Shown here: one piece after another, positions 1-38,351 of the stretch
Position numbering within the stretch: position 1 is the stretch's first letter
Layout of the letters: every line of letters starts with the position of its first letter
Source: Actinomycetota bacterium
Lineage (GTDB): Bacteria > Actinomycetota > Actinomycetes > Actinomycetales > Microbacteriaceae
Reading direction: 5' to 3'
Assembly: GCA_009699665.1 (NCBI GenBank)
Contig: WLNS01000002.1
Coordinates: forward strand, 1 to 38,351
DNA length: 38,351 bases
The notes under the pieces: generated by a model
Databases searched by the model: none
What the model saw: only the letters and a program-made list of their open reading frames with translations
Told to the model about the DNA's origin: nothing
Made by a program: the position numbers and the translations under genes

Positions 1-88
1 AATTCATCCTAAGCACCGCGAGGTCGCCATGAGGCGTCTGACGCCCCAGATAAACTGCGGTGATGATGCCCCGACGAGAAGGAATCGC

Positions 89-1351
89 GTGACCACACCA
101 GCGTTGAGCGACGAACAGCTCCGCATCTTTGAGCTGGTTGAAGACTCTCGCGAAAATCTTTTCATCACGGGTCGAGCCGGCACGGGCAAGTCGACACTTC
201 TGAATCACATAGCGGCTCACACGACAAAGCAGATTGCCATTTGTGCACCGACCGGAGTGGCGGCGCTCAATGTTGAGGGTCAAACTATTCACGCCCTGTT
301 CAACCTGCCTATCGGCTTGATCGGCAATCAAGATCTCACCCACAACCCGCACAAGCGCAAAATATTGGCGGCCATCGAGCTGCTCGTGATCGATGAAGTT
401 TCTATGGTTAATGCCGACGTGCTCGACGGTATCGACCGAACGCTGCGCGAGGTGCGCCACAAGCGCCACCTGCCTTTCGGCGGCGTTCAGGTGGTGATGT
501 TTGGCGACCCCTATCAGCTGCCTCCGGTGGATGCCAAGGGCATTGAACGCGAATATTTCGCCGACAACTACGCGTCGATGTGGTTCTTTGATGCTCGGGT
601 GTGGCGTGAAGCGGGCGTTTCGACGGTTGAACTCAACGAGATTCACCGGCAACATGACAATGACTTTAAGCGACTCCTTGAGGCCATCCGACGCAACGAA
701 GTGACCCAAGAAATGGCCGAAACGATTAACGACGTCGGAGCCCGCGAGGCTCCTGAGGGCATCATTACGCTGGCGACGCGCAATGATCGGGTCACCACGA
801 TTAATGCCCGGCACCTGGCCGAACTTCCCGGAAAACCAAAGTCGGCCGTGGCCGATGTCAACGGGGAATTTCCGCCCGGCTGGTTTCCCGCCGACGAGGA
901 ACTTCACCTTAAGCCCGGCGCGCAGGTGATGTTTCTGCGCAATGACCCCGACGGCCGCTGGGTGAATGGCACCATTGGCCGGGTCAGCAAGATTGGCGCC
1001 AACGTCAGTGTCGAGGTAGACGGCAACGTGCACGAGGTCATGCCCTCAACGTGGGAGCGATTTCGCTATAGCTACCGGGCTGCGACCAAAGAACTGACGC
1101 GTGAGGTCGTTGCGGAATTCACTCAGGTTCCGCTTCGTTTGGCGTGGGCGATGACCATTCACAAGTCCCAAGGCCAGACATACGACCAAGCGGTCATCGA
1201 TCTCGCCTCGGGAGCATTTGCCGCGGGCCAAACCTACGTTGCACTGAGTCGCCTCACGTCGCTGGACGGTCTCTACCTGACGCGTCCGCTGAAGCCCGCT
1301 GACGTGCGCGTAGACCCCAACGTCGAGCGGTTCATGGCGGCACTCCGTTAG
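89..1351 (+). CDS. PIF1/RecD-like superfamily 1 DNA helicase
   Basis: A 420-residue ATP-dependent DNA helicase of the PIF1/RecD2-like SF1B group, expected to unwind DNA 5'-3' in the cytoplasm. Walker A is GRAGTGKST (about residues 28-36), followed by the PIF1-like TGVAALNVEGQTIH stretch, Walker B LLVIDEVSMV, a GDPYQLPPV motif III, and a C-terminal UvrD_C_2 block with TIHKSQGQTYD and TYVALSRLTSLDGLYL (motifs V/VI). I chose GTG 89 because GAGAAGGA lies just upstream; an in-frame ATG at 29 would add 20 unconserved-looking residues. It has no accessory domains such as a C-terminal HRDC or nuclease domain. It appears monocistronic, facing a tRNA on the opposite strand. The family call is firm; the exact cellular role (recombination, replication restart or G4 unwinding) is not visible. 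Confidence 0.9.
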   Translation: MTTPALSDEQLRIFELVEDSRENLFITGRAGTGKSTLLNHIAAHTTKQIAICAPTGVAALNVEGQTIHALFNLPIGLIGNQDLTHNPHKRKILAAIELLVIDEVSMVNADVLDGIDRTLREVRHKRHLPFGGVQVVMFGDPYQLPPVDAKGIEREYFADNYASMWFFDARVWREAGVSTVELNEIHRQHDNDFKRLLEAIRRNEVTQEMAETINDVGAREAPEGIITLATRNDRVTTINARHLAELPGKPKSAVADVNGEFPPGWFPADEELHLKPGAQVMFLRNDPDGRWVNGTIGRVSKIGANVSVEVDGNVHEVMPSTWERFRYSYRAATKELTREVVAEFTQVPLRLAWAMTIHKSQGQTYDQAVIDLASGAFAAGQTYVALSRLTSLDGLYLTRPLKPADVRVDPNVERFMAALR

Positions 1352-1358
1352 AGAAAGA

Positions 1359-1389
1359 CCCTCGCCAATCCAACAACCTCAACGGTCGT
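1359..1389 (+). repeat. 31-bp direct repeat, copy 1
   Basis: This is identical over 31 bases to 1451-1481 in the same orientation, with start-to-start distance 92 bp. It begins 8 bases after the stop codon of the helicase gene. The intervening 61 bp are GC-rich and not repeated. It may be a remnant of a local duplication around the tRNA gene or a duplicated 3' processing or termination element. There is no IS-like terminal structure. Confidence 0.85.
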
Positions 1390-1450
1390 TGGCCCCTGCG
1401 CGCGTCCCCGCCGGTGGCGTGGGCCCAGGGAATCGACGATTCCAGCGCCG

Positions 1451-1481
1451 CCCTCGCCAATCCAACAACCTCAACGGTCGT
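1451..1481 (+). repeat. 31-bp direct repeat, copy 2
   Basis: Second perfect copy of the 1359-1389 repeat. It lies 7 bases beyond the 3' end of the minus-strand tRNA-Gly gene, so one copy abuts the helicase 3' end and the other abuts the tRNA 3' end. Confidence 0.85.
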
Positions 1482-1488
1482 CGGCTTG

Positions 1489-1559
1489 AGCGGGCGACGG
1501 GAATCGAACCCGCGCTATCAGCTTGGGAAGCTGAAGTTCTGCCATTGAACTACGCCCGC
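1489..1559 (-). tRNA. tRNA-Gly (anticodon CCC)
   Basis: Reading the minus strand gives a 71-nt cloverleaf. The 7-bp acceptor stem is GCGGGCG/CGCCCGC with discriminator U, and the D arm is AGTTCAATGGCAGAACT. The anticodon stem TCAGC/GCTGA encloses loop TTCCCAA, giving anticodon CCC for GGG codons. The T arm is GCGGG-TTCGATT-CCCGT. The 3' CCA is not encoded; the following bases read CAA, so CCA must be added post-transcriptionally. The sequence resembles bacterial glyU-type tRNAs. Confidence 0.96.
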
Positions 1560-1628
1560 AGTGGTTCGCCGTTTAGCGTAGCAAGGGCTTCGACGCGCTG
1601 CCTACGCTGGGCTCCGATGGGCCTGCTT

Positions 1629-1640
1629 TAGACTGGGCGG
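1629..1640 (+). promoter_or_regulatory. Likely -10 element for leaderless dcd
   Basis: TAGACT at 1629-1634 fits the actinobacterial TANNNT -10 motif and ends exactly 6 bases before the GTG start of dcd at 1641. Transcription would therefore begin at or next to the start codon. GGGCGG at 1635-1640 could alternatively be read as a poor ribosome site. No convincing -35 was seen. Confidence 0.45.
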
Positions 1641-2246
1641 GTGCTTCTTTCCGATCGCGACATTCGAGCCCAGATTGATGCCGGCAGAATTGCTCTCGAC
1701 CCTTATGACGCGGGCATGATTCAGCCGTCGAGCATTGACGTTCGCATAGATCGCTACTTTCGACTTTTTGACAATCACAAGTATGCGGTCATTGATCCGG
1801 CGCAGGATCAACCCGACCTCACCCGACTCATCGGGGTGGAGGCCAACGAGCCCTTTATTCTGCACCCGGGCGAGTTTGTGTTGGGCGCCACCTACGAGCA
1901 GGTCACGTTGCCCGACGATATTGCCGCGCGTCTTGAGGGCAAGAGTTCACTGGGACGGCTCGGACTCCTCACGCACTCGACGGCCGGATTTATCGACCCC
2001 GGGTTTTCTGGTCATGTCACCCTCGAATTATCAAACATGGCCACCCTTCCGGTGAAGCTGTGGCCGGGTATGAAGATTGGCCAGCTGTGCTTCTTTCAGC
2101 TCTCGTCGCCCACAGAAAAGCCCTACGGCTCGGCAGATTACAAGTCGCGCTATCAGGGTCAGCGGGGGCCGACGGCCTCGCGGTCGTTTGCTAACTTCCA
2201 CGTCACCGACGTGAGTGTGACGAACGCCGGTGCTCCGGGCGAGTAA
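1641..2246 (+). CDS. dcd: dCTP deaminase, dUMP-forming type
   Basis: A 201-residue trimeric dCTP deaminase. It deaminates dCTP, and in the bifunctional actinobacterial/archaeal type also removes pyrophosphate, giving dUMP directly for thymidylate synthesis. Visible landmarks are the canonical start [24 protein letters not shown] (residues 99-109, nucleotide binding), and [17 protein letters not shown] with the catalytic Glu at about 129. The [11 protein letters not shown] sequence (112-122) matches my memory of the bifunctional mycobacterial enzyme rather than the monofunctional E. coli one (HVTAHRIDPGW). The tail [16 protein letters not shown] is the lid that closes over nucleotide. GTG 1641 gives exactly the family N-terminus. 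It stands alone, divergent from the tRNA-Gly gene. Confidence 0.95.
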
Positions 2247-2265
2247 CTGACGCGCTGGCGAAATG

Positions 2266-2291
2266 ACTCGTAACGATATATCGTTACGAGT
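2266..2291. promoter_or_regulatory. Perfect 26-bp palindrome, probable PadR operator
   Basis: Each half is ACTCGTAACGATA followed by its exact reverse complement, with no spacer and no mismatch over 26 bp. It ends 24 bp before the ATG of the PadR gene, and its centre (TATAT) could overlap a -10 element. Autoregulation through such palindromes is typical of PadR proteins. No second copy was noticed elsewhere in the window. Confidence 0.8.
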
Positions 2292-2315
2292 ACATCGATT
2301 CGCACGGAGGTCATC

Positions 2316-2861
2316 ATGAAAGAGTCCTGGTTTAAGAATTCTGACGGTGCGTGGCCGGGTGCCGCGGCGTGGGAGACCCTCGACGATCTGCGCCACCAGT
2401 TCAAGCGCAACGTCGACATGCGCATGCGCCGCGGCGATGTGCGCGCTGCCATCATTCGCCTCTTGGCCGAGTCACCCATGCACGGCTACCAGATCATTCA
2501 CGAAATTGAGACGCGCAGCGGGGGGGCGTGGAAGCCCAGCCCCGGGTCGATTTATCCAGCTCTGCAGTTGCTGGCCGACGAGGGTCTGATTGTCTCCCAT
2601 GAGGCCGAAGGACGGCGCACCCATTCCCTCACCGAGAGTGGTCGTGCGCTGGCCGAGAGCGAATCGACCGTTACGGCGCCATGGGTCACCGGAAGTGACC
2701 GGGAACCCGGACCCCGTGGTGCTCTGGCCATGGCGGGCATTACGGTCGCCCGGGCTGCCGCCGACGTTGCCCGCAAGGCTAAAGAAGAGAAGATTCTTGA
2801 GGCCACGAGCGTCCTCGACGAGGCCGCGAAAAAACTGCGGGCGATGTTGACGCAAGATTAA
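2316..2861 (+). CDS. PadR-family transcriptional regulator
   Basis: A 181-residue winged-helix repressor. The PadR domain covers about residues 45-120, with RRGDVRAAIIRLL, PMHGYQIIHEIETR, PSPGSIYPALQLLADEGLI (recognition helix and wing) and TESGRALAE. The C-terminal third is Ala/Lys/Glu-rich and helical, probably the dimerisation segment of subfamily 1 proteins. The first 40 residues (KESWFKN, DDLRHQFKRNVDMRMRRG) form an extension seen in actinobacterial members that may bear a disordered linker. GGAGG at 2306-2310 sets the ATG at 2316. The upstream perfect palindrome suggests autoregulation, and the kinase-like gene 3 bp downstream is the likely co-regulated partner. The inducer is unknown. 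Confidence 0.9.
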   Translation: MKESWFKNSDGAWPGAAAWETLDDLRHQFKRNVDMRMRRGDVRAAIIRLLAESPMHGYQIIHEIETRSGGAWKPSPGSIYPALQLLADEGLIVSHEAEGRRTHSLTESGRALAESESTVTAPWVTGSDREPGPRGALAMAGITVARAAADVARKAKEEKILEATSVLDEAAKKLRAMLTQD

Positions 2862-2864
2862 GGG

Positions 2865-4598
2865 GTGGCACAACCCAACTCCGGCATCGCAAGCGAGCCC
2901 ATGACAGCGCGTCGATCGCGCTCACGTTACCGACGGATTGTTCGCTTTGCCGCACGACAGTTGGTCTCAACGTGGTGGTTCGAGCTCGTGCTACCGCGCA
3001 TGGGCCTGCGCTCAATCTCGGCCCGAACGCGCACCCGGCGACTCACCCTGATTGCGCGGCGGTTTCACGACCTGGCCATCGATCTCAGCGGCCTCATGAT
3101 CAAGCTGGGTCAGTTCATGTCCACCCGCCTCGACGTATTACCGCCCGTCATCACCAACGAGCTCAGTGGTCTTCAGGACGAAGTACCGGCCGTGGGGTTC
3201 GATGCCATTCGCGCCCTGGCGGAACGCGAACTGGGCGTTCCGCTCGAGGTGGCATTTAGTTGGGTTGACCCCGTGCCGCTGGCCGCCGCATCGCTCGGCC
3301 AAGTGCACCGCGCCATTCTCTCGGGGGCCGACCAAGAGCTCACCGGGCTGAAAGATGTGGTGATCAAGATTCAACGTCCGGGAATCGATACGGTGGTCGA
3401 CATCGACCTGCGAGCCCTTCGCCGGGTGGCCGGGTGGCTCAGTCGAATTCGTCTCATCAACAGACGGGCTGACATGCCCCGACTGATGGAGGAGTTTGCC
3501 ACCACTTGCCTCGAAGAGATCGACTACCTCAACGAGGGCGCCAACGCCGAGCGCTTTGGGATCAACTTTGCCGACAACCCGCGGGTGCGCGTGCCCGAGA
3601 TGGTGTGGGAGCGATCGACCCGCCGTGTGCTCACCATGGAAGACGTGACCGACATCAAGATCACCGATATCGATGGGTTGCGGGCTGCCGGCATCAACCC
3701 GAATGATGTTGCCGACGAGTTCGCTCGCGTCATGCTCGATCAGGTGCTCATGGACGGCTTTTTTCACGCCGACCCGCACCCCGGCAACGTGTTCGTGCAA
3801 CCATTGCCGGTTGCCGATGGTCAGACTGCGCCGAACTGGCGACTCACGTTCATCGACTTCGGCATGATGGGACAGGTGCCGGCCGGACTGGCCAAGGCTC
3901 TGCGGTCCACGCTGATTGCGGCTGCATCGCGCGATGGCGCGGGAATGATCGAGGGCATGCGCGAGGTGGGCGTGCTGATGCCAAGCGCGGACACGGTGGA
4001 ACTGGAGCGAGCCTTCATTAAACTGTTCGACCGGTTTGGCGGGCTGGGTTTTGCCGAGCTGCAGAAGGTTGACCCCCAGGAATATCGTGCGTTTGCGAAG
4101 GAGTTTTCCGACGTTGTTCGGGCGCTCCCCTTCCAATTTCCCGAGAATTTCTTGCTCGTCGTGCGGGCGCTATCGCTCATCTCCGGCATGTGCAGTTCGC
4201 TCAATCCGGAGTTCAACCTTTGGAACGCCGTTGAGCCCTACTCGGCCAAACTGGTGCGGGCTGAGGGTGGAAATTTCGTTCGAGCTTTCATCAACGACGG
4301 CCTCTCGTCACTTCGGCTCGCGGCCAAACTGCCCAAGCGCCTCGACGCGCTCATCTCCCGCGCCGAGCTCGGCCAGATCTCTGTGCGCGCTCCCGAACTC
4401 GAACGTCACACCCGAACGCTCAACCGCACCGTACGCCGTGTGATTTCGGCGGTCCTTTTTGCGGCCCTTTTTCTCGGCGGCTTGATCGTGATTGACCGCT
4501 CTGCCACCCTGGGCATCGTGCTGCTGTCGGTTTCTGCGCTGCCTCTGTTGCACGCGCTGTTTGCCGGCATGTTCTCTCGGCGCGGACCCTTGCCCTAG
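2865..4598 (+). CDS. ABC1/UbiB (AarF)-family atypical protein kinase
   Basis: A 577-residue member of the ABC1/ADCK/UbiB family, which in other bacteria is tied to isoprenoid-quinone synthesis or lipid handling at the membrane. All family marks are present: KLGQ (about 80-83), the Ala-rich loop PLAAASLGQVHRA (138-150), VVIKIQRPG with the catalytic Lys (about 168), the EEIDYLNEGANAERF segment, HADPHPGN (301-308) and IDFGMMG (330-336). Two hydrophobic helices at about 525-567 end the protein, as in membrane-anchored UbiB. GTG 2865 starts 3 bp after the padR stop; ATG 2901 is an alternative start, and neither has a strong ribosome site. Co-transcription with padR is likely. No ubiquinone genes are nearby, so a menaquinone or prenyl-lipid role is only inference. 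Confidence 0.9.
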   Translation: MAQPNSGIASEPMTARRSRSRYRRIVRFAARQLVSTWWFELVLPRMGLRSISARTRTRRLTLIARRFHDLAIDLSGLMIKLGQFMSTRLDVLPPVITNELSGLQDEVPAVGFDAIRALAERELGVPLEVAFSWVDPVPLAAASLGQVHRAILSGADQELTGLKDVVIKIQRPGIDTVVDIDLRALRRVAGWLSRIRLINRRADMPRLMEEFATTCLEEIDYLNEGANAERFGINFADNPRVRVPEMVWERSTRRVLTMEDVTDIKITDIDGLRAAGINPNDVADEFARVMLDQVLMDGFFHADPHPGNVFVQPLPVADGQTAPNWRLTFIDFGMMGQVPAGLAKALRSTLIAAASRDGAGMIEGMREVGVLMPSADTVELERAFIKLFDRFGGLGFAELQKVDPQEYRAFAKEFSDVVRALPFQFPENFLLVVRALSLISGMCSSLNPEFNLWNAVEPYSAKLVRAEGGNFVRAFINDGLSSLRLAAKLPKRLDALISRAELGQISVRAPELERHTRTLNRTVRRVISAVLFAALFLGGLIVIDRSATLGIVLLSVSALPLLHALFAGMFSRRGPLP

Positions 4599-4627
4599 TT
4601 CACGACCGGCACGCGAGTCGGGCAGGG

Positions 4628-5206
4628 CTAGGCACCTGTCGTGTTTGGCGTGATTCCCATCGGCGAAACAATGGCGGCCCACGCCCACTCGGTAGCTTTT
4701 TCGGCAGACGGCAACGGCTTCATGCTGATCCACTCGCGAATAACACCCAGCACGGCACCCGCGATGCTCGCGGCGGCAATGTTTACGGGCACGGCCAGGG
4801 CTTTTTGGGCTTCCGGCTGACTCAGTCCAAGCGTGGCCAAGCGCGCCATGCGATCGGTAAGCCGCGCAACGATGACGGGCGAGCCAGACGAGCTGAGCAG
4901 TGTGCGATAGAGACCAACGTTGTCGCGAACATGGGACAAAAACTTGTAAATGGTGTCGCGAGAATCTGCTTCCTGAGCTGATTCGTTCACCGATTCAAGG
5001 TGAGCTGACGCTTGCTCGGCAAAACTATCAAGCGCGTCGGCGAGCAGCGTCTCTTTGTCGGGGTAGTGCTGATAGAACGTGCTGCGGTTGATCCCGGCAG
5101 CCTCGGCGATGTCTGACACCGAAAGGTGAGCAAACTCGCGTTCTCGACACAGCTCAAGCAGGGCGGTCTGCATGCTGGTTCGCGTGCGCAAGATTCGGGG
5201 GTCCAC
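4628..5206 (-). CDS. TetR-family transcriptional regulator
   Basis: A 192-residue TetR/AcrR-type repressor. The N-terminal helix-turn-helix reads LSVSDIAEAAGINRSTFYQHYPDKETLL (about residues 24-52, quoted as two adjoining pieces of one motif: LSVSDIAEAAGI and NRSTFYQHYPDKETLL). The C-terminal ligand domain is not assignable. GTG 5206 is chosen because GGAAAAG lies 5-11 bases upstream. It is divergent from the MMPL transporter gene with a 143-bp shared intergenic region, the usual arrangement for a local repressor of an efflux or lipid-export pump. It converges on the ABC1 kinase gene. Confidence 0.9.
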   Translation of the reverse strand: MDPRILRTRTSMQTALLELCREREFAHLSVSDIAEAAGINRSTFYQHYPDKETLLADALDSFAEQASAHLESVNESAQEADSRDTIYKFLSHVRDNVGLYRTLLSSSGSPVIVARLTDRMARLATLGLSQPEAQKALAVPVNIAAASIAGAVLGVIREWISMKPLPSAEKATEWAWAAIVSPMGITPNTTGA

Positions 5207-5260
5207 GCTTTTCCATTTCCTGTTAAACCGGTGTGAAAAAGTCTACACTCGGCGGCTATC

Positions 5261-5301
5261 CAACAGATGTTTGTTATCCTACAAGTGTCGGTTTTCTGTT
5301 G
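5261..5301. promoter_or_regulatory. Candidate TetR operator (weak inverted repeat)
   Basis: CAACAGA (5261-5267) and TCTGTTG (5295-5301) are perfect inverted arms 27 bp apart in the divergent tetR-MMPL promoter region. The spacing is longer than a usual TetR operator, so it may be coincidental or two half-sites of separate operators. Confidence 0.3.
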
Positions 5302-5349
5302 ACCGCTCACCTTTTTCAAGGTTCTTCCGTAACGCGTAAAGGATGCGTC

Positions 5350-8067
5350 ATGGCTCGATTTCTCTATTGGCTCGGTAACTTCTCAGCCCGCCGCGCGTGG
5401 CTAGTCATTGGCTCGTGGGTGCTCATTTTGGGCGTTGCCCTGGGAGCCGCACTCGGCCTGGGGGGAACTCTCTCGAGCACGGTCACGTTGGACGGCACCC
5501 CAGCGCAATCCGTCATCGATCAACTGGCGAAGTCTTTTCCCGCAGCATCCCGCGGAAGTGCCCAAGTGGTCTTTCACAAGACAGACGGTTCCTCGTTCTC
5601 TTCGGCCGAAACGGCAGCCATTAATCAGGCTCTCGCCGCGGCAACGAATGTCTCAGGTGTCGATGCCGTGCTCAATCCCTTTGAGGCGCAAGCTGCCAAA
5701 GATCAGAAGGTTGCAGAACTTAACGCATCTCGAGCACAACTCGACGCGGCACCGGCGGAGCTCGCCGATGCGCTGGCTCAGATTGATGCGGGCCGAGCGC
5801 AGATCACGGCTGCTGAGACTCAGCTCGATCTCGGTCAGAGCGACGTGACGAACGGACGCGCACAATTAGCGAGTAAGAAAAGCGAACTCACGGCGTCACT
5901 GGGTCAGCTGGATGCGGCCCTTGCGCAGGCAGTGGGTGCGGGAGCACCGCAAGCCCAAATAGACGCCTTGACGACGCAGCGACAGCAGCTGCGCGACGGT
6001 TTGGCCCAGGTGTTGACACAGGCAGCGACACTCGCGCAGGCTCAGGTGAATATCGACCAAAACCGCGCGAGCCTGAACGCCAAGAAATCAGATCTGTTGA
6101 CCTCTGAGGCCCAGATCACCCAGGCGAGAACTGACCTGCCAGCTCAGTCGCAGCGACTGGCGTGGGGCGAAGAACTGCTCACGGCCGCGCAAAACTATCG
6201 ACTCGTCTCGACCGATGGGCAGACAGCCTTGGGGGCGGTCTATTTCAGCACGCCCCTGGCAGACGTTTCGGCGGTTCAGAAACAGGCTGTCGTGGATGCC
6301 CTGTCGACGCTCGATGTGCCGAACGTGCGAGTCGACTTTTCGAAAGAACTGACAACGTCACTGGGCACTCTCGTGGGACCGGGCGAAATTGCTGGCCTCA
6401 TCATCGCGGCCATTGTGTTGTTCATCATGCTGGGAACATTTGTGGCGGCCGGGTTGCCCGTATTGAGCGCACTCTTAGGTGTCGGCGTGAGCGCGTTGGC
6501 CGCGTTCGGTCTGTCGTCGGCCATCAGCATGAATTCAACGACGCCCACGCTCGCCATCATGCTCGGGTTGGCGGTCGGCATCGACTATGCCCTGTTCATT
6601 CTTAACCGTCATCGCCGGCAACTGAAAAGTGGCATGGGAATGAGAGAGTCCATCGCGCTGGCAAACGGAACATCCGGTAGTGCCGTGCTCTTTGCCGGGC
6701 TCACGGTGATCATTGCTCTGCTCGCCCTCAATCTCACCGGCATCGGGTTTTTAGGTCTGATGGGAACGATTGGCGCCGGCGCCATCGCCATCTCGGTGCT
6801 CTCAGCTCTCACGTTCACACCGGCATTGATGCACCTTTTCGGCCTCAAGCTGTTGAACCGCAAGGAGCGCGCGGTTCGTGCTCAGATCCTGAACGGCGAA
6901 ATGCCCGAGGTGAAACCGAAGGCCGTGGCCCGGGCCAAAAAAGAAATATGGGCCGCCAAGCGTCCCCTCGTTGCCCTCGCGCTCACCATCGGCGTCTTGG
7001 CCGTGGCCGCTATTCCTTTTGGGTCTATGCGGCTCGGACTTTCGGACGGATCATCGGAGCCGGTCGACTCAACCCAGTACCAGGCCTTCGCGCTGACGAG
7101 CGACGCCTTTGGTGCCGGCCAAAATGGTCAAATTACGGCAGCCGTTTCTTTTGATCGCGTGCTCACGGGCGACGACCTGCTGCGCACCAAGGCCGTTATC
7201 GTGCAGAGCCTAATGGCCGTGCCCAATGTGGTGTCGGCTGTCACGGGCGATCCGTCGCCGGACGGCAAAACGCTGGCCTTTTCGGTTGTCCCCACCGAAG
7301 GGCCTGCATCATCGTCTACCGAAGCCGTCGTGAAGGAACTTCGGGCTCAGGCGCCGACTATTCTGAACGACACCGGCGGAACTCTGGGCGTGACCGGTTT
7401 GGCCGCGGTGAATATCGATATTTCGCAAAAACTCTCGGACGCCCTGCCTCTCTATCTCGGCACTGTCCTCGGCCTCAGCATCTTGCTGATGATTCTCGTC
7501 TTCCGCTCTATCGCGGTTCCCGTCGTGGCCAGCCTCGGCTTTCTCTTGTCGGTCTTCGCGTCCCTGGGCGCCGTCACGGCCGTGTATCAGTGGGGGTGGT
7601 TGGGCACCATCTTTGGCGTGCACGATCCGGGACCCATTATGAACTTTTTGCCCACCATTTTGATTGGCGTGCTGTTTGGCTTGGCCATGGATTACCAGCT
7701 ATTTCTGGCAACCGGCATACGTGAGGCATTTGCGCGGGGCACGGGTGCCCGCGCGGCCATCACGCAGGGTGTTCGTGCCGGGCGAGCCGTGGTGATTGCC
7801 GCCGCCATCATCATGATTGCGGTCTTCGGCAGCTTCGCGTTCGCCGAGTCGACCATGATTCGACCGATGGGCTTTGGCCTGGCCTTCGGCGTGCTCGTCG
7901 ATGCCTTCCTGGTTCGACTGCTGCTTGTGCCAGCCACACTTCGTCTCTTGGGCCGGTGGGCGTGGTGGTTGCCACGCTGGCTCGATCGCCTGCTTCCCGA
8001 TCTTGACGTTGAGGGAGCAAAGCTTGAGCGCGGCCCCGAGAAGGAGTCCTACGTTCTGGTGGCCTAG
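5350..8067 (+). CDS. MMPL/RND-superfamily membrane transporter
   Basis: A 905-residue inner-membrane transporter of the MMPL branch of the RND superfamily, whose actinobacterial members export lipids or drugs using the proton gradient. It has two repeats, each with a first transmembrane helix, a large extracytoplasmic loop and a five-helix bundle. The proton-relay motifs are GIDYALF in repeat 1 and LAMDYQLF in repeat 2. The first loop holds an Ala/Gln-rich heptad segment (roughly residues 125-310: repeats such as RAQLDAAPAEL and GRAQITAAETQLD) resembling YhgE/Pip-type coiled coils. ATG 5350 follows AAAGGA and begins MARFLYWLG. Its TAG overlaps the idi stop by 4 bp in convergent orientation. 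Control by the divergent TetR is likely; the substrate is unknown. Confidence 0.92.
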   Translation: MARFLYWLGNFSARRAWLVIGSWVLILGVALGAALGLGGTLSSTVTLDGTPAQSVIDQLAKSFPAASRGSAQVVFHKTDGSSFSSAETAAINQALAAATNVSGVDAVLNPFEAQAAKDQKVAELNASRAQLDAAPAELADALAQIDAGRAQITAAETQLDLGQSDVTNGRAQLASKKSELTASLGQLDAALAQAVGAGAPQAQIDALTTQRQQLRDGLAQVLTQAATLAQAQVNIDQNRASLNAKKSDLLTSEAQITQARTDLPAQSQRLAWGEELLTAAQNYRLVSTDGQTALGAVYFSTPLADVSAVQKQAVVDALSTLDVPNVRVDFSKELTTSLGTLVGPGEIAGLIIAAIVLFIMLGTFVAAGLPVLSALLGVGVSALAAFGLSSAISMNSTTPTLAIMLGLAVGIDYALFILNRHRRQLKSGMGMRESIALANGTSGSAVLFAGLTVIIALLALNLTGIGFLGLMGTIGAGAIAISVLSALTFTPALMHLFGLKLLNRKERAVRAQILNGEMPEVKPKAVARAKKEIWAAKRPLVALALTIGVLAVAAIPFGSMRLGLSDGSSEPVDSTQYQAFALTSDAFGAGQNGQITAAVSFDRVLTGDDLLRTKAVIVQSLMAVPNVVSAVTGDPSPDGKTLAFSVVPTEGPASSSTEAVVKELRAQAPTILNDTGGTLGVTGLAAVNIDISQKLSDALPLYLGTVLGLSILLMILVFRSIAVPVVASLGFLLSVFASLGAVTAVYQWGWLGTIFGVHDPGPIMNFLPTILIGVLFGLAMDYQLFLATGIREAFARGTGARAAITQGVRAGRAVVIAAAIIMIAVFGSFAFAESTMIRPMGFGLAFGVLVDAFLVRLLLVPATLRLLGRWAWWLPRWLDRLLPDLDVEGAKLERGPEKESYVLVA

Positions 8068-8609
8068 TGTCGCGGGCCGAGCAGGCCAGCGTCTGCGAGC
8101 GCCGGCAGTTGCAGTGTTATCCACGGGCTAAATGCCCAGGGGGTTGCGGCGATTGCCGTCAGCAGATCGGCAGGCGCCACCCAGCGCAATTCGCAGACTT
8201 CGCTGGCGATCGGACGCGGAACATCGTCCGAGTGCGCCACGAACACCGGGCAGATCTCGTTCTCAACGATGCCCGAGGCATCCACCGCTCGATACCGAAA
8301 GTTCGGAAGAGCTTCGCTGACCCGGGTCACCGTGAAGCCAAGCTCTTCACGAGCCCGTCGATGCAGCGCCTCCTCGAGTGCTTCGTCGGGTCCGGGATGT
8401 CCACAAAACGAGTTTGTCCAGACCCCGGGCCACGTCTTTTTGCTGAGTGCGCGGCGAGTCACCAAAACGTGGCCCTCCGCGTTGAAGACGTGACACGAAA
8501 ATGCAAGGTGCAGAACCGTGTCGTTGGTGTGCACAGTGGCCTTTTCGGCTGTGCCCACGGGCTGGCCATCATTCGAAACGAGCACCACCAACTCGGTCAC
8601 CCTGCCCAC
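8064..8609 (-). CDS. idi: Isopentenyl-diphosphate delta-isomerase, type I
   Basis: A 181-residue Nudix-fold isomerase interconverting IPP and DMAPP, feeding prenyl chains to the adjacent carotenoid genes. It aligns well with E. coli Idi: metal ligands His27 and His34, catalytic Cys69 and metal-ligand His71 in TNSFCGHPG, the Nudix-like helix RAREELGF, ENE (116-118) with the catalytic Glu118, and WAFSPW near the end. GTG 8609 is preceded by AAGGGA. It is divergent from crtB with only 31 bp between the start codons, so the two promoters must overlap. The stop codon overlaps the stop of the convergent MMPL gene. Confidence 0.96.
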   Translation of the reverse strand: MGRVTELVVLVSNDGQPVGTAEKATVHTNDTVLHLAFSCHVFNAEGHVLVTRRALSKKTWPGVWTNSFCGHPGPDEALEEALHRRAREELGFTVTRVSEALPNFRYRAVDASGIVENEICPVFVAHSDDVPRPIASEVCELRWVAPADLLTAIAATPWAFSPWITLQLPALADAGLLGPRH

Positions 8610-8628
8610 GTCCCTTACGTTTGATAGA

Positions 8629-8640
8629 TAGTCTCAGACT
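8629..8640 (+). promoter_or_regulatory. Likely -10 element for leaderless crtB
   Basis: TAGTCT at 8629-8634 matches TANNNT and ends 6 bases before the crtB GTG at 8641, with no Shine-Dalgarno between. This is the same geometry as in front of dcd and supports a leaderless crt operon transcript. It lies inside the 31-bp idi-crtB gap. Confidence 0.45.
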
Positions 8641-9510
8641 GTGAGTTCTAGCCTAGCGAGCGCCCTTTACGATGAGGTGGCGCACGAGACCGCCGCGATG
8701 GTCATTCGGCGGTATTCAACGTCATTTGGCATGGCCTCGCGTCTGCTGGGCCCGGGCGTTCGCGAGGATGTCGAGAACATTTACGGACTCGTGCGCATCG
8801 CCGATGAAATCGTCGACGGAGTAGCCGCGAATGCGGGCCTTGCTTCGGCCGCGGTGCGCCGCCGTCTCGATGATTTCGAACTCGAGACCGAGCGGGCGAT
8901 GTCCAGCGGTTACTCGTCGGACTTGATCATCCACGCTTTTGCGCTGACGGCGCGAAAGACCAGTATTGGAACCGACCTGACGCGCCCTTTCTTTGCGTCC
9001 ATGCGCGCTGACGTGTTGAAAAAATCGCACACGCAATCCTCTTTTTCTGATTACGTTTACGGATCCGCTGAGGTGGTGGGCCTCATGTGTCTACAGGCCT
9101 TTTTGGTGGGCGAAACCGTCACTGACGAACAGAGAGTCCGATTTGTCGCGGGGGCGAGGGCCTTGGGGGCAGCCTTTCAGAAGGTCAATTTTTTGCGCGA
9201 CCTTTCGGCAGATTCGGAGGGCCTGGGCCGTGCCTACTTTCCGGGCGTCGACGTCTCTCAACTGACGGACGAGACCAAGCTGATTCTCGTGGCCGATATA
9301 GACGCGGATTTGGCTGTCTCGGGTGCCATTGTGCCCGACCTGCCGGCCTCCAGTCGCCGAGCCGTGGCGTTGGCCCAGGGCCTGTTTGCTCAGCTCAATC
9401 GCCGCATCGCGAAGACTCCGGCGTCGATTTTGATGAACACCCGAATTAGTGTTCCGGGCCCCGTCAAGGCGCGCCTGTTGGTGGGGGCAATGATGGGAAG
9501 AGTCTCATGA
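8641..9510 (+). CDS. crtB: Phytoene synthase
   Basis: A 289-residue squalene/phytoene synthase family enzyme condensing two GGPP molecules to phytoene, the committed step of C40 carotenoid synthesis. The two Asp-rich Mg-diphosphate motifs are DEIVD (55-59) and DLSAD (187-191), the latter within NFLRDLSADSEGLGRAYFP. The first stretch RRYSTSFGMASRLL is also typical. The start is GTG 8641, with no ribosome site and probably leaderless. The TGA overlaps the crtI ATG (ATGA). It is the first gene of the crt operon; no crtE precedes it. Confidence 0.96.
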   Translation: MSSSLASALYDEVAHETAAMVIRRYSTSFGMASRLLGPGVREDVENIYGLVRIADEIVDGVAANAGLASAAVRRRLDDFELETERAMSSGYSSDLIIHAFALTARKTSIGTDLTRPFFASMRADVLKKSHTQSSFSDYVYGSAEVVGLMCLQAFLVGETVTDEQRVRFVAGARALGAAFQKVNFLRDLSADSEGLGRAYFPGVDVSQLTDETKLILVADIDADLAVSGAIVPDLPASSRRAVALAQGLFAQLNRRIAKTPASILMNTRISVPGPVKARLLVGAMMGRVS

Positions 9511-11105
9511 CGCGTGTAGTGGTTATTGGTGGCGGAATTGCCGGTTTGTCGTCGGCTGCGCTCTTGGCGCGCGACGGATATGACGTCACGCTGGTGGAGA
9601 AGAACGCGAGCGTCGGCGGCCGAGCAGGGTCGTGGGAAAAGGGTGGGTTTCGGTTCGACACCGGCCCCTCGTGGTACCTCATGCCCGAGGTGTTTGACCA
9701 CTTCTTCAAGCTGCTCGGCACGTCAGCCGAAGAGCAGTACCAACTTCGCCGCCTTGATCCGGGCTATCGCGTCTTCTTCCAAGACGACGTCGAGGCGGGT
9801 ATGCCGCCCTTGGACATTCGGGATTCTCGCGAGGCCAACCTCGACCTCTTCGAGCAACGCGAGCCGGGGTCGCGCGACAAGATGAGCGCCTACCTCGATT
9901 CGGCGAAGGACACCTATGAGATGGCGAAGGTGCGGTTTTTGTATACGAGCTTCGCCAAGCTCGGCCCACTCTTTCGCGCCGACGTGCTCAAGCGCTTGCC
10001 CAAACTGCTGACCCTGTTGCGGGTCAGTTTGGCCGATTTCGCCGCACGCTATGTGTCGTCACCGACCCTGCAACAGGTTCTGGGGTATCCCGCCGTTTTT
10101 TTGGGTTCGAGCCCCTACATCACGCCAAGCATGTATCACCTGATGAGTCACCTCGACTTGGAGGATGGCGTGCTCTATCCCGTCGGTGGCTTTCACAAGG
10201 TCATTACCGCGATCGAAAAAATTGCCGAAGCCGAAGGCGTGACGATTATTCGCAGTGCCACCGCCACGGCGATTGAAACGGATGGCCCGGGCCGCGGCGC
10301 GCGCGTGACGGGCGTCACTTACCGCGGAGCCCGGGGCGGCAAGCCCAAAACAATCCCGGCCGACATCGTCGTTTCGTCGGCCGATCTTTATCACTCAGAG
10401 ACGACGCTTCTTCCGGAGGCCCAGCAGACCTACCCGCAGAAGTGGTGGGACAAGCGGGTTGCCGGGCCCAGCGCTGTTCTGGTCTATCTGGGCATCGAGG
10501 GGCGCATCCCACAGCTGGATCATCACAACCTCTTCTTCACGAACGACTGGAACGATAACTTCGGCCGCATCTTTAATGAGCCGAGGTCGATTCCCGATCC
10601 GGCCTCGATCTATGTCTGTCGGCCCAATGCCACCGACCCGTTTGTGGCTCCCGTGGGTCAGACCAACCTGTTTGTGCTCATCCCCGTTCCGGCCGACCCG
10701 ACCATCGGCAAGGGGGGCCTGGCCGGCAAGGGCAGCGCACAGGTTGAGGCGGCTGCCGACGCCGCCATCGCGCAGATTGCCCGATGGGCCAAGGTGCCCG
10801 ACCTGGCCGAGCGAATCGTGGTGCGCCGCACGGTAGGACCGGCCGATTTTTCCGGCGACCTCAACGCGTGGCTCGGAACAGCCCTCGGCCCCAGCCACAT
10901 CCTGAAGCAGAGCGCTTTCTTTCGAGCCGGCCATAAGAGCAAGAAAGTACGGGGACTGTTTTACTCCGGCGGTTCGACGATTCCGGGCATTGGGCTTCCG
11001 ATGTGTCTGATCAGCAGCGAGATCTTGATTAAGCGCCTGAGAAACGATGGCTCGACCGAACCGATGTCGGAACCTCTCTTTCCGACAGTGGACCGAACGG
11101 TCTGA
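9507..11105 (+). CDS. crtI: Phytoene desaturase
   Basis: A 532-residue FAD-dependent CrtI-type desaturase converting phytoene to lycopene by successive dehydrogenations at the membrane. The Rossmann FAD motif GGGIAGLSSAALLARDGYDV lies at about 8-27, followed by GGRAGSWEKGGFRFDTGPSW, and the C-terminal CrtI signature FYSGGSTIPGIGLPMCLIS is intact. It is translationally coupled to crtB by a 4-bp overlap and followed by crtYe after 2 bp. The lycopene product is required by the downstream cyclase and elongase genes. Confidence 0.96.
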   Translation: MTRVVVIGGGIAGLSSAALLARDGYDVTLVEKNASVGGRAGSWEKGGFRFDTGPSWYLMPEVFDHFFKLLGTSAEEQYQLRRLDPGYRVFFQDDVEAGMPPLDIRDSREANLDLFEQREPGSRDKMSAYLDSAKDTYEMAKVRFLYTSFAKLGPLFRADVLKRLPKLLTLLRVSLADFAARYVSSPTLQQVLGYPAVFLGSSPYITPSMYHLMSHLDLEDGVLYPVGGFHKVITAIEKIAEAEGVTIIRSATATAIETDGPGRGARVTGVTYRGARGGKPKTIPADIVVSSADLYHSETTLLPEAQQTYPQKWWDKRVAGPSAVLVYLGIEGRIPQLDHHNLFFTNDWNDNFGRIFNEPRSIPDPASIYVCRPNATDPFVAPVGQTNLFVLIPVPADPTIGKGGLAGKGSAQVEAAADAAIAQIARWAKVPDLAERIVVRRTVGPADFSGDLNAWLGTALGPSHILKQSAFFRAGHKSKKVRGLFYSGGSTIPGIGLPMCLISSEILIKRLRNDGSTEPMSEPLFPTVDRTV

Positions 11106-11107
11106 GC

Positions 11108-11431
11108 GTGAGCTGGCTCTACCTCGCCGCACTGCTCTTTTCCCTCACGGGCATGGTGGTTCTCGATCGCCGCTTTCGACTGTTCTTTTGGTCAGATGCG
11201 CGCCGGGCGTCCATCGTGCTGCCGGCCGGAGTGCTGTTCTTTCTGCTCTGGGATCTCGCGGGCATTGGCCTCGGGATCTTCTTTCGGGGGCCGTCTCCTT
11301 ATGTCACGGGACTGGTGGTGGCACCCGAGGTTCCCCTCGAAGAAATCGCCTTTTTGGCGCTTCTCTGTTACCTCACGATGAACGTCTTTGCGGCGGTGAC
11401 GCGGGTGTTGATGCGGGGGACACACCCGTGA
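11108..11431 (+). CDS. crtYe: Heterodimeric lycopene cyclase subunit, CrtYe/LbtA type
   Basis: A 107-residue small membrane protein with three predicted transmembrane helices: WLYLAALLFSLTGMVVL, IVLPAGVLFFLLWDLAGIGL and EIAFLALLCYLTMNVFAAVT. It carries the PEVPLEEIAF motif of the lycopene_cycl domain, including the P-x-E-E pair thought to be catalytic. Such proteins act only with a partner encoded next door. GTG 11108 follows the crtI stop by 2 bp, and the end overlaps the next GTG by 4 bp. Whether the ring formed is beta, gamma or epsilon cannot be read from the sequence, so the symbol follows the Corynebacterium scheme only by position. Confidence 0.85.
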   Translation: MSWLYLAALLFSLTGMVVLDRRFRLFFWSDARRASIVLPAGVLFFLLWDLAGIGLGIFFRGPSPYVTGLVVAPEVPLEEIAFLALLCYLTMNVFAAVTRVLMRGTHP

Positions 11432-11784
11432 CCTACGTCTGGCTTAATGCGAGTTTCTTGGCCGCGGTGCTTGTTTTCTGGGTGGCGGCGATGGCTCTGC
11501 ACGGGCGTCGGGCGCGCCGCCGGATTGCTTCCGGCGAGGTGACCGCGACCCCTCGGCCCGGTCGACGCTTGGCCGCAGTTTTTATCACGCTCGCCGTGCT
11601 TCTCGTGCTCACGGGCATCTTTGACAACATCATCGTGGGTCTGGGAATCGTCAGTTATGACGAGACAAAGATTCTTGGCGTTCTCGTGGGAGTGGCTCCC
11701 ATTGAAGACTTCGCCTACGCCATTGCCGCCGTATTTGTTCTGCCGGCCCTGTGGCTTGTGCTTCCCGCGCGGAGACCCCGGTGA
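11428..11784 (+). CDS. crtYf: Heterodimeric lycopene cyclase subunit, CrtYf/LbtB type
   Basis: A 118-residue second half of the split lycopene cyclase. It has three hydrophobic helices and the motif VGVAPIEDFAYAI near the C-terminus, the counterpart of PEVPLEEIAF in the partner. Between helices 1 and 2 is a basic loop HGRRARRRIASGE. The true start is GTG 11428, overlapping the crtYe stop (GTGA); a longer open frame upstream is only a read-through of crtI/crtYe in another frame. The stop TGA overlaps the crtEb start. With its partner it should cyclise the C50 precursor (flavuxanthin-like) or lycopene. Confidence 0.85.
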   Translation: MTYVWLNASFLAAVLVFWVAAMALHGRRARRRIASGEVTATPRPGRRLAAVFITLAVLLVLTGIFDNIIVGLGIVSYDETKILGVLVGVAPIEDFAYAIAAVFVLPALWLVLPARRPR

Positions 11785-12689
11785 CGGCGCCAGCTCGGGG
11801 TGGCAACACATTCCGCACCCTTGTCATGTCGTCGCGGCCGCTGTCGTGGGTTAACACGGCGTTCCCGTTTGCCGCCGGCTACCTGATGACCACGCACCGG
11901 GTCGACCTCACCTTCATCATCGGCACGCTGTTTTTTCTCATCCCCTATAACGTTGCGATGTACGGCATCAACGACGTCTTTGACTACGAGTCAGACATGC
12001 GCAACCCGCGCAAGGGTGGTGTTGAGGGCGCGGTCTTGGATCGACGTCTGCACCGCCTCACCCTGTGGGTGGTGCTGGCCACCAACGTTCCTTTCCTCGT
12101 GTTTCTCGTTGCCGTCGGCAGCCCGCTCTCGTGGCTCGTCTTAGCCATCAGCATGTTTGCCGTCGTGGCATATTCCCTGAAGGGGCTGCGCTTCAAAGAA
12201 GTGCCGTTTCTCGATTCCCTCACCTCGAGCACGCACTTTGTCAGCCCCGCGATCTATGGCCTTGTTCTGGCGGGCGCCGTGTTCACTCCGGCGCTGTGGC
12301 TCATCCTGCTGGCCTACTTCTTGTGGGGCGTAGCCTCGCACGCCTTCGGGGCCATTCAAGACATACAGGCCGACCGCGAGGGTGGACTGAAGTCTGTCGC
12401 CACAGTGATCGGGGCGAAAGCCACGGCGCGCCTGGCATTGGCGGCTTATTTGTTGGCGGGTGTGGCGCTGGTCATTGCCGCCGGAACGGGCAAGGCCGCG
12501 TGGCCCGCCTTTTATGCCGCGTTCCTCGCCATTCCCTACCTGTTGATGGTGTGGCCATATCGATCGTTGTCAGACGAACAGTGCGAGCGTGCCAACCGTG
12601 GCTGGCGCGCGTTCCTCTGGATCAATTACGCGGTGGGCTTTGTGGTGACGATGTTGCTTATCCTGCACTGGATGCGCATCGGACTCTAG
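11781..12689 (+). CDS. crtEb: Lycopene elongase, UbiA-type prenyltransferase
   Basis: A 302-residue polytopic UbiA-superfamily prenyltransferase. In Corynebacterium, Micrococcus and Dietzia the homologues add two C5 units to lycopene, giving C50 carotenoids. Asp-rich motif 1 is NDVFDYESDMRNPRKGG (64-80) and motif 2 is DIQADREGG (194-202), both needed for Mg-diphosphate binding. Eight or so hydrophobic helices fill the rest. GTG 11781 overlaps the crtYf TGA by 4 bp. Its presence with a split cyclase points to a decaprenoxanthin-, sarcinaxanthin- or C.p.450-like end product; which one cannot be told. Confidence 0.9.
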   Translation: MTAPARGGNTFRTLVMSSRPLSWVNTAFPFAAGYLMTTHRVDLTFIIGTLFFLIPYNVAMYGINDVFDYESDMRNPRKGGVEGAVLDRRLHRLTLWVVLATNVPFLVFLVAVGSPLSWLVLAISMFAVVAYSLKGLRFKEVPFLDSLTSSTHFVSPAIYGLVLAGAVFTPALWLILLAYFLWGVASHAFGAIQDIQADREGGLKSVATVIGAKATARLALAAYLLAGVALVIAAGTGKAAWPAFYAAFLAIPYLLMVWPYRSLSDEQCERANRGWRAFLWINYAVGFVVTMLLILHWMRIGL

Positions 12690-12740
12690 TCGGGCACGTC
12701 CGTGTCAACGAACGTACCGTGCGGTTTAGCGCAGCCCTCG

Positions 12741-14108
12741 TTATTTGCCCGAAGCGTCGCTGAAGCGCGGCTTGATGGGGATGATGATGATGAGGCCGAC
12801 GAGCAGCACGAAAACGATGGCCAAAATGCCCCAGTACTGAGCTCCGAGCGTTGTGGTGAGAATCCAGAAGATCAGGGGTGAGAGCCAGACGACCAAACGT
12901 CCGGTCGTCGCGTACAGACCAAACAGCTCGCCTTCGTTGCGGTTGTTTGAAACCCGGGCGAGCAGCGATCGACTGGCCGATTGGGTGGGGCCAACAAACA
13001 GGCTCAGCACGAGACCGCCGATCCAGAAGATGATGGGTCCACCGTCGTGGAAGAAGAAGATAAAGAGGCCGGCAATGATCAGACCGATGAGCGAGCCCAC
13101 GATGACGGGCTTGGGCCCAACACGGTTATCGATAACGCCACCAATGAACACGCCGATGCCGGCCACAACGTTGGCCGCGATGCCAAAGAACATGATTTGG
13201 GTGAAGTCGAAGCCAAAAACGGTCCCCGCCAGAATGGCACCCAAGGCGAAGACAGCGACGAGTCCGTCGCGGAAGATGGCGCTGGCGAGCAAGAAGTAAA
13301 ACGTTTGGCGGTCATTCGTGAACAGAGCGCGAATGTCGTGAACAAGTTTCTTGTAGGAACCGATCAGGCTGAGACGCTTGACGCCCGGTTCGGGCGTGAT
13401 CTCGGGCACTACCGTGAGCACCGGGATAGAGAAGATGAGCGACCAAACAGCCGCGATCAAAAAGATGATGCGAATGTTGAGCGCCGCATCGCCCGTGACG
13501 CCGAACCAGTGGCTGTCGCCGAGGGCAAAACCAAAGAGCGAGATGAGTAGCACCACAATTCCGCCGATGTAGCCCATGCCCCAGCCGAATCCGCTGACGG
13601 TACCCACGTTCTTTGGCGTCGAGACCTGCAACAGCATGGCGTTGTAGTTGACGTTCGCGAACTCGTAGAAAATGTTTGCGATGGCGTAGAGAACGATTCC
13701 GTAGATCCAGAACGACGCTGAGGGCTCAATGAAGAACATCCCGAACGTGGCGAGAATGACGATTCCCGTGTTGATACCCAGCCACATGCGGCGCCGACCC
13801 GTGGCGTCCGCACGCTGACCCAGAATGGGGGCCACGAAGATGATGATGATGCCGCCAATCCACACCGACATCGAGAGTCCGTTGGCGAGACCGTTCGCAG
13901 CCGCGTCGTAGGCCACCTTGGCCGGGCCCGTCTGCCCCGAGGCCTCATAGGCGGCGACGATCTGGGGGTCGATGAACGCGTCAGAAATGATGTAGCGCGC
14001 GAAGACGAAGGTGGTGATGAGCACGCTGAAGGCCGACGTGCCCCAGTCCCAGAGGGCCCACGAAAAGACTTGGCCGCGTTTACGTGTGGGTGCAACTGTG
14101 CTCGTCAT
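12741..14108 (-). CDS. MFS transporter, Atg22-like (UMF1-type)
   Basis: A 455-residue major-facilitator protein with about twelve transmembrane segments. The opening FSWALWDWGTSAFSVLITTF and the long loop after helix 1 (AYEASGQTGPAKVAYDAA) are typical of the Atg22-like PF11700 branch common in actinobacteria. GQRADATGRRR is the cytoplasmic loop 2-3 motif. I prefer ATG 14108 (MTSTVAPTRKRGQ) over a TTG at 14129 because TAGCGT, a TANNNT -10, ends 7 bases before it, suggesting a leaderless start. It is divergent from dnaK but lies about 110 bp from the nearest HAIR, so heat-shock control is not implied. The substrate is unknown. Confidence 0.85.
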   Translation of the reverse strand: MTSTVAPTRKRGQVFSWALWDWGTSAFSVLITTFVFARYIISDAFIDPQIVAAYEASGQTGPAKVAYDAAANGLANGLSMSVWIGGIIIIFVAPILGQRADATGRRRMWLGINTGIVILATFGMFFIEPSASFWIYGIVLYAIANIFYEFANVNYNAMLLQVSTPKNVGTVSGFGWGMGYIGGIVVLLISLFGFALGDSHWFGVTGDAALNIRIIFLIAAVWSLIFSIPVLTVVPEITPEPGVKRLSLIGSYKKLVHDIRALFTNDRQTFYFLLASAIFRDGLVAVFALGAILAGTVFGFDFTQIMFFGIAANVVAGIGVFIGGVIDNRVGPKPVIVGSLIGLIIAGLFIFFFHDGGPIIFWIGGLVLSLFVGPTQSASRSLLARVSNNRNEGELFGLYATTGRLVVWLSPLIFWILTTTLGAQYWGILAIVFVLLVGLIIIIPIKPRFSDASGK

Positions 14109-14215
14109 GGGCACAACGCTACCGGGCAACGGGCGTTCGGGATAGGGCTAGCAAGCCATCCGTAAGCGCGTTCATCAAGAATTTGCTCAATCACGGCCGC
14201 CCGAGCGCGGGAGAA

Positions 14216-14240
14216 AACTTGAGTGACTTTGACTCAAGTT
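14216..14240. promoter_or_regulatory. HAIR element 1 (HspR operator)
   Basis: CTTGAGT (14218-14224), a 7-bp spacer, then ACTCAAG (14232-14238) is an exact match to the HspR-associated inverted repeat consensus CTTGAGT-N7-ACTCAAG. Pairing extends two bases further on each side, giving 9-bp arms. It is the binding site for the HspR repressor encoded in the operon. Confidence 0.95.
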
Positions 14241-14253
14241 CGACTTGACATAG

Positions 14254-14262
14254 TTATCCACA
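14254..14262 (+). promoter_or_regulatory. Perfect DnaA-box-like nonamer
   Basis: TTATCCACA is a perfect match to the consensus DnaA box. It lies between the two HspR operators upstream of dnaK. It is a single site, so origin function is very unlikely. It could be a regulatory DnaA site or chance. Confidence 0.35.
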
Positions 14263-14271
14263 GGTGGCAAA

Positions 14272-14292
14272 CTTGACACATCGAGACTCAAG
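14272..14292. promoter_or_regulatory. HAIR element 2 with overlapping -35 box
   Basis: CTTGACA (14272-14278), 7 bp, then ACTCAAG (14286-14292): one perfect HAIR half-site and one with two changes. TTGACA at 14273-14278 is also a consensus -35 box, with a weak -10 (CGGTTA) about 17 bp on at 14296-14301. HspR bound here would directly block the dnaK promoter. The ATG of dnaK is at 14375, preceded by AAGGAG at 14360-14365. Confidence 0.8.
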
Positions 14293-14374
14293 TCTCGGTT
14301 AAGACTTCATACCAGCCACACACAACTCTCGGACCGGCACACCGGCGCCGAGGAACACGAAGGAGAAACAACAC

Positions 14375-16225
<1,851 letters not shown>

Positions 16226-16227
16226 CC

Positions 16228-16863
16228 ATGAGCAATAAATCACAGGCCGATGAGTCGAAAGAGCCGGAAGAACCGGTGGTGCGCGATAAGCGACGGGTCG
16301 ACCCCGAGACCGGTGAGGTAAGGCCGCAGGATGTTCAGGAGGAGCCCGAGGGCTCCTCCGAACTTCCCGCCGACGGCTATGAAGACGCCGATGTCGAGAC
16401 ATCACTGAACGATGTTGACGTCGAGTTTCTCGAGAAGGCCGCCGACGCCCTAGCTGCGGAACGTCTGGAAGATTTGCAGCGTGTCACGGCCGAGTACGCC
16501 AACTACCGCAAGCGCACCGAAGCCAACCGCGAGGTTGAGCGTGAGCGTCTGGTGGGCGACGTTGTGAGATTGCTTCTGCCGGTGCTCGATGACATCGAAC
16601 GGGCCGAGAAGCACGGCGATCTGATCGAGGGCGCTCCCATCACCCTGATGGCGACCAAGCTGCGGGCTGTCACCGAGCGTCTCGGGCTCGCGTCGTATGC
16701 CACCGTGGGCGATGCTTTTGACCCGAATCAACACGAGGCACTCTTACAGCAACCGTCGGCAGACGTGTCGGTTCCGACCATTCTCGAAGTGGTGGAATCT
16801 GGCTACATCCTGGGTTCAACCCAGGTTCGCCCGGCCAAAGTAATCGTCGCGACACCCGAATAA
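16228..16863 (+). CDS. grpE: Nucleotide exchange factor GrpE
   Basis: A 211-residue GrpE that releases ADP from DnaK. An acidic disordered N-terminal region (about 1-65) precedes the long dimerising helix (AERLEDLQRVTAEYANYRKR, then TEANREVERER), followed by LLLPVLDDIERA and the C-terminal beta domain FDPNQHEALLQQP with GYILGSTQVRPAKVIVATPE. ATG 16228 lies 2 bp after the dnaK stop, so translation is probably coupled. dnaJ follows after 15 bp. Confidence 0.97.
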   Translation: MSNKSQADESKEPEEPVVRDKRRVDPETGEVRPQDVQEEPEGSSELPADGYEDADVETSLNDVDVEFLEKAADALAAERLEDLQRVTAEYANYRKRTEANREVERERLVGDVVRLLLPVLDDIERAEKHGDLIEGAPITLMATKLRAVTERLGLASYATVGDAFDPNQHEALLQQPSADVSVPTILEVVESGYILGSTQVRPAKVIVATPE

Positions 16864-16878
16864 CGAAAGGAGGCGCTG

Positions 16879-17844
16879 ATGGCTAGTCAGGATTGGTTCG
16901 ACAAAGACTTTTACAAGATTCTCGGCGTCTCGAAAGAGGTGTCGCCCGAAGAGCTCAAGAAGGTCTATCGCAAGCTCGCGCGCAAATATCATCCGGACAG
17001 CAACCCCGGCGACGCCAAAGCTGAGGCGAAATTCAAGGAGGTCACCGAGGCACACTCGATCCTCTCCGATCCAGCTCAGCGTGCCGAATACGATCAGATC
17101 CGCGCCATGGGCTCCGGCGCGCGCTTCACGGCGGGTGGCCAGGGTCGCGGCTTCGAAGATGCCTTCCGTGGCCCCTATGGCGGGCAGGGTGGCGGGTTTC
17201 CGCAGGGCAACTTTGAAGACCTGCTCGGCGGCATGTTTGGCGGCGGCACCTTTGGTCGAGCCTCCGGTGGATACCGCGGCTGGGGTGGTCCGAGCAAGGG
17301 GCAAGACATTGTGTCGACCGTTGTCGTGGACTTCTTTGAGGCACTACACGGCGACACCATGACCCTGCAGCTGCCGTCCGGCAATAGCGTCAAGGTCAAG
17401 ATTCCCGCCGGAGTTGCCGACGGGCAGAAGATTCGCATTCGGGGCAAGGGTCACGGCAGCCCCGATGGCGGCGACCCCGGAGATGTCGTTCTGACGGTGA
17501 CCGTAGGAAAGCATCCGGTGTTCGAACGAGACGGCCTGAATGTTCGACTTCAGGTACCCGTGACGTTTACCGAGGCGGTGTTGGGCGCCACGATTGAGGT
17601 GCCCACCATTGATGGCGACCCCGTCAAGCTCAAAGTTGCTCCCGGCACCCCGAGCGGTCGCATTTTGCGCGTCAAGGGTCGAGGCGTCAAGACGGGCAAG
17701 GGGCAGGGCGACCTGCTTGCCGAGATTATGGTTGCTGTGCCTACGCACCTCGACGCGCAAGCGACGACGGCGCTCGAGGCGTTTGCCGCGGCGGCACCCC
17801 AAGAAAATCCGCGGGCCGAAATTTTGCAACGCGGGCGACGATAG
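16879..17844 (+). CDS. dnaJ: DnaJ-type co-chaperone without zinc finger (CbpA-like)
   Basis: A 321-residue J-domain protein that stimulates the ATPase of DnaK. The J domain covers residues 10-74 with HPD at 38-40 ([12 protein letters not shown]). A Gly/Phe-rich linker spans about 78-140 ([20 protein letters not shown]). Two beta-rich substrate domains follow ([37 protein letters not shown]). The four CxxCxGxG zinc repeats of classical DnaJ are absent, so it is a type II (CbpA-like) protein although it sits in the dnaK operon. AAAGGAGG upstream gives a strong ribosome site for ATG 16879. Confidence 0.94.
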
Positions 17845-17853
17845 GGGAGAGCC

Positions 17854-18288
17854 GTGGACGAAGACCAGCCGATCTTTACCATTTCGATGGCGGCCGAACT
17901 TGCTGCCATGCACCCCCAAACGCTGCGCCAGTATGACCGTCTCGGCCTCGTTCAACCCACGCGAACGGCGGGGCAGTCGCGCCGATACTCCATGCGCGAC
18001 GTTGTGCAATTGCGCGAGGTCGCTGGGCTCAGCGCCGAGGGGGTGAGCCTCGAGGGCATCCGCCGCGTGTTGGAACTAGAAAATGATGTCGCATCGCTTC
18101 GCGCCCGCGTGCGTCAACTCGAGACGGCTCTGGCCGACTCACTGCTCGCTCAGCCCGGTCGACGGGTCTTTGCAGCCGGTTCGGCGGGCGAGGTGCAGAC
18201 CCTGCGCACGGGCCAGCGCGTGCGACGCGCCACCGAGGTGGTGCGCTGGAATCCCCTGCGCCGCATCGAAGAGGGAGGCTCACGATGA
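17854..18288 (+). CDS. hspR: Heat-shock repressor HspR (MerR family)
   Basis: A 144-residue MerR-type repressor of the chaperone operon that binds HAIR sites with DnaK as co-repressor. The winged helix-turn-helix is at about 7-78: [39 protein letters not shown], then the MerR helix [13 protein letters not shown] and a coiled coil ([17 protein letters not shown]). GTG 17854 follows GGGGAGAG. Its TGA overlaps the clpB ATG by 4 bp. The two HAIR sites before dnaK are its expected targets, closing a feedback loop. Confidence 0.94.
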
Positions 18289-20432
18289 ACCCGCAATCCC
18301 CGCAAGAAGAGCCGAAAAGTGCTCTCGAACAGTTTGGGATAAACCTCACCGAGCGAGCCCGAAACGGCAAGCTCGATCCCGTGATCGGCCGTGACGCCGA
18401 AATCAGACGGGTGAGCCAAGTGCTGACCAGACGAACGAAGAACAACCCCGTGCTGATTGGTGAACCCGGCGTGGGTAAGACTGCCGTGGTCGAGGGCCTG
18501 GCCCAGCGCATTGTCGCGGGAGACGTGGCCGAGAGCCTCAAGGACAAGCAGCTCGTCGCTCTGGACATTGGTGCCCTGATTGCTGGCGCAAAATTTCGGG
18601 GCGAGTTTGAGGAACGCCTCAAGGCAGTGCTCGCGGAAATCGACGCCTCCGACGGGCAGATCATCACGTTTATTGACGAGTTGCACACGTTGATGGGCGC
18701 CGGCGGCGGAGAGGGCTCGGTGGCAGCAGCCAACATGCTCAAACCCATGCTGGCCCGCGGCGAGCTGCGGCTGATCGGGGCGACCACGCTCGACGAGTAC
18801 CGCCAGTTCATTGAGAAGGATGGGGCGCTCGAGCGTCGCTTTCAGCAGGTCTTCGTGGGCGAGCCGAGCGTCGAAGACACGATTGCTATTTTGCGCGGAC
18901 TCAAGGAGCGTTATGAGGCGCACCACAAGGTGGCCATCGCCGATAATGCCCTCGTGGCCGCGGCGTCGCTGAGCAACCGATACATCACCTCACGTCAGCT
19001 GCCCGATAAGGCCATCGACCTGATCGATGAGGCGGCGAGCCGACTTCGCATGGAGATCGATTCGGCACCGGTAGAGATCGACGAGCTTCGCCGAGGCGTT
19101 GATCGGCTCAAGCTCGAAGAGTTGGCGCTCAAGAAAGAAAAAGACGACGCCTCCAAGCAGCGATTGGTCAAACTGCGAGAAGACTTGGCTGAGCGCGAAA
19201 GCAAGCTCGGTGAGCTCGATGCCCGCTGGCAGACCGAGCGCGCCGCACTCAACCGTGTGGGCGACCTCAAGGGACGCCTCGATGCAGCGCGCATCCAGGC
19301 CGATCGGGCGCAGCGCGAGGGCAACCTCGAGGCAGCATCGCGACTGCTGTACGGCGAAATTCCCGAACTCGAGAGCGAAGTAGCGGCAGCCGAGAAGGCC
19401 GAGTCGGACACGCCCCTGATGGTGAGCGACCAGGTCACGGCAGCCGAGATTGCTTCGGTTATCGCCGCGTGGACCGGCATCCCGGTCGACCGTCTGACAC
19501 AGGGCGAGACAGAGAAATTGCTGAACCTTGAAGCGGAGATCGGCAAGCGCCTGATTGGCCAGAAGAAGGCCGTGCGGGCAGTCGCCGAGTCGGTGCGCCG
19601 TTCGCGCGCGGGCATCAGCGATCCTGATCGTCCTACCGGGTCATTCCTATTCCTGGGTCCGACGGGCGTGGGCAAGACCGAGTTGGCCAAGGCGCTTGCC
19701 GAGGTTCTCTTTGACGACGAAAAAGCCATGATTCGCATCGACATGAGCGAGTACGGCGAGAAGTTTGCCGTTTCGCGCCTGGTGGGTGCGCCTCCCGGAT
19801 ACGTGGGATATGAGCAGGGCGGACAGCTGACCGAGGCAGTGCGACGGAGACCCTATTCTGTGGTCTTGTTCGATGAGGTCGAGAAGGCCCATCCCGAGGT
19901 GTTCGACCTTCTGCTTCAAGTGCTCGACGACGGTCGCCTCACCGACGGACAGGGACGCACGGTCGATTTTCGCAACGTCATCATGATCCTCACCTCGAAT
20001 CTGGGCAGCCAGTATCTCGTAGATCCGGAACTGTCCGAGGACGACAAAGAGCAAGCAGTGCAGAGTCTTGTGCGCCAGGCCTTCAAACCGGAGTTTGTCA
20101 ATCGTCTTGATGACATCGTCGTGTTTCAGGCGCTGAGCCAAACCGATCTGGGGTCGATCGTCGAGCTCTACATTGATCGCATGCAGACCCGGCTTGCGGA
20201 TCGCCGTCTTGACCTTGCCGTCACTCCGTCGGCCCGCACGTGGTTGGCCGAGCGAGGCTATGACCCGATCTATGGGGCCCGTCCGCTGCGGCGACTCATG
20301 CAACATGAGATCGACGATAAGTTGGCGACTGCCCTGCTGGCCGGAACCGTTCGTGATGGCGATATGGTCACGGTCGACCTCGCCGAGGACGGCCTTACTC
20401 TCGTATCGAACGGCCCGACGCCGACGCCATGA
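18285..20432 (+). CDS. clpB: ClpB-type disaggregase lacking the N-terminal domain
   Basis: A 715-residue Hsp100 ATPase that works with DnaK to extract proteins from aggregates. AAA+ module 1 starts almost at once (residue 35, [10 protein letters not shown]), with Walker A GEPGVGKT (59-66), pore loop KFRG and Walker [10 protein letters not shown]. The ClpB-specific coiled-coil M domain is at about 265-372. Module 2 has GPTGVGKT (458-465), pore loop GYVGYEQGG and VLFDEVEKA. Full-length ClpB is about 850-870 residues; the roughly 145-residue Clp_N double repeat is missing here, resembling the short ClpB form made by internal initiation in E. coli. The M domain excludes ClpA and, by length, ClpC. 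Its 3' end overlaps the convergent methyltransferase gene by 38 bp. Confidence 0.93.
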
Positions 20433-21024
20433 CAACCACGTCGATTGCCTTACGACTGACCCCGTTGTGAGAAACGTCGCGCGTGCGCAGGCCGATTTCT
20501 GACACGACCAGATTCGCCGCCGTAAAAGCGTTGGTCAATTCTTCTGTCGTGGGCAGAACGTCGGCATCCTGAGGTCCGCCGACGCCGTCCGTGAGGTTTT
20601 CGCGGGCGTGCCATACGCCAAACAGCGTGCCACCGGCAACGAGCTGGCGACCGGCATTGACAATAGCGGCAGCAAGCTCGGGGGCGGGAATCTGCAGGTA
20701 AGCAATGACCACGAGGTCTACCGGCGCGAGCAAGAAATCCTAATTCGAGTTTGCCTCAGCAACGTGGCCGTGAAAACGATTGCCGAGGCTGAGTTCTGCT
20801 GCACGTTCCAGAGACTTGCTCACCGCCACGCGGGAAAAGTCGAGGTTCTCGGCCACCCAGCCGCGCTGCGCAAACCAGAGAGCGTGTCGGCCCTCACCGC
20901 CAGCCACGTCGACCATACGGCCCGCCGGCAGAGCAGAGAGGTACTCCTCAACAAAAGTGTTCGGCTGCGGTGACCAGACCGACTCAACGGTGGCGTAACG
21001 GTCATCCCATTCGCGGGCATCCAT
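20395..21024 (-). pseudogene. Class I SAM methyltransferase interrupted by an in-frame TAG
   Basis: From ATG 21024 the frame gives residues typical of a small class I methyltransferase: WDDRYATVESVWSPQPN, then the SAM motif MVDVAGGEGRHALWFAQRGW and the following acidic-strand region VAENLDFSRVAV. It stops at TAG 20742-20740 after VAEANSN. The same frame then continues without shift: DFLLAPVDLVVIAYLQIP (motif IV), GGTLFGVWHARENL and [13 protein letters not shown], to TAA 20397-20395. Rejoined it is about 209 codons, the normal family size. One base change (for example TGG or CAG to TAG) explains it. It may be a recent pseudogene, a sequencing error, or stop readthrough. It is 15 bp downstream of the rhodanese lipoprotein gene on the same strand. 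Confidence 0.85.
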
Positions 21025-21039
21025 GATGGCGTTTGGCCG

Positions 21040-21429
21040 CTAGCCGGTGACGACGGTGAGGCCGGTGGTCTTCGCCGCCTCATCAACACTGCCGAGGTTT
21101 TGGACGTTGGTGAATCCCATGCTCGCCATCATGTCGAGGGCCTGGCCGGCGAGATTGCCCGAGCGGCAGTAGACCACGTAGTGAGCCGCCTTGTCGAGCA
21201 CGCCGATAGCCTGCATGAATTCCTCGCCCTGCCAGTTGATATTCACGGCACCCGCAAGATGGCCGGCGGCAAAGTTCTCCGGCGTGCCCACGTCGATAAC
21301 AATCGTGTCGGCGGTGAAGTCGATGGCGGCCATGGGCGCGTTACTTCCGGTTGGCGCACAGGCGCTGAGGCCAAATCCCGCCGCGCCGAGGGTTGCGGCG
21401 ATCGCCAACGCGGTGATGATTCGCTTCAT
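21040..21429 (-). CDS. Rhodanese-domain lipoprotein
   Basis: A 129-residue exported single-domain rhodanese (sulfurtransferase). The signal peptide MKRIITALAIAATLGAAGF ends in lipobox LSAC, so Cys24 would be lipidated and the domain anchored outside the cytoplasmic membrane. The rhodanese fold shows IVIDVGTPENFAAGHLAGAV and the active-site loop YCRSGN with catalytic Cys88. AGAGG lies about 10 bases before ATG 21429. It is divergently transcribed from a CsoR/CstR-like repressor across a shared 61-bp region full of TACCC/GGGTA repeats, so it is likely to be co-regulated with the right-hand sulfur genes. Confidence 0.92.
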   Translation of the reverse strand: MKRIITALAIAATLGAAGFGLSACAPTGSNAPMAAIDFTADTIVIDVGTPENFAAGHLAGAVNINWQGEEFMQAIGVLDKAAHYVVYCRSGNLAGQALDMMASMGFTNVQNLGSVDEAAKTTGLTVVTG

Positions 21430-21445
21430 TTAGGTTATCCTCTCG

Positions 21446-21476
21446 ATACCCCCTAGGGTATACTCAGTCTATACCC
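21446..21476. promoter_or_regulatory. Probable CsoR/CstR-family operator, two overlapping inverted repeats
   Basis: Three half-sites alternate. ATACCC (21446-21451) pairs with GGGTAT (21456-21461) across 4 bp, and GGGTATA (21456-21462) pairs perfectly with TATACCC (21470-21476) across 7 bp. TACCC/GGGTA arms are the known signature of CsoR/RcnR/CstR-type operators. TATACT at 21459-21464 is a near-consensus -10 for the rightward gene and lies inside the repeats, so binding would block transcription. The leftward rhodanese gene starts 17 bp away. Confidence 0.8.
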
Positions 21477-21490
21477 ACGAAAGGTGAATC

Positions 21491-21748
21491 ATGAGACTAC
21501 CTGCCGAAGAACTAAAAAAAGCTCGCAACCGGCTCGTTCGTGTGCAGGGTCAAATTGGCGGCCTCGTGCGCATGATCGACGAAGGTCGCGACTGCACTGA
21601 GATTCTCACTCAGCTGGCTGCCGCGAGCACGGCACTGGATCGCGCCGGGTTCAACATTATTGCCACCGGAATGAGTCACTGTGGTACCGGTCCCGAGGGC
21701 GACATGAATCGCGATGCTCTCGAAAAAGCCTTCATGTCGATGGCGTAG
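21491..21748 (+). CDS. CsoR/RcnR-superfamily repressor, probably CstR-like (persulfide sensor)
   Basis: An 85-residue all-helical DUF156 repressor. The family core is visible: KARNRLVRVQGQIGGLVRMI, Cys35 in GRDCTEILTQLAA, and Cys64 in GMSHCGTG. Copper-sensing CsoR proteins use Cys-His-Cys, with the His four residues before the second Cys; here that position is Gly60, leaving only the two cysteines (His63 is adjacent to Cys64). A two-Cys pattern with linked rhodanese and CoA-disulfide-reductase genes suits a persulfide/sulfide sensor of the CstR kind better than a copper sensor. GAAAGG precedes ATG 21491. The upstream TACCC/GGGTA operator is presumably its own target. Copper sensing is not excluded. 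Confidence 0.85.
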   Translation: MRLPAEELKKARNRLVRVQGQIGGLVRMIDEGRDCTEILTQLAAASTALDRAGFNIIATGMSHCGTGPEGDMNRDALEKAFMSMA

Positions 21749-21790
21749 CGAGCCAGACACATCCGACGCAAAAAAGGAGAGGTGAAAACC

Positions 21791-23449
21791 GTGAAGACAA
21801 TCATTATCGGTGGGGTGGCCGGCGGCATGTCGGCAGCGACGCGTCTGCGCCGACTCGACGAGCACGCCGACATTACGGTCTACGAACAGGGCCCCCACGT
21901 GTCGTTTGCGAACTGCGGCCTGCCTTATTTCATTGGCGACGTTATTGCGCAAGAACAGAGCCTGCTCGTGCAAACCCCCGACGCGCTGTTGCGTCGATTT
22001 CGACTCTCGGTCAAGGTCAACACTCGTGTGGTGCAGATCGACCTGGCATCGCGCACCATCACCGCACGTGATGTACTCACCGGAGAAGAACTCAGCGATA
22101 CCTATGACGCGCTCATTCTCTCGCCGGGTGCCCATCCCCGCGTGCTCGACATTCCGGGGGCTGAGCGCGCCTTCTCGCTTCGCGATGTGCCTGACGCGGT
22201 TCGCATTAAAAGCGCGATCGACGAAAAACAAGCCACGACGGCGGTTATTCTCGGCGGCGGATTTATCGGCGTTGAAATGGCAGAGAACCTGCGGCACCGC
22301 GGGCTGCACGTCACGATTGTGCAGTCGGGTCACACAATTTTGCCGCAGTTCGATCCCGAAATGATTGAGCCTTTTCACGCGTCGCTGCGCGCCAATGGCG
22401 TGAATATTATTCTGGGCCGAACCGCGACCGAGATTACCCACGATGAGGTTGTGCTCACCGACGGCAATCGCCTCCCGGCCGACCTCGTGATTTCGTCTAT
22501 CGGGGTGGTGGCTGATGTCGTGCTGGCCGAAGAAGCCGGATTGCGGTTATCTCCCGCGGGCGGCATCTGGGTCGATGAGAATCATCGCACCAGCGACCCC
22601 GCTATTTACGCTGTTGGTGACGCTGCGGCCAAACACAGTGACCTCACTGGCCAGGATCAGATGGTGTGGCTGGCAAACCTCGCCAACCGACATGGTCGTG
22701 CAGTTGCCGATGTCATTGCGGGAAAGCCCAGCCCGGAACACGCCAGTCAGGGAACGGGCATTATTGGAGCCTTTGGAATGGTCGTCGCCGTGACGGGCCT
22801 GACCGAAAAGGCCGCCCTCGGTGCGGGAATACCGATTCTGGTGGCTCACGCGCATCCGAGCTCTCACGCGGGCTACTACCCGGGCGCGGCGACCCTGGCT
22901 CTCAAAATTGTTTTCGCGCCCGACACGGGCCGCATTCTCGGGGCCCAAGCAATGGGAACCGATGGAGCAGATAAGCGCATCGACGTCTTGGCCACCGCAA
23001 TCTATGCCGGGCTCACCGTTGATGACCTGATGAACCTCGAGTTGGCCTACGCCCCCCAGTTTGGATCGGCCAAAGACGCCGTCAACCAGCTCGGCTATGT
23101 CGCAAATAATGTGTGGCATAAGCGAACACCGAGTGTGCAATGGCATGAACTCGACGCGCGCCTTGCCGAAGGCGCGACCCTGATTGACGTGCGAACGTCG
23201 GCTGAAAACGAAGCGGGCGATATTCCGGGCGCAATTCTGATACCGGTGGATGAACTGCGATCGCGCCTCGACGAGATTCCTGACGGCGAGGTCATTGTGC
23301 ACTGTCGGGTGGGCCAGCGCGGACATACCGCCGCCCAGGTGCTGCTGCAGAACGGCAAGAATGCCCATAACCTTGACGGAGGTTGGCTTACCTGGCGCGC
23401 TGGCATGGACGCTCGCGGGCGCGCACAATCGATGCTCACTCAGCAATAA
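21791..23449 (+). CDS. CoA-disulfide reductase/persulfide reductase with C-terminal rhodanese
   Basis: A 552-residue fusion. The FAD/NAD(P)H pyridine-nucleotide-disulfide reductase part begins KTIIIGGVAGGMSAATRLRR and has the single active cysteine Cys42 in SFANCGLPYFIGD, the CoADR/Npsr motif. The NAD site is AVILGGGFIGVEMAENLRHR and the second FAD motif is IYAVGDAA. After a dimerisation domain, a rhodanese domain (about 455-545) carries LIDVRTSAENEAGDIPGA and the loop HCRVGQRG with catalytic Cys505. Such CoADR-RHD proteins reduce CoA- or low-molecular-weight persulfides and polysulfide. GTG 21791 gives the canonical N-terminus with AGAGG 8 bases upstream; GTG 21782 is an alternative. It is part of the sulfur-responsive operon. 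Confidence 0.93.
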   Translation: MKTIIIGGVAGGMSAATRLRRLDEHADITVYEQGPHVSFANCGLPYFIGDVIAQEQSLLVQTPDALLRRFRLSVKVNTRVVQIDLASRTITARDVLTGEELSDTYDALILSPGAHPRVLDIPGAERAFSLRDVPDAVRIKSAIDEKQATTAVILGGGFIGVEMAENLRHRGLHVTIVQSGHTILPQFDPEMIEPFHASLRANGVNIILGRTATEITHDEVVLTDGNRLPADLVISSIGVVADVVLAEEAGLRLSPAGGIWVDENHRTSDPAIYAVGDAAAKHSDLTGQDQMVWLANLANRHGRAVADVIAGKPSPEHASQGTGIIGAFGMVVAVTGLTEKAALGAGIPILVAHAHPSSHAGYYPGAATLALKIVFAPDTGRILGAQAMGTDGADKRIDVLATAIYAGLTVDDLMNLELAYAPQFGSAKDAVNQLGYVANNVWHKRTPSVQWHELDARLAEGATLIDVRTSAENEAGDIPGAILIPVDELRSRLDEIPDGEVIVHCRVGQRGHTAAQVLLQNGKNAHNLDGGWLTWRAGMDARGRAQSMLTQQ

Positions 23450-23494
23450 CCGACCACGAAACCCGGCGAACAAACCCAACGAAAGGAAAACTAC

Positions 23495-23614
23495 ATGTGC
23501 AAGCGCGTTGAATGTGACAAGTGTGGCAAGCCCACCTGGGAAGGCTGCGGAGAGCACATCGAAGAGGCACTCGAGGGCGTTGCCCCCGCAGACCGCTGCC
23601 AGTGCGAGAAGTAA
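23495..23614 (+). CDS. 39-residue cysteine-rich small protein
   Basis: ATG 23495 is preceded by GAAAGGAAAA (23481-23490) and reads 39 codons to TAA 23612-23614. The protein has six cysteines: Cys2, a C-D-K-C pair (7 and 10), Cys18 in GCGEH with His21, and a C-Q-C pair (35 and 37). The pattern suggests a small zinc- or iron-binding ribbon. It resembles short hypothetical proteins that I recall beginning MCKRV-C-CGKPTW in other actinobacteria. It is last in the operon with the CsoR-like repressor and the CoADR-rhodanese gene (45 bp gap), so a role in sulfane-sulfur or metal handling is inferred. The function is not established. Confidence 0.8.
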   Translation: MCKRVECDKCGKPTWEGCGEHIEEALEGVAPADRCQCEK

Positions 23615-23628
23615 TCTGACGCCGCGAC

Positions 23629-25137
23629 CTACTTCGGAAGTGTCAGGATTCCATCCAGGCGTCGAGCAACGCTTGAATCTGCGTCGCGGAGTTCTTCGGG
23701 AAGAATGAAATCAGGAGCGTCTTGCCAAGCGAGAGGCCGAAGGAATCGGCGCATTGCTGTGATGCCCACAGACGTGTGAATTGTGTTTGTAGACGGCCAC
23801 GGTCCACCGTGGTGTTGCGCCCAACTAACCCGCACTCCCGTGGGGAAGCCATTGAAGACCAGTCGCCCGGCCCGCGGTTTCACTACATTGACGAGCTCAC
23901 GGACGAAGTCTGCGTCGTCGGTCTGATAATGAATCGACGCTGTCAATGACGAGGGAATGTTCTCAAGTGCCGCAAACAAGTCGCTATTTCCCTCGTAACG
24001 CACCGCCATTATTAGTGGCCCGAATGCCTCCTCGGCGTGACCGGGCGTGAGGTCAGAGGCCGCCACGCTAAGAATGGTTGGTGAGACAAAGAATCCCTCG
24101 GCGCCTGGCGCTTGGCCCTCAGCGACGACAGAGACGCCTGATTCGGTTGACATGCGCAGTCTGGCACCCGCGTAGGAGTCATGCACCCGTTCGTTCAAGA
24201 GGACGGCGGCGTCTGCCTCGACGAACTTCGCAGCAAGATCAGTCAAAAATGCATCGCCCAACTCGCCTGTGGGAATGAATGCGAACCCGGGCTTCGTACA
24301 CAGCTGTCCGGAAGAAGCTATGACGGACGTGGCAAGCCCCGTAGCAATCTCGTCGGATCGGGCTAAGAGCGCGGCTGAGGTTATAACGAGCGGATTCATA
24401 CTGGAGAGCTCGCCATAAAACGGGATGGGCTCATCCCGCATGTCGATGATGGCTTGAAGGCGCTTACCCGTGTCTAGTGAACCAGTAAAACCAACGGCGC
24501 TAATGGCGGGTTCCGCAACCAGGGCAGCACCGGCTTTTTGCCCATAAACGATGCCTATTGTTCCGTCAGGTGCGCCAAACTCGCGGCAGGCCCGTTCCAT
24601 AGTTGCGAAAACTGCTGCGCATGTCAGTGGGTGCGCACTATGGGCCTTGGCGACGACGGCATTTCCGGCCGCGAGAGCAGAGGCCGTGTCTCCACCCGGA
24701 ACGCTGAATGCAAAGGGGAAGTTACTCGAGCCAAACACCGCGACCGCGCCCAGAGGAACAAGGAGCCGTCGCACGTCTGGACCGGGCCCGAGGGGAGTTG
24801 TTCCGGCGTGATCGATGGCAACCTCAAGAAAGCTTCCTTCACGGACGGCTTCTGAAAACAACTGAAATTGGAAGACGGTCCTCGTCAACTCACCGTTCAG
24901 CCGGACATCTGTCAAACCCGTCTCGGCCATTGCCGTGGGGATGAGGACTTCACGGTCTGCTTCGAGTGCTGCGGCAATGGCGTCGAGTAGGTCGGCGCGA
25001 CGAAGGCGGCCAATTGCGGCCAGCTCCTTTGCCGCAGTCGCGGCACGGTGTGAAATAGCGGCGACTTCCGCGTCACTCGTGACCGCCAAATCTGTCGCCT
25101 CAGTTGCTCCGGTTCTCGGGTTTGTTGTCGTAATCAC
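23629..25137 (-). CDS. Aldehyde dehydrogenase, alpha-ketoglutarate-semialdehyde type
   Basis: A 502-residue NAD(P)-dependent aldehyde dehydrogenase. The nucleophile Cys280 lies in ASSGQLCTKPGF and the general base Glu243 in FYGELSSMNPL; both contexts are those of 2,5-dioxovalerate (alpha-ketoglutarate semialdehyde) dehydrogenases. VFGSSNFPFAFSVPGGDTAS forms the cofactor region. The enzyme would oxidise alpha-ketoglutarate semialdehyde to 2-oxoglutarate, the last step of non-phosphorylative pentose or sugar-acid routes. GTG 25137 follows AAAGAG. It is the last gene of the long minus-strand catabolic cluster, 53 bp after the LacI gene, and its end converges on the sulfur locus. The precise substrate is inferred from family and context. 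Confidence 0.88.
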   Translation of the reverse strand: MITTTNPRTGATEATDLAVTSDAEVAAISHRAATAAKELAAIGRLRRADLLDAIAAALEADREVLIPTAMAETGLTDVRLNGELTRTVFQFQLFSEAVREGSFLEVAIDHAGTTPLGPGPDVRRLLVPLGAVAVFGSSNFPFAFSVPGGDTASALAAGNAVVAKAHSAHPLTCAAVFATMERACREFGAPDGTIGIVYGQKAGAALVAEPAISAVGFTGSLDTGKRLQAIIDMRDEPIPFYGELSSMNPLVITSAALLARSDEIATGLATSVIASSGQLCTKPGFAFIPTGELGDAFLTDLAAKFVEADAAVLLNERVHDSYAGARLRMSTESGVSVVAEGQAPGAEGFFVSPTILSVAASDLTPGHAEEAFGPLIMAVRYEGNSDLFAALENIPSSLTASIHYQTDDADFVRELVNVVKPRAGRLVFNGFPTGVRVSWAQHHGGPWPSTNTIHTSVGITAMRRFLRPLAWQDAPDFILPEELRDADSSVARRLDGILTLPK

Positions 25138-25190
25138 AGTGAACTCTTTCTTCTTTGAGTGAAGGGGAATGCTGAGGAAGATCTCATGAA

Positions 25191-26255
25191 TTAGGCACTT
25201 TCGCGCGAAATAATGTCGAAGCCTAAATCGCGAACGACTCGGCCCGGAGTCTTTCGACGTGAGGCCATTGCCTTCAACAGAATCTCTGCGGCCGCCCTGC
25301 CAACGTCCTTGTTTGGTGTAAGTACGGTCGTGAGTGAGGGGGAGAGGTGTTTGGCAAGGTCAAAGTCGCCGAGACCGGTCACCCCAATCCGGCCGGGCAC
25401 GTCGATGCCACGTGACACAAATTCGAGGATGGCGCCCTCAGCAAACACGTCACTAGAACACACAAGAAGGTCAGTCTCAGGATGGCGCATCAAGACCTCA
25501 CGAGCCAGATAGCGGCCTGCTTCAATACTGATGCCGAGGTCCTCAGTGTTTACGAACCGGAGAGGCTCGCCCGGCAACTTGGTGGTCACGGCTTCTTGAA
25601 ATCCACGGAGACGTTCGTTAGCGCGCTCATCCACATCACGAAGCCAACCGGCGAAGGTTGGATGTTTGAATCCTTTGGTGATGCGCGATTCTGTAAGTAC
25701 TCGAATAGCCTGACTGTTTGAGAATCCGACGAGGGAGTCGATGGGTTTTCCCGACAGAGTGAGCGTCTCAATAATGGGAATGTTGGCCTTTGACAGCATT
25801 TGTCTGGCGAGTCGCGTGTGGCTCGTTCCCGTCAGCACCATTCCGTCTGGACGGCGACCGAGGAAGGCGCGAATCATCTCTTCTTCGGGCTCCGGATCGT
25901 ATCCGGTCGTACCGACGAACAGGTGGTATCCGTTGGGGGACAGCGTCTCGTCAAGCCCACTGAGGACGTCGGTAAAGATAGTGCCTACGAGGTTGGGGAC
26001 GAGCGCGCCTACCGTCATGCTGCGATTAGAAGCGAGATTACGGGCGGTCATGTTGGGAACGTAACCAGTGGACTGAACAGCTTTTTGAACGGTGACGAGC
26101 GTTTGCTCGCTCACCTGTTCAGGTGTCCGAAGTGCGCGAGAGACGGTTTGCGCAGACACACCCGCGAGTTCGGCAACTTCGGCAAGCGTTACCGACTGGG
26201 TCGACCGGCGGCTCGTCTTGCCAGCACTTTTTGGGCGAACAACCGGGTCACTCAT
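25191..26255 (-). CDS. LacI-family transcriptional regulator
   Basis: A 354-residue LacI/GalR repressor. After a basic N-terminal tail, the DNA-binding head reads VTLAEVAELAGVSAQTVSRA (helix-turn-helix) with the hinge GYVPNMTARNLASNRS, then a periplasmic-binding-like sugar domain (VGALVPNLVGTIFTDVLSGL to GVTGLGDFDLAKHLSPSLTT). I place the start at ATG 26255, which overlaps the FAH gene stop (ATGA) and begins MSDPVVRPKSAGK; a longer open frame upstream is FAH sequence in another frame. The gene lies inside the cluster it probably controls. The palindromes at 34665-34681 in the divergent promoter are the expected operators. The inducer would be a sugar, polyol or sugar acid. Confidence 0.92.
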   Translation of the reverse strand: MSDPVVRPKSAGKTSRRSTQSVTLAEVAELAGVSAQTVSRALRTPEQVSEQTLVTVQKAVQSTGYVPNMTARNLASNRSMTVGALVPNLVGTIFTDVLSGLDETLSPNGYHLFVGTTGYDPEPEEEMIRAFLGRRPDGMVLTGTSHTRLARQMLSKANIPIIETLTLSGKPIDSLVGFSNSQAIRVLTESRITKGFKHPTFAGWLRDVDERANERLRGFQEAVTTKLPGEPLRFVNTEDLGISIEAGRYLAREVLMRHPETDLLVCSSDVFAEGAILEFVSRGIDVPGRIGVTGLGDFDLAKHLSPSLTTVLTPNKDVGRAAAEILLKAMASRRKTPGRVVRDLGFDIISRESA

Positions 26256-27436
26256 AAGAGTCCCCGTTGGGATAAATTTGTCATCAATTCGCGCAGACCA
26301 AACACCCACGGATCACAGTCTTCACTGTAACGAACTTCGTTTATCAGGCTACCGAGAAGGGGGCTCGAGATTTGTACGACGTCGCCTACCTTGTGGGTGA
26401 ATCCGGCACCCTCGGTATCTCGGTCCTTCGTGGGAGCAAAGAGCGTGCCCAGGTAGAGAACCGCGCCGTCAGGATACTGATGATGGCGGCCAATGAGCTG
26501 GCTGACGATGTCTTCAGGATCGCGGCTGATTTTGGACATGTCTGAGGCATCCTCAAGCACGAAGCCGTCGGGCCCGCTAATGGTCAGCCCCACCTTCATT
26601 GTCCGCACGTCATCGAGTGAAAAAGTTTCGTCGAATAGCCGAATCCAGGGCCCCAGCGATCCGGAAGCGTTGTTGTCCTTGGCCTTTGAGAGCAAAAGTG
26701 CGCTGCGGCCCTCGAGGTCGCGAAGGTTGACGTCGTTACCGAGGGTCGCACCAACGATTCTTCCGGTCGACGTTATCGCGAGGACAACCTCTGGCTCGGG
26801 ATTGTTCCAAGTGGAGCCGGAGTAAATCCCGACGGGCGAGCCGAAACCAACTGTGGCCAACGTTGGAGCCTTAGTGAAGGTCTCGGCGTCGGGACCGATA
26901 CCGACCTCCAGGTATTGCGACCAGAGACCCTCTTCAATAAGGAGCTTTTTGACGTTTGCTGCCTCTGCCGAGCCAGGAACAACTGTGGCGAAGTCGTTTC
27001 CAATTTTGGAGACCATGGACTCGCGAATGCGGAGCGCGTCGGCCGCGTTGCCCAAAGATCGTTCCTCGATGACACGCTCAATCATCGACACCGCAAAGGT
27101 GACCCCCGCGGCTTTGACGACCTGCAGGTCTATGGGGCTCAAGAAGTGGAAATTTAAGGCAGAACGAGATTCTGGGGCACTTGCAGCCAAAATGTCCTCA
27201 ACTGAACCCACGCACACGCCCGTTGCATCGTGAGCCGCGCGCGCGGGATCGTCGCTTTCCATGAGGTCCCTGACGGTCGCGAAAGATCCGCTGATGTCAT
27301 AAACGCCGTCTTCGCGTAAAACCACAGGAGAGGGTCCTTCTGCGGTCGGGTTCCAAATGCGCGAGATGAGGGTTCCGCGAACGCCATCTTCAGGAAGGAT
27401 GCGTGTTGAATCTCCATACGACTTTGAAGTGTTCAT
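26252..27436 (-). CDS. Fumarylacetoacetate-hydrolase-family protein, probable 2-keto-3-deoxy sugar acid dehydratase/hydrolase
   Basis: A 394-residue FAH-superfamily enzyme. The metal site ligands appear in the NNPEPEVVLAI motif and in GNDVNLRDLEGRS, with SGSTWNNPEPE and KAKDNNASGSLGPW around the pocket. The length and N-terminal extension fit the KdaD/AraD1-like group rather than true fumarylacetoacetase. Some of these dehydrate 2-keto-3-deoxypentonates to alpha-ketoglutarate semialdehyde; others hydrolyse 2,4-diketo-3-deoxy sugar acids to pyruvate plus a hydroxyacid. The semialdehyde-type dehydrogenase in the same cluster favours the first. ATG 27436 follows AGGGAG closely. Its TGA overlaps the LacI ATG; 73 bp separate it from the crotonase gene. 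Confidence 0.82.
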   Translation of the reverse strand: MNTSKSYGDSTRILPEDGVRGTLISRIWNPTAEGPSPVVLREDGVYDISGSFATVRDLMESDDPARAAHDATGVCVGSVEDILAASAPESRSALNFHFLSPIDLQVVKAAGVTFAVSMIERVIEERSLGNAADALRIRESMVSKIGNDFATVVPGSAEAANVKKLLIEEGLWSQYLEVGIGPDAETFTKAPTLATVGFGSPVGIYSGSTWNNPEPEVVLAITSTGRIVGATLGNDVNLRDLEGRSALLLSKAKDNNASGSLGPWIRLFDETFSLDDVRTMKVGLTISGPDGFVLEDASDMSKISRDPEDIVSQLIGRHHQYPDGAVLYLGTLFAPTKDRDTEGAGFTHKVGDVVQISSPLLGSLINEVRYSEDCDPWVFGLRELMTNLSQRGLL

Positions 27437-27509
27437 CGGACTCCCTGACCTTTCGAGTGGGTTTGCTTCGCCTGAGCTATCGAGGCAGCGTGAAATTAAT
27501 GCGCATGGG

Positions 27510-28295
27510 CTAGCGTCTTCGGAACACGCCCTGCCGTTTCTCGGTAAAAGCTCGACGACCCTCTCGGGCGTCGTCTGTGGCGAAAGCAACCGTCTGAAGG
27601 TCTCGCTCGTACTTCATGGACTCCGAGAACGATGATTCACGGGCAGTGCGGACATTAATCTTGGCGTGCTCGGCGGCGATGGGAGGCCGCTCCGCGATCG
27701 TCTGGGCCAAAGCCATTGCTTCAGTCATGAGAGATGCGGCGGGAACTACACGCGTGACAAGGTTCCAGCGAAGTGCGGTCGCGGAGTCCACGGCGTCGCC
27801 AGTGAGAAGCATGTACGACGCATTACTCGATCCCGCTGCTGCAGTGAGGCCATAGCTCACACCGCCTCCGCCAATCCAGCCCAGTTTGATTTCTGACGCG
27901 GCAAATGAAGCATTTTCGGCAGCGATGCGGATGTCGCAGAGCAGGGCAGTTTCGAGACCGCCACCATATGCGTAGCCGTTTATTGCACCAATCAGAGGTT
28001 TGCTCAGCTCTCGAAGGGCGTCGCAGTAGTCGACTCGATTGCGAAAATCCCAGGGCGTGTCGTAGGAATCCAGAGCGCTGATATCAGAGCCACAGCAGAA
28101 CGCGCGCTCGCCGGCACCCGTGAGGACCACTGCGCGAATCTCCGGATCGACATTGAGCGCACGTATGAGCACTTCGAGGGCGTGCGACATGGCGGGAGTC
28201 ACGGAGTTGAGTTTCTCGGGCCTGTTGAGGGTGATGACCGCCACGGCGCCCTCGCGGGTGCATGTGACGTTCTCGCTACCCGTAGAAGTGTCCAT
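27510..28295 (-). CDS. Enoyl-CoA hydratase/isomerase (crotonase) family protein
   Basis: A 261-residue crotonase. The oxyanion-hole segments are AFCCGSDISAL and AYGGGLETALLCDIRIAAE, followed by FAASEIKLGWIGGGGVSYGL. By alignment with rat enoyl-CoA hydratase the first catalytic Glu (in ASEIKLG) is kept, while the second Glu position (before MLLTGD) appears to be Tyr. This suggests isomerisation, dehydration or another crotonase reaction rather than standard beta-oxidation hydration. The size equals that of CaiD, the partner of CaiB in carnitine metabolism. ATG 28295 is 1 bp after the stop of the solute-binding-like gene, so the two are tightly coupled. The substrate is unknown, probably the CoA ester made by the upstream CoA-transferase. 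Confidence 0.88.
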   Translation of the reverse strand: MDTSTGSENVTCTREGAVAVITLNRPEKLNSVTPAMSHALEVLIRALNVDPEIRAVVLTGAGERAFCCGSDISALDSYDTPWDFRNRVDYCDALRELSKPLIGAINGYAYGGGLETALLCDIRIAAENASFAASEIKLGWIGGGGVSYGLTAAAGSSNASYMLLTGDAVDSATALRWNLVTRVVPAASLMTEAMALAQTIAERPPIAAEHAKINVRTARESSFSESMKYERDLQTVAFATDDAREGRRAFTEKRQGVFRRR

Positions 28296-28296
28296 G

Positions 28297-29445
28297 TCAG
28301 ATCTTTCCGCCGGCGTGAGCTAGACCCTGGCTAAATGAGACGCGGATATCCTTCAGAATGTCGGTGGTCGCTTCACCGCTCACGAGTCCTTCGCGAATTC
28401 GCGCAGAGGCATACTCTTGATAGACGGCATATCCAGCGAAGCGCGGACGAACCTGGGCTCCCTGGATCGTGGTCAGTGTGTTGGCATAGAACCCGGCGGA
28501 TTGTCGGTTGAGATTCGGGTCACGCCATGCGCTGGCGAGAGCGGGCTGCCCATCGTGTGAGGGAATGAAGTTCGTTTGGGTATCGGCCGAGACGAGCCAG
28601 GCAACGTAAGCAACGAGTTCGGGACTTATCGAACGACGGTTAGTCACGGCCAACCCGGCACCGCCGATTGTTGAGCCACGAATACTCGATATTCCGCTTG
28701 GAGCGTCGCTAAATTGCACAGCCCGCGGCGTCATTCGGGCGAACTGTGAATATCCATAAATGAGGGGGACACAGGCAATGTCATTACGAGCGATCATTGC
28801 AGCGAGCAGGGCTATCGGATTCATTTTTAGCGTGCGAGGAGCCTGCCTTGTCACCAATTCGCGCATGATCTCGAGCACGGCTATAGCGATTGAGCTGTGC
28901 GGGAATTCACGCCACAAGCCATCATCTACCGCGGCGTCAAAACTGGCACACAGTGAGAGGAAAGTGAGAAATGCATGGGGGCCAGCAACGCTGAGGCACA
29001 CGGTCTGCTCGCGTCCAAGGCGCAGGATGTCCTCCCACGTTTTCGGAACAGAATCAATCAAGTCCGCCCGTGAAGCCATCACCTGGGTGGCCGCATCGAC
29101 GGGAAGGGCCCAAAGTTTTCCTTCCATTTGGTAACTACGAAAACTTGGCCCTACGAATGAATCTGAGAGCGCCTGAACACGTTCGACCCCGATGACATCT
29201 TCGATAGGTCGGAATCCACCGGATGCACACATGTCACCGACGTGCGGATGGTCCATGATGACAAGATCAAACCGCTCGGCGAGATCTTCGATGGGATGAG
29301 CCTCGAAGTGCTCGAGGGAATGTGCGCTCCAGGAAATGTCGAGCCCGAGGCCTTCCCGCGCTTCGGGGATCGATGCGAACAGCGCATTCTTACCTCGCGG
29401 ATTGTCCCAGGTTATTCCCGTGTAATGTCCCGTCATGTCAATCAC
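28297..29445 (-). CDS. Solute-binding-protein-like protein without signal peptide
   Basis: A 382-residue protein with the fold signature of ABC-transporter family 1 solute-binding proteins (FDLVIMDHPHVGDM, YQMEGKLWALPVDAATQVM, KTWEDILRLGRE, GAGLAVTNRRSISPELVAYVAWL, FIPSHDGQPAL). It begins MIDMTGHYTGITWDNPRG, with no hydrophobic signal helix and no lipobox cysteine, so it should stay in the cytoplasm. The gene sits between a CoA-transferase gene (4-bp overlap) and a crotonase gene (1-bp gap) and far from the transporter genes. GTG 29445 has GAAGAG upstream; ATG 29436 is an alternative. It may be a sensor, a substrate carrier or a repurposed enzyme subunit. The fold call is from sequence; the function is not known. 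Confidence 0.8.
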   Translation of the reverse strand: MIDMTGHYTGITWDNPRGKNALFASIPEAREGLGLDISWSAHSLEHFEAHPIEDLAERFDLVIMDHPHVGDMCASGGFRPIEDVIGVERVQALSDSFVGPSFRSYQMEGKLWALPVDAATQVMASRADLIDSVPKTWEDILRLGREQTVCLSVAGPHAFLTFLSLCASFDAAVDDGLWREFPHSSIAIAVLEIMRELVTRQAPRTLKMNPIALLAAMIARNDIACVPLIYGYSQFARMTPRAVQFSDAPSGISSIRGSTIGGAGLAVTNRRSISPELVAYVAWLVSADTQTNFIPSHDGQPALASAWRDPNLNRQSAGFYANTLTTIQGAQVRPRFAGYAVYQEYASARIREGLVSGEATTDILKDIRVSFSQGLAHAGGKI

Positions 29446-30653
29446 ACGTGCTCTTCGACGATAACGCCGCTCGTCATGAGTTCGTTGATTTCGGCGCCTG
29501 GGATTCCGAGTTCCGCAAGAATCTCGGTGGTGTGTTGACCAACAACCGGAGCGCCCATCCGCACGGCGGGATTGCCAGCCGAAAAAGTGTAAGGAAAGCC
29601 CGGTGTCTTGATGTGGCCTTCCGTGGGGTGCTCATATTCGACGAATGAGCCATTGTGCTTTATTTGTGGGTCATCAACAAGGTCCTCGTAGGTGTACACA
29701 GGCGCCGACCAAATTCCCACGTCGGCGAACGCGGCAAGCCACTCTGCACTTGTTTTGTTGACCAGTCTTGCTGCAGTCTTTGCGAACAGTTCGTCGCGGT
29801 GAGTCCACCCATGGACTTCATCGACCATCTCGACAAATGAAGGTTCTCCGATTGTCCGGCCGAGGTCGGGTAAATGCGCAAAAGCGAGCGCGATGTAGCC
29901 ATCGCTTGTCTCGAAAGTTCCATAAGGCGCTCGAATGTAGACGTGCGCGTTCGGCTCTTTGCCACGCTGCTGTTTGACGCCGCCGACAGTGAATACAGAG
30001 AGCTCCTGCATCTGCTGGCTAGTGATCACATCGAGCATGTTAACTTTTACGCACTGTCCCTCGCCGGTGCGCTCACGGTGGAAAAGCGCGACGAGCGCCC
30101 CCTCGAAGGCGGTGTTGGCAGTTATGGAATCAACCAAGAACTGACCAGCGGCGCGAGGCGGCTCACCCTCGCGCCCTGACGAAAACATCGCGCCACTGAG
30201 GGCCTGGAGCAGCAGGTCTTGACCGGGCCAGTTGACGTACGGCCCGTCGTCACCGTAGCCCGAGATCGAAACGTAAATTATCCGTGGGTTGATTGCTCGC
30301 ACGGTGTCGTAGTCAAGTCCCAGCCGGGCTGCTACTCCCGGACGGTAGTTCTGAAGGAAAATATCGGACGACTCAATGAGTCGGCGCATGACATCTGCTG
30401 CGGCGTCGGATTTCAGGTCGATGGCCAGGGAACGCTTATTTCTATTGAGTGAGAGGAAAGACACGTTAATTCGGTTGCCCGGGACACCACCGGCTGCCGC
30501 GTGACGTTGCCACTCACCGCTCGTAGGCTCGACTTTAATGACGTCGGCACCAAGATCGCCTAGGCGCTGGGCGGCAAACGGGCCGGCCATAGCCACAGAG
30601 CAGTCGATGACGCGAATACCGTCCAACATTCGAGGTGATTCTTGTGTACTCAC
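29442..30653 (-). CDS. CaiB/BaiF-family (class III) CoA-transferase
   Basis: A 403-residue family III CoA-transferase moving CoA between carboxylic acids. Marks are VIDCSVAMAGPFAAQRLGDL, GADVIKVE, FLSLNRNKRSLAIDLKS, FLQNYRPGVAARLGLDYD, ISGYGDDGPY and the segment FLVDSITANTAFEGALVALF carrying the likely catalytic Asp. GTG 30653 overlaps the stop of the upstream DUF4432 gene (GTGA) and follows GGTGGT; a longer open frame of about 37 extra codons is not family-like. It is the only obvious CoA-activating enzyme in the locus; there is no acyl-CoA ligase. It would place an organic or sugar acid on CoA for the downstream crotonase. Donor and acceptor are unknown. Confidence 0.92.
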   Translation of the reverse strand: MSTQESPRMLDGIRVIDCSVAMAGPFAAQRLGDLGADVIKVEPTSGEWQRHAAAGGVPGNRINVSFLSLNRNKRSLAIDLKSDAAADVMRRLIESSDIFLQNYRPGVAARLGLDYDTVRAINPRIIYVSISGYGDDGPYVNWPGQDLLLQALSGAMFSSGREGEPPRAAGQFLVDSITANTAFEGALVALFHRERTGEGQCVKVNMLDVITSQQMQELSVFTVGGVKQQRGKEPNAHVYIRAPYGTFETSDGYIALAFAHLPDLGRTIGEPSFVEMVDEVHGWTHRDELFAKTAARLVNKTSAEWLAAFADVGIWSAPVYTYEDLVDDPQIKHNGSFVEYEHPTEGHIKTPGFPYTFSAGNPAVRMGAPVVGQHTTEILAELGIPGAEINELMTSGVIVEEHV

Positions 30654-31765
30654 GGCTGACCACCTATTGCGCGAATGGCGGCTGTCGCAGCGGTGACTTC
30701 GCCTGCCGAGGTGAGGATTCGGATAGTTGCGTCGTAGTTTCGTGAGTCGCCGTTTTCGAGCCACGTGAGGCTGTCGTCTTTGCGGGCAGCGGCCTCACCG
30801 GTTACGTGATTACTTGACGGTTCCAAGCCCAGGGCATACTGGCCCTCGCGCAAGTTCTGCCATTCGAAGAAGCAGGGCATTGTTTCCGCATTCCACGTCA
30901 CTTCGACACCGGCTACTCCGTCGGGTCGGGCAAGCACGACACGGTGACGATTGTCGGCATCGGGCGTCAGTTCGTGTTCCCACACCTGCTCAATGAAGTG
31001 GCGTTTGGGAGCGATGAGCTCTTTGTAGGACGCCCCCTGCGTGGCAACGGAGTCGGATGCCCAGAGGTGTTGCGGCATAGCGGCGATTACCTGCGATCCC
31101 TCGTCCACAAACGGATAACCAAAATTCAGGTGGTAAAGGAACATGTGCGGGGTTCGCTCGAAACCGAGGTTGGTTACGACATCCTTCAGGCGTATTTCGA
31201 AACCTGCGATGTCCATCTCAATGGTCCTGGTCAGCTTCAGGTGCTCGCCGAAGGCGGTGGCCTGGATCACTTCACCCTTGACGCGAAGAACACCCCCATC
31301 GGTATCCCAGTCCTCGGTCACCTCGAGTAGACGAGCTGGAATCGCGGTGAGGCGTCCATGTAATCCGTGAGTTACCGTCTTCTTGGGAGGGTAGTGGTAG
31401 TGGCTCGCGTCGTACTCACCGCCGAATAAGGCGTGATCAAGCCCGCCCGTAACGAGCAGTCCGTCGATGGCCCTCAGCCATGACAGACCACCTTCGGCTT
31501 CGGATTCGTGAAGACCGGGGTGGCGATAGCCATTACCGCTGCGCCAGCCAAAGGGCACTCCCGCGACTCGCGCTCCACCGAGGTCGAATGCTCGGTCAAC
31601 GAGCACTTCGAGCTCAAGTCCGACGGCATTCCGCATGGTGAGCATGCGCACACCGCGTTCTACTCCGTTGTCGAGAACTACCTCGCGGATTCCGGCAAAC
31701 GCCGACAGGTCTCCCGTTCGCTTCTTCAGGTCTTCGAATGAGAGTGAATTTCCAAAAAGGTTCAT
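30650..31765 (-). CDS. DUF4432 / aldose-1-epimerase-like protein
   Basis: A 371-residue beta-sandwich protein of the DUF4432 group, related to galactose mutarotase. The typical beginning MNLFGNSLSFEDLKKRTGDL is followed by RAFDLGGARVAGVPFGWRSG, the His-bearing THGLHGRLTAIPARL, MFLYHLNFGYPF and ALGLEPSSNHVTG. I choose ATG 31765, which gives the family N-terminus and lies 5 bp after the SDR stop; ATG 31786 would overlap that gene. Members co-occur with sugar dehydrogenases and isomerases and probably bind a sugar or convert anomers. The exact reaction is unknown. Confidence 0.82.
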   Translation of the reverse strand: MNLFGNSLSFEDLKKRTGDLSAFAGIREVVLDNGVERGVRMLTMRNAVGLELEVLVDRAFDLGGARVAGVPFGWRSGNGYRHPGLHESEAEGGLSWLRAIDGLLVTGGLDHALFGGEYDASHYHYPPKKTVTHGLHGRLTAIPARLLEVTEDWDTDGGVLRVKGEVIQATAFGEHLKLTRTIEMDIAGFEIRLKDVVTNLGFERTPHMFLYHLNFGYPFVDEGSQVIAAMPQHLWASDSVATQGASYKELIAPKRHFIEQVWEHELTPDADNRHRVVLARPDGVAGVEVTWNAETMPCFFEWQNLREGQYALGLEPSSNHVTGEAAARKDDSLTWLENGDSRNYDATIRILTSAGEVTAATAAIRAIGGQP

Positions 31766-31770
31766 TTCGG

Positions 31771-32538
31771 CTACACCATGACCCATCCGCCGTCGACCTC
31801 GATGTTTTGGCCAGTGACGAACGACGAGTCGGCACCGAGCAAGAACGACACGACGGCGGCCAGTTCCTCGCCGTTGCCCCGGCGCTTGAGGGATTGTCGT
31901 TCAAGAACAAACTTGTTGTATTCCTCGGGGTTGGGGTGAATCTCGTCTGCCCTTGTGGGGAATGCCCCTGGTGAGATCGTATTCACGCGCACTCCCTTGG
32001 GGCCAAGCTCACGCGCTAGCGCTCGGCTCATCGCTACGGCAGCACCCTTGGTTGTCACGTAGCTAGAGAGAAGTTCCCATCCGCCGTGCCACGTAATCGA
32101 ACCGATCTGAACTATGGACCCACCTTCACGAGTAACCATCCGCTTGGCGGCGGCTTGAGCCCCCATGAAGTAGGCAGTCTGATTGACGCGAACGACCTCT
32201 TCGAACTGCGTTCGGGAGGTCTCGAGGAATGGAATGGTGGGGTACATTGCCGCGTTATTGACGAATCCCCACAGGGGGCCAAGTTGACTCTCACACGACT
32301 CGACGGCCGCGTCAATTGTTGAGGGATCGTTGAGATCGCACTCGAGAAGTGCGGCGCGGCCACCGGCATCTTTTATAAGTTGTGTCGTGAGCTCTAAATC
32401 TTTGCTCATTCGGCCGAGCACGCCCACGGCAAACCCATCCTCAGCCAATCGCAGGGCCGTGGCTCGGCCGAGCGCTCCAGCGGCACCGGTAACGATGGCT
32501 GAATATGAGGTGGCGTCAAAAGTGTTTGCCGTGGACAT
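31771..32538 (-). CDS. Short-chain dehydrogenase/reductase (SDR)
   Basis: A 255-residue classical SDR. The cofactor motif is TGAAGALGRATALRLAEDGF, followed by ECDLND, NNAA, the catalytic Ser in QIGSITW, YVTTK (YxxxK) and ISPGAFPTRADE, ending VTGQNIEVDGGW. The Arg at the end of strand 2 (LGRMSKD) leaves NAD versus NADP open. It would oxidise or reduce a hydroxyl of the sugar, polyol or sugar acid handled by the cluster. ATG 32538 lies 5 bp after the stop of the TIM-barrel gene, inside the operon. Confidence 0.92.
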   Translation of the reverse strand: MSTANTFDATSYSAIVTGAAGALGRATALRLAEDGFAVGVLGRMSKDLELTTQLIKDAGGRAALLECDLNDPSTIDAAVESCESQLGPLWGFVNNAAMYPTIPFLETSRTQFEEVVRVNQTAYFMGAQAAAKRMVTREGGSIVQIGSITWHGGWELLSSYVTTKGAAVAMSRALARELGPKGVRVNTISPGAFPTRADEIHPNPEEYNKFVLERQSLKRRGNGEELAAVVSFLLGADSSFVTGQNIEVDGGWVMV

Positions 32539-32543
32539 AGTGC

Positions 32544-33461
32544 TTAGACTCCGTTTCGCTTGAGCACCTCGTCGACGAAGCGCTTTGCACGCGGAACATC
32601 GGACTCGTCGAGATGTTCGATGATGAGCGGCACATTGGGGCTGACTTCACTCAGGCGGCGAACGTAAAGGTCGTAATCAAGCTCACCAAGACCCGCGGCC
32701 GGCAGCTCGATTTCGCCCACACCACGGAACGTATGTGACTCGAGCTCGAGGTCGGCGCCGAGGTCGGCGTGTTTTTCTGACTTATCATCGCCAGACCGTT
32801 TGACGTCCTTTGCGTGTGCAATGCGCACGCGGTCCGACACGTTGTCAAACACGTCGTTGAGAATCTGCTGCATTGCGTCGATGTTGTGGATCTCAAAGTA
32901 GTTCGTCGGGTCCATCAAGAGTTCGATGCCCGGCTTCCCCTTGAAGTCGTTGAATACACGAATCGTCTCTTCAAGCGAGCCAATCACGTTGTTAACGTAT
33001 GTCTCCAACAGAAACGTCGCGCCGTGGTCGTAGGCAGTTTGACGCAGGTCATCTAGTTGAGCGAGGCACGTTTCGTAACCTTCCTGAGTCTTGTTCTTAT
33101 CATCGTGCACCCAGTCGCTGTCGGCGTTGAATGTTCCCGATTCAGAAATCACGTAGGGAGTGCCAAACGACCGAGCGTTACGGATCATTTCTTTGAGGTA
33201 ATCAACCCGGCGCTTGCGCTCGTCTAGGTCTGGATGCGTAATGTTCGTATAGCCCGAAATAGCACAGATGGGCAGGTCATGGTCACGAAAGGTGTCGCGC
33301 ACTTTCTTGGCCTTGGCCTCGGTTATTTGACCGGCACTCAGGTCTACGTCCTTGAAATGCAAGTCAAGTTGCACAGTGTTAAATCCGTGGTCGCGGATTG
33401 TCTTTGCGGTCGTCTCGAGCTCGTAAGGAAAGTATCCCGAGAAGATTCCTACTTGAATCAT
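32544..33461 (-). CDS. Xylose-isomerase-like TIM-barrel sugar isomerase/epimerase
   Basis: A 305-residue AP-endonuclease-2/xylose-isomerase-like TIM barrel. It begins MIQVGIFSGYFPYELE. The expected metal-site acids and His appear in order: the Glu of YVISESG, the Glu of FLLETYVNN, the Asp of LLMDPTNYFE, the His of RIAHAKDV, and the Glu of LIIEHLDE. Relatives include keto-sugar epimerases, inosose dehydratases and 3-keto-glycoside lyases. It pairs with the upstream Gfo/Idh/MocA dehydrogenase, a combination common in inositol, C-glycoside and 3-keto-sugar metabolism. A 64-bp gap containing a hairpin separates the two genes. The specific reaction is not determinable. Confidence 0.88.
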   Translation of the reverse strand: MIQVGIFSGYFPYELETTAKTIRDHGFNTVQLDLHFKDVDLSAGQITEAKAKKVRDTFRDHDLPICAISGYTNITHPDLDERKRRVDYLKEMIRNARSFGTPYVISESGTFNADSDWVHDDKNKTQEGYETCLAQLDDLRQTAYDHGATFLLETYVNNVIGSLEETIRVFNDFKGKPGIELLMDPTNYFEIHNIDAMQQILNDVFDNVSDRVRIAHAKDVKRSGDDKSEKHADLGADLELESHTFRGVGEIELPAAGLGELDYDLYVRRLSEVSPNVPLIIEHLDESDVPRAKRFVDEVLKRNGV

Positions 33462-33500
33462 TGATCTCTACCTTTGTTCGTCATTACTTGTGAATGGGCA

Positions 33501-33518
33501 GCACTCTACGTTGAGTGC
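33501..33518 (-). other. Intercistronic hairpin between the Gfo/Idh and TIM-barrel genes
   Basis: GCACTC (33501-33506) and GAGTGC (33513-33518) form a 6-bp stem with a 6-base loop. No T-run follows in the direction of transcription, so it is not a standard terminator. It could be an mRNA processing or stability element, or chance. Confidence 0.4.
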
Positions 33519-33525
33519 ACATTTC

Positions 33526-34620
33526 TCAGGCAATCGGTACCTCAGAAAGTTTTACGGGGCGGTTTTCGTCGATCGACCGGTAGCCGGCTTCGACGAGGGC
33601 AATTGTTCGCACGTTGTCGTCGACAGTGAGAACGGGCGTCGTGTTGGTCGCAACGGCGTACTGGAGTTGTTCCATGACGCCGATAAACGCGTGCGGGAAC
33701 CAGTGCGTGTTCCAGGTTGGGCGAACCCACTTCCCCTCTGTCGTGTCTTGCGACGCGTACTCGAGAGTAGACGGCTTTCCATTGGGCCAGCCAATAGTTC
33801 CTTGAGCCACGCCTCTCGTTCCCTCGACCCGCCACCGGATGTAAAACTCCGAATCGAAGTCTTCGTCGCGCGGCCCGGCCCATACGTCCTCCATGCTTAC
33901 GGCGAGCAGTCCGGTGGGGAAGCGAAGGGTGGATACGACGATTCCGTCTTGGTGTGCGAATTGCGTGCGCGGGTCGGTTCTGGCGGCCGTATAAATTTCA
34001 TCGGGCTCGCCAAACAAATGACGAAGGGCATCTAAGTGATGCACGCTCATGTTCGAGAGGGTAAGCCGATCGTAATCTTCTAGGAATGATTGCCAGTGCG
34101 GAATTGCGCGCATGTCTATGCTGGCGAGAATGGGTTCGCCCAATTCCCCTCGATCGAGGATTTGCTTGAGAACGCGAATCGACTGGTCGTATCTCATGTT
34201 CTGGTTGACCGAGAGTAATTTGCCTGCGGCGTGGGCCTCGTCACGGAGTGCGACGGCATCGTCGAGAGTCAAAGCCAGAGGCTTTTGCGCGAGAATCCCC
34301 TTAATGTGAGGCTTCGTCAGCGCATAGCGAATAAGTTCGGGCTGTAGGTCCGGGGGATAAGCGATGTCGAGAATCTCAATCTGTGGGTCGTCGATGAGAT
34401 CTTTTGGCGTCTCATGAACCGTGAGAATCTTGTATCGCTCGGCGACCTCCGCGGCATGTGCCGGCGTTCGAGAGGCGATGGCCGCCACGGGAAAACCCGC
34501 CTCCTGATAGGCGGCGAGCTGAACCTCAGAAACAATCATGCCCGCACCGATGACCCCGATGGGTACGGTGTTGACACGAATCTCCACATCGGGCAGAAAT
34601 CCCTGACTTTGGCTTGTCAT
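33526..34620 (-). CDS. Gfo/Idh/MocA-family oxidoreductase
   Basis: A 364-residue NAD(P)-dependent sugar dehydrogenase of the glucose-fructose/inositol dehydrogenase family. The Rossmann motif is VPIGVIGAGMIVSEVQLAAY, the catalytic-Lys motif AQKPLALTLDDAVAL corresponds to EKPL, and NMRYDQSIRVLKQIL and SNMSVHHLDALRHLFGEP lead into the substrate domain, with the HHLDALR His matching the active-site helix. I prefer ATG 34620 (MTSQSQGF), which has AGGA 9 bases upstream; ATG 34629 or 34626 would add two or three residues. It is the first gene of the minus-strand operon, divergent from the ABC importer across a LacI-type operator. It probably catalyses the first oxidation of the imported compound. 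Confidence 0.9.
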   Translation of the reverse strand: MTSQSQGFLPDVEIRVNTVPIGVIGAGMIVSEVQLAAYQEAGFPVAAIASRTPAHAAEVAERYKILTVHETPKDLIDDPQIEILDIAYPPDLQPELIRYALTKPHIKGILAQKPLALTLDDAVALRDEAHAAGKLLSVNQNMRYDQSIRVLKQILDRGELGEPILASIDMRAIPHWQSFLEDYDRLTLSNMSVHHLDALRHLFGEPDEIYTAARTDPRTQFAHQDGIVVSTLRFPTGLLAVSMEDVWAGPRDEDFDSEFYIRWRVEGTRGVAQGTIGWPNGKPSTLEYASQDTTEGKWVRPTWNTHWFPHAFIGVMEQLQYAVATNTTPVLTVDDNVRTIALVEAGYRSIDENRPVKLSEVPIA

Positions 34621-34662
34621 GTTCATCATCCTAAAGCATCAAAAATTATTTTGCTATATCTC

Positions 34663-34691
34663 TTGTTAGCGCTAACGTTAGATGCTACTGT
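34663..34691 (+). promoter_or_regulatory. Promoter of the ABC importer operon
   Basis: TTGTTA (34663-34668), a 17-bp spacer and TACTGT (34686-34691) make a good sigma-70-type promoter reading right. The untranslated leader to ATG 34807 is about 110 nt and includes a small TCCGC/GCGGA hairpin (34729-34742). The LacI-type palindromes cover the -35 and spacer. Confidence 0.6.
34665..34681. promoter_or_regulatory. Two overlapping LacI-type operators
   Basis: GTTAGCGCTAAC (34665-34676) is a perfect 12-bp palindrome with the CG centre typical of LacI-family sites. It overlaps CTAACGTTAG (34672-34681), a perfect 10-bp palindrome using the same TAACG half-site. They lie between the divergent Gfo/Idh and importer genes and inside the rightward promoter, so one repressor could silence both directions. 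The LacI regulator at 25191-26255 is the obvious candidate. Confidence 0.85.
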
Positions 34692-34806
34692 GAGGCACAC
34701 TATTCGTCAATATCGACTTTCGAATCAGTCCGCACCTGCGGAATCCTTCGGAATCGGTGAGGCGGATTGCCAAGAGAAACACACTAGGGATTTCGAAGGA
34801 GAAATC

Positions 34807-35868
34807 ATGAATACAAATGCAAAGCGGGCGAAGCGCGGACTCCGTATCGTCGCCCTTGCTGCTGTTGTCGCGGTTGGCGCGACTCTGGCAGCATGTTCAT
34901 CCGGCGGAGGGAACGCTGGCGAGAAGTTCGTTATCGGCTTCGAACAGCCACTGGGTGGTCAAGCATGGCGCGAAACTGGGCTCTCTGCACTTCAAGCCCT
35001 TGCCGCTCGTCCTGAGTACAAGGACATCGTCGAACTGAAGATCGTTCGAACGTCTGACAACGATGCTGCACAGCAGAACTCGGCTATGCAGGATCTTGTC
35101 GCTGCTGGAGTCGATGCCATTCTGTTTGACCCAGCATCTGGAACGGGTGCTGACGCGGCCGTTGCACAGGCAAAGGCTGCAAACATCCCGGTGATCGCTG
35201 CGGGTGGACCCTACGAGAACGACTACGTGTACATCGTTTCGACTGACTGGGCTAACGCGGGAACGGTTGGAGCCAATTGGTTGCTCGATAACCTTGGCGA
35301 CAACAAGAACGTTGTTGTTTTGGAAGGTATTGCGGGTGTACCGCTGAATGACCTGTCAATGCCGGGCGTCGAGAAGGTGCTCACCGAAGGTGGCGCCACA
35401 ATTGTTGCCAATGGCACCAACGCATGGAACGAGGCCGATGCTCAGAAGAACATGGCGGCAATCCTGCAGTCGAACCCAGGTGTTGGAGGCGTCTACTCGT
35501 TCCTCACCGGAGGTCAGGGCATCCCCCAAGCCTTCGTTGACGCGGGTCTTCCCTTCGTCCCCGTCGTAGGTGGTTCCGGTTACAACGGCGAGGCATGCAC
35601 GCTCGCCAAGTACGCCGACCAGGGCCTCAAGGGAGACATGGTGTTCGGCCAGCCGGCCATCTATGCTAAGGCTCTCGAGCAGACAGTAAAGCTCCTGCAG
35701 GGGGGAACGATTGAGAAAGCTCAATACTTCCCGCCACTCGAGATCACGGTTGCCAACGCTGCCGACTTCTGTCTCAAGGATCAGCCAGACAACTTCCAGC
35801 TCGGTTACGACTTTCCCGGTCTTAACATCACGCTGGAAGAGTTCCTGAAATTCCACAAGGCGTCGTAG
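34807..35868 (+). CDS. CUT2 (ribose-type) ABC transporter substrate-binding lipoprotein
   Basis: A 353-residue periplasmic-binding protein type 1 of the RbsB/CUT2 family. The signal peptide has RAKRGLR followed by a hydrophobic helix and lipobox LAAC, so Cys30 is the lipid anchor. Mature landmarks are FVIGFEQPLGGQAWRETGLS, AAGVDAILFDPASGTGADAA, NIPVIAAGGPY, STDWANAGTVGANWL and PGVGGVYSFLTGGQGIPQAF. AAGGAG before ATG 34807 gives a strong ribosome site; longer upstream frames are not family-like. It captures the substrate for the importer encoded downstream. The ligand cannot be read off; aldoses, polyols and autoinducer-2 are typical for the family. Confidence 0.93.
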   Translation: MNTNAKRAKRGLRIVALAAVVAVGATLAACSSGGGNAGEKFVIGFEQPLGGQAWRETGLSALQALAARPEYKDIVELKIVRTSDNDAAQQNSAMQDLVAAGVDAILFDPASGTGADAAVAQAKAANIPVIAAGGPYENDYVYIVSTDWANAGTVGANWLLDNLGDNKNVVVLEGIAGVPLNDLSMPGVEKVLTEGGATIVANGTNAWNEADAQKNMAAILQSNPGVGGVYSFLTGGQGIPQAFVDAGLPFVPVVGGSGYNGEACTLAKYADQGLKGDMVFGQPAIYAKALEQTVKLLQGGTIEKAQYFPPLEITVANAADFCLKDQPDNFQLGYDFPGLNITLEEFLKFHKAS

Positions 35869-35912
35869 TTTCGAATCGCCATTGAAATAAAGATAAGAAG
35901 GAAGTGAACCAC

Positions 35913-37478
35913 GTGGCAGAACAACGTCACACGGGTGCTGCGGAGCAATCCGCAGCACCCGGGCTCGCGACCTCAGCAGGCCCTCTGCTCAAGGTCTCGA
36001 ATCTCATAAAGCATTTCGGTCCCGTGCGCGCGGTTGACGGAGTTAGCTTTGAGATTTTACCCGGCGAAGTTCACGCCCTTGTTGGCGAAAATGGAGCGGG
36101 CAAGTCGACCGTAGCTAAAATTCTCGCCGGAGCTTATTCGGCCACGTCGGGGTCCATTCTCTTTGACGGAGAACTATTCACCCCCTCTAGTATTCGGCAG
36201 GCTCGTGACCTGGGGGTTGTGTGTGCTTTCCAGGAACTTGCTCTCGTTCCGGACTGGACCGTTGCCGAAAACCTCGTTTTGCCTTCGCGGGGCAATGGAG
36301 GCTTCGTCACTCAGCGCAGCCTCAACGCGCGCGCCGCCCAGGTTATGGGCGAATTAGAACTTGGTCATATCGACCCTCAGGCAATCCTGGGATCTCTGGC
36401 CTTGGCGGACCGCCAGCTCATCGAAATTGCGCGGGCCATATCTGCCAAACCGCGCCTGTTGATTCTTGACGAGGCTTCGTCAGCTCTCAACCCTCTCGGA
36501 GTTCAGTGGCTCTTTGGCCGTGTTCGCGACCTTCAGGTCCAGGGTGTCGGCGTGATTTATGTGTCTCATCGTCTCAACGAGATTCACGAGATCGCTGACC
36601 GCGGCAGTGTGTTGCGCGACGGCGTCTCGGTAAGCGACTTCGCTCGAGGCAGTTGGACTGACAATGAGCTCGTCTCTCAGATGGCTGGGCGGCCAGCGGG
36701 CAAACAGTTCCCCAAACCCGCCATAGTCCCTAAAGGCACGCCGGAAATCATCGGGATAGAAGGCCTGAGTTCTGCAGGCCTCAACAACATCGACTTCCGG
36801 CTACAAGCTGGAGAAATCCTTGGACTTGGTGGGCTTGCGGGGCACGGCCAGACTGAACTGCTGAAGGCCTTGTTTGGCGATGTTCAGGCTCGAGCCTCGT
36901 CGTGGAGAATTAATGGCAAGAATGTGAGCCGGTTGACGCCCCTTTCGGCAGTGCGCAATGGCCTGGGCTATGTTCCCGAGGACCGAAAAACGGAAGGCCT
37001 CGCACTTGAAATGGGGGTGGGCGAGAACCTACTCACCCCGTGGTTCCGAGCTTTCTCCTGGGGTGGAAGTATTCGTCTCGCGCAGGAGCGTGGCTGGATC
37101 AAAAACGTGCTGAGCGCACTGACCGTCAAAGCTCGCGGTCCGCTCCAAAAGGCTGGGGCACTTTCGGGTGGAAACCAACAGAAGTTGGTCTTTGGGCGTT
37201 GGCTGGAGCGCAATCGAAAAGCATTGATTCTTCACGATCCCACGCGGGGGATTGATGTTCGCTCCAAGCAGGAACTCTACGCGGCCATGGTTAAACTCGC
37301 CGAGTCTGGAGTGGGAATCGTTTGGTTTTCGACCGAGGTCGAAGAACTGCAAAACATGTGTCACCGGGTGATCGTCCTGCACAAGGGAACGATTGTTTCT
37401 GAATTGGTTGGCAAGCAGATCACGGTCGAAGCCATTGTGGGTGCCGCCGTTGGCAAGCGAGGTGAGGTTTCAGCATGA
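35913..37478 (+). CDS. CUT2 ABC transporter ATP-binding protein (RbsA-like, two NBDs)
   Basis: A 521-residue double ATPase energising sugar import. NBD1 has Walker A GENGAGKST (58-66), the unusual signature region SLALADRQLIEIARAI in place of LSVAQQQMVEIAKA, and Walker B LLILDEASSALNP. NBD2 has a degenerate Walker A (GLAGHGQTELLKALFG), an intact signature LSGGNQQKLVFGRWL and HDPTRGIDVRSKQEL. This asymmetry is normal for RbsA/MglA. GTG 35913 is preferred because AAGGAA lies 9 bases upstream; GTG 35904 has the same AAGGAA touching it. The TGA overlaps the permease ATG. A very stable hairpin occupies codons 7-17. Confidence 0.93.
   Translation: MAEQRHTGAAEQSAAPGLATSAGPLLKVSNLIKHFGPVRAVDGVSFEILPGEVHALVGENGAGKSTVAKILAGAYSATSGSILFDGELFTPSSIRQARDLGVVCAFQELALVPDWTVAENLVLPSRGNGGFVTQRSLNARAAQVMGELELGHIDPQAILGSLALADRQLIEIARAISAKPRLLILDEASSALNPLGVQWLFGRVRDLQVQGVGVIYVSHRLNEIHEIADRGSVLRDGVSVSDFARGSWTDNELVSQMAGRPAGKQFPKPAIVPKGTPEIIGIEGLSSAGLNNIDFRLQAGEILGLGGLAGHGQTELLKALFGDVQARASSWRINGKNVSRLTPLSAVRNGLGYVPEDRKTEGLALEMGVGENLLTPWFRAFSWGGSIRLAQERGWIKNVLSALTVKARGPLQKAGALSGGNQQKLVFGRWLERNRKALILHDPTRGIDVRSKQELYAAMVKLAESGVGIVWFSTEVEELQNMCHRVIVLHKGTIVSELVGKQITVEAIVGAAVGKRGEVSA
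35932..35961 (+). other. 13-bp perfect stem with GCAA tetraloop at the start of the ATPase gene
   Basis: Bases 35932-35944 and 35949-35961 are exact inverted complements (13 bp, mostly G-C) around GCAA, a GNRA-type tetraloop. No T-run follows, so it is not a classical terminator. It lies 19 bases inside the ATPase coding region, between the highly needed binding-protein cistron and the ATPase/permease cistrons. It could protect the upstream mRNA from 3' exonucleases or slow downstream translation. Confidence 0.85.
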
Positions 37479-38351
37479 CGACGACGACCGTGTTGGCGCC
37501 GGAAGGCCGGCCTCGCCGAGGGTTCTTTGGTATTCAACGTATGCGGCGGGAGGGTGCGACACCAGCCGTCTTGGCGTTCGTCGTATTCTTGGTGGTTTAC
37601 CTCATCATCAACCCGGGCTTGCTCACACCCCTGCAGTTCATGAACACGGCCAACGTCGTTGTTCCCGTCGCCATCGCGACAATTGCGCAGTTGATCATCG
37701 TGACGACCGGCGGCATAGACATCAGCATTGGCGCAGTAATGAGTTTGGCGAATGTCATCTTCGCAACGCAGTTTGCACTCGTGCCCTGGCCGGTTGCTGT
37801 CCTCATGGGTTTGGGCACCGGCTTGGCCTGTGGTCTTATCAACGGACTCCTTGTGGCATACCTGCGTCTCCCCGCAATTGCGGTCACGCTTGCCACAGCT
37901 TTCATTTTCGGCGCGTTAGCTCGAGAGATTCTCGACCGACCAGGTGGGGCGCTCGACGACAGCGTCTACGCGACCCTTGCCGGGAACCTTGCTCCATTCA
38001 TTCCGTTTGCCTACATCTGGCTGGGGTTGGTGGCAGTGGTGACATGGTTTCTCCTCCAGAAGACGCGCATCGGGAGAACCGTTTACGGGGTGGGTTCGAG
38101 CGAGCACGCGGTTTCTTCTGCCGGCATGCACTCGAGGCTCTCGGTTCTTTTCGCTTTTGGCCTGTCGGGCCTGCTAGTCGGGTTTGCCGCAATCTTTTTG
38201 GCAGGAGCGACTATGACCGGTGACCCCCGAAGCGGAGATCCATATGTGCTCACAACCATTGCAGCCGTGGCCCTATCCGGCGCGAGCTTTGCTGGTGGTC
38301 GTGGTTCGATTTTTGGCGCAATTCTTGCGGCAATCACTTTGACCCTCGTGA
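37475..38351 (+). CDS. CUT2 ABC transporter permease (RbsC/AraH-like), partial at right edge
   Basis: ATG 37475 overlaps the ATPase stop (ATGA) and the frame stays open for 292 codons to the end of the window, so the C-terminus is missing. It is a polytopic inner-membrane permease of the BPD_transp_2 family. Visible segments are a cytoplasmic basic start (RPRRGFFGIQRMRREGATPA), the first helix AVLAFVVFLVVYLI, the family motif TTGGIDISIGAVMSLANVIF, LINGLLVAYLRLPAIAVTLA, RTVYGVGSSEHAVSSAGM and the late loop AVALSGASFAGGRGSIFGAI. It forms the channel for the importer. Full-length relatives are about 320-340 residues, so only a few dozen codons are lost. Confidence 0.93.
   Translation, partial: MTTTTVLAPEGRPRRGFFGIQRMRREGATPAVLAFVVFLVVYLIINPGLLTPLQFMNTANVVVPVAIATIAQLIIVTTGGIDISIGAVMSLANVIFATQFALVPWPVAVLMGLGTGLACGLINGLLVAYLRLPAIAVTLATAFIFGALAREILDRPGGALDDSVYATLAGNLAPFIPFAYIWLGLVAVVTWFLLQKTRIGRTVYGVGSSEHAVSSAGMHSRLSVLFAFGLSGLLVGFAAIFLAGATMTGDPRSGDPYVLTTIAAVALSGASFAGGRGSIFGAILAAITLTLV

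Follow-up and report, generated by a model that had tools for sequence, protein, structure and literature searches.

The stretch of DNA analysed here as a whole (the window, 38,351 nucleotides) carries, behind a set of sulfur genes, a reading frame of only 39 residues that is rich in cysteine, and the question raised by this locus is whether so short a frame is a gene at all and, if it is, what its product does next to enzymes of reactive sulfur. The original prediction described a six-cysteine frame with a regular C-x2-C, C-x2-H, C-x-C layout, a good ribosome site and a place at the end of a sulfur operon. All of these points agree with what is found at the locus, whose features are as follows.

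21040..21429, minus strand: rhodanese-domain protein with a lipoprotein-like N-terminus (PF00581, E 1.7e-12), divergent and facing the same operator region
21446..21461, no strand assigned: operator-like 16-bp palindrome ATACCCCCTAGGGTAT, in front of the operon and overlapping a TATACT -10-like hexamer
21491..21748, plus strand: CsoR-family repressor, CstR-like (PF02583, 71.6 bits), with two conserved Cys and no Cu-ligand His
21782..23449, plus strand: CoA-disulfide reductase-like flavoprotein with a C-terminal rhodanese domain (TIGR03385, PF07992, PF02852, PF00581)
23482..23487, plus strand: ribosome-binding site AAAGGA, also kept in same-genus copies
23495..23614, plus strand: 39-aa Cys/His microprotein, sequence MCKRVECDKCGKPTWEGCGEHIEEALEGVAPADRCQCEK, assigned from the ORF and its conservation
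23629-25137, minus strand: aldehyde dehydrogenase gene, downstream of the microprotein ORF and convergent with it

The operon runs from the CsoR-like repressor (85 residues) through the CoA-disulfide reductase-rhodanese to the microprotein ORF. The reductase-rhodanese gene stops at 23449 and leaves a gap of 45 nt, in which AAAGGA lies 7 nt ahead of the ATG, and since the downstream aldehyde dehydrogenase gene is convergent, the microprotein ORF closes the operon. The product of the reductase-rhodanese gene matches TIGR03385 with an E of 2.7e-132, yet stays under the curated cut-off of that model. The six cysteines of the microprotein are at positions 2, 7, 10, 18, 35 and 37, and together with H21 they give the spacing C-x4-C-x2-C-x7-C-x2-H-x13-C-x-C. 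Elsewhere in the window, a SAM-methyltransferase-like gene (20395-21024, minus strand) is present as two ORFs (20740-21024 and 20395-20733), while its counterpart in a related contig (L031) is a single ORF of 209 aa, so that the copy in the window looks interrupted.

First of all, the reality of the gene can be judged from its distribution. Relatives of the microprotein are encoded in 28 of 59 related genomes (the window's own counted), in 65 of 397 genomes drawn evenly across Actinomycetota, the phylum to which this sampling was confined, and in at least 580 candidate stretches on GTDB genome contigs. The absence of conserved orthologues in related genomes had been named beforehand as the result that would speak against the gene, and the 28 carriers show the opposite. 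All four same-genus copies keep both the ATG and the AAAGGA site; in pairwise comparison the differences within the genus fall mainly at codon position 3 and are mostly synonymous, with NG86 dN/dS of about 0.03-0.26. Moreover, 62 copies lie in plasmid records, and among the matches listed nearly all have no annotated feature beneath them, a gap to be read with the incompleteness of the PLSDB gene table in mind. That the ORF is spurious and functionless is scarcely credible: its shortness and the lack of annotation in most of the listed plasmid records would fit, but conservation, purifying selection, the ribosome site and the operator described below all speak against it. Judged from these sequence comparisons, the ORF is a genuine gene, conserved in many Actinomycetota and usually overlooked by annotation pipelines, and the earlier suspicion that length cut-offs had hidden it is borne out.

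The wider occurrence of the family also deserves description. Two tandem copies (one long-tailed and one short CxC form) or three to four dispersed paralogues are present in some genomes (G015:C1:135640-135936, with L012 and L030; G346; G095), and three family members on MAG contigs labelled Acidobacteria (L051, L081, L084) may reflect either horizontal transfer or mis-binning. Close relatives are encoded on viral contigs of IMG/VR (L111 and L112, both at 5001-5111, and also L113-L115), where neither the operator nor sulfur neighbours were found around the microprotein gene. The contigs L111 and L112 have their surrounding genes in common, namely oxygenase-like ORFs and a lysozyme/transglycosylase-like ORF, which suggests that actinobacterial phages may carry the microprotein as an auxiliary gene.

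As for known families, none of the 23 members scanned had a match above the curated cut-off in Pfam-A (best E 0.024) or in NCBIfam (best E 0.17), and the microprotein is therefore probably without annotation in thousands of genomes. The CxxH-CxxC small proteins YyzF (PF14116; 12.6 bits against a cut-off of 27, E 0.14) and CxxH_BA5709 (TIGR04129; 12.1 bits against a cut-off of 35, E 0.17) share with it a CxxH-x-E-x-A-L stretch that resembles C18-x2-H21...A25-L26. The likeness is limited to this weak single-stretch match of 10 residues, far under both cut-offs and no better in other members, and membership was rejected; the weak matches to YyzF, CxxH_BA5709, HMA and DUF5651 are taken as chance or remote resemblance. 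The AlphaFold2 model (mean pLDDT 88.5, pTM 0.54) predicts a beta-hairpin, with C7-x2-C10 at its turn, and behind C18 a short helix. No significant hit to the PDB was obtained with this microprotein, either by fold search (Foldseek, best E 1.5-3.0) or by sequence-profile search (best E 0.076 over 24 residues, to a cerato-platanin-like protein). In the open literature searched, no description of the microprotein or its motif was found, and the account of the S. coelicolor-type persulfide circuit names no such small protein (PMC7533328).

The pattern of conservation points to the chemistry of the product. In 23 aligned relatives, M1, C2, C7, C10, W15, G17, C18, G19, H21 and C35 are invariant, and across the family C2, C7, C10, C18, H21 and C35 are essentially so. 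One related copy (L020), left out of this alignment, has lost both H21 and C35 and is degenerate at these positions. In the larger set of 148 distinct filtered sequences, C2, C7, C10, W15 and C18 stand at 100% partly by construction, since the extraction pattern demanded them; H21, G19, C35 and position 37 were left free by that pattern, and H21 and C35 are nonetheless present in 148 of 148. Position 15 is Tyr or Phe instead of Trp in four further loci. Position 37 is Cys in 103 sequences and Gly in 45, and the Gly is nearly always followed by His38. Such alternation between Cys and His would be expected of a metal ligand, and not of a disulfide or of a site that carries a persulfide, so metal binding is likely. 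The metal bound is probably zinc. The Zn or Fe binding proposed earlier is thus plausible, with six ligand-capable positions near-invariant and a seventh alternating between Cys37 and Gly37-His38, and of the possible metals zinc appears the likeliest.

The genes around the family are those of sulfur metabolism. Over 149 loci, the clustered neighbours include CoADR-rhodanese (39), CsoR-like protein (35), small rhodanese (23), thioredoxin (16), persulfide dioxygenase-rhodanese (15), TauE (8) and SQR (6). Most sulfur neighbours lie within 2.5 kb, the reductase gene often only a few tens of bases from the microprotein gene, and in 18 of 19 genomes the microprotein and CoADR-rhodanese occur together (Fisher p 4e-7, over 58 related genomes). 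Beside many copies, however, there is no sulfur gene. Of four plasmid contexts inspected, three contain genes for thioredoxin, MBL-fold hydrolase, TauE and/or rhodanese, and Nocardia pNF2, the fourth, carries a metal-sensitive regulator and a DUF302 gene.

This variety of partners bears on one alternative, in which the metal has only a structural part and the peptide is a zinc-finger adaptor that docks on, assembles or localises sulfur enzymes while carrying no sulfur itself. Every Cys/His position does look like a metal ligand, several different enzymes are encoded alongside, and long forms are frequent: 98 of the 148 sequences exceed 45 aa, 65 of these match a loose hydrophobic/basic C-terminal motif behind a variable linker, and in many long forms the end is FFxRLFGR-like, which would then be a docking or membrane segment. 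However, such a tail is absent from the window protein and from 49 other short members, the enzyme partner varies and stand-alone copies exist, and an invariant Cys2 is hard to account for in a mere scaffold. The adaptor role is therefore unlikely on balance, while deserving serious weight.

The control of the gene can be approached through the operator. In S. coelicolor, the fragment bound by ScCsoR, a repressor that responds to sulfane sulfur, is reported to have the 16-bp consensus ATACC-N6-GGTAT (PMC7533328), and the palindrome of the window fits this consensus. In its exact form ATACCC-N4-GGGTAT it occurs once in the window's genome, at 21446-21461. The overlapping TATACT hexamer (21459-21464, ahead of the repressor gene) was read by eye, and scanning around the operator for a consensus promoter gave no match. 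Across all loci the motif gave 116 matches, against 0 for the reversed control. An exact ATACC-N6-GGTAT lies within 4.5 kb upstream of the microprotein gene in 46 of the 73 loci of the phylum sample, with 27 lacking one in that range, and downstream in a single locus. At 21 of the 73 loci the site is within 125 nt of the microprotein's own ATG, so the association with the operator is independent of co-residence in one operon. Stand-alone copies of the gene often have the operator immediately in front of them. Genome-wide, 17 of the 75 operator sites listed are within 130 bp of a microprotein copy, as compared with 0.01 expected.

In 11 of the 21 own-promoter sites the palindrome spans -14 to +2. 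Each of these 11 reads ATACCCT, and none of the others does. A leaderless mRNA could therefore have TACCCT, which lies 7 nt ahead of the ATG, as its -10 box; the operator, this box and the start codon would then overlap one another. The arrangement in which the operator runs into the start codon, ATACCCTnnnGGGTATG, is seen in L178, L181, L186, L193, L195 and L198, and likewise in L200, L202, L203, L206 and L211.

An apparently leaderless start in some lineages, combined with a short, Cys-rich product close to sulfur genes, recalls cis-acting cysteine-responsive leader peptides, that is, attenuators whose peptide has no function of its own; according to Canestrari et al. 2020, as cited in PMC9094748, the polycysteine leaderless uORFs of mycobacteria are of this kind. 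This explanation is very improbable here. The cysteines are spaced rather than consecutive and are conserved together with H21, W15 and the G-C-G motif, the microprotein gene is the last and not the first of the window operon, the genes after stand-alone copies differ or run convergent, and the dN/dS values point to selection at the protein level. The attenuator uORF was rejected on the spacing of the cysteines, the gene order and dN/dS.

CsoR-family operators resemble each other, so the motif alone cannot tell sulfur from copper. The nature of the linked regulator also bears on which signal is sensed. In 64 genomes carrying the microprotein family, 106 PF02583 regulators were located, and 34 of 75 microprotein copies have such a regulator no more than 5 kb away, as against 0.37 expected from the counts and genome sizes. 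The linked regulators belong to the low-scoring group (32 of 58 linked), and in the high-scoring group none of 48 is linked. In the alignment, all 20 high-scoring regulators fetched show Cys-...-His-x3-Cys, the canonical copper site of CsoR, whereas the 30 linked regulators aligned and that of the window all have Gly, Ser or Ala where canonical CsoR has the Cu-ligand His. The same absence of this His is a mark of CstR, the dithiol persulfide sensor; the nearest PDB chains to the window regulator include 7mq1/7mq2, and 7MQ2 is named as CstR (PMC9774590). In the orphan-type genomes, eight of the nine low-scoring regulators fetched likewise lack the Cu-ligand His and keep the dithiol pattern. The ninth (G437:C68:17662-17844, L247) has operators in front of it and apparently lacks the second sensing Cys too (AAGLREAETD).

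These results bear directly on whether the peptide might instead be a buffer of copper or another soft metal, with a MymT-like role under a metal-sensing CsoR/RicR. Copper systems also use CsoR-family regulators and palindromes with G/C tracts, the ScCsoR site has been noted as similar to the Geobacillus CsoR and RicR sites (PMC7533328), and the peptide is Cys-rich. Nevertheless, the linked CsoRs are His-less and no high-scoring canonical one is linked; 25 of the 75 operator sites listed lie within 2.5 kb of a low-scoring, His-less csoR, and none is near any of 15 canonical csoR genes. The neighbouring genes code for sulfur enzymes, with none recognised as a copper ATPase or chaperone, and the only PF02583 protein found in the window's genome (83% complete) is the His-less regulator of the operon. 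In view of the His-less regulators and the sulfur neighbours, a copper buffer is improbable. A nearby CsoR-family regulator without the Cu-ligand His and a CsoR-type operator in the operon or gene promoter, as a persulfide (CstR-type) regulon should have, were both found, and a controlling CsoR that carries the C-H-C copper site, as a copper-CsoR regulon should have, was not.

Taken together, the evidence favours, with a probability of roughly 0.55, the reading that the microprotein is part of the CstR-type CsoR regulon by which Actinomycetota answer persulfide stress, and is a metal-binding, sulfur-handling member of it. In vivo, its gene appears to be controlled together with reactive-sulfur sensing and the clearing enzymes. 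That the product itself handles sulfane sulfur is put forward tentatively, at a little under even odds, and carriage or buffering of sulfane sulfur is the leading hypothesis for its mechanism. A sulfane-sulfur carrier was among the roles suggested by the original prediction, and the sulfur setting (CstR-like regulator, operator and neighbours) has turned out much stronger than could be known at that point. A rise in persulfides would oxidise the His-less dithiol repressor and release it from ATACC-N6-GGTAT, and the microprotein would then be made alongside the CoA-disulfide reductase-rhodanese or, in other genomes, alongside persulfide dioxygenase-rhodanese, thioredoxin or the TauE exporter. 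The 39-residue core would fold round a metal, most likely zinc, through C7, C10, C18 and H21 and/or C35 and C37 (or H38). Met aminopeptidase would remove the initiator Met, after which the invariant Cys2 would be a free N-terminus and one candidate sulfur acceptor. The zinc-thiolate thiols could take, hold or hand on sulfane sulfur from rhodanese or from low-molecular-weight persulfides, and thioredoxin would reset the sulfur-loaded protein, which might thus serve as a sulfur/zinc buffer or carrier. A broader proposal is speculative and has the odds somewhat against it: a widespread, unrecognised family of zinc-thiolate microproteins, taken up by actinophages too, would serve the persulfide response of Actinomycetota as its dedicated buffer or carrier of sulfane sulfur and zinc, with the free N-terminal Cys2 as the reactive acceptor. 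A precedent for the proposed way of working is metallothionein-3, which binds zinc by way of sulfane sulfur on its cysteines and which thioredoxin resets (PMC12618007). In addition, S. aureus under sulfide stress shows a zinc-limitation response (PMC5480029), which makes the zinc-buffer component reasonable.

Persulfide-sensing regulons are known for their enzymes, and the microprotein, linked to the regulator, sharing its operator and lost from annotation through its small size, would be a missing part of bacterial reactive-sulfur handling. The connection of zinc homeostasis with sulfide stress, which has been noted for S. aureus (PMC5480029), would become directly testable, and the copies with an operator of their own make a simple reporter test possible in actinobacteria.

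Finally, three known systems can be compared with this one. MymT, the copper metallothionein of mycobacteria, is a Cys-rich protein of about 50 aa in the RicR regulon. It resembles the microprotein in being actinobacterial, Cys-rich and under CsoR-family control, but its Cys pattern is different, and the regulators linked to the microprotein have no Cu-ligand His, with sulfur genes as the neighbours. Metallothionein-3 (PMC12618007) is alike in working only: it is a small zinc protein rich in Cys, its thiols bind sulfane sulfur, and thioredoxin resets them. It is mammalian, has many more Cys, and no sequence relationship is claimed. The cst operon of S. aureus with CstR and the ScCsoR-PDO-rhodanese-TauE circuit of S. 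coelicolor (PMC7533328) share with the present operon the dithiol CsoR-family repressor, the ATACC-N6-GGTAT operator and the enzyme set of rhodanese, persulfide dioxygenase, TauE and CoA-disulfide-reductase-like flavoprotein. Of the published accounts consulted on these two systems, none names a Cys/His protein of 39-60 aa, whereas here such a protein is linked, often with its own operator. The system is therefore a known CstR/cst-type regulon with a previously unrecognised conserved component.
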